NCBI RefSeq assembly: GCF_021155765.1
Contig: NC_060116.1
Span: 13,020,001 to 13,084,000 of the forward strand
Direction: 5' to 3'
Source of the DNA: Diprion similis
Lineage: Eukaryota; Arthropoda; Insecta; Hymenoptera; Diprionidae
DNA length: 64,000 nt
In this document: piece by piece, positions 1 to 64,000 of the stretch
Numbering within the stretch: the first letter of the stretch is position 1
Layout of the letters: every line of letters starts with the position of its first letter
Position numbers and translations under genes: made by a program
Notes under the pieces: generated by a model
Databases searched by the model: none
The model's input: the letters and a program-made list of their open reading frames with translations, nothing else
Told to the model about the DNA's origin: nothing

Positions 1-25
1 GCTTGTCTACTCGGTAAATTCTTAG

Positions 26-228
26 GCACATCATCTGGGACTCGATGCCTCTGCCCGTGTCTTGAGACGATGTGGGGAGATGTAAGTCTTATGTATGTAT
101 CATACGATTCTATTTGCAGCAAATGGGGTTGGAGTGAAACAACTGGTTTCCGAACAACGCGTTCAACAACTAAGAGCCGCTGCACTGCATTTAGAACCGG
201 GATAAGAATGCGGTATACAGTTAATTAA
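26..228 (+). CDS. possible 3' end of an unidentified gene (partial, edge of window)
   Basis: An acceptor (TTCTTAG, ending at 25) is followed by an open stretch reading AHHLGLDASARVLRRCGE and then a strong donor (GTAAGT at 82). A second acceptor (TTTGCAG) ends at 119. Behind it the most coding-like frame reads NGVGVKQLVSEQRVQQLRAA and stops at 203-205, but its phase does not fit the strong donor. The phase that does fit gives a different tail ending at 226-228. Unspliced, the first segment would stop at 83-85. The frames cannot be reconciled from this fragment, and I do not recognise the protein. It may be the last exons of a plus-strand gene starting before the window, or it may be chance. 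Confidence 0.25.
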
Positions 229-229
229 A

Positions 230-1626
230 CGTGGATATATGGAACAAACACTTTAGTAGACACAGTGCCCGACCGCTAGATAATACACACCATGACGCGT
301 TTTGAAAAAAAATTCCTTCGTAATCTATGCGCGAAGTATAAGGTATAATATGTATTTACTGGGATTCAATTCTCTTGTTAATTTGAAAGGTAAAGTACTT
401 TTCTTCCCTAATAATAGCACGCCCTTTCAGCCGACAGTATAAATTATGCAATGACCCGTTATGCAATCTTCTAGATGCAAAGAGCGGTTCAAAAATCCCC
501 GCCACGCTGCCGCCACTTTGGAAGATTCAAATATAACTGTATAAATCCCCTCAACTCTGGTAAACCAATTTTTTAGTTGGTGCTGCCCTCTGTGAACGCG
601 GTTCAAGATTACTAGTTTTCACCGCAAAGTTTCAGCAGTAGAAAAATACCAAAAATACTTTTCAGCAATGACAAGGATGTTGTTGATCACAAGTATATAA
701 ATTACACGTGATACGATGACACTAAATTTTTCAGGACTATTTTAGCAACGAATTTATGACACTATTTCCACACTAAATTAATTTTTAAAAGTGTTATATG
801 TGTATCGTTAGATCGATTGATCTCTAAGCAGTCATGTTCGAGTAACCGTTTATTCGAAACACCTCATTTACAGAACAATCCATTCGGTTTTGAATAAAGT
901 TATATATATATATTTTATGTTAAAGATGTTTTCTATCCCATAAAATATCGGAATTGTCAAGAATCCATTGAACCTGTATATATGCGTGTATATGTATATT
1001 ATAAAAATACAACTATATTTATATATATGTATATAATTATAAAAAATACAAATTCATAGAAAATAGCACCAATACCTTTGTTAGGAATGAATGAATGTTG
1101 TAAATAAGACAGATATAAACCCATAACACCTCTAACGTTGTGACAAAATCAAGTAACAAGGGTAAAGTTCTATTCGTTCAACATAATTAATTAATAATAA
1201 AATTATAACAAGGTTTGATCTTCAAATTCCAGTATACCAAAATACGTTGATCTATTCATACTTTGATTGATATAGTAGCAATATTTTGTCATGTAACAAC
1301 TGAAAAATATATATTATAACTATTGATTATTCTTATCATATCCCATAGGTATTATATTACCACTGCATGAACTGATCCTGAAATTCCCAAAAAATACATG
1401 ATAAACATATATTATAACTAAAATTCATGTAAACTTGCAAACTTCATTGTTCATATGTGAATTCAAAATTCCTTTTGAACACCTACAAATTTGCTCGAAC
1501 GCGCACACTTGAGTTCATTTTAGTTTAACTTTTAGTCGAACTAATATCACTGCGCCAAGATAGTTCCGAATTTGAAGGTGACTTTCAGTTTTTAGAGAAA
1601 TCCTGCAATATTACCAATAGACTTTA
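230..1626. other. AT-rich intergenic stretch
   Basis: No coding region is supported here. The stretch is AT-rich, with short (TA)n-like runs near 900-915 and 1015-1035. It lies between the edge fragment and the 3' end of the SCPx gene. Confidence 0.6.
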
Positions 1627-3252
1627 TTACAATTTTGATCTAATAAGCTCGATTTTCTTTGCCGCCCTCTTTTGTAAGTCAGGTAGTTTCATGGCCAGGC
1701 CCATGTTCCCTTGGATTTTTACTTTACCCTGGAAAAACGCCTTCTGCGGATTTAGTTTTCCAGTTATAAAGTCTACGATATCTTTATCACTTATAGTAAT
1801 TGTGACATCGGGTTTTGTCTTCCCGTTAAATTCCACGCTTCCTTTTCCAGTTTTTGCATTTACGATCCACAATCCCACTTCTCCGTTTGGTCCGTCGGTA
1901 ATTTTGAAGGCAAAGATGCCACGTACTCTATCGATTAAATTGTCAGTATCCTCTCGCATGGCTATTTCAAGAATTTTGAACAAAACGTTAGCTTGAAATT
2001 TGTCAGGCTCAACAGCAGCCACGTTATTTCGCCGAACCGAATTTTTAGCATGAGGAAATCCAAGTTTGTACAAAGCGACGACAACTGCTCCACCCAGTCC
2101 AATATTATGTTGGAGAGCAAGCTTGGCTCCTTTAACCTGTCGCTTACCAGCTTCGCCCCTCAACTGCCAACAAAGTTCTGAACACTGAGCTAATCCAGTA
2201 GCGCCAAGAGGATGACCTTTAGAAATCAATCCTCCGCTCGGATTAATAACGAATTTACCACCATACGTATTATTCCCAGAGTCTATCAATTCTCCTGCTT
2301 TTCCGGGAGGGCAAAGACCCAGTGCTTCGTATGTGATTAATTCATTTGCCGAGAAACAGTCGTGCAGTTCAATAACGTCGACGTCCAATGGTTTGTATGG
2401 CGTATTAGTAAACAGTTTCTGTGTTGCATTCTGGGTCATGTCGTAACCGATGAGTTTGATGCAGCTTCTTTCGGAAAACGTTGACGGCAGGTCCGTAGAC
2501 ATCTCCATACCGACAATCTCGACTGCTTGGGCCTCCAAATTATTTGCTTTGACAAAATCTTCGTTTGCCAGAATGACAGCGGCTGCACCGTCGGACGTTG
2601 GACAACACTGAAGTTTTGTTAAGGGGCCAAAAACCTTTGGGGACTTCATTATTTGTTCTAGGCTATATTTCTCTTGAAATTGAGAGTACGGGTTGTTCGT
2701 AGAGTGCAGGTGATTCTTGTAAGCAATTTTTGCAAAATGTTCAGGCTTTGTTCCGTACTTTTTCATGTGCTCAATACCAGCGTTTCCGAACATCTGAGCT
2801 GTTATCGGGCTAGCATCGAGCCCAGCTATATCTGCCATTAGTTCGACATGTTTATCCATAGGATTTGTTCGATCCATGAATTTTGAGGTCAAAGAACCTC
2901 GCTCCATCTTCTCAAATCCTAACGCCAACACGCAATCGGCGTTCCCAGTCTCTATGATTTGTTTGCCCATCAGCAGAGCCGTCGATCCCGTCGAGCAGTT
3001 GTTGTTTACATTGTAAACTGGGAAACCGGTCATACCAACTTCGTAGAGGGCTCGTTGACCGCAGGTCGAGTCACCATAGACGTATCCAACGCAGGCTGCT
3101 TTAATTCGACTATGAGGAATCTTAGCATCCTTGAGGGCGTTGGTTACTGCCTCCTTGGCCATATCTGGGTAGTCGAAGTCATCCCGTTTACCAGGTTTTT
3201 CAAACTTGGTCATTCCCACTCCGACTACATAGACTTTAGGCTTGTGAACCAT
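1627..3252 (-). CDS. ScpX: sterol carrier protein X (SCPx): peroxisomal 3-ketoacyl-CoA thiolase fused to SCP2
   Basis: The protein is 541 aa, close to the usual ~547 aa of SCPx. Residues ~1-400 form a thiolase domain. It has the nucleophile Cys in [12 protein letters not shown] (about residue 86), the [11 protein letters not shown] histidine motif and a C-terminal [13 protein letters not shown] motif. Residues ~425-541 form an SCP2 sterol/lipid-binding domain. The protein ends in SKL, a type 1 peroxisomal signal. Members of this family thiolytically cleave branched-chain and bile-acid-type 3-oxoacyl-CoAs, and the SCP2 part carries lipids. I start at the ATG of [16 protein letters not shown] at 3252: the frame stays open to 3318, but only to a TTG. 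The coding region is a single exon. The stop overlaps an AATAAA (TAATAAA), implying a very short 3' UTR. Insects often release an SCP2-only form from this locus; no internal promoter is visible here. Confidence 0.93.
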
Positions 3253-5027
3253 CTTGATACCTGAGATTATAATTTTAGAATTACTTTTAGCAACAACAAA
3301 GAGAGTTTTATCGTCCAAACTTGATGACTTGTACTCGACAACTAAAAGTGAAAGTTATCAAGTATACCTTGTTGTGCGAAGCAAGACTTTGAACCTTATA
3401 TAACATATATATAATTAAAAACACAACGGTAAATATTCGTGATCAAGGCTCAACTCCACTCGCAATGACTCGCAATTTACTTGCGCCACGCGTATGTGTC
3501 ACGTAGGTATATATCTATGTGGTAGAAATCATGATTGAAATACAGGTGTAGATAAGCAGGTGAATTAACCTGTTTCGTTGCGGCGACGTCAGTCTGAATA
3601 ACCTTTGACAATACTTGCCGGAGTCTTGGCTCACGGATGTCGCCTGGACGGTGTGAAGAATTTTCTTTCGTGATGATATTTATCCGTTCTCGCTTTACCT
3701 CCTTTCGTATTGCCTCTGGATCAGGATCTGATAAACTTAATGACCTGTTTAACAATGTCGATCGGTATAATCGCAATTGTTAATCAACTTGTATTGTACA
3801 TACATACATAGTATAGTGACGTCGCATAACGTCACGTCCGTTTTCGCGATTCGCCCAGTGCATTCTGGGTGTCGCAGCTACCGTTCAAAAGTTGTTTGCG
3901 TGGGTAGTCGTTCGAATTTCAGCAACGCGATACGCAAATTGCTATTTATAATTTTTATGTGAAATAAGGTATCGCATTTTCATTACAAGTCAACATCAGA
4001 TTTATTTTTCACGAGAATTCGCATTCTTCTACAACTCAAACTTGACTCGTGTTTTCTCCTTCAACTGATACATGCCAGAAATGCTAGACTGTTAGTTTTA
4101 TTTCGAAACACAAAGTGGTCTGTGAATCCAACAAGAGAAATAATTTTCTTATGTTACCGTTTCATTTATACCGATATATTAAAATCAAACGTAAAAATGA
4201 CTCGTTATATTATTAAGATTATTATTATTATCATGTAAAGCTCCAAGTAACGGCGCAAGTCGCGATTTAGAATATAACGCATTCCGTCGGCTTGGAAGCT
4301 TAAGTATAAATCCAAATCCAAGTTTAGACACAAAGAAAGAACGGCGGTTTAAAAGGAGTTCGTTGCCTTTCGATGATTCATTTCCATACGATCACTGGTC
4401 TGGAGAAGACAACGTTTATATCGATCAAAAGATTATCTATGTACAATATTGTATTGAAATAAACTTTAACTATATTACATACATTCATGTTATATCGACG
4501 TGATTTTAAATGTTTTTGATTGAAGATAAAATAATTAACCAATCGCGCGAAGTACGAGATTTTTTAAGTCGGCATAATTCTTAAAACTCAATTGAACTTA
4601 AAAATATATAAATTGACAGCTGCTTCTTGCGAAGGCTGTAAGCAACTACCTGGGGACGAGGTGTATGAAAGTTTTCATCACGCGGTTTTAAACTTTGACA
4701 GCAGAACGCCTACGTTATCACTTACAGTAACGACTGTGCCTATACGTTGAAATACACTTCGCGTTGAATAGAATTTGTACCCCAGGCACATCGCGCTGCA
4801 GCTATACGACAAATAATGAATAGAAAACTTGACATATTCTGACCAGTGAATAATTACTTTAAAATCGATAATTTTCCTATGAAATAACGCGCTAATAAAA
4901 AGCTTGAGACTAGCCATCGAAGCTGTAAAATTAAATCGTCAGTTTAAACGAACGTTATAATAATTGTACGGTGTACCTGAACGCGTGGTCGAATTTTTGT
5001 CACCTTTTCTCCATCCAGTGATGCAAA
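3253..5027. promoter_or_regulatory. divergent intergenic region between SCPx and KLHL18
   Basis: This 1.8-kb region separates two genes transcribed away from each other, so it should hold both promoters. A TATA-like TATATAAGG on the minus strand lies at 3395-3403, about 145 bases before the SCPx ATG. No coding exon is supported. An open frame at 3477-3776 (minus) lacks an ATG and shows no recognisable domain. The segment 3580-3930 is less AT-rich than its surroundings. Confidence 0.4.
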
Positions 5028-5044
5028 ATGTCTCGTACATCTAG
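5021..5044 (+). promoter_or_regulatory. short upstream ORF overlapping the first KLHL18 start
   Basis: An ATG at 5021 opens a seven-codon ORF (MQNVSYI) that stops at 5042-5044 and overlaps the ATG at 5028 in another frame. If it lies in the mRNA, it could lower initiation at 5028 and favour the 5265 start. The effect is inferred; the overlap is seen directly. Confidence 0.4.
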
Positions 5045-8000
5045 AAGAAATTTAGATCGTGAAATACCTGGTGTTTTGGTGCCGGTTGAAAACAGAGCCT
5101 CTTTGGCCAGACGAGGTGTAAACAATTTCATCCAAGCGTTACCAGGACCCCAAGGCTGGACCAGAAATGGAACATCATTATCATCGTCATCGTCGTCGTC
5201 GTCGTTGAACACAACACGCGCCGCGATACCGGGATGCGCGACGCACAGAATGCGCGGGGTTAACATGGAGGCGATGAAAATTATCCAGAAAAAGGTCGAA
5301 AACCTCGATATTTCGGATTTGGATGATGAGAAGCAGATTGTGTTCGAGCAAGTTGACCTTTACGCCCAAGGTTTTCCAGTCTTTGAAGAAATACGAAGGC
5401 AGGGGAAACTCTGCGATGTCACGCTTAAGGTAAACCAGTGGATCGCGTCCAAAGTCTTACAACCTAACCCCACTTTCACTCGTTTGTTTTTGTTTTGACA
5501 GATAGAGTAAATATGCGTCTAGATATCTATATGACATGACGGAACAAAGCAAGAGTGTTTATATTTACAATTTCTAATGACCTTTCAGAGCAGAACGACG
5601 AACTTGTATTCAACGGACGTGAAAACAATAAATACTATTTAGTATATGCGTAGTCGTAAAAAAAATTTTTTTTGCCAACTCAGGAATCCTCTTCATTTTC
5701 TAAATAAAAATACGATTCTTTCATTGCCGAAGCACCATTGATGTGTGCAAAATCACACCCCCACACACAATTTGCTTACAGTTTCATAAAATGTGTTACT
5801 CCAATTTTACAGGTCGATGATCAAAGTTTCAGTGCGCATAGGATAGTCCTGGCTGCGACGATACCATACTTTAATGCAATGTTTTTGAACAATATGATCG
5901 AAAGCAAGCAAAACGACATAACATTACAGGGAATTGACGCTGTGTAAGTTGAACAAAGTTCACTTAAATGCTAAAAAGGTAAAATCCTTGGTTCACATTT
6001 GGCAAAGAGCCAAATTCTCTACTTTGTTCTTCACTTTCGTTTCTTTGTGGATGGAAATATTCTTTATTTGAAATTCCATGGTACCTACTTTGGTATTTGT
6101 CAGTTGCTGGCAAGTTGTGTTAATCTATTTTTAAAGCTTACTCTTGTTTTCACCATATCGCTAATAACATTACCTTCGAAATACACAATAGCTTGGCAAA
6201 GCAATGCACCCAGCTTTGTATCTTTTCGGTATTTATTATTATTTTCTATGGCAAAGCGTCAAACAAGTAACGTAAATCCGAGATAGAAATCTCATATAAT
6301 TCTATATGGAACAGAACTGAAATTATATTTACGCAGTGAAATAAATTTTAATGGGCTTCTCTATACGATCAGATTTTCATTATTTTTTCAGAGCTTTAGA
6401 GGCAGCAATCAATTTTGCATACAGTGGCCGGATTACTCTGACTAATAGCAACGTTCAAAGTCTTATGATGGGTGCATCTTTTCTTCATCTGCACAAAGTC
6501 AGAGATGCATGTGCCGATTTTCTCAAAAAACGGTGATTATTGAATCAAGTAAACAGGTCCAACCATGTCAAGAGATTTCTAACAATAAGCCTCAAAATAC
6601 AATTTGGTTTCTTCCCTAGATTTCATCCACACAACGCACTTGGAATTCGTCACTTTGCTGATACGTTGAGCTGCGTAACTCTTGTCGAAGAAGCCGACAA
6701 ATATATTCAACAGTATTTCCACGAAGTATCTTTGGCTGATGAATTTCTTGCTCAACCATTCTCTGAACTTAAAGAACTGATCTGCAGAGATGAACTGCAT
6801 GTTGTCTCCGAAGAACAAGTATTTGAAGCCGTTATGCGGTGGGTCAGACACGACAAAGAAAATAGAACAAAAAATTTACCTGAACTTCTAGCTTCTGTCA
6901 GATTGCCTCTGCTTACACCTCAATACTTAGCTGATCATATCGCCAAGGAAGATCTTATTAGAAGTTCTCATCAATGCAGGTATCTGCCTATAACATGATT
7001 AATCTATGACAAAGTTTTAAACCGTATCAATTACTAAATTTCCGCTTAATACATTTTAGAGACTTACTAGATGAAGCTCGTGATTATCACCTAATGCCGG
7101 AGAGACGACATCTCTTGCAAAGTTTTAGATCCCGTCCGAGATGCTGCAACTACATAATGGGCCACATTTTTGCTGTGGGAGGTCTGACAAAGTCTGGAGA
7201 CTCGCTCAGCACGGTTGAAGTGTTCGATCCATTCATTGGTATGTGCAAATTATCTGCAAATACAGAAATTAAAAAAAAAGAAACAGAATCATTCAAAGCA
7301 ATATCGTAGAATAATTACTAACAAGCTGTACAATTCTTTCTCACATCTTAGGTAGGTGGCAGACATCGGAGGCCATGACTATGCTCAGGAGCCGAGTTGG
7401 TGTTGCAGTTCACAAAAACAAACTGTATGCCTTTGGAGGCTATAATGGTACGGAGAGGCTTTCAACAGTTGAAGTTTATGATCCTTGTTTGAGGACCTGG
7501 AATAAAATTGGTCCCATGCAATGTAAGCGCAGGTAAAAATACACACGAACTTATATTGGAAATATTTTCATTTGATTTAAAGTCTTATTCAATGAAGTAG
7601 TTACCCCAGCAGATCATTGTGAATTTTTTCATGTTGTGCACAGTGCTGTCGGTACAACGGCACTAGGTGATCACCTGTATGTATGCGGCGGTTATGATGG
7701 AGTTACTTCTTTGAATACGGTCGAAAGATATTCCCCAAACACGGATAAGTGGAAAATGATTAGTTCAATGAATAAGCATCGCTCTGCTGGTGGAGTGGTT
7801 GCATTCCAAGGCTATGTTTATGCGCTTGGTGGTCATGATGGTTTATCTATATTTGATTCGGTACGTTGTATAAATCATATACACCTCTTCAAAAACTTTC
7901 TAATTATTCACATATTTCAAATCGAAATGAAACAGGTTGAAAGGTACGATCCACTGAGTGGAATTTGGACTGTGATTAAACCAATGTTAACAAGGCGGTG

Positions 8001-8466
8001 TAGATTAGGAGTTGCGACACTTAATGGGAAATTGTACGTATGCGGTGGCTATGATGGATCGACTTTTCTACAATCAGTAGAAGTCTACGACCCTGTTATA
8101 GATACGTAAGCAAAAAAACTCAGCATTTTATTAGAATTTTTCAATAATAATCAAAGGTCTGAAGAGTCTTTGACCCCATTGTTGACCTGATTACTATCGA
8201 GGTCAGATTTGATTCGAATTGGGATGAAAAAAAATATACTGTTTTCTATCACCAGGTGGAAGTTTGTGGCCCCAATGAACGTGATGAGGAGCCGTGTAGC
8301 ATTAGTGGCTAACATGGGTAAACTGTGGGCAATTGGTGGATATGATGGAGTTTCAAATCTGTCAACTGTAGAAGTATATGACCCAAGTACCGATTCATGG
8401 TCGTTTGTTGCGTCTATGTGCGCACACGAAGGTGGAGTGGGCGTGGGAGTAATTCCACTCTGTTAA
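5028..8466 (+). CDS. KLHL18: Kelch-like protein 18 (BTB-BACK-Kelch CUL3 ubiquitin-ligase adaptor)
   Basis: Nine coding exons keep phase throughout: 5028-5429, 5813-5943, 6392-6532, 6620-6979, 7060-7238, 7352-7532, 7644-7860, 7936-8105 and 8256-8466. The product is 663 aa from the first ATG. Order: a BTB domain ([31 protein letters not shown]), a BACK domain ([20 protein letters not shown]), then six kelch repeats with the GG...Y...W pattern (VCGGYDG, ALGGHDG, AIGGYDG). The protein ends [11 protein letters not shown], as KLHL18 does. The family recruits substrates to CUL3-RBX1 ligases through the kelch propeller. An in-frame ATG at 5265 would give 584 aa, close to the ~574 aa of vertebrate KLHL18. 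The 79 residues before it include eight serines and are not family-typical. Both ATGs have A at -3. A possible poly(A) signal ATTAAA lies at 8599. The gene is convergent with the next one. Confidence 0.93.
5175..5205 (+). repeat. TCR trinucleotide microsatellite coding poly-serine
   Basis: A run of TCA/TCG units encodes eight consecutive serines (5181-5204) in the N-terminal extension of the KLHL18-like protein. The units are nearly pure TCG at the 3' end, so length variation between individuals is likely. Confidence 0.8.
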
Positions 8467-9075
8467 AGCAGTCCATGATCTAAACGCCTTTTTCCACCAT
8501 TATTGCTCAACATCATGGTTCACTGATCAGTCAATTTTGGTTGCACCGGAAAAAAATTTAATCGTTATTACAGATTTTACTGACTAATTTATTTTTATAT
8601 TAAAGTCTGAGACTTATGCAGCTATTACCTATTTATTCGGTAGAGCTTTTATTGTTCTGTGTAACGCACTAGAACTATTCAAGACGAACTGTGGAATGAA
8701 TCGAACCTGGTCTGAAGAATTTGAATTAATTACGGAATATTGTATAACGATTGGTAGATGTCTAACTTTTTTATTTTGTAAATTTATTTGTGTTGTCTCA
8801 CATATTTTGGACATATCTTCCAGCATGATAATTTCGTTGATTTTCAATCATATTTGATGTATGTCCCGAACACTGATAATTATCATTGATCTCATTTTAT
8901 ACTCTCTAATCAGTTTTAATAATTATTTACGACTCTTTTTTATACCAATGTTAATATTAATCAATAAATTTTCATACGTTCGACAAAAAATTGTTCAATT
9001 TCTCGTTATATGTATGTACAGAATATTCTCAAATCAAAGGCCCAACTAATTTTCATCTTTACTCAAAACTTCTAA
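8467..9075. other. convergent 3' intergenic stretch
   Basis: This AT-rich spacer lies between the tails of KLHL18 (plus) and the small minus-strand gene. It should hold both 3' UTRs. No coding region is supported. Confidence 0.6.
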
Positions 9076-9974
9076 TTAACTATTGTGCTTATCGAGCAAA
9101 TTATTATCACTTGTTTTACAAGTAATTGTATGAAACCGACTCATCATTATGTTTTGATCTTCAATCGCTGTAGCGAGTCTATTAATTGCACTAGTTTGGG
9201 TTTTGAGCAAATCGCATTGATTAAAAGATGCTTCTTTAAAAGCCAGAGTAGCCAACACTAAGTTTTCTATTGGATCCCTATTAGCTGTAAACCCCTTTGC
9301 ACTACTTAAATTCTTAATTGCGTGGACGACGGTATCGACATCCTGCTCTTCTATAACATGACATTCAATAAATCAGTTTAGGAAAAGTCAAATTCATGAT
9401 TTCTACTGTGCAGATTGCCAAGCATGCCAATAATTACCTGCAAGTGACAAGGGCAAGTCCGCTTCCAACTGGAAGAAAGGATTTTTCTTTTAAATCCGAA
9501 ACATAAAAATCACCATCAAAGTTGCGTGAAACACAGCACATCATTTTCTAGTAAGTTTTTTTAACATGATACTGAACTTACCGGGGTCTCTGCAACTTTA
9601 CTGAAAGCAGTGGTAAGGTTTTGGTCATCATTTGAGAGTGTTTGAGATGTGAATGAATGGAATGTAGTCTGCAATTGTTTGGTTGAAGTTCTTGCATCTT
9701 CTGAGGCTACAGGTGGATTCATTTTCTCCTTAACACTGTCAATACTTGATGACAACAGCGAGAGTATCGTTCTCTCTGATTGAATAGTAGAGTCGCAATC
9801 ATTTTCATAAATGCTGTTTTGCTCTGTTGATCCTGCAGACAATTCATACCATGTCTACAAGACACATTGTGTAGAACTATTATACCTACCTGTACTGAAT
9901 TGCTCGCTATCATTACCAGTTGTTGAATTTTCGAGATTTTTAGGGCTCGATTGATTTAATGAAGGCGACGACAT
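9076..9974 (-). CDS. small four-exon gene, unknown 204-aa protein
   Basis: I assembled four exons from GT/AG sites with matching phase: 9974-9917, 9832-9582, 9468-9438 (31 nt) and 9350-9076. The coding length is 615 nt. The protein starts MSSPSLNQSSPKNLENSTTG. Its first half is rich in Ser, Thr, Asn and Gln and looks disordered. Its second half, from about residue 114, contains likely amphipathic helices (VDTVVHAIKNLSSAKGF, ENLVLATLAFKEASFN, SAINRLATAIEDQN). No signal peptide, membrane segment or metal-binding motif is visible, and I do not recognise a family. The heptad-like helices might suit a small complex subunit or adaptor, but that is a guess. The 31-nt exon is the least certain; it is needed to keep the frame. 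The start is the first ATG of the 5' exon. Confidence 0.6.
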
Positions 9975-11121
9975 TGCAATAAAAATTTATGATATTAGAT
10001 CTACAGTTTAATTAACTTATCTGCTTATGCCACCACTTTAATTAAACGATATAACAGTTCATTCAATTCGTTTCAGAACATTAAATGTCAGATAAAAATA
10101 ATTTTAAAGGTACGCCAAATAATTGAACATATAATATTTTGAAATATTTGTTTCGACATTCATTCTGCAATTAACAATAAACCATGGCAACTATAAATTT
10201 TTGTTGCTGGCAACGCTAATTATGACTGAAAAACGTTCAGCAGGAAAAATCGTGCAACATTATTTAGTGATAACATATAATTAATTAACATTCCGAAACG
10301 TATATTAATGTGTGTAATAATAAAATAATAATTGAACGTATTAAATTGATACTAAAACAGTTACATAAATACTGCCCACCGAGTTCCTTATGTACATATA
10401 AATATACCGTATTGTTCTGAATATAAGCCAAGGTTTTTTGTCATTGACAGCACCCACCAAAATCCTCCTCGTCTTGTACGCAACCATGTTTTATGTGCGG
10501 GTAACTAAGAAAAACACCCTGAAATAATGTCTCTAAATTGAAGTTCAGCCTATATCTGGAACAAGACGGTACATGTATACGATATTTGTGAAATATAAAA
10601 TCATTAATTCATTAGCAAGTAGATTAAGTATATAAGAATTACAATTTCAAAAAATCGTATATTTTATACATATATTCATGACATGATTTCACTATGAGGT
10701 GACTACGCTTGTTGATTACGTGGATAATATCTACTATTCTTATTCATTCTGGATAAAATTCTGTCAATGATGTAACATACTTGTGTAACAAAACAAGCTG
10801 GATTTATTACACATGTTAGGAGTAACAGAGAAAAAAAAAACAGTAGTATTAATAAGATTTTTTTGCCAGAATTTTCCTCTAAATCCTTTTCCTTTCACCA
10901 GTTGTGAGCTTGTTCATTGTTTTTCTTCTTGAGATCGGACTAACAGTGTTGGTTTTTTTGAGGTAATTTAAATAGTGTAAATATATTTACACGAGCAGAG
11001 ATTATCGTTGAACTCTGTGCAATTTTCAACGATGTTCAATAATCTTGGTTCAATAATAATGTACTTTTACTGAAACTGTTTCAAAGATATGTCAATTCTT
11101 TCAACAGTTATATCATTTAAA

Positions 11122-11566
11122 GGGGGGTCCATCGACTAAAGTCGCTACCAGAACTATAGATCGCATATGGCTGTCAATGTTTTTAAAAATCCAAAGTGTA
11201 GGATCTTTTTTACATAACACAAGCTATACCTTACGGAAAAAAATAGTGGCATTGAAAAATCTTTAAAAATCGAAACTTTGGATTTTTCAAAGTGTATCTC
11301 CTCCTACAATTTTCAATATTTTTGGCTGAAATTTGGTGTGCAGACACTGTTCATTATTCCGAACAATCAGTCGTTTCAGATTTTTGATATCTTGTTTTGG
11401 GTCGTGTGTACAAAATCGACCAGGATCAAATCATTTTTTCTCGCCGTGAGCTTTAGGCATGATTTTTGGAACACAAAACAGCATTCAAAAAAAAATTTAC
11501 AGGTTTCTGCAATCTACAGTTCTGGTAGCTACTTTAGTCGATGCCCCCCCCCCCCCCCCCCCCCCC
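11122..11566. mobile_element. MITE-like element with ~40-bp terminal inverted repeats
   Basis: The left end (11122-11164) is a G run followed by CATCGACTAAAGTCGCTACC and AGAACTATAGATCGC. The reverse complement of the right end (11509-11566) is a G run followed by CATCGACTAAAGTAGCTACC and AGAACTGTAGATTGC. The arms match over about 40 bases with a few substitutions, about 445 bp end to end, with no coding capacity. This is the form of a non-autonomous DNA transposon. The right end has grown into 23 consecutive C. No clear target-site duplication could be read, so the superfamily is not assigned. Confidence 0.65.
11544..11566 (+). repeat. homopolymer run of 23 C
   Basis: An uninterrupted C run sits at the outer edge of the right inverted repeat of the MITE-like element, where the left arm has six G. 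It may be slippage expansion. The length in an assembly may be inexact. Confidence 0.85.
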
Positions 11567-12375
11567 AAGGGGAGCCTCCAGTGAAATAACTAAGTCCAGG
11601 ATATTTCAATACAACTGAATGTGCATCAGGCTACTTATTCATAGGCCCTAAAAACCACGAACAACCATCTCAGAACCGAAAAAATATCTGGAGTAATGTG
11701 TGTTTTGAACTTTCACAAGTTCCAGACTGCGCACTCTTATTTCTTTTAAGTGAGATGGGTCATCATAATTCTCTAACTTTTCTCTAACTTTTTCAGATAG
11801 TCGAAATTTCTTGACCATATCCGGTTTTCCCAGTCTGTCGCTAACCTATCGTAACATCCATACAAAGAATGCCTAGAATCACTTTTATTTTTTTATATAT
11901 TACATATTATATATTTTGCCCTTTTTCTTGCGATGTTTGTTCAAGAATTAAGATCCGGTAAGAAATTTACCGGTGGTAGGTATTCTTCGGATAGATCCTG
12001 GGGATAAGAAAAATCAGAAGACTGAAACGCGCACTACCAGGAAGATTTTTTTCGGTTTTGAGATCATTGTTTGTGGTTTTCAAGATCTGAAAACAAGTAG
12101 TCTGATACGCACTTAGTTCTATTGAAAAATGTCGGACATCACAATTTCACCAGAAGCTCCCATTAACTTTGTTTCTGTAGAAGTAAAATATTTCTATTAG
12201 ATCCAGATCTAAGAATTATCATATTTGCACAGTATCTAGACGCTAATATTATGTAAAAAATTCTTAAACGATGCAGAATCTAACCAATGAAGAGTTGCAT
12301 TGCAATCTGTTATAATAAGAATAAATAACATTACATATTACAATAAAAATGTACAAAAAAATATTTCAATTACGT

Positions 12376-13696
12376 TTATGCACGATATAATTGATCGGTT
12401 TTGATGTCTGGCAATATGCATTCGACGAATTCATTCGTCACCCCCTGCTCCATATGCGTTTGTACATGTCGACTTAGATTTGATTTTTGAATAAATGTTT
12501 TTTTACAGATACGACACTTGTGAGGCTTCATTTTACTATGGGTTAATTCGTGTCGATTCAAGCTTGATTTACGAGTGAATGATTTACTACAAATAGAGCA
12601 GCCATATGGCTTTATACCAGCATGAAATTTCATGTGTACGGTCAAGTGTGATTTTTGCCTAAAAAATTTCTGACAAATACTACACTCGTACGATTTTTGG
12701 CCAGTATGAATCAACGAGTGTACAGTCAGTGCGGATTTCTGTGTGAACTTTCTATTGCAAATGTTACATTCATAAGGTTTTTCACCGGTGTGAACGCTTA
12801 TGTGAACAGTTAAATGAGAACTCTGGGAGAATTTTTTCTGACAAATATTGCATTGATAGGGTCTGGTCCCATTGTGGACTTGAGTGTGAGCTAGGAGTTT
12901 TGACCTCTGTATAAAAGACTTGTTGCAATTCGGTTGGGGACATTTATGTGTTCTCTTGGCAAAGTGGCCTCTTGTATGACGTACTAGGTAACTCTTCCTG
13001 ACCCACTTTTTACATATTTCGCATTGCGCCCTGTCCTCTTCTTCCTTCTCATTTTGTACAAAATCATTCGATTGCCCAGAAATTATGTTTTCTGTAGAAG
13101 TACTTGACTGTTCTTGATCAGAACGAGCCGTATATTTGTAATTATCATCTACAATAGGATTCTCTTTGAGAATGTTCACACTGTCACACTGCGTAGAAGA
13201 ATCTTGCCATGATTTCATTAGAGAATCCCACGAAAAAATGCTCCCCGATCTTACATTTCTCGAGCTAAAATTGTTCTCTGATGATGTTTCGGTATCTACA
13301 AAATCATCCTTTGTACCAAGAGTAGTCTGAAAAAGATTATTAAGACAGTAAGAAGTTGCTGGTAAGAATACAAAGGAAGGTCCTTAATATTTTGACATTA
13401 TCCATAATGGTAAAAATTTTTTTCCTATAATTACGGATTACTTGCTCATTACTTTTTTCCAGGTCATTTTTCGCACTTACGGATTTTTGATCTTGTATGC
13501 GAATACATTCTTTAACACGTCCAGCTTGTGTACAGCGGGAGAACGTTGCAGAGCGAGCAAGTTCTTCATTAATGAAAGGCAACTCTGCTTTGATATATGG
13601 TGATGGATATTCATCAACGTACTCTTGACAGTTTGAAGGGAGCTCTGCAGTCGAGCCATTTTTTAGTTTGAATTCTGTACCGATGTTTGTTTCCAT
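12376..13696 (-). CDS. C2H2 zinc-finger protein, seven fingers
   Basis: Two exons, 13696-13442 and 13326-12376, join in phase 0 to give 401 aa. The first ~190 residues are acidic and Ser-rich with no clear domain; there is no obvious ZAD or SCAN motif. A continuous array of seven C2H2 fingers follows, from CEICKKWVRKSYLVRHTRGH to CRICKKTFIQKSNLSRHVQTH, with TGEKPY-type linkers between several. The second finger has the longer CPQPNC spacing. The array predicts sequence-specific nuclear DNA binding, probably as a transcription factor. The orthologue cannot be named, since such arrays are not diagnostic. The exon 1 donor was chosen as CAA|GTAATC because phase 0 is needed; exon 1 otherwise stays open to 13340. 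Confidence 0.85.
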
Positions 13697-13747
13697 TACA
13701 GTAGTGGTGGGAAATTCTGTATCATTTATCCTTCATTGAATATGTAA

Positions 13748-13762
13748 TTAGGTTAGGTTAGG
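13748..13762 (+). repeat. three TTAGG units
   Basis: Three tandem copies of TTAGG lie about 50 bases upstream of the zinc-finger ATG. TTAGG is the ancestral insect telomere repeat. Three units can arise by chance, but a second and longer array occurs at 54.7 kb. Confidence 0.6.
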
Positions 13763-16700
13763 CTTAGAGAAGTCTTTTCTTATAAAAATGATTATGTTTC
13801 ACTATTCACACGTGCCGCACTTCACATTTATTTACCAAACAGTTTGAAATTATTCTTAATGTGCACATTTGTTAATTACGAGATACTCTGAACGTAAAGT
13901 TTCAACGTGAAACGTAATTATCACCTGTCGCGTAGAACTCTAATCCGGAATTACGCACGAACATAACCTCAACTTAACGTCAACAATCCTTCCTCTGCCT
14001 TCCTATTTGTATTATGCAATTATTCTTTGTCTATTATGAAATTGGTTTAGAAATGCATAGAACAGTTGGAGTATTTAATCGCATACATTAGGATTAACGC
14101 TTGTAAAAAAAAAAATTAGACATCTTCCAACAGCGTTTCGTACTACACAGTTCTGCGACTCTGCGAGTAAAATTGTTACCGAACTCATCGGTATAATGCA
14201 TTAACACAATAGCTGTCAATACCTACATTACTAAATATACCTATATTTACCTTTCGCGAAAAGTACAGACAGAAAAATATTTTGTCTCTTCTGGTTCATA
14301 CGTTGACGCGTTATTGATAAAATTTTATTAAAACTATTTTCAACTTTAGTACAATTATTGGATTAAAATCATATTGAACTGCGTAGAAAGGTGTTAGAAT
14401 AAATAACACTTTCAATGGCTACGAAATCATTTTCGAAAAAGGTAGATCCCACTTGAGTTTATTGCTCGATTGTATACGGCTTTTCTTTTTTTTTCACCAA
14501 ATATTGTGAAGAAAAGAAATTCGTCGATTGCACAGTGACATCAGAGTGTTCATTATTGTGTTTTTATTTTTCATTTATTTACACACAAATATATTATATA
14601 GTACCTCTTGATTTACACGTAATAACTACAATCTTCTGTTACTATCGAATATTCTTAGAACTTTGATAGAAGCAGAAACAAGCAGTATTAAATTAGAAAA
14701 AAAAGAAAAATAATTTGTTTCTTAATAATTATTCATAACATAGTTCATAATTATTAATCACAACCCTTGTTGTGACAGTTCAGTTCAAATTTCCAGGAGG
14801 TATTAATATTAAATTTAGTAATTTTCCAATAATGCATTTGCAACCTAAAAAACAACAAATAATGTGTCTTATTACTAACACTGTGATGTGTTTCGTCAGA
14901 CTTTTTTGGCTGATTGACTTGACTACCATGTATTATACATCGTTCGTCACTTCTGAGCTTTAATTCTTGCCAAAAAAAAGTTCAAGTGCATCATTCATAA
15001 AGGCTGGTACACAATTTAGTTACATATTTTGAATTGTCTGACTTTTTGTCCGCCAATTATCGAATATTCTGTTTTTATTATAAATGGAAAATATCACCTT
15101 TGTTTTCAACATTATTTATTAACGATAGCCACAAGCTCATCCTGTAGAATAATTCTGTATTTAAATTGATTTCTTTCGACATTCAAAATACAAGTGTACA
15201 TACAGTGTAATAAGAAATGTTGAAAAATAGAAAATTCTCTAAAGGAAAATTCTTCGATAGAAATGATGCGAATAATTTTATATTACTTTGATGTTTAAAT
15301 GGAAATCAAACAAATAGTTAATATATGCTCAAATCAGTACAAGTGTTAAAAAAATAGATTTTTGGTCATTGCAGTGTAGATCAGTCTGCCACGATTGCAA
15401 GGCTTCACTGGACAAGTAGGAGAAAATAAAAAAAAATAAAAAAATTGAAATTTTTTAATTACAAAGTAAAAGAACTAATAAATTCATGTTTCAGTAGAAT
15501 TGATAGAAACAACTACTTCTGTGCAAGTGACAGGAAAACAATGTCATACTGAAATCATTAATTATTTATCTTTGGAAAGCATCGTCTCTACAAAGCAATT
15601 AGAATTACCTTCTTTGTTTGGAAGCTCTGAAAATCACACTTTCTCAGTATAAAGATTTTTTTTCGAGTAATTGCACAGAAATGTTAAATTCAGAAGCTAA
15701 AGTCGAAAATCAAAGAGACAACCAAAGAACATTTCAGTACGTAATTGCAGTTACGTTCTTTGATTTTCTTATGGCATCATGAAATTTATTATGTCTCAAA
15801 TTTTGTTACTTACAGAAGTCTCCTATTATTTACAATTAAATTGCCTTCAAAACTCAGAATTTGTATAAGTATAAGTTTTATAAAAAAATCAATTTAGTCC
15901 ACTTTTCCATATTAGAAGAAAATAATAATTTACAATACGCTAAAAGATGTTCGAAAGTAAAAGTGATGATGAAATAATATTCTCAAAAATATATGGTGGA
16001 GAAAATGGTTTAGTCGTTCTATATTTAGTACAGTCTCTACTGATCATAGTAATCATTTCACACCAATTGCGATGGTCCTAATCACACATAATATTATTAA
16101 AACTGGGTCGTGAAATCTTATAAGTGGCAATGAGATTTCTGTAAGCAATAGCATTTGAAAAACCATGGAAATACACTAACTTATAATCAATTTCACAGTG
16201 TAAATTAACATGGTTATTATATAGAATAATAATTCTTAATATTCTAATTGTTTATACAAAGAGTTTACGTAAGTATACAAATAATGCAATAAGTGTAATA
16301 CCCACATTAAACGAAAGGTTGGCTAAAAATCTTCAGAGTCCAAACACACACAATGATACAATGAGCACATGTCATATAATAGAAAATATGTATAATAAAA
16401 GGACATTTCAACATTATGAATCTGACTATGAATGATTACTTGTTACGTTGAGAGGCTACTTTTGATTAGATTTGTCATACATGCTCTATAATTCGTGCAA
16501 ATTTTTTTTCGGAAATTATCCTCACATAGCCATCTAACTTTCTAAATAACTGTTCAATGGCGTACGATGCTGGTAACCCTCTCAGTACTTGTATACTTTC
16601 ATAAAACCCTTTGTTCTTATACAAAAAAAAATCTAAGATAGTAATAATATTAATAATTTTTTTTTGCTCATGTCTAATGTAAACATGACCACTCATTGTT

Positions 16701-16782
16701 AATCTGTTCATTCATTATTCAGAGTTATTCGATTCCCCGAAAAAATTTTCCTACATTGTTAGAAAATGAAGGTTAAATTTGC
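13763..16782. other. AT-rich intergenic stretch
   Basis: No gene is supported. The left end should hold the zinc-finger promoter, and the right end (about 16.2-16.78 kb) the 3' UTR of the SORL1-type gene. Open frames at 14772-14963 and 16475-16711 show no domain and have poor coding character. Confidence 0.55.
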
Positions 16783-19700
16783 TCATGCTATTACCAATGG
16801 CTCATCATCGGAGAAACCTCGAATCACAGGGCTATCTTCATCATCTGTTAAAACAAGCAATACATATTTCTAAAAATTCTGTTCAACAGCAGGACATCAG
16901 TAATTTCTATAAAAAAAAACTATCTCAAATTGGTAGTTTCAAAATGTATCAATTGTCACAAATCATCTGTGTGATCAAATATCTATAAAACAGAATAAAT
17001 AAGTTTTATAGGATAAATCATAGTTTACCTAGGCCATCCGCAGTGCCAGGAAACGTTGCTTGTCCACGTCTCGTATCGTAATGGCTGTTCGCGAATTGTG
17101 TAAAACTATTCGACAGTCTTCTATGTCGTACCACAAAATATCCCAGGGCTGCTCCCAGAGCAACAACCAGCAAACAGATTGGTATGGCAAACGATAGTAC
17201 GTTTGACGTATATATCATCAATGGTGTTGCAGCTGTTGTAAACACAAAAATCCATGATTTATTACAATTGTCATTATACCTGGTGAACGTATTAGCTCAA
17301 TATTATAACAGGACATAGGGAGTAACGACTATATCATAGCGACGCTACGAATTATGGCTTCTGATATACCTGCATTGGAAGTTAAAACCAACCACATAAA
17401 ACCTCTGCTATGTTAAAAATTGTGAAAACTCAGTAACATATCGATTACTTATATGAAAACTTACATGCAGATTTTGTCACAATATAAGTTTCGCTGAGTT
17501 CGCTCTGATATCCATTTTCAGTGACCAGCCTCACAGCAAAGGCACAGATGTCCATTATCGGACTTTTGTATAAGTACGGGGGTTCTTCAGCATTTAATCT
17601 TAGTGCAGTAGATTCATTGACTACACTTTCACCCTCTGATATTAATATTTCATAATGATACTTCGTTTTGTTAGCAAAACCAGTTGGTAAGTCGTGTTCT
17701 TGCCAGTAAATAAGATAACCGGATTCCTCAGTCCGTACTGTCAACTGATGCGGTGACAATATTGGTGGTGCCAAATAAATAACAGGTTGACTCGGAACTG
17801 CATTTTTAGCATTTGTTACTACCGTCACACTGTACTTTCCACCATACTGCATGGGATGGAATTTGTGATGTAACATAGTTTCGTTTGTAGCCGTCAACGA
17901 TACGGTATGAACTACATTATGCGTCATTTCGGTGATCGTAACCTGCAACGTCCAAGTAAGCTCGAGTAAAGTACTACATAATTAAGCAACATAATATTCA
18001 AGTATTGTTTTCAGTATAATTAGAATACCATGTAAACAATTGGCTCATCTATTCGGGGACAGCTTGAAATCCATCTCACAATTATTTCGTCATTTTCTGA
18101 TGCAACACTGAGATGTTTTGGCGCTGCTCTGATGTTGTAGTGTGTAGACACCTGAAGTGGAGAGCTGAGAGGACCAGCACCGAAATCTCCCAAAACTCCA
18201 ACTGCGAACATGTATACCTCGCAGGCTTCCAAGTTACGAATAGATGTTGTAAGATTGCTTGTAGTAAACCTTGCCTCTGTGAAGAAAAGACAAATATGTT
18301 GAGTTTGTTTCATAAATATTCGGTATGAACCATTTATCATGGATTTTATGTAAATAAATTACTTCTACAGCTATACCACACCGTGAGGATTTGGTAAAGC
18401 GAACCTTTTCTGAGAACTTTGTGACTTATTTAGCACTGTAAGTTTGTCCCATGATTATCATAAGAGACACATTTCACTAAATTTTCATAGTGCATTTATG
18501 CATTATAACAAAATTTAGAGACGGTTGTTATTTAAAATTGCTCACCTTGGATTAAATCTGGCATATTCAGAGCATAATAAATTGCATACTGCCACTTTAT
18601 TTTCCGGGAATCTTTTGGCGGTTCCCAGCTAAGTTTAACTGTTGTTCCTTGATCCTTCATCACTTGTGCTTGTAAATTTGGAACTGTAGGTAACGGAGTG
18701 CCAGTTGTTGTTGCACTGATTGTTACAACTTTTCCAACAAAGGTATCTTTGAATGCATTTACTTCGAATGTGTATTGAACTCCTGGTGCCAAATTCTTTA
18801 CAACTAATGAATTTTGTTGAGTTATTGTTGTGTGCAAGGCAGGATATGGGTCAGGGCCTTTTGGAGTAACATGATATCCAGTGACATTTGGCCTCTTGGC
18901 CCAAGTCAAACTGACGGTTGAATTAGTTGTAGCAAGAACAGACAAGTTTTCTATATCATCAATATTAGCAGCACCGTCAAAGACTATAGTCACAAGATCG
19001 GAAGAATTTGATTCATATTGTTTGTTCTTCGCAATAACCCAAAATGAATACGATTTATCAGTTTCAAATGATGTGTTAATAATCAGTGATGTTTTCTGCT
19101 GTGTATACGATTTTGGAGGGAATGGTGGCGTCATAAATACTTCATAACCAGTTATCGGACCGTTTGGATACAGTGGTGCACGCCAAGATACTTCAATGCG
19201 CGTTCCATTTCTCTGGGTAGCAGTAATATTCCACGGTGCAGATGGAATGCCTATACTCGTAGCGGCAGATATATACACTGCTGGAGGAAAGACTGTAGTT
19301 TGATTCTTGAGCTTCACATAAACGGTTAAATTATATGATGTGTAAGGCTGAAGACTGTTGAACTGATATTCTTCCGTTTCGATCCAACTTGTGGCGTTCG
19401 TCCAAGTAGCGTTTGTTTCAGATTTTGCTATTGAAGGTAGGAATTCAAAGGTCACATTGTTCGGTACCGGGATCATCCAATACAAAATCAAGCTGGATGC
19501 GTTAGTAGATTTGCTATCAACTCCCATTTGAGAGACTTGATAAATCCTAGATTTGTTTTTGTCACAATCACTTTCATCTAAACCATCATAGCAATCTGAC
19601 TTTCCGTCACAAAACCAAGCCTTTGGAATACAGTGTCCCTGATCGCAAGGGAAAAAACCAGAATGGCAGGGAGTGCTTCCTGCTGCAGTGGTTAGATCGC

Positions 19701-22700
19701 GATTGCACCCTATTTCGTCACTACCATCAGGACATTCAAGTACATTATTACAGATATTTGTCAGAGGAATGCATGAGCCATCCACCCGGCACTTAAACTG
19801 GTCATTACGGCAAGCAGTTGTTACTCCCTCACAATGCAATTCATCTTCCCCAGATGGACAGTCTTCGTATCGATCACAAACCCAAGCCTCTTCTATGCAA
19901 GCTCCATTGTAACATTGGAATTGATACATGTGGCATGTTCGTGTCTGGAGTGTAGTGGCTGGTAGTACTGTCGAGACTTCAAAATTTCCGCATCCAATTT
20001 CATCTGAATTATCTCCACAATCGTCGACCCTATCACATTTCCACCAATATGGTACACATTTTTTATTGTTACACATGAACATCCAGTCACTACAAGAATA
20101 GTTTGGAAAGAGTGGATGTGGCAATGGCAGAAGAGTTTGAGTAGAGACTGAACAGTTAACTTCATCCGAGCCATCTGTACAGTCCAGATCTCCATCGCAG
20201 ACCCAAGAATTGTAAATACATCGCTTACTCGATTTACATGCAAATTGCCAAGGTTCACACTGTAGTTTATCGCAAGATGCTTCATCAGTACCATTTTCAC
20301 AATCACTTTCTCCATCACATCTCCATGCCGCTGGAATACACGTTTTGTAACCAGTCGTGTTGCAAAGAAACTGACCAGGTTCACAAGTGGTTGTTTGAGC
20401 AATCGAACAATTTTTTTCATCTGAACCATCGCGACAATCGGCTTCTCCGTCGCAAAACCATCGATGTGAGATACATTGGCCATTCTGACACTTAAATTGT
20501 GCTTCTGTGCAATTTGCGTAACGACAATTTAACTCATCGGTCTTGTCTTTACAGTCATTATCGAAATCGCAAACCCAGTACTTTGGAATACATTTATCTT
20601 CATCGCAGGCAAAGTGATTCGGTTCACAGGATGCACGTTTACAGTGCACTTCGTCAGAATTATCACCGCAGTCGTTATCACCGTCGCATTTCCATAACTC
20701 TGGTATACAAATATTGTTATTGCAAGAGAATTGATTTGCGGAACAAGTACTAGCTATGCGAGGGCATGTTGAATTAGCATAAGGTGATATCCCACCGGGA
20801 CAAGTACAGTTTCCTGAATTCATTTCCATGCCGTCTGGGCATAAGCATACAAATTCATTATTAGGAGCACCGAGACAAATGTGAGAGCACGTACTGTTGA
20901 TACATTTGTTAGTGCCAACCTGTACGCTATGCGCAAATACTTTCAGGTCCATCAGTCCGACTAGCTGTCCGAATACATTAGTTAACCCTGAGCCATGATC
21001 TTTGTCTGCTACAAATATCATCGACTGTTTCCAGTCATCCCAGTACATGTTATCTTTGAAGACAGCCACTGCGAAAGGATGAGCCAATCGTTCGTCATTT
21101 GCAAGTATTTTTTTAAATCTCTGTCCGTCAAAATCGGACGAACCAATATAATCGAGTTTAGCATCTACCCAATATATTCTTTCAGCAATGTGATCGATTG
21201 TTATTCCATTTGGCCATTCAACAGTCTTGTCATTGAACAATCGCTTAACATTTGAACCATCCAAGTTAGCACGGGACACCGAAGCATCTCCTGGTGCCCA
21301 GTCAGTCCAAAACATATAACCATTCATTGGATGAACGGCAATGCCTCTGGGTTTTTTAAGCTTCGTCGAATCTAAAATTGTTCGCCTCATTCTTCCCATA
21401 GTGGAAATATCAACCCTGATTAACTCTATTTTCATTTTCACACCATCAACAAAGTAGAGAACTTTGGAGATCCAGTCGAGTGCCATTCCTTCAATAGAGC
21501 TAAGATCCGTTTCAACTAGAATTTCAGGGTAGCTTGTTCCATCTTTAAGGCACTGTCTTCCAATCGTATCGTTTACAATATCAGCCCAGTACAGACAGTT
21601 GTTTTTTAAATCGAATTCAATTGCAATTACGTTTTTTAAACCGTGTAGGGGTAAAACTTCCAATCGCTGCTCTTTCAGATCGATCCGAGTTATATGATCT
21701 CTTTGAGCGACTAACAAGAATTCAGAAGAAATCTCTTCCATGGGACATGGTATCTGTAACACAATTATTGGCACTAGAGATAATTGTAGGTGGTAGCGTT
21801 AGATTAAAGCATATCAGACTTTTTAACGATAATAATTGTCAACAAGATTACCAATATAACAAATGATTGACAATTAGGGAGATCGATAACAAGTAAAACT
21901 TATCAAGCATGTAAACAATTGCGTTTAATATGAAATAAAAAAGAGAAGAAATCCTGCAATGATGTGATGAATGATAATTGTGTACCTCGTCAGGTTCAAA
22001 ATTTCTGGTCAAGCCTCCTGAGCAGTCGTCATCCTCTATTTTTCGATATCCTTTGGTTCGGTTATAAAATGCACCTGGCTTACAAGATTTGGGTATCTCG
22101 TAAGGATCAAAGCCACTGTGTGAAAATTTGTCGCGAATGCAATGATAGGGAAGCGTGCTGCGAATGAATCCTATATCGCACTGGTAGTCCTTGGCATCGC
22201 ATTGACAAATATCTAGTTTAACAGGTCTGTCGTAATCGGCTCCAGTATAACAATTAGCACGGGCAGCCCTTCGCTGATAAGTCTCTTTGCGACCAAGTAC
22301 ACAGGCCATTGTGGGTTGTTCCGTGCTAGTTGGAGACCAAAACTTGAAATCATCCTTGTTGCAATCTCTATCAAATACTTTCCGTAAATCCACTTTAACA
22401 ATTAACCATTGATGCCGAGAGCTTTCGGAGCCAAACATTGTAAAAACAGTTGTATTTTCTCCAGGCTCAGTCATCAATCCATAAACTCGTAGCATGTGAT
22501 CATTAAACTCATAGGTCTGCCAAGTTTCTCCTTCATCTGTAGAGTATAAAATGTGTCTAGTTTCGCCACGTGACTTGAAGTATTTGACAGCTACTAAAAC
22601 TCCGCCATGATCTCCCATGTTGAAGAAATAATAATCCTTCAGGACTTGTTTCCACGTCAACCCGGCATCCCGAGATACAAAAACACCTGGATGGCCCTTC

Positions 22701-25700
22701 AGACTTTTTCCAATCACTCCTGTAGCAATTATAATGCCAGGTGCCGATTTGGAACTCATTATAGATACAGAACGAGTTGCTGGATAAAGCTGACTAAACT
22801 TCTGGCTGAGATGTAAGGAACAATCGTTGTGACATGGGATCGTAAATCCATCATTGTCAACAGTGGGTGCATTAATTGGATTCCACGTTGCACCATGATC
22901 GTAAGTTATCAAAGACGCGAGATGCTCAGGTCCAATTGCTCCAGCTTTCGGAGTTTCTTTTACTTGGGATGCGATATAAATACCTCGCAGCCCTTCTACC
23001 TTGTACAAGTCAGTAAAGGCTTCATCTGAGACATCGCTGTAAAAAAATTGAATAATATTAATTAATTACTTGGTAAATGTTTGAACAATGAAACTTACTA
23101 TACATACATATTTTACAGTATAATTCAATAGAAACTTGAGTGAATCTTGATATAAGGCGAATACTGGAAAAAAGATTAGTTTGTTTACTTGAGCCAGCTG
23201 TCCTTCCAGGTGCTATTCGGGAAGAAAGTTAGAATTCTTTCCAGGGATAACCTAAACACAATGCTGTCGTGATCTACTATCTCCGAAACATAGAGATTGA
23301 CTATATACTCAGTATGAGATACTGCTACTAAAATACGATTGTTGGAAACATCCACAATATGATAGTCTTTTCGATCCAGTTCAGAAAGGAATCGAGCCCT
23401 TACAAACCGCTGATTCTTGCATGAAATAAATAAGTCCAAATTGTTCTGAAACAATAATATTTTTCCCATTTAATGAAAAAATTTATTGGTACCCATTCAA
23501 GATACTTCCAGCTTTATGTCAAAGAACTACAATAATTTTTAAGCAATTGAAGATGTACTTACATCATCACTTGTAGCTCGGCTTTTAGTCGTTGCAAACA
23601 TGCAATCACCTTTGATTTGAAAGTCTTGAATACCACCCATTACAATTTCAAAGTTTCGTTCAGCTTGGAATAGTTTTTTACTTTCTAAAACTGTGTTAAC
23701 ACCAAATGGTTCGTGTCTTTCAACAAACAATGTCTTTGGTTGCTTAGATGACCAGAAAAACGCTTTGACGTACTCTTGGATAACGACCCATGTTTTTCCA
23801 AAATCTCTTGTAAGCCATAACTGCAATTAATAAAGCTTCACATAATAGTCCACTAATGAAATGATTGAAAAATTTATTGCAAATATATATAGATTTAAAT
23901 TAACAATTACGTATTTATTTTCGTGGCTTATACTGATTACCTATGCTGAGAAACAAATAAATAAGTTTTCAGACAGATATGCTTTATCATGTAAAGCTTA
24001 TTATCTTATCATGATTAGATGTGAAAGTATAATACATTACCTTCCGCTCTGGGTCAATTTTGTCCAATGCTAGAAATGTAATTGGATCATCCTCATGAAA
24101 CGATATGTCGCTTGGATGAAATGGTAAATTTTGTCTGGTTATATCTTGTCCATTATTCCATGTAGTGAATATCAATTGATTGGAACTATCTGCAAATACG
24201 CACTAAAAGAAAAAAATAGGAGAATAATTATCATTGAAATGAGGCATTGTTTAAGTGATTCGACAAGCAGTGTTTGTTATTGCGACCCTATTTGTCAAGT
24301 ATCGGACATAAAAAAAGAAACTCTTGATTATCATAGAAGATTAAATGCAGATAAGGTAACATTCAAATTGTGCGAAACAAAGGATGCTTGCAGCTCAGAA
24401 ATATTGGTATAATCAAGAAGCGTGTCACTCGATGAGTCAAGTGAAGTTGAAAAGGAGGAGAGTGAATTTCATTCTCGGTCTTACAGAGAAAATATTCAAT
24501 ACACATCGGGTGAAAAACGGCAGGAAATACCTCGAAATATAATATACACATCTTCCTAAAATAATAAATACTGATAAAAATAATAAAAAACTAATAAAAA
24601 AATTGTCGTCTTCTAATTTATCATCTGTTGCAAATTTCATTTTCATTATGTTTTATGTAATACTTATCTGGTCAAATCGTTAAACTGGTCACAGAAATAC
24701 AAATTGTCAATGTAGGGGATTAACTTACATGAGTGTTGAATTTCGGATGGTTGTAAAATTTGTCCAGGGTGGCATATCCAACACTTGGCTCTTTGGAATC
24801 GGAAACACGGAATTTATCAGTTTTGTTTTCGAAGGTTTCTCCATAATCGTAGCTGATATAGACTGCACTAGGATTGGTTTTTATTGGCAAGCGGACCAAT
24901 GGAGTACTATCTCTTGCTAGGCAGATTATCACATTTGAACCTTCACCAACCCAATGTACCATCAGTTGTTGATGAGAATCATTCAGCCAATTGAGCTGAA
25001 ACAGAAATTTAATCTTGAATTTATAAACCTATATCACATGAATGGCAATAGTGAAAGTTTTTTTTCATCATTCTAAAAACAGATTGATCCCAAGTATCTA
25101 GAAATTAGAGTTATTTTGGTTAATCGATGGAAGTGAAAGTAAAATTTTCACATGAATGGATCTACCACATTTGGTTATTATTAATTGCTAAGGTGATCCG
25201 ACTACAGCAGTAGTAACCAAATTTATGCCTAATGACATGTAAACCAGTTTTTATAACAAACATTCGATGCGCAGGTTCATCAATATGCTGACCAATTTAA
25301 GAAAAAAAAAAAATGGTAATTACATAAACATAGTTACCGTCATTTTGCGTCTATAGCTGGAGAAGGCAAAAATATAGTAATGGCTTATGAGTGATATATA
25401 AACGGTGCCATCAATTTACTAGCAACATAATTATTAGTTTAGGCTATAGGAGGTGATAAATTTTGAGAAATCGTAGCTTTGGAATTTCCTATCCAAAGCT
25501 TCGTAATGGCTTGCAAGATCGGCATGTATCGGACCTACGGAATGAATATAACGAAAAGCTGATCCAGCAATAAGTAAAACAATGCATACAGCGACATTGT
25601 ATTTTAGTGGACTGTTGCGCAAACAAATTTCTTGGCATCGTTAGAAATGAAATATACATGCCCTGGATAACCTTCATTTACATTTGTTACGTGTTGCGAA

Positions 25701-27373
25701 AAAATTCATAAACAAGTGGATATTTTTTATTCTGAGTCTATTTACAATAAAACAAGGATGTAGATATCAGTAGCCAGAAGCATACTACTTAAAGAGTATC
25801 TTATCGGCATAATTATGCGTTCTGAGATGATAAAAAACAACTTTCTTGCCAACAGAAAATAAGGCTGAAGTAAATATATTAAAAAATATTAAACCATATT
25901 TAGTGATAGCTGCCTAAATAATTGGTATTAAAACAAAATGTTAACCCATTTTACTTGCAAATAAATATGTTGAATTTGACTGAGACGTCAATTGCTACTG
26001 GTATTAACAATTTTTTAACGATTCTTTGTAAAGAAAACCAGTTTTTACCCAAGAAAAAAATTTCTCAGAAAAAAGAGTAAATATTTATTTTGGTAAAACT
26101 TTCTCCTGGTACACAGATGAATTCGTGGCAATCTCAACAAGAGTACAAAAAAAATCGTGCACTGAAATAGGTACGAAAACAAGAAGGCAGTAAAAATTAC
26201 AAAACTCGTAGTTACACAAACTACGAATTTCATGTATACAGAAGATGTTTGCGTGATAAAGAATTAAATGATACTGGTATTAAAAACTTCTTATATAACA
26301 GATAATTTGAATGTTAAAATAAACAAAAGAAGAAAAAAGAAATCCTGCAAGAGTACAAAGAGAATAAACACTTTCTTCATAATTTGTTTTGGATTATTCA
26401 TTGTAATAATGTTTGTAAAGAAAACAATGCGGTAATCCATATCTCGTATAATAAGTTCCAGTCGGGTCACATGACTAATATACAGATAAGTGTTTGTGGT
26501 GGACACATATCACGAGAGTGTGACAATTGAAAGAGTAGTGAGTCATACGCAACTCAGAATGATAATAATAATAAAAAATAAAAATTCAAGTTAATATGAT
26601 AAAGTTGAATAGAATAATCAATCATGGACTGTGGCGAGGTGAGAATAAATTGGGGTCTCAACAGCATGACAGAATGGCCATGGAAAAGAAAAAATTGCCT
26701 ATTAAATTTCAGACCATATGAATACGTTGTAAAACGTACCCTACATATAGTACACCTAAGGGATGTAGTAAGTGAAAGTAACGACGGAATTAACAGGAGT
26801 TAGGATTTGCGCGTAAAACTACGTATTTAAAGTAACTGCATAATCAGTTGCTAATAAATGTGAATTGTTCCAGAGACGACAGGGGTGACTTGTAGAAATG
26901 AAGAGAAGACACAATAATAGCATTATCTATCTGCATTCACTTAGTCAGACGTTGAACAGTAACGTCATTCGTTGACATTGTAAGAAAAAACAACACGGTG
27001 TGTTGCGTGTGTGTATAGCGACGATCTGAACAAGACGACACAACGATAAATTAACGAATATAAAATTAGGAATACTTTTCGGAATAAAACTCCGTTTATG
27101 TAGACGTATAATAAATTCACCCACCTTAGTTGTAATGTTGTGATTATTAGACGAAACATCCCTGCGGTCGCGGCCGAACGATGTTTCGGAATCTAGAACG
27201 TTACCAGACTCGATAATTAACGGACTTCTGCCGTGCCTAAAACCATCGTTATCCGAAATATATAAATTTCTCTGCTTGACACCAAGTCTTTCACCGTAAT
27301 TGAAGTTAATCAATAAAAATAACTGCAATATCGACGCGAAGAGACAAAACGCCGATGTCGCCCGGCCGGCCAT
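16783..27373 (-). CDS. SORL1: sortilin-related receptor SORL1/LR11 (VPS10 domain sorting receptor)
   Basis: Eleven exons keep phase: 27373-27125, 24995-24729, 24202-24041, 23820-23563, 23445-23189, 23036-21986, 21753-18546, 18276-18029, 17942-17465, 17232-17029 and 16844-16783. The product is 2147 aa (human ~2214). Order: a signal peptide, a propeptide with a furin-type site (GRDRR|D), the VPS10 propeller with its Cys-rich 10CC end, a YWTD beta-propeller ([18 protein letters not shown]), an EGF-like module, nine LDLa repeats (human has 11), six FN3 domains, a membrane segment ([20 protein letters not shown]) and a short tail. The tail keeps FANSHY (retromer binding), an acidic DDED patch and a C-terminal [11 protein letters not shown], the GGA-adaptor type end. 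The family carries cargo between Golgi, endosome and surface. Exon 7 alone is 3208 nt. Intron 1 is about 2.1 kb. Confidence 0.93.
25434..25660 (-). other. coding-looking ORF with a hydrophobic segment inside SORL1 intron 1
   Basis: The frame has a hydrophobic run ([16 protein letters not shown]) followed by a charged, folded-looking tail ([20 protein letters not shown]) and stops at 25434-25436. It has no ATG in frame; it opens after a TAA near 25655. It does not match any SORL1 domain, and skipping it keeps exon phase perfect. It could be an orphan exon of a nested gene, a decayed pseudogene fragment or chance. I do not recognise it. Confidence 0.2.
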
Positions 27374-28369
27374 CTTGTCTACACTGACTCCTAAGTACTT
27401 TTAATTGAGTGGAGATGTGGAAGGGGTAAACAAAAGAGCGACACGCCATACGCCGTAAGTCATATATCACGCATACCAACCACGGTCGTACATGCATCTA
27501 AGCAAATGGCTTACACTACGATGCCCTGCGTGACTGTTACCGGCGCGCTCCTATCAAACGATTGCTTATCATTTAGCTGGGGGTTCGCCGCGCTCGCCGA
27601 TCGGGAGTAAATTTAACCGAGCAATTTCCTCATTTACAGTTCACCAACTCCATATTCACAATTTATCATTCATTCATGGATTTCGACCCTATCGCAATTC
27701 CCGATGCGGAGATTGATTTTTTTTTTCTTTTTTTTTTTTCAATGCGTCAATCGCACTGCAACTTCCGAATAATGTTAAATGTTCTGCAATAGATATTTCG
27801 TAGAAAATTAGGAAGTGCAGGCGCATTTGGTATACCGAAAATACTCTTAATTTTTTTTCGGCAAACTGTATAACCCCAATCTTCAGTTTTTTAATTATTT
27901 TTTTTTTTTTTTCATCAAATTAGTCTCTTTCCGAATATTCCGAATTTGCTAAGCGCTCGGATTCCAGCTTTGTTTCACCTTTGGTTTTGAGTCATTTTCT
28001 GTGACAATAACATATTTAGATACTGATAGGCAACTGATATAGTATACCATCATACGAATTGTTTGCGCAGACTATCTCCCAAAGTCACTGTACATATAGA
28101 AATTGAAAGTTATCACATCATTATATTAAATGGGACATTCTTCATTAATTCATTAACTTTTTTTTGCGGGCGCTATCAAATATTGCTCACAATTGGCCGT
28201 ATTTTAGTACTATTCTAAACCAGTTTCTACGAATTTTCGAAGATTTTTCTTTTTGTAACTCGGATCGGGTAAGGCTGGCAAAAAAGTTGTCAGTATATAC
28301 TAGACATTTTATTTTTCACTGAATTTTCTTCTGCAATAGGACTCATATCGACGGGTCCTGTCGGTATAC

Positions 28370-28489
28370 GGAACAGATGTATTTCGGCGAACAGTCTAGA
28401 ACGTACGGCTATATCTCGAAAGATACTACAGCAAGTGTGTACAAAGCTCTATACACAACTTGTAGCATCTTTTGAGATACATCCGTTCC
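28370..28489. repeat. near-perfect hairpin, ~30-bp stem with ~9-nt loop
   Basis: The left arm at 28411-28441 (ATATCTCGAAAGATACTACA and on) pairs with the right arm at 28451-28480 (ATACACAACTTGTAGCATCT and on). There is a 2-nt bulge and only a few mismatches, around a loop of about 9 nt. Outside it, GGAACAGATGTA (28370-28381) pairs with TACATCCGTTCC (28478-28489) after an unpaired left-side segment. It may be a small palindromic transposon remnant or a microRNA-like precursor; no known miRNA was recognised. Confidence 0.55.
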
Positions 28490-31400
28490 ATCCGGTAGGC
28501 GGAAAAAATACTCAGGAAAAAATATCCCATTGATTAATTCGTTCTACCATTCAGTCGAAACACGTCTGTGATTTTTTTTTTTTTGCCAATCGAATACCTT
28601 TGGTGTCACTCTGGATTTTGTATCATCTACAGGGATATGTAAAAAACGTACAGAAAAATCAGCGTTGTGGGAATCGGTCATAACGAAGTTGAAATTTTTT
28701 TTTACCAAAGTCTTGTCGCAGAATTGCAATCGACTCACCATTTACGTCAGTAGCTTGTCTAATTGTATAATCAAACGTTCTTACATATAGACACCTGTTG
28801 ACGGATTAACCGTTTTTGAATCCCGAATTAGCGCGACCCTGTATACTTACAGATTGCAATTTCGTGCTCAGACTTTCGAAGATAAATGTTTATTTTTCAG
28901 TAGGTTTTTTACTTATCTCTCTAGATTGTATAAAACTGCAAATGATATCGAAGAGGACCAATTGAGTGATAAAAATATTTATTACAATTTTTTTTTCTCC
29001 TCTAAACAGGCCTCGCAATATAATAAAAGAATAAGAATATAAGCCCTATTGCATTACAAAGCCAAGTGAAAAAGAACACTTTGTTTTTGAATTAACTATT
29101 TTTCCGATCGATTTATCCAAGTGATATGAATGACGCAAAAGACATATATCCCTAATGGATTGATTTAAAAATCTAAAACAATTTACAGAGACTACTTTTA
29201 AGTAGTAGTGAAATGTAGTCATGGCAGTTAAAAATGATATCTAAGAGGGTTCGAAGAAATGGCTGAACTGATAAAGAATGCCCCGTATAGCATATACAGG
29301 CACTTTGGAAAGAAGGAAACGATCGTTTATGTAGTGATAGCAATAAACAAAATTTGCTGTAGCAATCATGCTGACTCTAGCCTTCGGCGGTATAATACTT
29401 GTAAAAACCAGTTGTTCATTATTAAACTGGCGAGGCAGGTATAATATATATACTAGTCTTACTAAAGGCTTTGTAGATTGATGAACTTTCGAAATATATC
29501 GGAATTGAGGTCACAATTTATAAGTATATCTAAAGGAGTGACTCTCTAGACATAAAAAAAATTTTGTTGCTGATATCAGCAAGCTTTAAATGGGCAAATT
29601 CTCAATTTTATATAAACACGTGGAGCAACCTCAATATTCATCGGCGAATGTTTTTGATCAATAATTCCATAAATTATACAGCTGGAAACAGAAACTAAAC
29701 GAAAATATCTCACGTTGATTTGAAGGTGAACGAGGTCTTCTTGTCATTAAAGTATCGCTGTTCCGAGAACTAGAATTTGCGTGTAATAACTATACGAGGA
29801 AAAGTTTAACAAGTAGCATCGAATGAGAAAACCTTCAGCAGTTTTTTGCGGCAATCATTGTCGGATAATAATTGCTTACGTGTCTATTTCGGTCAATTAA
29901 GTCATGTGAAATTGAATTCTTGGATAATTGCGTATTCCATGAACTTTAAAAGTTTGTAGTTTTTCAAAGGTCGAGCAGGAAATTTTTCACAAATGAACTG
30001 GTAAGCCCGAGAATATTCTCGAGTTCATATTGTGTTTCGTCTCTGTAAATTCATCAACTGACAAATTATATTTCGTTGCAAACATCCCGACGAATTTCAT
30101 GGCGATGGTTATAGATTATAATATTTAAAAAAAAATATCTTTGCTAGAAATATATTCTACATTGTTAAAAAACATGCAAGAAAAACCGAGTACGGGAGAA
30201 TCGGTGTTCTCGTCAACGAATGAGTGATAACTTGTATAATAATAAATTTATGATATATGAGATAATGGCGTTAATTTCCGGATGTCCCTGGTCTGCCCTC
30301 GCCGTGTCATCAATCCCATTGATGCGATGAGCTAGAGTCTGCTCTTGATAATATAAAAATATCATAGTAGGGCGTTGCATTCGTCGACCACAAAGCATAC
30401 ACGTATACACATACACAGTAATACAACATATTTCAACCATGTGGGATGCATCTTAACAGAGCAGATTCACAATCGACTACTTAAGTTGCTACCCAACTGA
30501 ATATCAACGAATAAAGCGTACCAGGTTCTACCTTACACAGCCTAAGACATGAGACTTGAGAATCGTGTTACATGCCAGCTCATAAAATTGTCCATTTGTT
30601 TCCCAATAAACACAGGACGTCTTACACGCCATAATTCCGAGAAAGCTTATTAGTGCTGTCTTTCACACTATTCAGTTGGACGTGATACTTGTAACTATAT
30701 TTTCAGAATAAAACGAGATTACCTACTTTGTATCATAGTTTAGCGCAATACTCTGCGAAACTTACCGTGCACCAAAGTTTATCAGACGGACAGAAAAATA
30801 CGAATCTTTCAAATTAAAAAAAGAAATTCAATATGAAAGATATTAGCCAAGTTGAAAATACTGACACTAAAAGGATTCTGTGAAACTCAAGTTTTAGTCA
30901 AATGTTTTTTCAACAATGATTTATTAGAAGCATTCACATTGTTGAGTATTGTTATACTTATTATTCACTTATAAGTCACAGCTCACAATTATCATTGTTA
31001 CCAGTCGTTACTCGTTATAAAAATCATTTTCCGGCAGTGACAGTATATGCATTATTCAAAAACCGTCATACTATAATATCAAGATAATCAGTTAGGCACG
31101 TTTTTGCGTCCCGAGCATTCTGCTCTTGATGGTAAAATGAGTAAAGAGGCGCAAAATACACATGCATGTACGATAAAACAGGTTTTCGAAAAAACGAGTT
31201 CTCGTTCATCGCAGATTCATAAATAAAAAATCTTGCATCAACACGAAATATTATAAAAATACTGTCAGACAAATTATGCAAATTTGCTCTCAAATCCTAC
31301 AATAATTCAAACAACGCGTTCAAGGCATGCAAGATATTCCACTGCAACAGAATTTTTGCGCGTTACGCAGAAAAACAGACCGCTTGCATGTTATCAACAA

Positions 31401-32605
31401 AATCATAAAAATAATTAATGGCTGTGATTATTTAACGAGTAACCAACGAGCTGCTAATCACCTCACTATGACGTACCTACAATTGTTTAGTTAATTAATT
31501 AAATTCTCAAACCAATTATCCCTAGCACAATTTAGCAAGGGTTTGATGGGGTCTTGAGGAAAGTTCTAAAAAGGCAGAGAACTGGCCATTTTAATACAGC
31601 TCTAGTTATGGTAAGCAGATCTCTCAAGATTTCACAAATTAAATAGTAAAATATTTCCCCTAATAATTGTTAATAAAAACGTTGATTTTCATCAAATTAA
31701 TCAAACAAAGCATATCGGAAATATAGTCTAATAATGACAATTAACAGAATACTTGCAAAAATGACATGTCAACCAAACTGATAAATGCAATGTCTAAAGC
31801 AATGCTTACACGTATCTATGTGTGCTCGTATATTATTTGCATTACACGTATAAATAAATACATGCTTATTGATACTTATGTACATGTATCCGTACAATAC
31901 ATATGCATAGTATATAAATGAATGTAATATACCTCAATAATATGTTTTTTTGCATTTATTGTATAATTGTTTACTTAGTAATGATAATAATATTCCTTCC
32001 CAAGCAGTCATTAAGTTGAAGACGTATTTCTATTCGGTAAACTTAGTTCAATACAGTAACGTTTTATTTTCTCAAGTAGTAATTGTCCGTTAAATTATGG
32101 AATGGATAAATAATCATTGTTCGAAAAAGATGTGCAACGGATGCCTCACAAGTGAGATTTGATCAATAAAATGAGTAGATAAAATTGAAAAATAGTTTAC
32201 CGAACTAAATTTAGGTCTTGTTTTAAATACGTTAAAACAGCAGGCATCTAGCGTAAGGCTAACAATATAATGAATCGCGCAACTTATTTGCAAAGATTTA
32301 TCTTTCGCTAAAGCGGTCTTATCAACGTGCAATATTTTGTGTTGAATGTAACTTTGCAAAACCAGTTTTGCGACTTGCATTCAATAAATCCCAAAGCGAT
32401 TTTTGGTCATTCAAATCGTTTGCTGGTTTTCTTTCACGGTAATAACGTGTTTCTTGAATTTTCACAGTTTGGATAAAAATTCAGTAGAAAAGGCCTCTTT
32501 AGGAAAGAGATCGCTGTTGTACAATAATCATTATTCTATATATTATATATAATTATCGATCATTCTCATTTATTATAACTTATTAATCTTTTCTTTAATT
32601 ATATT

Positions 32606-32612
32606 ATATATG

Positions 32613-32644
<32 letters not shown>

Positions 32645-32645
32645 A
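32606..32645 (+). repeat. TA microsatellite
   Basis: A run of alternating TA with occasional TG, followed by a run of A. Simple repeat with no gene association. Confidence 0.8.
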
Positions 32646-33036
32646 AAAAAAAACACAGGGCGAACAATATAGTTGGTTTTTATTTGTTTATATTTGCAAC
32701 GTAACTCGATAGGTATTTTAATCACGTATGGCAATTAAAATAATAAGATAATAAAAATAATGATTGGAATTACAGTATGTCTTTTGCCAAAGTAGATTTC
32801 CAAATCATATACATACTTTTCGTTTAAATTAAGGACGAGTTACGTTTATGAAAGAAAACAAAGAACATACAATTTTAAGAAGGCAATGATGCCCTAAAGC
32901 TGTCCATGAAGTTTACATAGCAAATTCCTAATCTCGAAGTCCGATCTTAAATTCTAAAAAGTAGGATAAGTTTTTAAAATATTAAAAAAGTAACAATTAA
33001 AAAATATACAAGCCACCATATGCTATGCGAATCTCT

Positions 33037-33147
33037 AAACCTGTATCAAACAAGTATCTCTTACAATTCCAATTTTCGATATACATATAGAGACAGAATT
33101 GAAACGAATCTTTTTGATGTATATCATTACTTGTGTGATACAGGTTT
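33037..33147. repeat. 20-bp inverted repeat with ~70-nt spacer
   Basis: AAACCTGTATCAAACAAGTA at 33037-33056 is matched by the reverse complement of 33128-33147 with one mismatch. Weaker complementarity continues outward in AT-rich arms to about 32930 and 33270. It could be a worn MITE or a hairpin RNA; no coding content. Confidence 0.4.
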
Positions 33148-35451
33148 CAATTGCTTTTAGACAGCTAAAAAATCGAAGATGGGTCTAACCTTTTCTTTCA
33201 GTTAAACTATGAGATTTAGGATTTTGAAGAACTCTTTTTTAATTATTACAAATTTTTAATATTTTTTTAATATGATATTTCTTTGCGATAGACATGTTTT
33301 AAAAATAACTTTAGACTGCAATTTATTAACCTAGTTTATTATGAAGTGTCCCGCATCAGCATGGCTAAAAATTTATAGCTAAAATAATTACCTTACTTGA
33401 GTTGTCAAAGAATGAATAAAAGGCAAATAAAAATTGGGAATTTAATTTTTACATGATGTAACAATTACACAGAAATATTAATTCAACGCATTTGCGGATA
33501 TTTTGAACTTGTCATTCAATAAATATTAACATGAAATATCGTCAAAATGATGTTGGGAGCAGTATGTTTTCCTAGTGAAAATATATTTTATTAAACTAGG
33601 ATTTTTACCTCAAACTCGGATATAATCTGCAATGTTTGCTGATGTTCTCAAAAACATGTATAAAAACTGTCATCATTTGATTCATCTATCAAATTAAAAC
33701 TGCTTTGTACAAGTAAATAATTTATATAAGTATATTCTTTCCCTATAACATTAAAATATTCTAAACGAAAATTTAATAACAAAATGAAAACAAGAGCATA
33801 AACGAACTAAATCATTTAAGGGCGCAATAACATCAGCCATGTTAATTCGGGACGTTGAACTTTATTTATCCTTGACCAGTTTCAGTGATATTGTATTGAA
33901 TTGAAACACTTAACAATAAAATTAAAATGTCCATCAAGTTTCCAACAATTTTTATACCAATATTCCGAAATATTGCTTTACAGTGAATGGTTTAAACTTT
34001 CAAAGCGAAATGGATTTTCGAAAATTACATTGATTTTCATTCTCAATTTGTCTAAAGACTTCTCTTAATCTGTTAAATAATTAATTATCAGTGTTAATTT
34101 AGTACTTCACCAGCTTTTAGCTAGGCAATATCCGACAAAGCATTTTTTCAAACGTTATTTGTTGCGTTGGCGCGTACTGGCGGCTTCTTAGCACGCTTCA
34201 CTGCTCCAATTTAGCTAGAAAAAATCAAACGAGTATGGAATTAATTCGAATGCAATATACCAGATACATTACATATTTCAGTCATATTTGTCGAATAGGG
34301 GTTTTGAGAGGTATATTTATTTTAAAACTGTAATCGACTTTGAGAAAAAGCTGAGAGTTATTTTTATTAAAATTTACAAAGTAAAGTATTCAATTTTCCG
34401 TTTCGTGCGCGAAGTTTATACATTTAACATCTAAGTATGTATCAGTATTCAACTGAAACAATCTTGTATTTGCAAACTTTTGCTCAACTCTTTCACATGA
34501 AAGATTTAACAATTTTCCTGAATGATGCTAAAAGTATAATTGTAAGGGTAACAATGATGGGGATAAAATAATATTTAACGAAATAACATTACTAAGACCA
34601 CTGCATATTAATACTAGCAGCGATTCATTCTCTGAATCAACGCTAATAATAATAATTACAGTAAGCACTACAAAATCATAAAGACTACTAAAAGGTTGAA
34701 CGATGAATAAAAAAAAAATACAGGAGTTACAACAAAAACCTAATTAAGAAATACTGCGCCGACGTAAAACTGCAACGGTTGAAATGGGTCTATCAGTGCA
34801 TACTATATTAAGTTCAGAACAGGCTGCTGTGCTTTACATATTCTTCACACAATGAGATTAATTAAATGATATCGAGCATTTGTTTACCGCTATGCGTAAT
34901 TATAAAGCACCACCAAAGTTCTGTGAGTCAAAGGTGCTAAATACAAAGATAATAATACCAATACTTCAAAACTTAGGGAGATCCCTCAGTTTATGAAAAA
35001 TATTGTCGTTAATTAGATATATCCATCAGGTATTCAATGCAAAGACAAAAATCTGTCTATGCATGTTGCTTAATCGATATGCATAGCTACAAAACAGGTA
35101 TGATGCCCTAATCATACAGATTAACAAGATCGAAAATGCGATCCATCTGAGAACATATGCGATAATTTGACTAAATTATGAGCACTGAGCACAATCATTG
35201 TTTTCAGGGAGTATTCGTACGTCATTCCGCATCGACAATTGGAAGAACATTCTTCTCAGGTTCCCAAAGAAACAATTAAAATGTAAAACAAACATAATTC
35301 AAAAAAGAAAATAAATTTTCTATTAAAAGAAACGGTAAGATTTCACTGGACGTGCAAGTACAGACAGTAACATACTATTGTAGGGTGCGACTCACCGCAT
35401 CTAAATGTTGTTCCAATTGCGTACAGGTTCTTTAGTTCATTGGTTTCGTTT

Positions 35452-38400
35452 TTACTTTTTCGCTTTTCTAAAATATGACAAATGAAATGTGATCTGCGGG
35501 CTACTTTCTAACTTTTATTAAGCTAGTGATACACCAAAGTAACCAAGTAAAACTGGACTATTTAAACTTAGACTTTGTAAGCGATGCTCTAAGGATGCGT
35601 TGATGTTAAATATTTATTATTTTATAACTTATATAAGTTATAACTGATTGCTATACATCTACCTCACTTAATAACAGAAATATGATGATCGATGAGAATC
35701 ACGGCATAAAAATTTGTCAAAAAACGGTTTGTTCGCACTTAAGAATACAACCTATTGATAAACAGCATCAAGCGATTTGTTAACTAATGGTTTAGTGAAA
35801 TTGCTCCTTATTCTCAACTATGTACAATGGTAGAATATTTTATTCTAATTGGCACAGTATAAAGGTTATCACGTGTGAACCTCTAGGAGTATAAGAAAAA
35901 GAATCAGTACCTTGCGAATTAATATAGCGTTACTTACTTTTTCTTGAGTGTGAAGAAACTACGCCGCTTGGTTTCAGCTTGCGTCGGTGCTGGCAGAGTA
36001 TGTGCTCTAGATGTACTCGCGCCAGATACACCCTGTGCAGCTTGATTTAACACAGATACCCACTCAAGCATTTCTGCGTCATCCTTAGCTTGGAATAGGA
36101 AGTCTGCTCCGCTTTGAGACCTGAGGATTTTGTATTTAGTTTTGATTTATCAATTTTTGTGTTACATATTTTCAGAATTTTCTCTGTACATTATCGGAAT
36201 ATACTTCATTCCGCTAATGACAAAACACTGTACATTGAACAAGCAATTTCCACTCACTTGACTCGGAAGACATGTTTCTTCTTGGTGTATTCACTGGCGA
36301 CTACTACAGAGGCACCTCTGAGATCTAGAGCTGGTTCACCTTTGTATGGCTGGTCGGCAGCAGCTTTGTAGGATTTTTGATCTTTGTAAGCTACCAAATT
36401 TTGCCCGCGTATAACCATATATAGTTTGTCCCATGATCGATTCGAGGCTTTTTTTGTTGTGCTTTCCCATTCGTGCTTGCGCGTCAACGTTCCTTCAAAT
36501 TCGTCATCGCCAGGACTTCGTTGTTCTGTGGATGAAAAAGATTGGAATATTATTCTATATCTTTGTTATTGTCATTATTACATATTAGTATTCTAAACTA
36601 AACAGGAATGTTTCAGCTCGTCGTACTTTTGTCCAGGAATCATCAGTTTGCATATTGAAGTCCTGAAAGGTGATCAGCATAATGAAATACTTCAGATTAG
36701 ATAATTTGATTCATCAGTCGTTATTTGCTAGAATATTTCCTGTAATTTCAATGGTGAATTAAATATACACATAATGAATTGTTAGCTTATGTCTTCAGAA
36801 CTATTCATAAATATATAAATGTTGAGCATAATGATGGCTACGAATTCCTCCCTCCGTCATCCTGCACAATCTATCAGCTTATGTGGACATACCCGAAAGA
36901 GTATGGTGGAACTGGAGTGATTATTATTGTGTTGATTATTATTATGATTATTTTTATTAAGCATGCTTGAATTATGGGATTAAATTATCTAAATTCGAAG
37001 TGTTCTCTCGATATGTAGCTAATCACAGATGCGACACCTGAAATCGATATGAAAACAAATTAGTTTATTTATACTTTAAAACTTGTTCGTTAATAAGCAT
37101 TGGACTGTAGAAAAAGTTGAATTTATATGTAAACATATTTGCACTGATTTGTTATCAGCACCCTTGATCACTATAAAAAAAAATGACAAAAAGCATGATT
37201 AGTAGAGTAAATAAAATTGATAAAAAAATTTTTTTCATGAACGTTTGTAAAAGAAGTTATGCCAATGCAGTACAAACAATGTGACGATAAGCGAGCTGGA
37301 TAACTTGTGCATGGTCAATTCTCAGTGAGGTGATGATAAATCTGTACGAATGCTTCTCATACAGAGGCCAGGACGACAATCAAGTATGATCCCTTGTTGT
37401 TGATTCTTCTCGTAAACACCGCCCAACTTGCTTTTCTAAATATGATAAGTTTTCACCTTACCAATGAAAAAAAAAAATCGCACAATCGCTTACCAGTATA
37501 ACTGTGATCATCATCGCTCACACCACTTCGATCCAGGCTAGGTGACTTAGTTGATTTTTTCCAACGGAAACTTCTAAACGGTGATTTACTACGGCTTCTT
37601 TCCTTGCGCCGCAATGTACCGGATTCAGAACCACTGCCACCCTTTGGAGCTTCATTTAGCACACAATTAAATTTATTTTCATTTATTACTTACTGTTACT
37701 TTATTTTTTGAGTGCCAAAATGTGTAATGAGTTGTCTGTGTTTACCAGAGTTCCGGGAACTAGTGTTTTGTTGGTTCGTTTCAAAATATTCATCAAACAT
37801 AAACTTATCATGCAACGTGCTCGTGCAAAAAGACTGCTACTACAGTACATTATTACTACAATGCACAAGATTACATTTAAAACTAAGGAAAATGATTCAT
37901 ACAAGTAATATAACTAATTGAAATTATTAAAGTGTTTCGACCTACTCTAGATTATTTAAATGTGCATGTCAAATTTTGAGTAGTTATGAATTATTTGATA
38001 ATACTGACTTGCACAGCAAGTTTTTCACCACATGAAAACCAGTACCCTCAACATATCATTCGATTCCATGTAACAACTTTCAAGTGGTGAAGGTAATGTG
38101 TAATTACAACAATGGTTCTGTTTACAAAACTTGAAACTGTAAGAGATTGAGATATGAGAAAAGCATATCTAGATATAAAATTAGTTTCACAGTATGTTAA
38201 ATTGGAAACTTGTTTTTATCAAAAACAACGCAAACAAAAACTGCAAAAACTTGAATGCAGTTGCAAAACACTCCACTACTTAAATCTGCGTTGTTTTGTT
38301 TGCCCAACTTTTGACACAAATCAAAACCTTTTCGGATATTTTCAGACAGTAGAAAAGTAAAAAATAAAATGACTAAATATTGAAGTAATTACCGGCTAAA

Positions 38401-41400
38401 TGATATCATGTCGAAACTACTAGCAACCGAAAATAATTACCGAAATTCTAACGAATCCGACGATGAAAGGCAATATTACCACATGCAGAAACAATTTGTT
38501 CCAGCATTACTGAAGCCAGCTCCCTATTGGAAGGGAATGGCGATAGTCAATGCAGAGTTCAAAGAAATCTCACTTACGGATTACAGAGGAAAATACCTAG
38601 TTTTTTTCTTTTATCCATATGATTTTACATTCATCTGCCCTACAGAGATCATTCAATTCAGCGATCGTATTGATGAGTTTCGAAACATTGGTATGTGTCA
38701 CTGATTCCTGGCAGTTTTAGTGTTGTATTTTTAACTTTCATAAATAGTTTATTAGTATCAGGAAACTCAATATTAAATTCTTTAAAGATTGCGAAGTGGT
38801 TGCGGCTTCTACAGATTCTCAGTTTGTGCATTTTGCATGGATAACTACACCTAGAAAACAAGGTGGATTAGGTGAAATGAAGATCCCAGTATTAGCTGAC
38901 AAGAGTTTGCAGATTGCCAAAGATTACGGCATATTGAATGAGAAAACTGGAGTTCCATTGAGAGGATTATTCATTATTGACGATAAACAGAACCTTCGTC
39001 AAATTACTATCAATGATTTGCCAGTGACGCGTTCAGTTGATGAAACTTTGAGACTGATAGAAGCATATCAATTTACAGATAAATATGGTGACATGTGTCC
39101 GGCTGGTTGGAAACCCAAACAGCAACATAAAAATCTTGAACCCAATAAATGTAAAGAATTTTTCAATGCAACATGAACTTTAAAAAGTCCGAAAAAAAAA
39201 AAAAAAATAATGAATTCGAACAAGTATGAAAATAATAATTTATATACAACATCAAATAATAAATGTTTGAATGAAAGTAATCAAATGTCTATGTATATCC
39301 TCTCCGTTAGTTTACAGGACAAAAAAAAAAAATTTGATGACAATATTTTTATGTGAAGATGACAATTTCTCAACATGACAAAAAAAAAATGTTGCAGTTT
39401 TGCAATGAATTACATTTGTGAAAAGTATCTTATCATCACGCTTATTCTACTTCAATTTGTTTGGTAAGGATAAGTATCCGATATTGTGAAGACGAAATAT
39501 TTGACCCTTGATCGAGTATTCTAACACACTTACTTGTCGGTGTTGTTGGATATGACGACTGGGACTTTGGAGATGTTGGAGAAATCGGCGGTGTTGAAAC
39601 GTCTGGTGTTGACAGTCGTGCAGGCTTCTGAACATGCACTACACCACACCAATTACATCATGCTTTTTAAAAATCAATCGAGGCTACATAATATAATATG
39701 TATATAAGTAGGTACAGCGAGTTCCACGTGTATTGAAGAAATACGTGTGGGTATTATAACGTGAATTGTGATTTGGATATCACAGTATAAAGTGAGAAAT
39801 TTTATTTTAGTAAAACAACATAACAATCATGCATTTGCTACTATTTTGCAGACAAGATTATGAGATTATTTCAGAAATTGTTTTCTGTGCATGAAACTGA
39901 TCACATCTATAGTAATCCTATTTGAACGAATAGAGCAGGAATTGTTGACAGCTATGGATAGATTTGCAACCGAAAAATACTGTACTTTGGAAAAGCTTTG
40001 AATATGTAGATCTTCGATACAACAAAAATTCAACGATTATAGGATTATAGGTCAACAACTCTAACAAATAGGTACTGATGAACCAATGAATGTGACTAGT
40101 CGTCATGATTGTGAGCCCTTCAGTGTCGTACACCAACAAACATAAATATATGAAATAATGAGAAACAGGCACATTTAGCAATGACTATGTTGAAGTCAAT
40201 AAAATGAAATTATGAAATGGAGAACTTTGCCAGATTTCCGAATTAATACGTAGAATATTCTGTATGAGGAAGAAGTTCATTGGGGAAGGTCATTGAAGTG
40301 ACAAACTGAAACTTAGTCGTATGGCAGTTTTGCTACATTTCGTAACTGTAAAAAATCGTGCATTCTGTTATTCTGTGACTGTCTGAATTCATTGATTTGT
40401 GATAACACAAATAGCAGTAATTTTTTTGATAAGCTGCACTTACCTAATATTTAGGAAAGCTTAAAAGGAAACAATTAGTATATGCAATTAGCCACAAATG
40501 TTATCATGTAGAGAACCAATGTACCATAAAAATACTTTCCAATAGATGAACAGGTAGACAGATTACGATACGCAACGTACCTAAAGGATTCGAATAGTAA
40601 TCGTACTATATATAAAATTTTCACATTATCACAAGACGGGTGGACAGGACCCACAAGGGCAACAGATAATTCCAAATTAGCTGCCACCATTTTGTTCACT
40701 TTTGCAGTTTCGATATGTGCTTCATATGAATTACCTTTCAATAAAATACATATAAAGATACTCACATTATCGCACAATTACAAAAACAAAAATTTCTAAT
40801 AACAATTTAAAAATACATGAGGCACATGATTGTAGAAACAATTCAAATATATTCTTACAGAAACCATCTCCAATTATAAGACAGGTATCGCCTAGTATTA
40901 CGTGTACATCTACTTAAAACACTACATGATGAAATTAGGCAGCCCAATCTGTAAAAATGCTCCTCCACCTGCTAAAAAACATGTTAACAAAAGCAAATGA
41001 AATGGAGAAAATTGAATGAATATTAATATTGGTGCCATGTTGCTGCAATTGTGCTGAAAGGCTTGAAAGATGTTGTTCAAATGTGTTCTAATATGCGGTT
41101 AATAAATATTCAACTTGATGTGATTAGTTGTAAATTAGGATACATAGATCATACTTTTCCATCACCTTCATGAGTTACAGCTTTTGATGCAGCAATACCC
41201 AAATTATACAATTGAATTAATCCACTTCACACAGATGTGAACCACAGAGCGTTCAACACAATCACTAAATATTACATGAATATATAATTTGAGTATCCTT
41301 CATCCTTGTTATGTGATATCATCTCTCTTTGCCATTGCCGTATTTATTACAAAATCTACTGATATTTACTTTTATTTTTGGTGCAAAAAACCTTTAGAAA

Positions 41401-44400
41401 TAATTAATGTAATAGTTTCTGGGAATATTGTGTATTGATAGATAACAAATTTTAAGCAATTGGCCATGAGAGATAATAATTGACATTAATAAAAGTAACT
41501 GTTTTCAATTTTCTGAACCCAACACTCACCTTCCTTGGGTTTTTCTTGGGTTTGTGGCGATCTAGTTGAAGGCTTGCGTAGTGCCACTGTGGTTCGTGCA
41601 TTCCGTGCAGCATTTGGGTGTGTTGGAAAATATATAGCGGATGAGAGGAGGTCACGGAATGGGATTGAAAAAGGTTGGGTAATAGGAAGGCAAAAATAAA
41701 CGTGCTGTTAGCAATTTCATGCCCAAACGTAAAATGTCAACACTAAGGCTCAGAGGTAGTACGATTTACTGATACAGCTGAGTCAGACTTGTACAATTGA
41801 GATATTAAGCCTCTGAGATTCAGTGCTGAGGAAAACTATTGCTTAAATTGCAAAATCAAGATTGCGAGGAGAAATAATAATAATTTGGCTACAGTAATCA
41901 GAGTATTAGTCAATACTATGTACTTTCAAAAATAATACTAATTCTCCTTACAATCTTGTCATCAAATGCATCCATTAATATTACCACTTCATCTGGTACG
42001 AATTCCATTTGAAAACTCGTCATTTCAATACTTGATATACACAAAATCGTTGCTTGAAATCTTCATCATGCCTATCATGGACTCAAAACTTTTCGATGAA
42101 TAATATTTATGAACGCATTGTGATTTTCCTGATTAGTCTTGTAAATTTCATAATAACAATTCACTGTGCTACATTATTCAGAATTTTTAATATTTCTGAG
42201 CGTGTAGCACTGTCTGTGAGATTACTGCTTGTTTGTCATAGTCGACAGTACTGTAATATATGTATGTTTATAAAGATTTTGAACTAACCGTGACCATCCT
42301 CTTCACCAGCTTGTTCCCCGTTTTGATTACCTTCGCCATCAACTCTGTATTACAAAAAATCATCAAGTTAATGTGATAATTACTACACGAACTTAATAAC
42401 AAATAACAAATACTGATATTGAAACAATATCCATTTTTAATCCAGTTTTAATAAATCCGTGCTACTATAAAAGATTGGTTTACCTGTCACTGGGTGGCTC
42501 GTCAGGACTGGTGACAGGTGTCGCTTTGGCTAACTTTGCAGCCTCTGCTGCGGCAGCTTCTTCCTGTTCACGCCTTTCTTCTTCTTCTCTTTCTTGTTCT
42601 CGTCGCTTAAGTTCTCTTAGCTCAAACTAAAGCATAGGATGATCTTATTGTTATTTTGAACAGACAAAGAGGTTACAGATTACAAAACAAAAATAGACTA
42701 CTGAAAATGTTCTACATCACAGTACATTCAATGATAGGATACATACTATATGCATAAATGCTATACTTCTGCGTTACTACTGCATTTTGAAGCTATCAAA
42801 TGAGAATCCAGAAACTTAATATGTATTAAGGATGTCAACAAAAGTACACAACGGATAATAATAGTTGCATTACAGTGATATGATCAATCCTTTATAACAT
42901 GCATTTGGGGATCAAAGGGATTTATGGAGTACATTGTAAAAACGCATGCACTACTCACTTGAATAATATTGTTTTCCGGGGTTACATTATCTAAAGACAA
43001 GGAGCGGTCTTGGGAAGGGAATGATTTTTCTGAATTCGAGATAGAGGATAAGTTTGGATCATCTTTGTTCAAATTAGAACTTTTTTTGAACTTGTCTTTA
43101 GGACCCAAAAGTGATTTACTACGTTCACGATCACTCGATGTCTCGTTCGTAGATGATTTAGAGGATTTCGGTAGCATTGCGCGTGATTTTAATGACATAT
43201 AATCGCAATAATTGAAATTTACCTGCATTAAATGATTAAAACTACGAATCGTGTTATCTTCATTACAGAAACAACGCTCTGCTAAAATAAGCACCTCACT
43301 TGGATCAAGGTCCGCTTTTATTAAATCATCCGTGAGTGCCCCAATTTCAAGACGTAACTTCCTTATCTTATTTATTGACTTTTCAACGTCTAAGCTATGT
43401 CTATCCTCACTTGATAACTCATCGTCTAAAGGAATCCCAGTCGGTACTTTTCCCGATTTTTTTTCTCTAAGATATGCTTCCAGACCATACTCATTCATTT
43501 TTGTATCTGTGGGTTCGTCTAGTTGAGTTTTTGGCTCGACAATCACATCTTTGTGATTCAACTCAGTACCCACAGGGTTGTGAATCACTACAGAATGAGT
43601 GACATCAATACTGGTCGAACTCTTCTTTTTCTTTACAGGAACACAAGCTGTGTCAATAATTTCACTGTTTTCACTGTCTAAAGAAGAGTCTGATACACAA
43701 TACTTCCTCGGATGTAATACAGTCAAATCCTCAATTTCAGGAGTTGAATGTAACCTAAAGAATTCTTGTTTGTGAGCACTGATTGTACTGATTCTTCTCA
43801 AGGTTTTTCTTTCGTTGGAAGTAACAATCTCATCATCGAATACAGGCACGTCTGTGAATTCTGCATAAGGCGATACAGGTTGACTACCACAAGAACCTTG
43901 AGAACTTCTACTGGCTGAATTCCAACTGGAACTCCATAGAAAGGATTTAGAGGGTTCTGTCTTATCAGTTCTACGAATTATAGCATTAGGATAAATGATT
44001 TTTGTTCCTGTAGATGTCAACTCACGTCTTTGCTTCGTAACAAACCTGATAAATCTGTCTGAGGGTAAAATAATATCACGCGCAATCTCACCTTGGGATT
44101 TGAGGTACATTTTGGGTTGTGTTATAGGGATTTTAGATGATGGAGGATATTCCGGAGTGAAGATTAATTTGTGACTGAATTCCAACACCGGTGGGTACAG
44201 GCCGCATTCTCTATCAGGACACTCAGGCTACGATAGACACGAACAGACAGGGTGTTGTAAAGATGCATGCAACACAGATAGAAATGAGAAATGAAAAATT
44301 ACACCGGTCGACACGATTTTTGGGTCTGACTTATGAATGTCAAATTTTGGTTTCTTCTACATTACTAATAAAGGGAAAAATAATTTTTTCTATCAAAGTT

Positions 44401-47400
44401 TGCTTTTGTAGAAACCAGAGAAATTTTTTCAATTTTAACTGAATTTTTCATAATTTTATTTTAAATTACAACCAAAAAAACTTTTACCAAACATAGGAGT
44501 GTTTTTGATTCTACAATAATGATTAGTAATAGCATACAATTGAAAAATAATAAAAATCAAGTTCAAAAATTGATATTTTTAGTAACTTTCTTATGTTTGT
44601 ATGGACTTTCTCGTATTAAAACCCCAAATGTAATCCCCCATCATATTTTGGTATGAGAATGGAGATCAATTGGGGTTAATTCTGATGGTTTTCCCGTATA
44701 ATAATAACAGTTATTGAGTATTCAAGTTACAAAAATATAAATTTGTTCGAAACTTTTTTAGATTTGAATTTTAGATATAATTTTAAATTAACATAGGCAA
44801 AGTGAGGTAAAAGTAGGCTTAATAAGCTTCACAATGCTTTAAATTTGTTGCCAAAGAAAATTTTTTGCTTCATACTTTAATAAATTCACCGCAAATAAAA
44901 CAGAATGAATCAACATCTTGTTTACACTGTCTTGACGTCATTTTCGAACTCAGAAAATTTTGTAACTCACAAGGACAGTTGTTACAGCTTTGATAGACAA
45001 GTAAACACTCACTACTGTGCCTTACGCGAGTAATATGCAGTTTGGTACCGTTTTGATCGAAGTACTACCACCTGCTGCTCGTAAAATCAATAAAAATCTT
45101 TAAAACTTACTTATCGACGTAAAACAGACAAAAGCAAACTTTAAAAGCTGAGAATGGATATTCTGGTATTTTGCGATGCGCAGCATCAGAATTTATGCAT
45201 TAAAACAGAAACCCAAAAAAAAAAAACAGTTTTTTTGTCGACCTGTGTTATAACAGTTAGGTAGTGCGAAATAAAGACATTATGATACAGAGACATGCAG
45301 TTCAATTATTAACACTCAAAATGAATTTCACCAATCACCATTACATAGAGCAAAATATGATTATAATATTAATTTATGAAAGCAAAAATGATCTACAGAA
45401 ACACAATTTAAACTAAAACACAAGGTATGTAATCAAATTTTTTCATTGCGATGAAAAATCAAACTTTTCCAAATGAACTAGGATTATAGCTATTAGATAA
45501 GGATCAAAAATCACCTCTACCATTTTATATATGAAATACTACGTAAATAATTTACTTTACTGCTCTGTCTTTACTTACCGTTGTAAGTCGTTGTAGAGCA
45601 CTAAATCTTTCTTCTTGTGCTGCAGCTGATTTTTCGAAAGCTTCATGTTTCTTGATAAGATTTTCTACGTCGTCGATTGTATGCTATAAACAAAGCGATA
45701 TAAAATTAGAAAAGAAACAAATATTAGTCAAAATTGTCACACAACTTGATCGGTAGTTCTAATTGATTGAGATTCAATATTTTTTAATTCCATAATATCC
45801 AGAGTGTTTTATATGTAAAATCAGAAGCCATTATACAACTGACGGAGGTGTAGGCTAAATTTATCGTTTCCAACGCTCTATCAGTTTTTCCAAATTATCA
45901 TATGATAATTAAACATCATTTGGACTGCACTTTGCTTAGTTATTTCTCACTCAGGTAAAGAATACTTGGACGAAGCTGTACTTGTATATGAAATAATACA
46001 TGGAATTTGAATAGTGCCATCTGAAAAGTTTGCTTACTCCAAGTTCCTGGCTCATGAGATATGGCTCCTGAGCAATAAGCCAAGCTTCCGCTACAGCTGC
46101 ATCTCTGGCGAATTGGTAAACTTCAAGAACTGAAAAGACATTGACATGTAACTTGTTTTAGGAAATGCATACAGAAATAAAGTTTTTAAACTACCGGATA
46201 GAAAGTCAATATTTTCATATCATTAACATTTTTTTTCCGCACGTATAGTTACATTTGAAACTTACTTAGCTGTAGATTCTCCCATCTTTCTTCCCAGCGG
46301 TGCAGTAACGCATTTCTGTGATCAGTCAATGCTAGTAGTTTTTCCTTAATTTGGACACTAGCGTAATGGTTCCTTGCCAATAGATCTTTTCCGAGGTCAA
46401 GACAAGCAGTAAGATTGTCTTCCCTAGTGTCGATTTCAGCTTTCAAACTTTGATGATTATTCATCAGTAGCTCTACACCCGATACGTCACGAGGCTTCTC
46501 TGAAGTGTTCATTTGCCTGACAACATCATCCATCCAAATCAGTAAGGTTCTAACCATGTTGAAGAATCTGAACAAATCACCGGTGTCTTCTAATTTTGCC
46601 TTACGTCCTTCGCACAAAGACTGTAAATTATTCCAAGCTGCTACTACTTCGGCCTCTCTATTTGTGATTTCTCTAGCCTTATCCCCTGCATAGCTAGCTT
46701 GAAGTTTAGACGATTCATCCTGGATTTGTGTCACCTGTGACTGTAAGGTAAACAAATCTTGAATAAAGTTGCCATGTTTCCGTTGAAGTGCTGAAACAGA
46801 GCCAGCGTCGCGGCCCAATTCGTCTGACATTGCATTTTGTTTCTCCAAGATCCTTCCAAGAACATCTTTGCAGTCATGGAAAAATTTATGTAGCTCACGG
46901 CTAGCTGCTAACATTTGAGTTCGTGTTTCGATGAGCTCTAGCAAATCTTGCCAGACTTCGTTCAGGCCATCCTTCCATTCTGCAATTGTAGCTGCATCCG
47001 AATGTCCTGTTGCAATCAAAGAATCTGCAATTCCGTTTACAGCCGCGACTCTTTCCGATCCGATTGTCTCCGTGTCACGAGCAAATTCCTTGAATCTTTC
47101 CCAAAGCAAAGTAACGTGATCGTAATCTTGACCTAACTCATGACTGCCTGCAACTAATTCTCGCTCAGCTATCCATTGCTCCAAATCGTCAACTTCTCGG
47201 TTCAGCATGAACAGCTGAAGGGCTTCGTCCAACTTGGCACGGCGTTCACCAGCCAAATCTTTTAGCCCTGCGTATAGCTTGTCAACTTGGGATTGTTTGA
47301 CTGCAATTTGATCACTCAATGCATGCTGATCGTTTATCAATTGCCTTGCTGTTTCACCTAGTTGACGGATTGTATCGGCATAATCTTCGACAGCATGTTC

Positions 47401-50400
47401 TAAAGACTCGTGTTTTTTCATGAGATTTTGCGCAGAAATCTCGTCTTTGCCACGATCTTCAACCATCATGTATAATTCCTGTTCGCTCATCCACGATTCA
47501 GCTTCCGTAGCATCGAAGAAATATTGTTGCGCCTTTTCGTTTTGTAACAAATGCTTATTTCTGTTGTCAACCGCATCTTTCAGTTCGCGCCATTTATCCG
47601 AAAGATCGGAGATACGTTGAGTGAATTCAGCACTATCTTCGTGTCCCTCGTCAATCAATTTCTGACCATTTTTACATACAGAATTGATTCTTGGTTCGTG
47701 GTTTTCGATTTCAGTACGGAGAGATTGATTCTTTTTCTTTAACATATGCACGTTGAAGAGGGAATTACCATATTCCGAACTGGTAGCTTGTGGCATTTTT
47801 TCTGCAATCCATAATTTTTCATCCTCAACGTCACGCCTGAATTGGTATGCTTCTTTTTTCTTCTCCAACTGACGTTGTCGATCGGTAAGCGGTGCCTTAA
47901 GCTGTTCAAATCTTTGCGCAACTTTCTCTTTCTTGCATTTGATTTCTTCCATCTTTTCATCTGGAACTGTTCTCTGTAAATGTTCAGCCTGTTTATCGAG
48001 TTCTGTGACTTGGCGAGCCTTCACAGCCATTTGAGTTTCTATCATTTGCTGTTTCTGCATCAAAATATTGACAGAGGCAAGATCAGATCCAGTGTCTGTA
48101 CTTTCAATCTGTTTCTCCAATTCATTCATCCATGAGTCGATATCGTCGCAAGTCTGATGTATGAGGACTTCACGATTAGCATCGAATAGCCTCTCTCCTT
48201 TATCTTTTGTTGTTGTTTCGAGCTCTTCAAATTGGTCACATAATTCTTCAACTTTCGGCTTTATGATCTCAGCCAATTCAGGCTTTAATTGAATCAATTC
48301 ATCAGCAGCCTGTTGCAGTTGCTGCAAACGATCTTTATTGCTCGCAATTTCTGCTTCAAACGCTTGGTGCCTCGTCCATTTGCTATGAACCGTTTTTGCA
48401 CTGCGATAAGTTTCATCTTGAGCAGTGATGTGTTTTTCCTGTACCCATTCAACGAGCTCCTCTCTATCCTGTAAGAACATCTGCAACTGAAGTTGATCCT
48501 TCAATCTGTCCATCACTTGATTAGCTCTTTCGTGATTGGCGTTTCTTCGTTCGTTTATTGCATCTGCCTTCTTCTTGACTTTGTCGGCCGCAAAGTGGCC
48601 TTCCTCAACTAATCTGCCGGCAAATTGGACAACTGAATTGATCTTATCATCATTGGCTTCCATTGTAGTCATAAATGCTTCGTGGCGTTTTATCATATTT
48701 TCTGCTTGTTCAAAGTTCGTCGGAGTCTCATCCTTGGTAAGGATATGTTCTTGCTGAGACAACAAAACTTCAGCTTGGCGAGCATCACGGTCAAAGACTT
48801 GCAAGTTCAACGAATTCGATAACAGATTTTGACGGTTCGCCCACATTTGGTGGAGTTCTTCCCAGCCCATTTTCAGGGCATTCAATCTTTCTCTCAAGAA
48901 CATGTACTGTGTATCTCCATCTCCAGCCTCACTTGTTAGCCTCTCACCGTAGTCCATCATCTTCTGGTAATCGTCCGTGTAGTTGTCAATCTCTTCCTTA
49001 ATATTCTGATGCTGGGTTAACAGTTTCTCAGCATCTGCAAGGCTTGTAGGTGTATCTTCGCTGGCAACGTCTGTTTGGGTCTTGGTAAGCCAAGTCTGGA
49101 AATGATCGAGGTCCCGCAAGAATCTATGTAAATCTCCAGCTTCTTCGAGCTTAGCATCACGTTCTTTAAGCATTTGAGTTAATTGCTCCCACATGGTATG
49201 AATTTGGGTGATTCGTTCACGAATGACTGCAGCCTCATCAGGATGTTCCTGCTCAATTGATTGTGCCTCTTTTTCAAGTGCATCCAATTTCGCCTGTATG
49301 GCTGCCAAGTCTCGCTCCATACCGCTAAGCCGACGCTGAAGTGTCATCACACCAGTCAAGTCCATTTCTAAGCTATCAGTTTGCTGTAAGATGCGTTTCT
49401 TGTCTTCGATCCAAGATACCGTCTCACGACATTCGATATGGAAGGTTTGTACTCCATGTGCAGAGTTGAGTGCTTCGCGTTTGCCTTCAGCCTTCTCTCT
49501 TAGTTCGGCCCACTTTTGATTCAGTTCATTCTGACGTGCAACAATCTGTTCTGAGTTTGGATGTTCAACGTGTAACAGTTGTCTAGCCAATTGATTTACT
49601 ACAGCAACACGAGAAGCATTGGCATTCATTTCCTTCTCAAAGCCATCGTAACGGTGTTTCATTATCTCAACATCTTCAATGTCCTTGGCAGGAACCATTG
49701 TTTCCAACATTCTGTTCTTTTCTCCGATCCATTGTTCAACTCCATCCGATTCACTGAACAGTTTGTACAGAGACAAGGCATCTAATAATCTTTGCTTGCG
49801 CAATTTAGCCAATTCCAAAAGCTCTTTGTATCTCGAATCAATTGAGGCGAGTCTTTCTAATACCTTTGGAGATTTAGAATCATGTTCTCCAAGTTGTGAT
49901 GCTTGTTGATGCAGCTGCTCGATGGTTGTAGCATAATTTTTCAGTTCGTCTGTGACATCTTTATGTTTTTTCAGTAAAGATTGAACGTTTGCTTCATCGC
50001 GACCGACATCCTCAGATGATACCAACCGCAGAGTATCTAGCATCCAAATGTCGATATCGTCGGCATCAGCAAATAATTGATGATAATCAACAGCTTCCTC
50101 TAGCCGCTTGCGTCTGAATGCTGCCAAGTCTAATAAGTGATTCCACATTCCTAATATTTCCTGTAATCTTTCCTTAATGCGATCAGAACCGAAATGATGT
50201 TGACTAATCAATTCATCACCCACTGCAGCAACTGACATCAATTGTGGTTCGTGAGATTGGATTTCGTTCTCCAAGGCCTTGTGTTTGGATAAGAGTAAAT
50301 TAATGGTGGTTAGATCGTGACCAATATCACCCGTAGAAACAATCTGCTCTTTCTCCTTGATCCAGTTCTCTTCGTCAGCCATATCCCAATAGAATTGCCA

Positions 50401-53400
50401 AAGATTACGAGATTCTTCAAGCCGTGCTCGACGCTCAACAGCCAGGCGTACCAATTCAGCGTACGCATCTTCAAGCTGTTGCACTCGTTCAATAATAATC
50501 GTTGGATCGCAAGGACGATAATCTTCTCCTTGTTCTAAGAACCTTTGGCTTTGCTGAACGACAGCCTTAACTCTCTCACCTAAGACATTGATGTCTGCCT
50601 CAACAAGTGAATGCTTTTGAAGAAGATCCTCAACACCCATCAAATGTTTACCATAATCATCGGTCAACAATCGCATCTTAATTTCTTCCATACTGTCTAA
50701 GATGTACAACATTTCTTGGAAGTTCTGTTGTAATTGAAGCGAACATTCCAACCGTACTCTTCGTGCTTTCAGTAGTTCCAGAAGGTAGTTCCACAACCTC
50801 AGAACATTGTCCTTTCGGGCATTGATCCTGTCTATATCGTGGTAGTTTTCTGCCTCTAGCTCTTGAGATACAGCCATAACTGCTTGTACACGTTCTTCGT
50901 AAGCGAATATATCAGTTTCGATAGCTTCATGTTTCTTAGCCGCAGCTTCTACGGCTGCTAAATCGAAGCCAAAATTGTCTTGAGATACAAGTCGTTGATT
51001 TTCAGATAGCCAAGTTTCTCTCATGCTGGCTTTTCGGTTAAATCTTGCAGCCAACTGCTCTAATTTTTCTTGACGTATCAATTCTTCTCTGAGCGCCAAT
51101 TCACGCTCGTGTTCAGCTTTTTCTAATCTTTCCCAGGCCTTGTTGATATCCGAAATCATTTTGCCTTCCTTGGGTGTGTAGGGTTTCTGATTGTTGGCAC
51201 GCATTTTCGACTGTAGTGTAAACAGTAGTACCTCCAAATTACCCTTTTCCACAAATTTAGGTGGTTTTTCTACTGTACGGTAGTTGGAAAACTGTGAAAG
51301 TTGAGTCTGAACGCCCACAAGAGAATTGGCAAATCGGCGATCACCCAAAGCTTCAATTGTGGCTTCGATCCATCTAAGTAAATCACTTGTCAAACTTTCA
51401 TATTCATGAATCATTCTGTCGTTCTCCATGGCAATTCCGACAACTTTACCGATTCGCTTACCTTGAACGGTTTCTTGCTTCATTTTCGAGAAATAGTGAT
51501 AGTAGGTCACAACATAAGTTATGATAGACTTTTCGTCAGGATGATCAACAAAAATATCCTCTGCGTCTAACAATTTTGTTAGACCTAATTTATCCTCCGC
51601 GACATTGAAAGCATTGTTCAAATTGTAGATTGCATTCGATTTCGATAGCTTGTCAAAGTGGATCAAATCTGGACGATGTTTGTGTATTATGGCATTGAAC
51701 GCAAGACCATCTCGCCAAGATGTTGTGAAGTTCCTAACATTTACATTGTGATATCCAGCAGTCTTCATTTGACACCACAAAAGTAAAGCGTCCTTGGCTG
51801 ACTTAGTTTCCTGGTTATCAGTTTCTTCTATGGTGATGTCTTGAATTTGGAAACGTAGAATGATTGTCCAAATCAATCCCAAGCTCAATCTTGGATTTCC
51901 ATCAACGATATCGTGTGATCCCATGTTTTCAAGATGGACTCTTTGCTCTCGCAAAAATTGTAACGCCTTGTCTACATTCTCCAAACAATGGATACGCATT
52001 TTTCCTTTGGTAGGACGTGGTAAACGTTCGCCCGACAATATTTCCAGCAGCTTTATAAGCATTTTTCCATCGCGAAGATCGACGTAGAGATCTCCGATAC
52101 GACAAGAACATCGTACTAGATGGGAATTCACCCATTTTTGAAATGTTTTCTTCTGCACCGATTCACGTTCACCTGGGAAATAAAAATGTGAAATAATATT
52201 TTTATTTGCATTATTGAAAAGTGAACATCATTAATTGATTGCTTTTATTAGAAAGTTGAATGTACAGTGAAAAAATGTATTCGATACATTATATATATAG
52301 TTGAGGATAAAATTTGGGTATGTGGGTAGAGCAGCAATTTTAAAATACACTTCTCACCTCTGAGATCAAAAACAACTTTATCATAGTATTCTTCTAAGGG
52401 TTCGTCAAGAGAAATTTGTATTGAGTCATCCATTACAAATTGTCAAAAAATCACTCAGATTTCAAATCCGTAGTATAATTTCACAATATATCAGTATCTG
52501 TCTATTAAAGTGTTGGACCTATTTTCGATCGGATGCTGATAATATTTTGCTATTATGTTGAAAAAAAAATTTAATTTGTCAAAATTGGAGGATTTGCATT
52601 GTACAAAACGATTTATGTACATTCGCATTCTTCTTAGGGTTGCACATGTTAGATAAGACGGGTCGAAACCATTACCTATGAGTCAGGGAAGAGCAAATAT
52701 TGTGTGCAGATGGATTTGGGAAAGATAAAGATAATATTTCAAAGAAGAAAATTATTTGAAACCCACGGTAATATTTGCTATAGAACATACAATAAACAGG
52801 AAAACTAACTCCACCTCGAGTCGACGCCCAGTGTGATAAGATGCAAAGACTTTGATAAGAGAAGTAAGCCGAACAAATTGCTGAACATATTGCCAAAAAA
52901 ATTTCGTATTACATTGAAATTCTACTTGAAATTTACTACTTGAGAAATTTTATTCCAAAGCTGTGAGAAAAAACTCATGATCAAATATAGAGTGAATTGC
53001 CAGAAATTGCTAATATTAATATAGGGGATATTCGCCTTTCCAACTATGCTAAACATGTGTTAATGTAGTCTTTTCAAAATTTAACACAGCAGACGAATGC
53101 AAATACTGCCGTACGTAGAATTGTATGTTATAAAATTAAAAATTGTGTTAAAATGATTGAGACTGCATCAGGCTCATTCAAGCAAAACGATTTTCCTTTT
53201 ATGCACCACTGTTAAAAACTGAATTGTAATATACTTTATAAAACTTTTCACCCACAATTTTTCATATATTATTATGAACGATTTCAAATAAAAACTATCT
53301 GAAACTTGTATGAAGAAACATATTTAATAACAAGTCTAATTAATAAATAATTAAATTTCACTGGTTTTTATTACTCTGTACGTAAATACGCCTTCTAGCA

Positions 53401-53875
53401 ATGGCAACCATCTACCGACTGTAGTGGAAAAATGTATTATATAACTAAATTTTCAGCCGATTACAATTTATCACAGGATACTGTGGTCTACCTTACTCAT
53501 TTCCAGGAAAACGATATCGTACGCATAGTATTACTTGACGTAACATGCTCACGTTACTCTAAATATAAAACCCATACGCTGTAATGCATTTAAATTCAAA
53601 ATTAGCGTTTTTACACACAGATTCCCTTCAGATTAATCCTTAAATTGTACTTTTCTTCAGGATTCTTAAAATATAACTGTTCTAGGAAAATTACTATGAA
53701 GATATTAATGATTGACATTTTATTCATTAAACAGCTCACCAGCTAAAGCCTTGATACGGGATCGTTCAAAAAGTCTCGAACTGGAATTTCCTCCATCGTA
53801 TTCGTACTCGTCGACAATCTCCTGTTGAAGCGTCGGGTCCCAACCCCCGCGCACCACCGAGATGTCGGTCGTCAT
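35452..53875 (-). CDS. beta-Spec: beta-spectrin (actin-binding, spectrin repeats, PH domain)
   Basis: Exons in phase: 53875-53740 ([14 protein letters not shown] to RIKALA), 52172-46266, 46129-46038, 45683-45579, 42626-42484, 42344-42289, 41586-41530, 39638-39534, 37649-37494, 36525-36258, 36120-35938 and a small terminal exon. This gives ~2407 aa without the cassette exon. Order: two calponin-homology domains ([30 protein letters not shown]), a long array of spectrin repeats, a low-complexity linker ([20 protein letters not shown], then Pro/Ser-rich), a PH domain ([12 protein letters not shown] to [20 protein letters not shown]) and a basic end ([11 protein letters not shown]). It pairs with alpha-spectrin, crosslinks actin and links membranes through ankyrin and lipids. 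The last exon is uncertain: an acceptor before 35467 gives KAKK-stop, and one at about 34,214 gives N-stop. The 37649 acceptor is weak. The 57-nt and 105-nt linker exons are phase 1-1, so they could be skipped. Confidence 0.93.
38408..39176 (+). CDS. PRDX4-like 2-Cys peroxiredoxin, nested in a beta-spectrin intron
   Basis: Two exons, 38408-38690 and 38788-39176, give 223 aa. The peroxidatic Cys is residue 77 in [10 protein letters not shown] and the resolving Cys is near residue 198 in [10 protein letters not shown]. The GGLG motif is present, and the usual C-terminal YF is FF (CKEFFNAT). Typical 2-Cys enzymes reduce peroxides as obligate dimers using thioredoxin. The core ([22 protein letters not shown]) looks like PRDX4. 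However, the ~30-residue leader is polar with no signal peptide and lacks the extra N-terminal Cys of PRDX4, so a cytosolic location is likely. An in-frame TGA about 25 bases upstream supports this ATG. It runs antisense inside the intron between the exons at 39534 and 37649. AATAAA lies at 39258. It may be a lineage paralogue; which fly gene it matches is not decided. Confidence 0.88.
42959..44227 (-). CDS. beta-Spec: 1269-nt phase 0-0 cassette exon in beta-spectrin (423 codons)
   Basis: An open frame lies between the exons ending ALQRLTT (45579) and starting [10 protein letters not shown] (42626), a phase 0 junction. It is bounded by a pyrimidine-rich acceptor (TATCGTAG|CCTGAG) and a good donor (ATTCAA|GTGAGT). 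It is exactly 423 codons with both ends in phase 0, so it can be included or skipped without shifting frame. It starts [17 protein letters not shown] and is then mostly Ser-, Thr- and charge-rich with basic patches ([11 protein letters not shown]). A likely helical part follows near residues 280-330 ([35 protein letters not shown]). No spectrin repeat is present. It would insert ~420 residues between the last repeat and the PH domain. It has no ATG near its start, which argues against a nested gene. I do not recognise this segment from known spectrins. Confidence 0.6.
46266..52172 (-). CDS. beta-Spec: 5.9-kb beta-spectrin exon: CH domains and most spectrin repeats
   Basis: One uninterrupted 5907-nt exon holds both CH domains and nearly all of the spectrin-repeat array, including the ankyrin-binding region. 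The acceptor is TTTCCCAG before GTGAACGTGAATCGG. The donor is CTAA|GTAAGT, joining to ATTCTTGAAGTTTAC so that the sequence reads [20 protein letters not shown] across the junction. Vertebrate genes split this region over many exons. Confidence 0.92.
52358..52433 (-). CDS. beta-Spec: alternative first coding exon of beta-spectrin
   Basis: An ATG at 52433 opens 25 codons ([20 protein letters not shown] and on, ending FDLR plus one base) before a GTGAGA donor. The phase (one base) matches that of the upstream start exon at 53875-53740, so both can join the exon at 52172 to give ...[12 protein letters not shown]. The acidic leader replaces the usual MTTDIS...RIKALA leader just before CH1. Start by an internal promoter in the 1.3-kb intron is inferred. 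Confidence 0.6.
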
Positions 53876-54711
53876 TTTTTCAGTCGGACCAACAGCTCAC
53901 AACTCCCTTACCCTTGTGAAGGGCACTCCTGCAGAATAAAAAATAAAAAAAATTAAAAATATCGTTAGACAGTTTTGTTTCTTTATTTATTTTTTTAAAC
54001 CCATATTCATAACTAATTAGATCGTTTAACCAAAGAGTTATTCGTGATAGTGATGACACTACTTGGTTATGGGGGAAAAATCTGCTAACAAATCGCAAAG
54101 TTTACATGCCTATATTTATTTTTCAGCAAGAAGCCAGCTTTGCATTACATCAGATCAAATTTTAGTTTTATGATTTTTGAATGTCTAAAGCTACTTAGCA
54201 GTAGTAATTATTACTTCTTTTTGTCATGTAAATAACAGGTATGCAGTATAACATCAAGTGCTTATAAATATAACAATGTAAGTTAAAGGGTGAGTTCAAA
54301 TCAGAGGTGGGTTGTTGTTGTTGTTGTTATTATTATTATTGATCCATAACTGTGGAAACAAATAATTTCTTTGTAACATTATTTAAGATGAAAAAATGTT
54401 ATGAATCATTTCTATCTCTAGCGAGGAAAGAAGAAATGTTTTTCAATTAATTAAATACACGATCATCAGATTAAATAAAATCATTCATTGATTAAAACGG
54501 ATATTTTCCTCTCTCGTTATCGATATAACGAATGAAAACATTGTATACGTACATACATTAAATAATGAATGAAGTTTACAGAATAATAATAATAATAATA
54601 ATAGTAGTGCATGTACGATTCGAACAAAAATTCGTTGAAATTGTCGAAAAATTGCAAGATAATATACCGAGAGTACGATAAACAATATATTGATGTAAAC
54701 TCAAACTCAAA

Positions 54712-54765
54712 CTAACCTAACCTAACCTAACCTAACCTAACCTAACCTAACCTAACCTAACCTAA
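54712..54765 (+). repeat. interstitial telomere-type array, ten CCTAA units
   Basis: Ten perfect CCTAA units at 54716-54765, with a partial unit before, are the complement of TTAGG, the ancestral insect telomere repeat. The array sits inside the beta-spectrin 5' intron. Perfect units suggest recent insertion (for example telomerase-mediated break repair) or local expansion. Confidence 0.85.
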
Positions 54766-55040
54766 GCAAAGCAAAGCTAACGAGGAAGTTGTAGGAGGAG
54801 AAGGAGAGTCGACCGCGCCCTCCCATCTGACACTAATCACGTAATTTTTGCTTTAGGTGATGTGCACTCGTCGTTGCGTCGCCCTTATCTAACGTTATAC
54901 AGTTAACTTAAGTTGAAAATAAAAATTGAAAAATCATACAACAGATATAGGTACTCGTTCCGGCTGTGCGAAGGATAGTTATTCCGGTAGATTACACACA
55001 ACGCGGCTACATCCCGTTTCAGTTTTAACACAACACCGGG

Positions 55041-55048
55041 TATAAAAG
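55041..55048 (+). promoter_or_regulatory. TATA-like core promoter on the antisense strand
   Basis: TATAAAAG is flanked by GC-rich DNA (CACCGGG before, CGGGGGCGACG after) in an AT-rich intron, which is how many TATA promoters look. It would drive plus-strand transcription, antisense to beta-spectrin. No plus-strand ORF of note follows, so any product may be non-coding. This rests on motif and context alone. Confidence 0.25.
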
Positions 55049-58000
55049 CGGGGGCGACGTGTTTCGCTCGGTTAGTAATATTACACATGCGTTATCTAAA
55101 TTTATCGTCTCTAATTTACGAATTTAAACTGACCGCGATTGCTGTTTTTTATATCTAGATGGATTCGATACTAGGAAATCAATGAATGTATCATAGAAAT
55201 TCCTTGCACGCGTATTCGTGTTAGGATGTAAAGAAAATAACGATTAATTATAAATCGAAATATTACGTCAGCAATTCGACGAATTCATTAGCTATAAATA
55301 CGACTGACTGAATGACCAGCATTGTAATTTATTTATTTATTTTTATTTGTCTTCGTCTATAATATCGTTTTAGTTTTTCATTTCTCTGAACCATATCCTA
55401 TATATTATCCCAAACTGAGAATAGAGCAACGAATATAGTGAAATATTTAAGCAGAATGAAAAACTTTCGTCTATACATTATATGCGATTCTTTGTGGAAG
55501 GGAAGAATGAAATTTTTTTAAAACTACATCTTCGAATAACGTATTCCGCTACTATAGGTTTAAATAAGCCCGAAACGCAAAGCGAGAATTCAAGCCAACG
55601 TTCGTCCGCGTCTCGTACATGAAACTTAAAATAACATAAGCGCGTTTGTTGCCGTATCATTTCTTCAGAAACGAGCGTGAAGATCATATTTGTTATCATT
55701 AGTCTTCGGTGTAATCTTCGTTCGACTAGGTGGTATTGCGAAGAGAAAAAATGAACAGTCGGGAAATTATTAAAATTCAAGATATATGTATAATTTTTCA
55801 TCATCCCACATGTACTTTATATAAGTATTCTCCGCAAACTATTTGTTCTCCCTCAAGAACCAGACGAAATGCAAATTATGACAAATATTTTTGACGACTC
55901 GTCTGTGAGATATATACATGATTTCTCAACGTTTTCATTACTAACAATATCTCCGATTGCGAGTGTCGCGTTTGTAGGTACATATGTAGGTAAGGTAGGT
56001 ATACCTACACACATAGACTAAGCGTGATCGACGTTAATCTTAACACGGTGTATGGTCGAAGGTTTCAACGTTTCAAGTATCGCCGGTGTAACACGATGAC
56101 GCGAGTTGCATGATGTCATTCGGGTAAAATACATTGCTTGCGTAATTTGAAAATAAATTCTGAAAGCATGAGAAAAATCGCTTTTGACAAATAGTGAAAA
56201 GAAGGAGAAAAAGACAAATAATTCGAGTAACAACAAGCGATCGTATTGCGATGTATGCTAACCGCAAGCAATTAACAGTTTCTCATTCAAGTCCTGCAAA
56301 AACACGGAAACAACAAATTATTGCAATCTCGCGTCAATGTAAGAAGTACACAAACGATCGATTAATCCAGTAATCACAGCGAGGTATAATAACAACATTG
56401 AACATTCTTGATATTAAAATAGCAACTCTGTTTAAATGCACACTATATATATATATATACAGGTTAATGCAAATTATCGAAAGAATTTCTTCAAGATGTC
56501 ATGCTCCCTGAACCCCAAGTGTACAACACGATGAATGAACACATTCCCGTGTGTTCATTCGCAGACCTTCACGGTTGCTTTAAATTAAGTTTAATTAAAT
56601 GACGTCATGGTTAAAGTGTGATCACGAAGTAAAGTGGGCGTTCAAATGTCGTAAAGTAACAAAGTGAATGACTCGTATCTTGAAATAAAACTTCGCTTGA
56701 AATTTCGATACTACTATCATGTGTATATGTTACATGTGCTTGCAGCGCAGCAGACTGGCGTCTGGCTCGTGTTCAAGAATAATTTCGTCCCCATCGTACG
56801 TAGTGTCAGCGCTTCTTCGAATTAATTTCAATAATTAAATATAAACGAAGAAAGTTATATATCAGTTATTGTTATAATCGATCGATCACCACCGTATGTG
56901 GGATATATCTATAGCTTAATAATCGTTCAACTCGGTTATTATTCATATTATTATTACTCATAACGTCGCAGGAACAAGACGACGCAACGCACAACATAAG
57001 GCAACACAACGTGCACACAAGATGGCTATTGATTTTCCACTCCAGTCCTCGTGACGCCAGGACGACTCCGATTGCCTATAGACACGACGACGTGCGAGAG
57101 TTTCCGGAAGAGCGAAACACCTGTAATCTCCGTTGAACGACAAAAATCTGACGGCAAGGTTGCCCTAATTTTAAACCAATAACGCAAAGCTGATCGCTTA
57201 TATTGCTGAAGCTTCGCTTTTCTTTTACACTCGGAATTACAATAGTCCAGACAAGTTTCAAAAAATTTACCGCACAATATGCATAATAATGTCCATCATT
57301 TCAACGATATGTTTTGCTCAAGTTTTAAAATCTTCGTCATTCTTATCCAACGTTGTTACAGGATAAACGCATATATTTTCTATACTCTTTAAGATAAATC
57401 GTACTATATATAATAAAGTTCGATAAATCGCACCTGTAATTGTACATATAATACGGGAGATAGTGCGATGATACCTATATACCTATATCTGATTACGTAA
57501 CGATACGTAATTACGTCAATGCAATCAACTCTCTATCTTCGTGATTAAACAACCTTTATTTAGTTCACGCTCAGTCTGTATTGACGATAAAACTTAATAA
57601 GTTTCTTATGGATAATTTTTTCGATCTATCCACTCACGCACTGATCATCATTATGACCGACGAATGCCAAGAGAATGAGGTAATGTCGTCTGGAAAATGA
57701 GAATCCGTCCGTTCGAAAGAAGGATGAGTTCTTGTTGCTGACTAATAAGAAAAAAAAAAAAAAAAAAAAAATGTTTTTCTTAAATAAAATAAAATTCCCC
57801 TACTTAAGCATCTCCAACAATAATTAGCATGTACATGAAATACGCCATGAGCTGTAAAGCTGAATTGTAAAGCTCATTGGTCAACTGCTCAACCACAACG
57901 TCACATCCGCATTTACGCTAATTCACCATTCGCGGGTGATCGTTTCATATTACACGTATACCTATACACGAACTTGGGTATTTAAAATTAGATGCGATTG

Positions 58001-60546
58001 TTCGTTATCGACGTTATAAAAACATCCCAACACCACCCGCGGTGAACTTTCAAATATCTGTTAATTAATTCTTCCCTCGTTTAACGTCGACGAATATAGA
58101 AGCAGGCTGTTCGTTCTTGTTTACACGTAAATTAAAAAGGGTGAAAAGAAAACACGAGTGGACACTGGACAGCGGATATCCTTTCTCGGTAAATGACCTG
58201 CGCAGGTGGTTAAACTGAATCGAGAGTATAATGAATCTAGAAAAAGAAGTCGCGGAACTTACAATTAGTGCGTGTGTTATATGCATAAGTGGATGACCCA
58301 ATTTTACTCAACGCAATCCATATATCTATTCTGTATACACATACATAAAGAAAGGGTGTGCTGAGCAGCAACGTATATGTATATATACACGTTGCCATCA
58401 TTTTTGTATAGTCTCTCGTCTAAAATTAGGTCAACGAGGGTTCGGCTAATATACGATATACGGCGTCCAAAATATCTTTCCACGTGTTTTACGCGTTTTT
58501 TCCCTTCTACTTCGCTTCCTCTTTTCCCCCTAGACTTCAATATCTCTAATTTTTCTACATCTCAGAATTTTTTCTTTTCTTCTTCTTCTTTTTTTTTTTC
58601 TACTTCCGAAAAACAATTCATTGTCAGTCCGTTAGGAATATCCTTACCAGCTTCCCATTGTATTTCATACCTTATAGGTATGCCCATATACTATGCCAAC
58701 GGGGTATAATGTACTACGAATGAAGCACCGCTTGCACAGTGACTGTATACTTTGTTCATAACGGTTGTACAGTTAGATCGAGTAGATACGCGTAAGGAAG
58801 GTACAGATAGATAGACTCTTCTCTGTAAGATGCGGACAAGCCTAGGCCTAAAAGAGCGAAGGAAAGAGGCAAAACTTTACGTTCGCTGCGTGAAAGTTTC
58901 GAATGTGATTGAAGACAGAGGGCATGGATCATATTGTGCGCATGTGGTTAGCGTGTTACAAAACAACAAAGTCTTAGAGCACGATAGACGATTATCTGTT
59001 TCTTAGTAGGTGAAAAATTACATGCGGCGAAAGGAAATGATATCGAATGAAATTGGAATTTCAGTATAGAAATTTAACGAGTGAGTGAGTGAGCGAACGC
59101 TATTAAGATAAAGACCGTATATTATATTTATCCGTAATTCGAAACAGTCATTATGTCAGGCTCTCAGAAGCAGGTATATGTATACGTGTATCTAAGGTAC
59201 GATAGATAAGGTAGACAAAAAAGCAGATATAGAATGTAACATATACAGGGTGTGCAATATATCTGTCGATTTAATCAGCCGCTAAGAACGATCTAATTTT
59301 TAACAACGAAGTAATATATAGGCGAATATAAAGGGAACTTTTTAATATTGATTTTATGTACACCTATACGTGTATACGTGTGTATACAGGTATACCTACG
59401 TAAGAGGACGCGTTTCGGATAAATTTTTTTTTGGTTTTTCTAGTCTACCGCACATCTCGTGCTTTCAAATATTTATACCGCCAGGTTATGCGATATAATA
59501 AACACACTTTTCGTACATGAATGTATGTGTATGTATAGTAAATTTTCGTCGACTACGGTACGTTTTATATCATGCCGAAATTAGAACATTCCTTCGGTAC
59601 GATGTAAGGGAGAAAAAATAAAAAAAAATAAAAACGAAACGAAACGAACGTCTAACCGTCGGAGAAAATCATTTCGATCACGCATCTTCTGCGCAGATAA
59701 TTTATTTATAATCGAACAGTGTATCGGGAGAGAATCGGTAAATTATCGAATTTGAAAGATATTTGAATGAAAAGTTGCGCCGGTTTTCAAAGATATTTGA
59801 CGAACGGCTGCAAAGGAACTTCGCGTATACTGTTAATTTATTAATTTATGCAGTGAGCGTAGTCTCGTCCCTAGCGCAGCTCCTGCACCTGCCGGCTTGA
59901 CGTAACAGTAAACAGAGCAGACCGAGAACAATTGAATAACGATGCGAGAGAGATGGAATACGGAATAAACAAAAAAAAACAGTTCCGGTATCATTGTCGG
60001 CTCTGTTTTTAGTCGAATTAAGTAACAACAATTAGGTCATCGGTGGGCCTGACAGGTACAGAAGAGATTATATCTAAACTCGATCGAACGTCGTGTCTAA
60101 ATCGTTAGGCTAATGATAAGGATGCGATGGGAAACAATGGCTCGTTGATGCTATTTGAACAAATCGTGACGGTTTTTTTAAATTTTCATTTCAATTCCAG
60201 TCAAATTATCGAATAGAAACGGACTTCAACTTTTTGTTCACCCAGTGGACGCCGTTAATGCACGTAATCGGATTGACACAGTTTCGGTGTAAATTTGAAA
60301 ATCGACGAACTATCGTGCGCTTTGGAGGATAATTAAACATGACAGGATGTACGGCGATCTTTTCCAACGTGGTATCGAGTCATGAAATACCTCGGTATGC
60401 GTTATAATCAGTAAATTAGGAAACCGAGAGTAAATCGACCACCATTTTTACGGGAGACAAGATTCCGCCCGTCAATCCGCGTACGATCTTACAAACGGTA
60501 GCGATACTCGACACTATCTCATAAGTGTTTCGACGTGTGACTTACC

Positions 60547-61538
60547 CTGGCTAAAAAATACTCCCAAGCACCGTTTCACCTCAAAACTTGCATAAAAACT
60601 CCACAAAATACACGACAAACCACTTCTAGATTCACTCGGTACGTCTCCTCACTCACACGACCGGCGCGCAACCAACTGTGCAAGGCAACACGGCGTCCAG
60701 AGCTCGCGGAGAAGAAATAGTCCCGCTTGCTCGCACGTCGCGACGCCGAAAATCACGTTCACGACTGAATATTCGGCCGCCGTAAATCGTCGGGGTGTAT
60801 CCCGGACGGTAATTCAACCGAAATGTGAATTGCGCATTTCGATTTCACGAGTTTTTGAGTACATTTCAGGGAGCATGCATGTAAACTATACTCATGGACT
60901 ATAGTGACATTGGGCGTATGAATACACTACGAGTATGACATCATCGGCCCCGTTTACACATTTCTGCCGATGGGCACGCCCCATTCTTTAATGTTCCCTA
61001 TTATTTTCTACATTTTCTATTTATTTGATACTTTAGATTTTATTATTGGGCGATAATTTCGGCACGGAAGAATCGTTGTATACCGGACACAATATTTCAG
61101 CTATGAACGCGTTCGATCAATCTTAGCAGATGTAATATCGTTATATTTTATCCATAATTTTGTGTTTACCCTACACTAGGAATGAGAGTGACTCGGCTGA
61201 AAGAAAACATTTTTATAACCAAACTGTTGGTAGATATTTAATTTACTGATCATTTACATTGCTACTGATTCATTCGGTGCATTTGCACCTTTGGATTATA
61301 CAGATACAGGCCTGGCAGCTGTTATATAAATATAGTAGATTCAGAAGCCCAAGATTTATCAGCCGAGCATATGCGTTTACATTGAAACTCGTCAAATAAA
61401 TTCATAGATAATATATGCAATAATAGATTCTGTGTCTTCAATACCTTTGCACGTTTACTTGCGGATTATAATATCGTAGTATATATAAATGTTTGATTTA
61501 GATAATGTAAAATTATATACATATACTTTTCACATATT
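60547..61538. promoter_or_regulatory. VPS39 / beta-spectrin intergenic region with CpG-rich block
   Basis: VPS39 ends at 61539 and beta-spectrin probably starts near 60.55-60.8 kb, both on the minus strand. The segment 60650-60800 has many CpG (CCGGCGCGCAACC, GTCGCGACGCCG), in contrast to its AT-rich surroundings, and is the likely beta-spectrin promoter. The remainder should include the VPS39 3' UTR. Confidence 0.45.
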
Positions 61539-64000
61539 TCACGCCTTTTTCTCCTGACACGAATAGTGCACAATATCACCATTGGAATATCTTGCAAATG
61601 CACTGTGAACAAAAAAGATTAAAACTAGTTTAGAAAAAAGTGAAAAATACTGCTAAAAAATTTGTAATTCCTATGGTCTTGGACTATATAGCAACCATGG
61701 ATCAATCAACGTAACTGATTCTATTAAGTTTAAAGACACATGCAAAAATCATTCAGCTATAATCACAGTTATGGATCGGTTTACGAATTAAAAAATCTTT
61801 TAAAATAAATGTTAAAATGGTTTACCTTTGATTTCCAAAACGTTTTTTGCACACAGGACAAATATTGAATTCCGTTAGGAGAATGCTCTGGGACTCATAA
61901 TGCATTCTTTGCTCCTGTACCTGGAGGTGTTCAGCGTAAAGCAAGCCTTTCAGAATTTGCGTTCTTCGTCGTTCATTCAAATTATTCTGCAAGCTAGCCT
62001 CAAGGAAATGTCTTATCCGACCTATTGGTACATTATCTGGCAAAACCTCTAAGGCTTTCAAGGGTTCAATTTTTGCAGCATGTTCCTCAAGCATTTCCAA
62101 TGCTGTTTCCAAGTCAGGTTGAGCTATCCTTCGGTTCTCTGGAGTGCACCCTGCAATATGAAATGAGTTTACCAACAGGTATAATTGAAAGCGTGACTTT
62201 AAAAAAAATTTATGCAACACAATACGAATCTCGAAAATGATAGAGGTTTACCAGTAGCTACCAAAACAGCTTCGTTGTCCGGCTTCAACAGTTGCTTGAT
62301 CAGAGTAACGTAGACTTCGTCAGCCCCGTCCTGGTGTTTCCCTTTTTCTGAATTTTTCTGACCTTCAACACACATTTATCACTAGAACAAATATTTTTAT
62401 TATTCATACAGGTAATACCAACCTTCGAATTTTGCATATACATTACTGCAGTATTGAATCGCCTTGGGGACATCGTTTAATAAGTTTACATAGATGGAGA
62501 TGGCTTGCTGGTGACGACCCAATCGTCCTAAGATAATCGCGCGTTCTTCGAATAGACAATCAAATGGTAAATGAACTAGGACCGTCTCTGGTGTGTAATG
62601 AGTTGACTTCTCCAAGAATTGTTGTAGTTTCTGTCGAAGATGCTGAACATTCTGCTTTTCAGCCGGTGAAGCATTTGGATTCAAGCCTGCTAAACACTTC
62701 TCTTTATATTGGTGTACCAGGACGTTGTGAAATAGAGGATTATTATCCATCCAAAAATGAACCACATGCTCCAGGTACGTTATCACCAAGTCTTTGTGAC
62801 AACGTAAAAGATAATCCAATACTTTGGGACGTGGCAAATGTTCAACTTCCTGTCGATATTAAATATGTACAAATTAGTAAAATAGAGGCAGGAAGCTTCA
62901 TTATTAACAGATCCATAGAATATATGGTAAATGAAAATCTGGGTATGTTACTGATTCTTAGTACCTGCACATCTTCCATAAATATTCTGAGGCCCTGTTC
63001 TGGGTCCTGTTCCAAAACCCATCCAGAAAACTTCAAAATCAAATCCATATGGTCTTTACCTAGGTGCTGTAAGTATTGAATTGTTCGTTCAGTACCTCTT
63101 AGGCTCGAATCACTTTCGTTGGATTGTTTTTCAAGCAACTCCAATGCTTTCTTATGCTGACCTTTTGTTTGATATAATATAATTAATTCTGGATATTTCT
63201 GATATTTCAGTAAAGTTTTCTCCGACTCTGCTAAATGGCAATGGTTTAAACGCAACAGTGGCGCTACCAAGGCATCGTTTGTCTGTAAGTGTAATTTATT
63301 GTAAGATTGAAGACTGCATTTTATCCAGAAGATTCAAAATATTAAGCAATACAAAATTGCTATTTACCTGTAAGTAACATTTGAGCAATGTTGTGTCAAT
63401 GATTTTTAAAAGCTGCTCTGTAGCTACAGCTGTTATGTTCTTAGTTTTCTCTCCTTTCATTGTATCCTTATCATTATTTTTCTCATTTTCTTTATCTTTT
63501 GCTTGCGTATCACCCATTAATTTGTGTCTCACTTCTGTCAAGAACTTAATCAAGGCAAGCAAGCCTTGTTCCAAATCACGGTCTTGCAATGTTGGTGCAG
63601 TTGTAACTTGTTCGCTGGTTTCATTGGCATTAGTCGGCTGGGAAACCAGATCAGGGAAGAGTCTAATTACTTCGTACGGATCAGTACCTGATTTGAAAAA
63701 CTGCTCCATAGACTCGGCAAATTTTTTATTAGCAAAAAGATAGTGGGCGTATAACGTTTGTATCTTCCACGTTTTTTTTGCTTTTTCTTCTTCCGTTATG
63801 TCAGACAAGTGCTGAAAGCATTTAATTTATCGTGACCATTGGTTATTTAAAAAATTATTTGATAAATTCTTCAATAATAAGTGATATGCTCACAGTTAAT
63901 TTTAAAGCCAGCTGAAACTGATTCTGTTCAAGAAGTGTTCGAATCTGATGCGTCACCTCCACGGCATTCACACACCAAACTTGGCTAACTGATGCTACAT
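61539..64000 (-). CDS. VPS39: VPS39 (Vam6), HOPS complex subunit, 3' part
   Basis: Exons in phase: a partial one from the window edge to 63894, then 63811-63368, 63282-62965, 62849-62423, 62362-62252, 62150-61826 and 61602-61539. Recognised stretches include LLKCYLQ joined to TNDALVAPLLRL, and EDVQ joined to EVEHLPRPKVLDYLL. Later come ALEVLPDNVPIGRIRHFLE, AEHLQVQEQRM and a C-terminal CPVCKKRFGNQS joined to AFARYSNGDIVHYSC, the zinc-binding end of VPS39. The clathrin-heavy-chain-like repeat region is largely present; the N-terminal CNH domain is outside the window. In HOPS, VPS39 binds Rab7 and tethers late endosomes, lysosomes and autophagosomes. The donor GTTGGT at 62422 is non-consensus but is required by phase. 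Confidence 0.92.

Follow-up and report, generated by a model that had tools for sequence, protein, structure and literature searches.

A candidate 1.27-kb in-frame cassette exon between the last spectrin repeat and the PH-domain linker of Diprion similis beta-spectrin

Beta-spectrins carry a variable region termed the specific domain (SD) between spectrin repeat 17 and the PH domain, according to the available portions of two papers (PMC4967436, PMC5226651). In the same portions of the first, the incomplete last beta repeat is said to pair with alpha-spectrin, and the SD of mammalian betaIV-spectrin is described as proline-rich (PMC4967436). The accessible text of a third paper reports that a CaMKII-phosphorylated serine in the betaIV SD/C-terminal region controls stability (PMC8294584). 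Large exons of membrane-skeleton proteins may also be used in part: as far as the available excerpt goes, the 270-kDa form of ankyrin-G takes in just the first part of its giant exon (PMC5422562). Among insect proteins, the silkworm BmBeta_spc is given as a chain of 2575 amino acids with 17 repeats, a PH domain and a CH domain in the part of the source available to us (PMC12193018, Table 1).

We analyzed a window of 64,000 nucleotides of Diprion similis (contig NC_060116.1, positions 13,020,001 to 13,084,000), whose minus strand carries a beta-spectrin gene with its N-terminal exon near 53.8 kb. An earlier note on this DNA had proposed that a 1.27-kb cassette exon interrupts the gene between the last spectrin repeat and the PH linker. 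Coordinates below are positions within the window (Table 1).

The beta-spectrin gene and its candidate linker exon

The two exons that flank the candidate are separated by a 2952-nt gap (between 45579 and 42626). The upstream exon ends ACAACG/gtaagt in phase 0, and the downstream exon starts after ...tatgctttag/TTTGAG. If these exons are joined directly, the product is predicted to be an ordinary beta-spectrin of approximately 2298 residues with the reading frame kept. The resulting junction, RLTT/FELRELK, is gap-free in alignment with the erythrocyte beta-spectrin chain 3lbx (PTTLELKERQ), which indicates that skipping yields a normal protein. The PH part of the skipped product aligns to 1dro, its best PH match, which we take to be the Drosophila PH structure. 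When the part with the CH domain and repeats was searched against the genome, it hit its own locus at 100% and another 25 places at 27-69%; the latter are probably betaH, alpha-actinin and relatives. Because matches elsewhere reach only 27-69%, this is apparently the only conventional beta gene in the genome.

Table 1. Positions of the beta-spectrin exons, candidate exons and the neighboring repeat element in the window
Feature	Position	Strand	Remarks
Large exon with CH domain and spectrin repeats	46266..52173	-	1992-codon frame
Exon toward the end of the last repeat	46129-46038	-	
Upstream exon, end of the last (partial) spectrin repeat	45579..45683	-	...SALQRLTT
Repeat element	44301..45248	-	~950 bp; in upstream intron, not in exon
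Cassette exon candidate (main finding)	42959..44227	-	423 in-frame codons, phase 0 at both ends
Possible shorter form of the candidate exon	43223..44227	-	335 codons; internal phase-0 donor CAG/gtaaat
Downstream exon, start of PH linker	42484..42626	-	FELREL...
Second linker exon	42289..42344	-	weak donor
Small cassette candidate	41530..41586	-	57 nt; phase 1; poor acceptor score
Small cassette candidate	39534..39638	-	105 nt; phase 1; poor acceptor score
Small cassette candidate	37494..37649	-	156 nt; phase 1; basic and Ser-rich; poor acceptor score
Possible alternative terminal exon without PH domain	36985..37037	-	acceptor, 17 codons and stop; AATAAA at 36958
PH-domain exon 1	36258..36525	-	
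PH-domain exon 2 and C-terminus	35937..36120	-	

The candidate exon (44227-42959) comprises 1269 nt, or 423 stop-free codons, and lies exactly between the end of the last repeat and the first exon of the PH linker. Its acceptor reads ...tctatcgtag/CCTGAG and its donor ATTCAA/gtgagtag. The coordinates, open frame, splice sites, phase-0 ends and junction position given in the earlier note are all borne out by the sequence. To the 5' side, the nearest in-frame stop is the TAG of the candidate's own acceptor; to the 3' side, the frame stays open for 72 nt beyond the donor, as far as a TGA at 42886-42884. The other two forward frames of the segment hold 27 and 50 stops. By sequence, the segment appears to be inserted at an old junction, directly after the incomplete repeat.

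Splice sites between 45570 and 42600 were ranked with an approximate weight table. By this table the terminal donor is third among 189 GT sites, and the acceptor, a fair one, is 12th among 161 AG sites. The first PH exon of the gene shares its donor 9-mer, CAAGTGAGT, with the candidate's terminal donor. An internal donor at 43223 scores 5.64 with the same table, slightly above the terminal donor (5.37), and its use would give a shorter form of the exon (Table 1). The top-scoring of the 189 donors, at 44092, was rejected: an exon ending there would finish in phase 1, which is incompatible with the next exon.

Two usable, in-phase splice sites would equally serve a constitutive exon, one always included in Diprion similis beta-spectrin, and the listed length of the silkworm protein (2575 residues) exceeds that of the skipped form here. 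However, the flanking exons join into conserved canonical sequence, and very large exons are often skipped. We consider constant inclusion distinctly unlikely. An alternative 3' end, formed if the transcript runs on past the donor as far as the TGA at 42884, was also rejected, as there is no AATAAA or ATTAAA as far as 42627 and no codon signal in the read-through. Three poly(A)-like hexamers within the segment itself, at 43376, 43322 and 43193, count against the exon reading.

Further downstream, three small linker cassette candidates are each in frame, from phase 1 to phase 1. A beta-spectrin intron also contains a peroxiredoxin gene on the opposite strand (38748-39176, plus a preceding stretch; Pfam AhpC-TSA and 1-cysPrx_C). 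Elsewhere in the window, long frames on the minus strand at 18532-23065 resemble, by eye, a sortilin-related receptor with LDL-receptor repeats and FN3.

Coding signal and rival explanations for the open frame

The open frame is longer than chance would provide, because the longest ORF in any of 2000 dinucleotide shuffles of the segment (six frames) was 194 codons, with a median of 84. Shuffling the whole 2952-nt intron 1000 times gave a longest ORF of 182 codons. The segment is one of five open frames of at least 400 codons in the whole window.

Codon usage was scored against a coding set of five long frames of the window, spectrin included, and a non-coding set of six stretches assumed to be non-coding. 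With stops ignored, the segment scores 0.088 in frame, compared to a maximum of 0.033 among 504 presumed non-coding values, a number that multiplies overlapping windows by six frames. Removing spectrin from the training set leaves the in-frame score at 0.086. In a second set-up, 0 of 416 presumed non-coding windows matched the segment. Its score lies below those of four of the five long frames used for training and above that of one. When the segment is divided into thirds, the first, second and last are reached by 8, 0 and 36 of 576 null windows, respectively, so the last third is weakly supported. Overall, the segment looks like coding sequence under light constraint.

The two ends of the segment were compared with stop-free null windows. 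The 39 codons before the first methionine lean toward coding, with 76 of 733 windows scoring as high (approximately the upper tenth). The last 39 codons do not stand out (106 of 733). Past the donor, the next 24 codons look non-coding (930 of 1750). This pattern weakly fits an exon bounded by two splice sites, the pieces being short and of little power.

These measurements bear on a different possibility, that the segment belongs to a separate small gene nested on the same strand, with a single exon of approximately 408 codons running from Met40 of the segment to the TGA at 42884. The frame does continue beyond the donor to a stop, the candidate acceptor is not outstanding, and an unrelated peroxiredoxin gene already lies within a later intron, on the opposite strand, so nesting occurs in this gene. 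Against an independent gene, the codon signal is absent after the donor, the codons before the first methionine are coding-like, the stretch from the stop to the next exon contains neither AATAAA nor ATTAAA, and the donor is in phase with that exon. Each of these points is weak singly; the fading of the codon signal at the donor weakly favors an exon over an independent gene. We regard a nested gene as unlikely.

Met40 is also the starting point for another reading, in which the segment is the first coding exon of a short isoform made from an internal promoter and containing only the insert, the linker and the PH domain. This methionine is in frame, the donor leads in phase to the linker, and N-terminally truncated beta-spectrins such as betaIV Sigma6 are described in the available part of PMC5226651. 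However, such an isoform would have no need of a good acceptor, the promoter is unsupported, and the bacterial-type scan is uninformative. An isoform of this kind seems very unlikely.

The upstream intron contains a repeat element with inverted ends (ACACAGGTCGACA ... TGTCGACCGGTGT). At least 57 further places in the genome match it, on the scoring of 40 of 211 candidates, and some of these places belong to a single copy. These are 75-96% identical, except for one 27-base piece at 100%. The element has no ORF of 120 codons. It stops approximately 73 nt before the candidate exon, and the longest matches stop at 44293. An exonised transposon was therefore rejected as the source of the segment: the element ends before the exon, a protein search of the genome shows no second copy of the segment, and all seven of the element copies examined are without the exon sequence.

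In the 269-Mb genome, a protein search finds only the segment itself and no second copy. Viral and prokaryote contigs likewise gave no relatives, as expected there. This lack of relatives in the collections searched, together with the weak codon signal of the last third, might suit an exon that no longer functions, whether a past or a seldom-used one, and has stayed open through recent decay or low constraint. Judging from the shuffles, however, 423 stop-free codons at 36-40% GC would soon close without selection, and we find a nonfunctional exon highly improbable.

Taken together, the segment is probably a real, in-frame and optional (alternatively spliced) coding exon of conventional beta-spectrin. 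We infer its inclusion in transcripts and its optional use from the DNA. No description of such an exon was found among the listed titles and abstract openings of open-licence papers, and the exon may already be present in some automatic annotation.

The predicted insert and its possible role

The encoded insert has no match in Pfam, NCBIfam or PDB sequences, in agreement with the earlier description of it as having no known domain. That description also called it Ser-rich, and serine does account for 13.7% of its residues, with serine and threonine together at 20.1% and proline at 6.9%. An Rfam search of the region gave nothing useful.

AlphaFold2, run on the single sequence, gave a mean pLDDT of 36.4 with no residue above 70. 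Helices were predicted, with low confidence, at residues 248-254, 281-304, 309-319 and 326-350, and nothing elsewhere. By charge and hydropathy, the insert taken whole lies marginally on the folded side, and only approximately its last 100 residues fall clearly on the disordered side. However, the control, folded spectrin repeats, lands on the disordered side, so this measure says little. Order-promoting residues make up 28.4% of the insert and 28.7% of spectrin, and composition does not separate the two. Our guess, consistent with the fold and composition results, is that the insert could be a tether with a small helical module.

Linear motifs in the segment are not more numerous than in shuffled sequence. 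The counts are 2 compared to 0.9 by shuffling for [ST]x[IL]P (23% of shuffles as high), 8 compared to 4.9 for Rxx[ST] (8% as high), 3 compared to 1.9 for PxxP (28% as high), 1 compared to 0.7 for R[RK]x[ST], 4 compared to 5.8 for [ST]P and 11 compared to 12.5 for [ST]xx[DE].

Inclusion of the exon would add 423 residues to beta-spectrin, giving approximately 2721; if the three small cassettes are also used, the total could reach approximately 2827. The insert would sit directly between the partial repeat, the one that in spectrins joins alpha-spectrin at the tetramer midpoint, and the PH linker. It would most likely form a long tether, largely unstructured, in which a single short stretch at approximately residues 248-350 is helical. 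Such a tether would extend the reach of the PH domain and could bring sites for phosphorylation or docking to the tetramer midpoint, in line with proposals for the betaIV SD and for giant-exon ankyrins.

A broader idea is possible but speculative. Some insects may produce a giant beta-spectrin from one gene through a regulated 1.27-kb exon, with a shorter form made from the donor at 43223, and thereby place a tether and a small helical docking module in the middle of the tetramer. Splicing would then fill the role that in vertebrates falls to a distinct betaIV gene, perhaps in neurons and alongside giant ankyrins. A single gene has to serve axons, muscle and epithelia. If the idea is true, a hub of linker exons with a very large midpoint module would be a concrete origin of diversity that can be tested, and the exon would offer a clean target for deletion in an insect.

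Comparison with known systems

Mammalian beta-spectrin isoforms without a PH domain exist, and the candidate terminal exon at 37037-36985 would similarly drop this domain. That terminal exon candidate is, however, separate from the 423-codon segment.

The silkworm protein is an insect beta-spectrin that, at 2575 amino acids, is longer than the skipped form here (approximately 2298). The available part of its source gives it by total length (PMC12193018). The silkworm length suggests that other insects may have longer forms too, and the long form may not be unique to this species.

The earlier note likened the segment to the giant exons of ankyrins, which is fair as an analogy and gains from the internal in-frame donor at 43223. 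As in ankyrin-G and ankyrin-B, a large in-frame exon, here a candidate optional one, occurs in a membrane-skeleton protein; its internal in-frame donor could give a shorter form, as for 270-kDa ankyrin-G to judge from the available portion of PMC5422562. The ankyrin type is Ser/Thr-rich with an unstructured product; for the insert, serine and threonine come to 20.1%, pLDDT from one sequence is low, and composition measures do not separate it from spectrin repeats, so that likeness in these traits is uncertain. The ankyrin exons differ in belonging to another protein and in size, at 7.8 kb compared to 1.27 kb here.

A further comparison is with the betaIV SD. The linker at this place had been called short and variable in the earlier note; variable holds, and short is too narrow, since the SD sits there according to the available parts of PMC4967436 and PMC5226651. 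Position, from repeat 17 to the PH domain, and variability are shared with the betaIV SD as the accessible portions of three papers describe it (PMC4967436, PMC5226651, PMC8294584). In those portions the betaIV SD is proline-rich and belongs to a separate gene, whereas the candidate is a phase-0 cassette with 13.7% serine and 6.9% proline, and its PxxP count (3 compared to 1.9) is likewise not that of a proline-rich region. Thus, the segment matches the betaIV SD by position, not by proline content. Our best reading is that it represents an alternatively spliced giant exon in the linker, which enlarges the variable specific domain found at this place.
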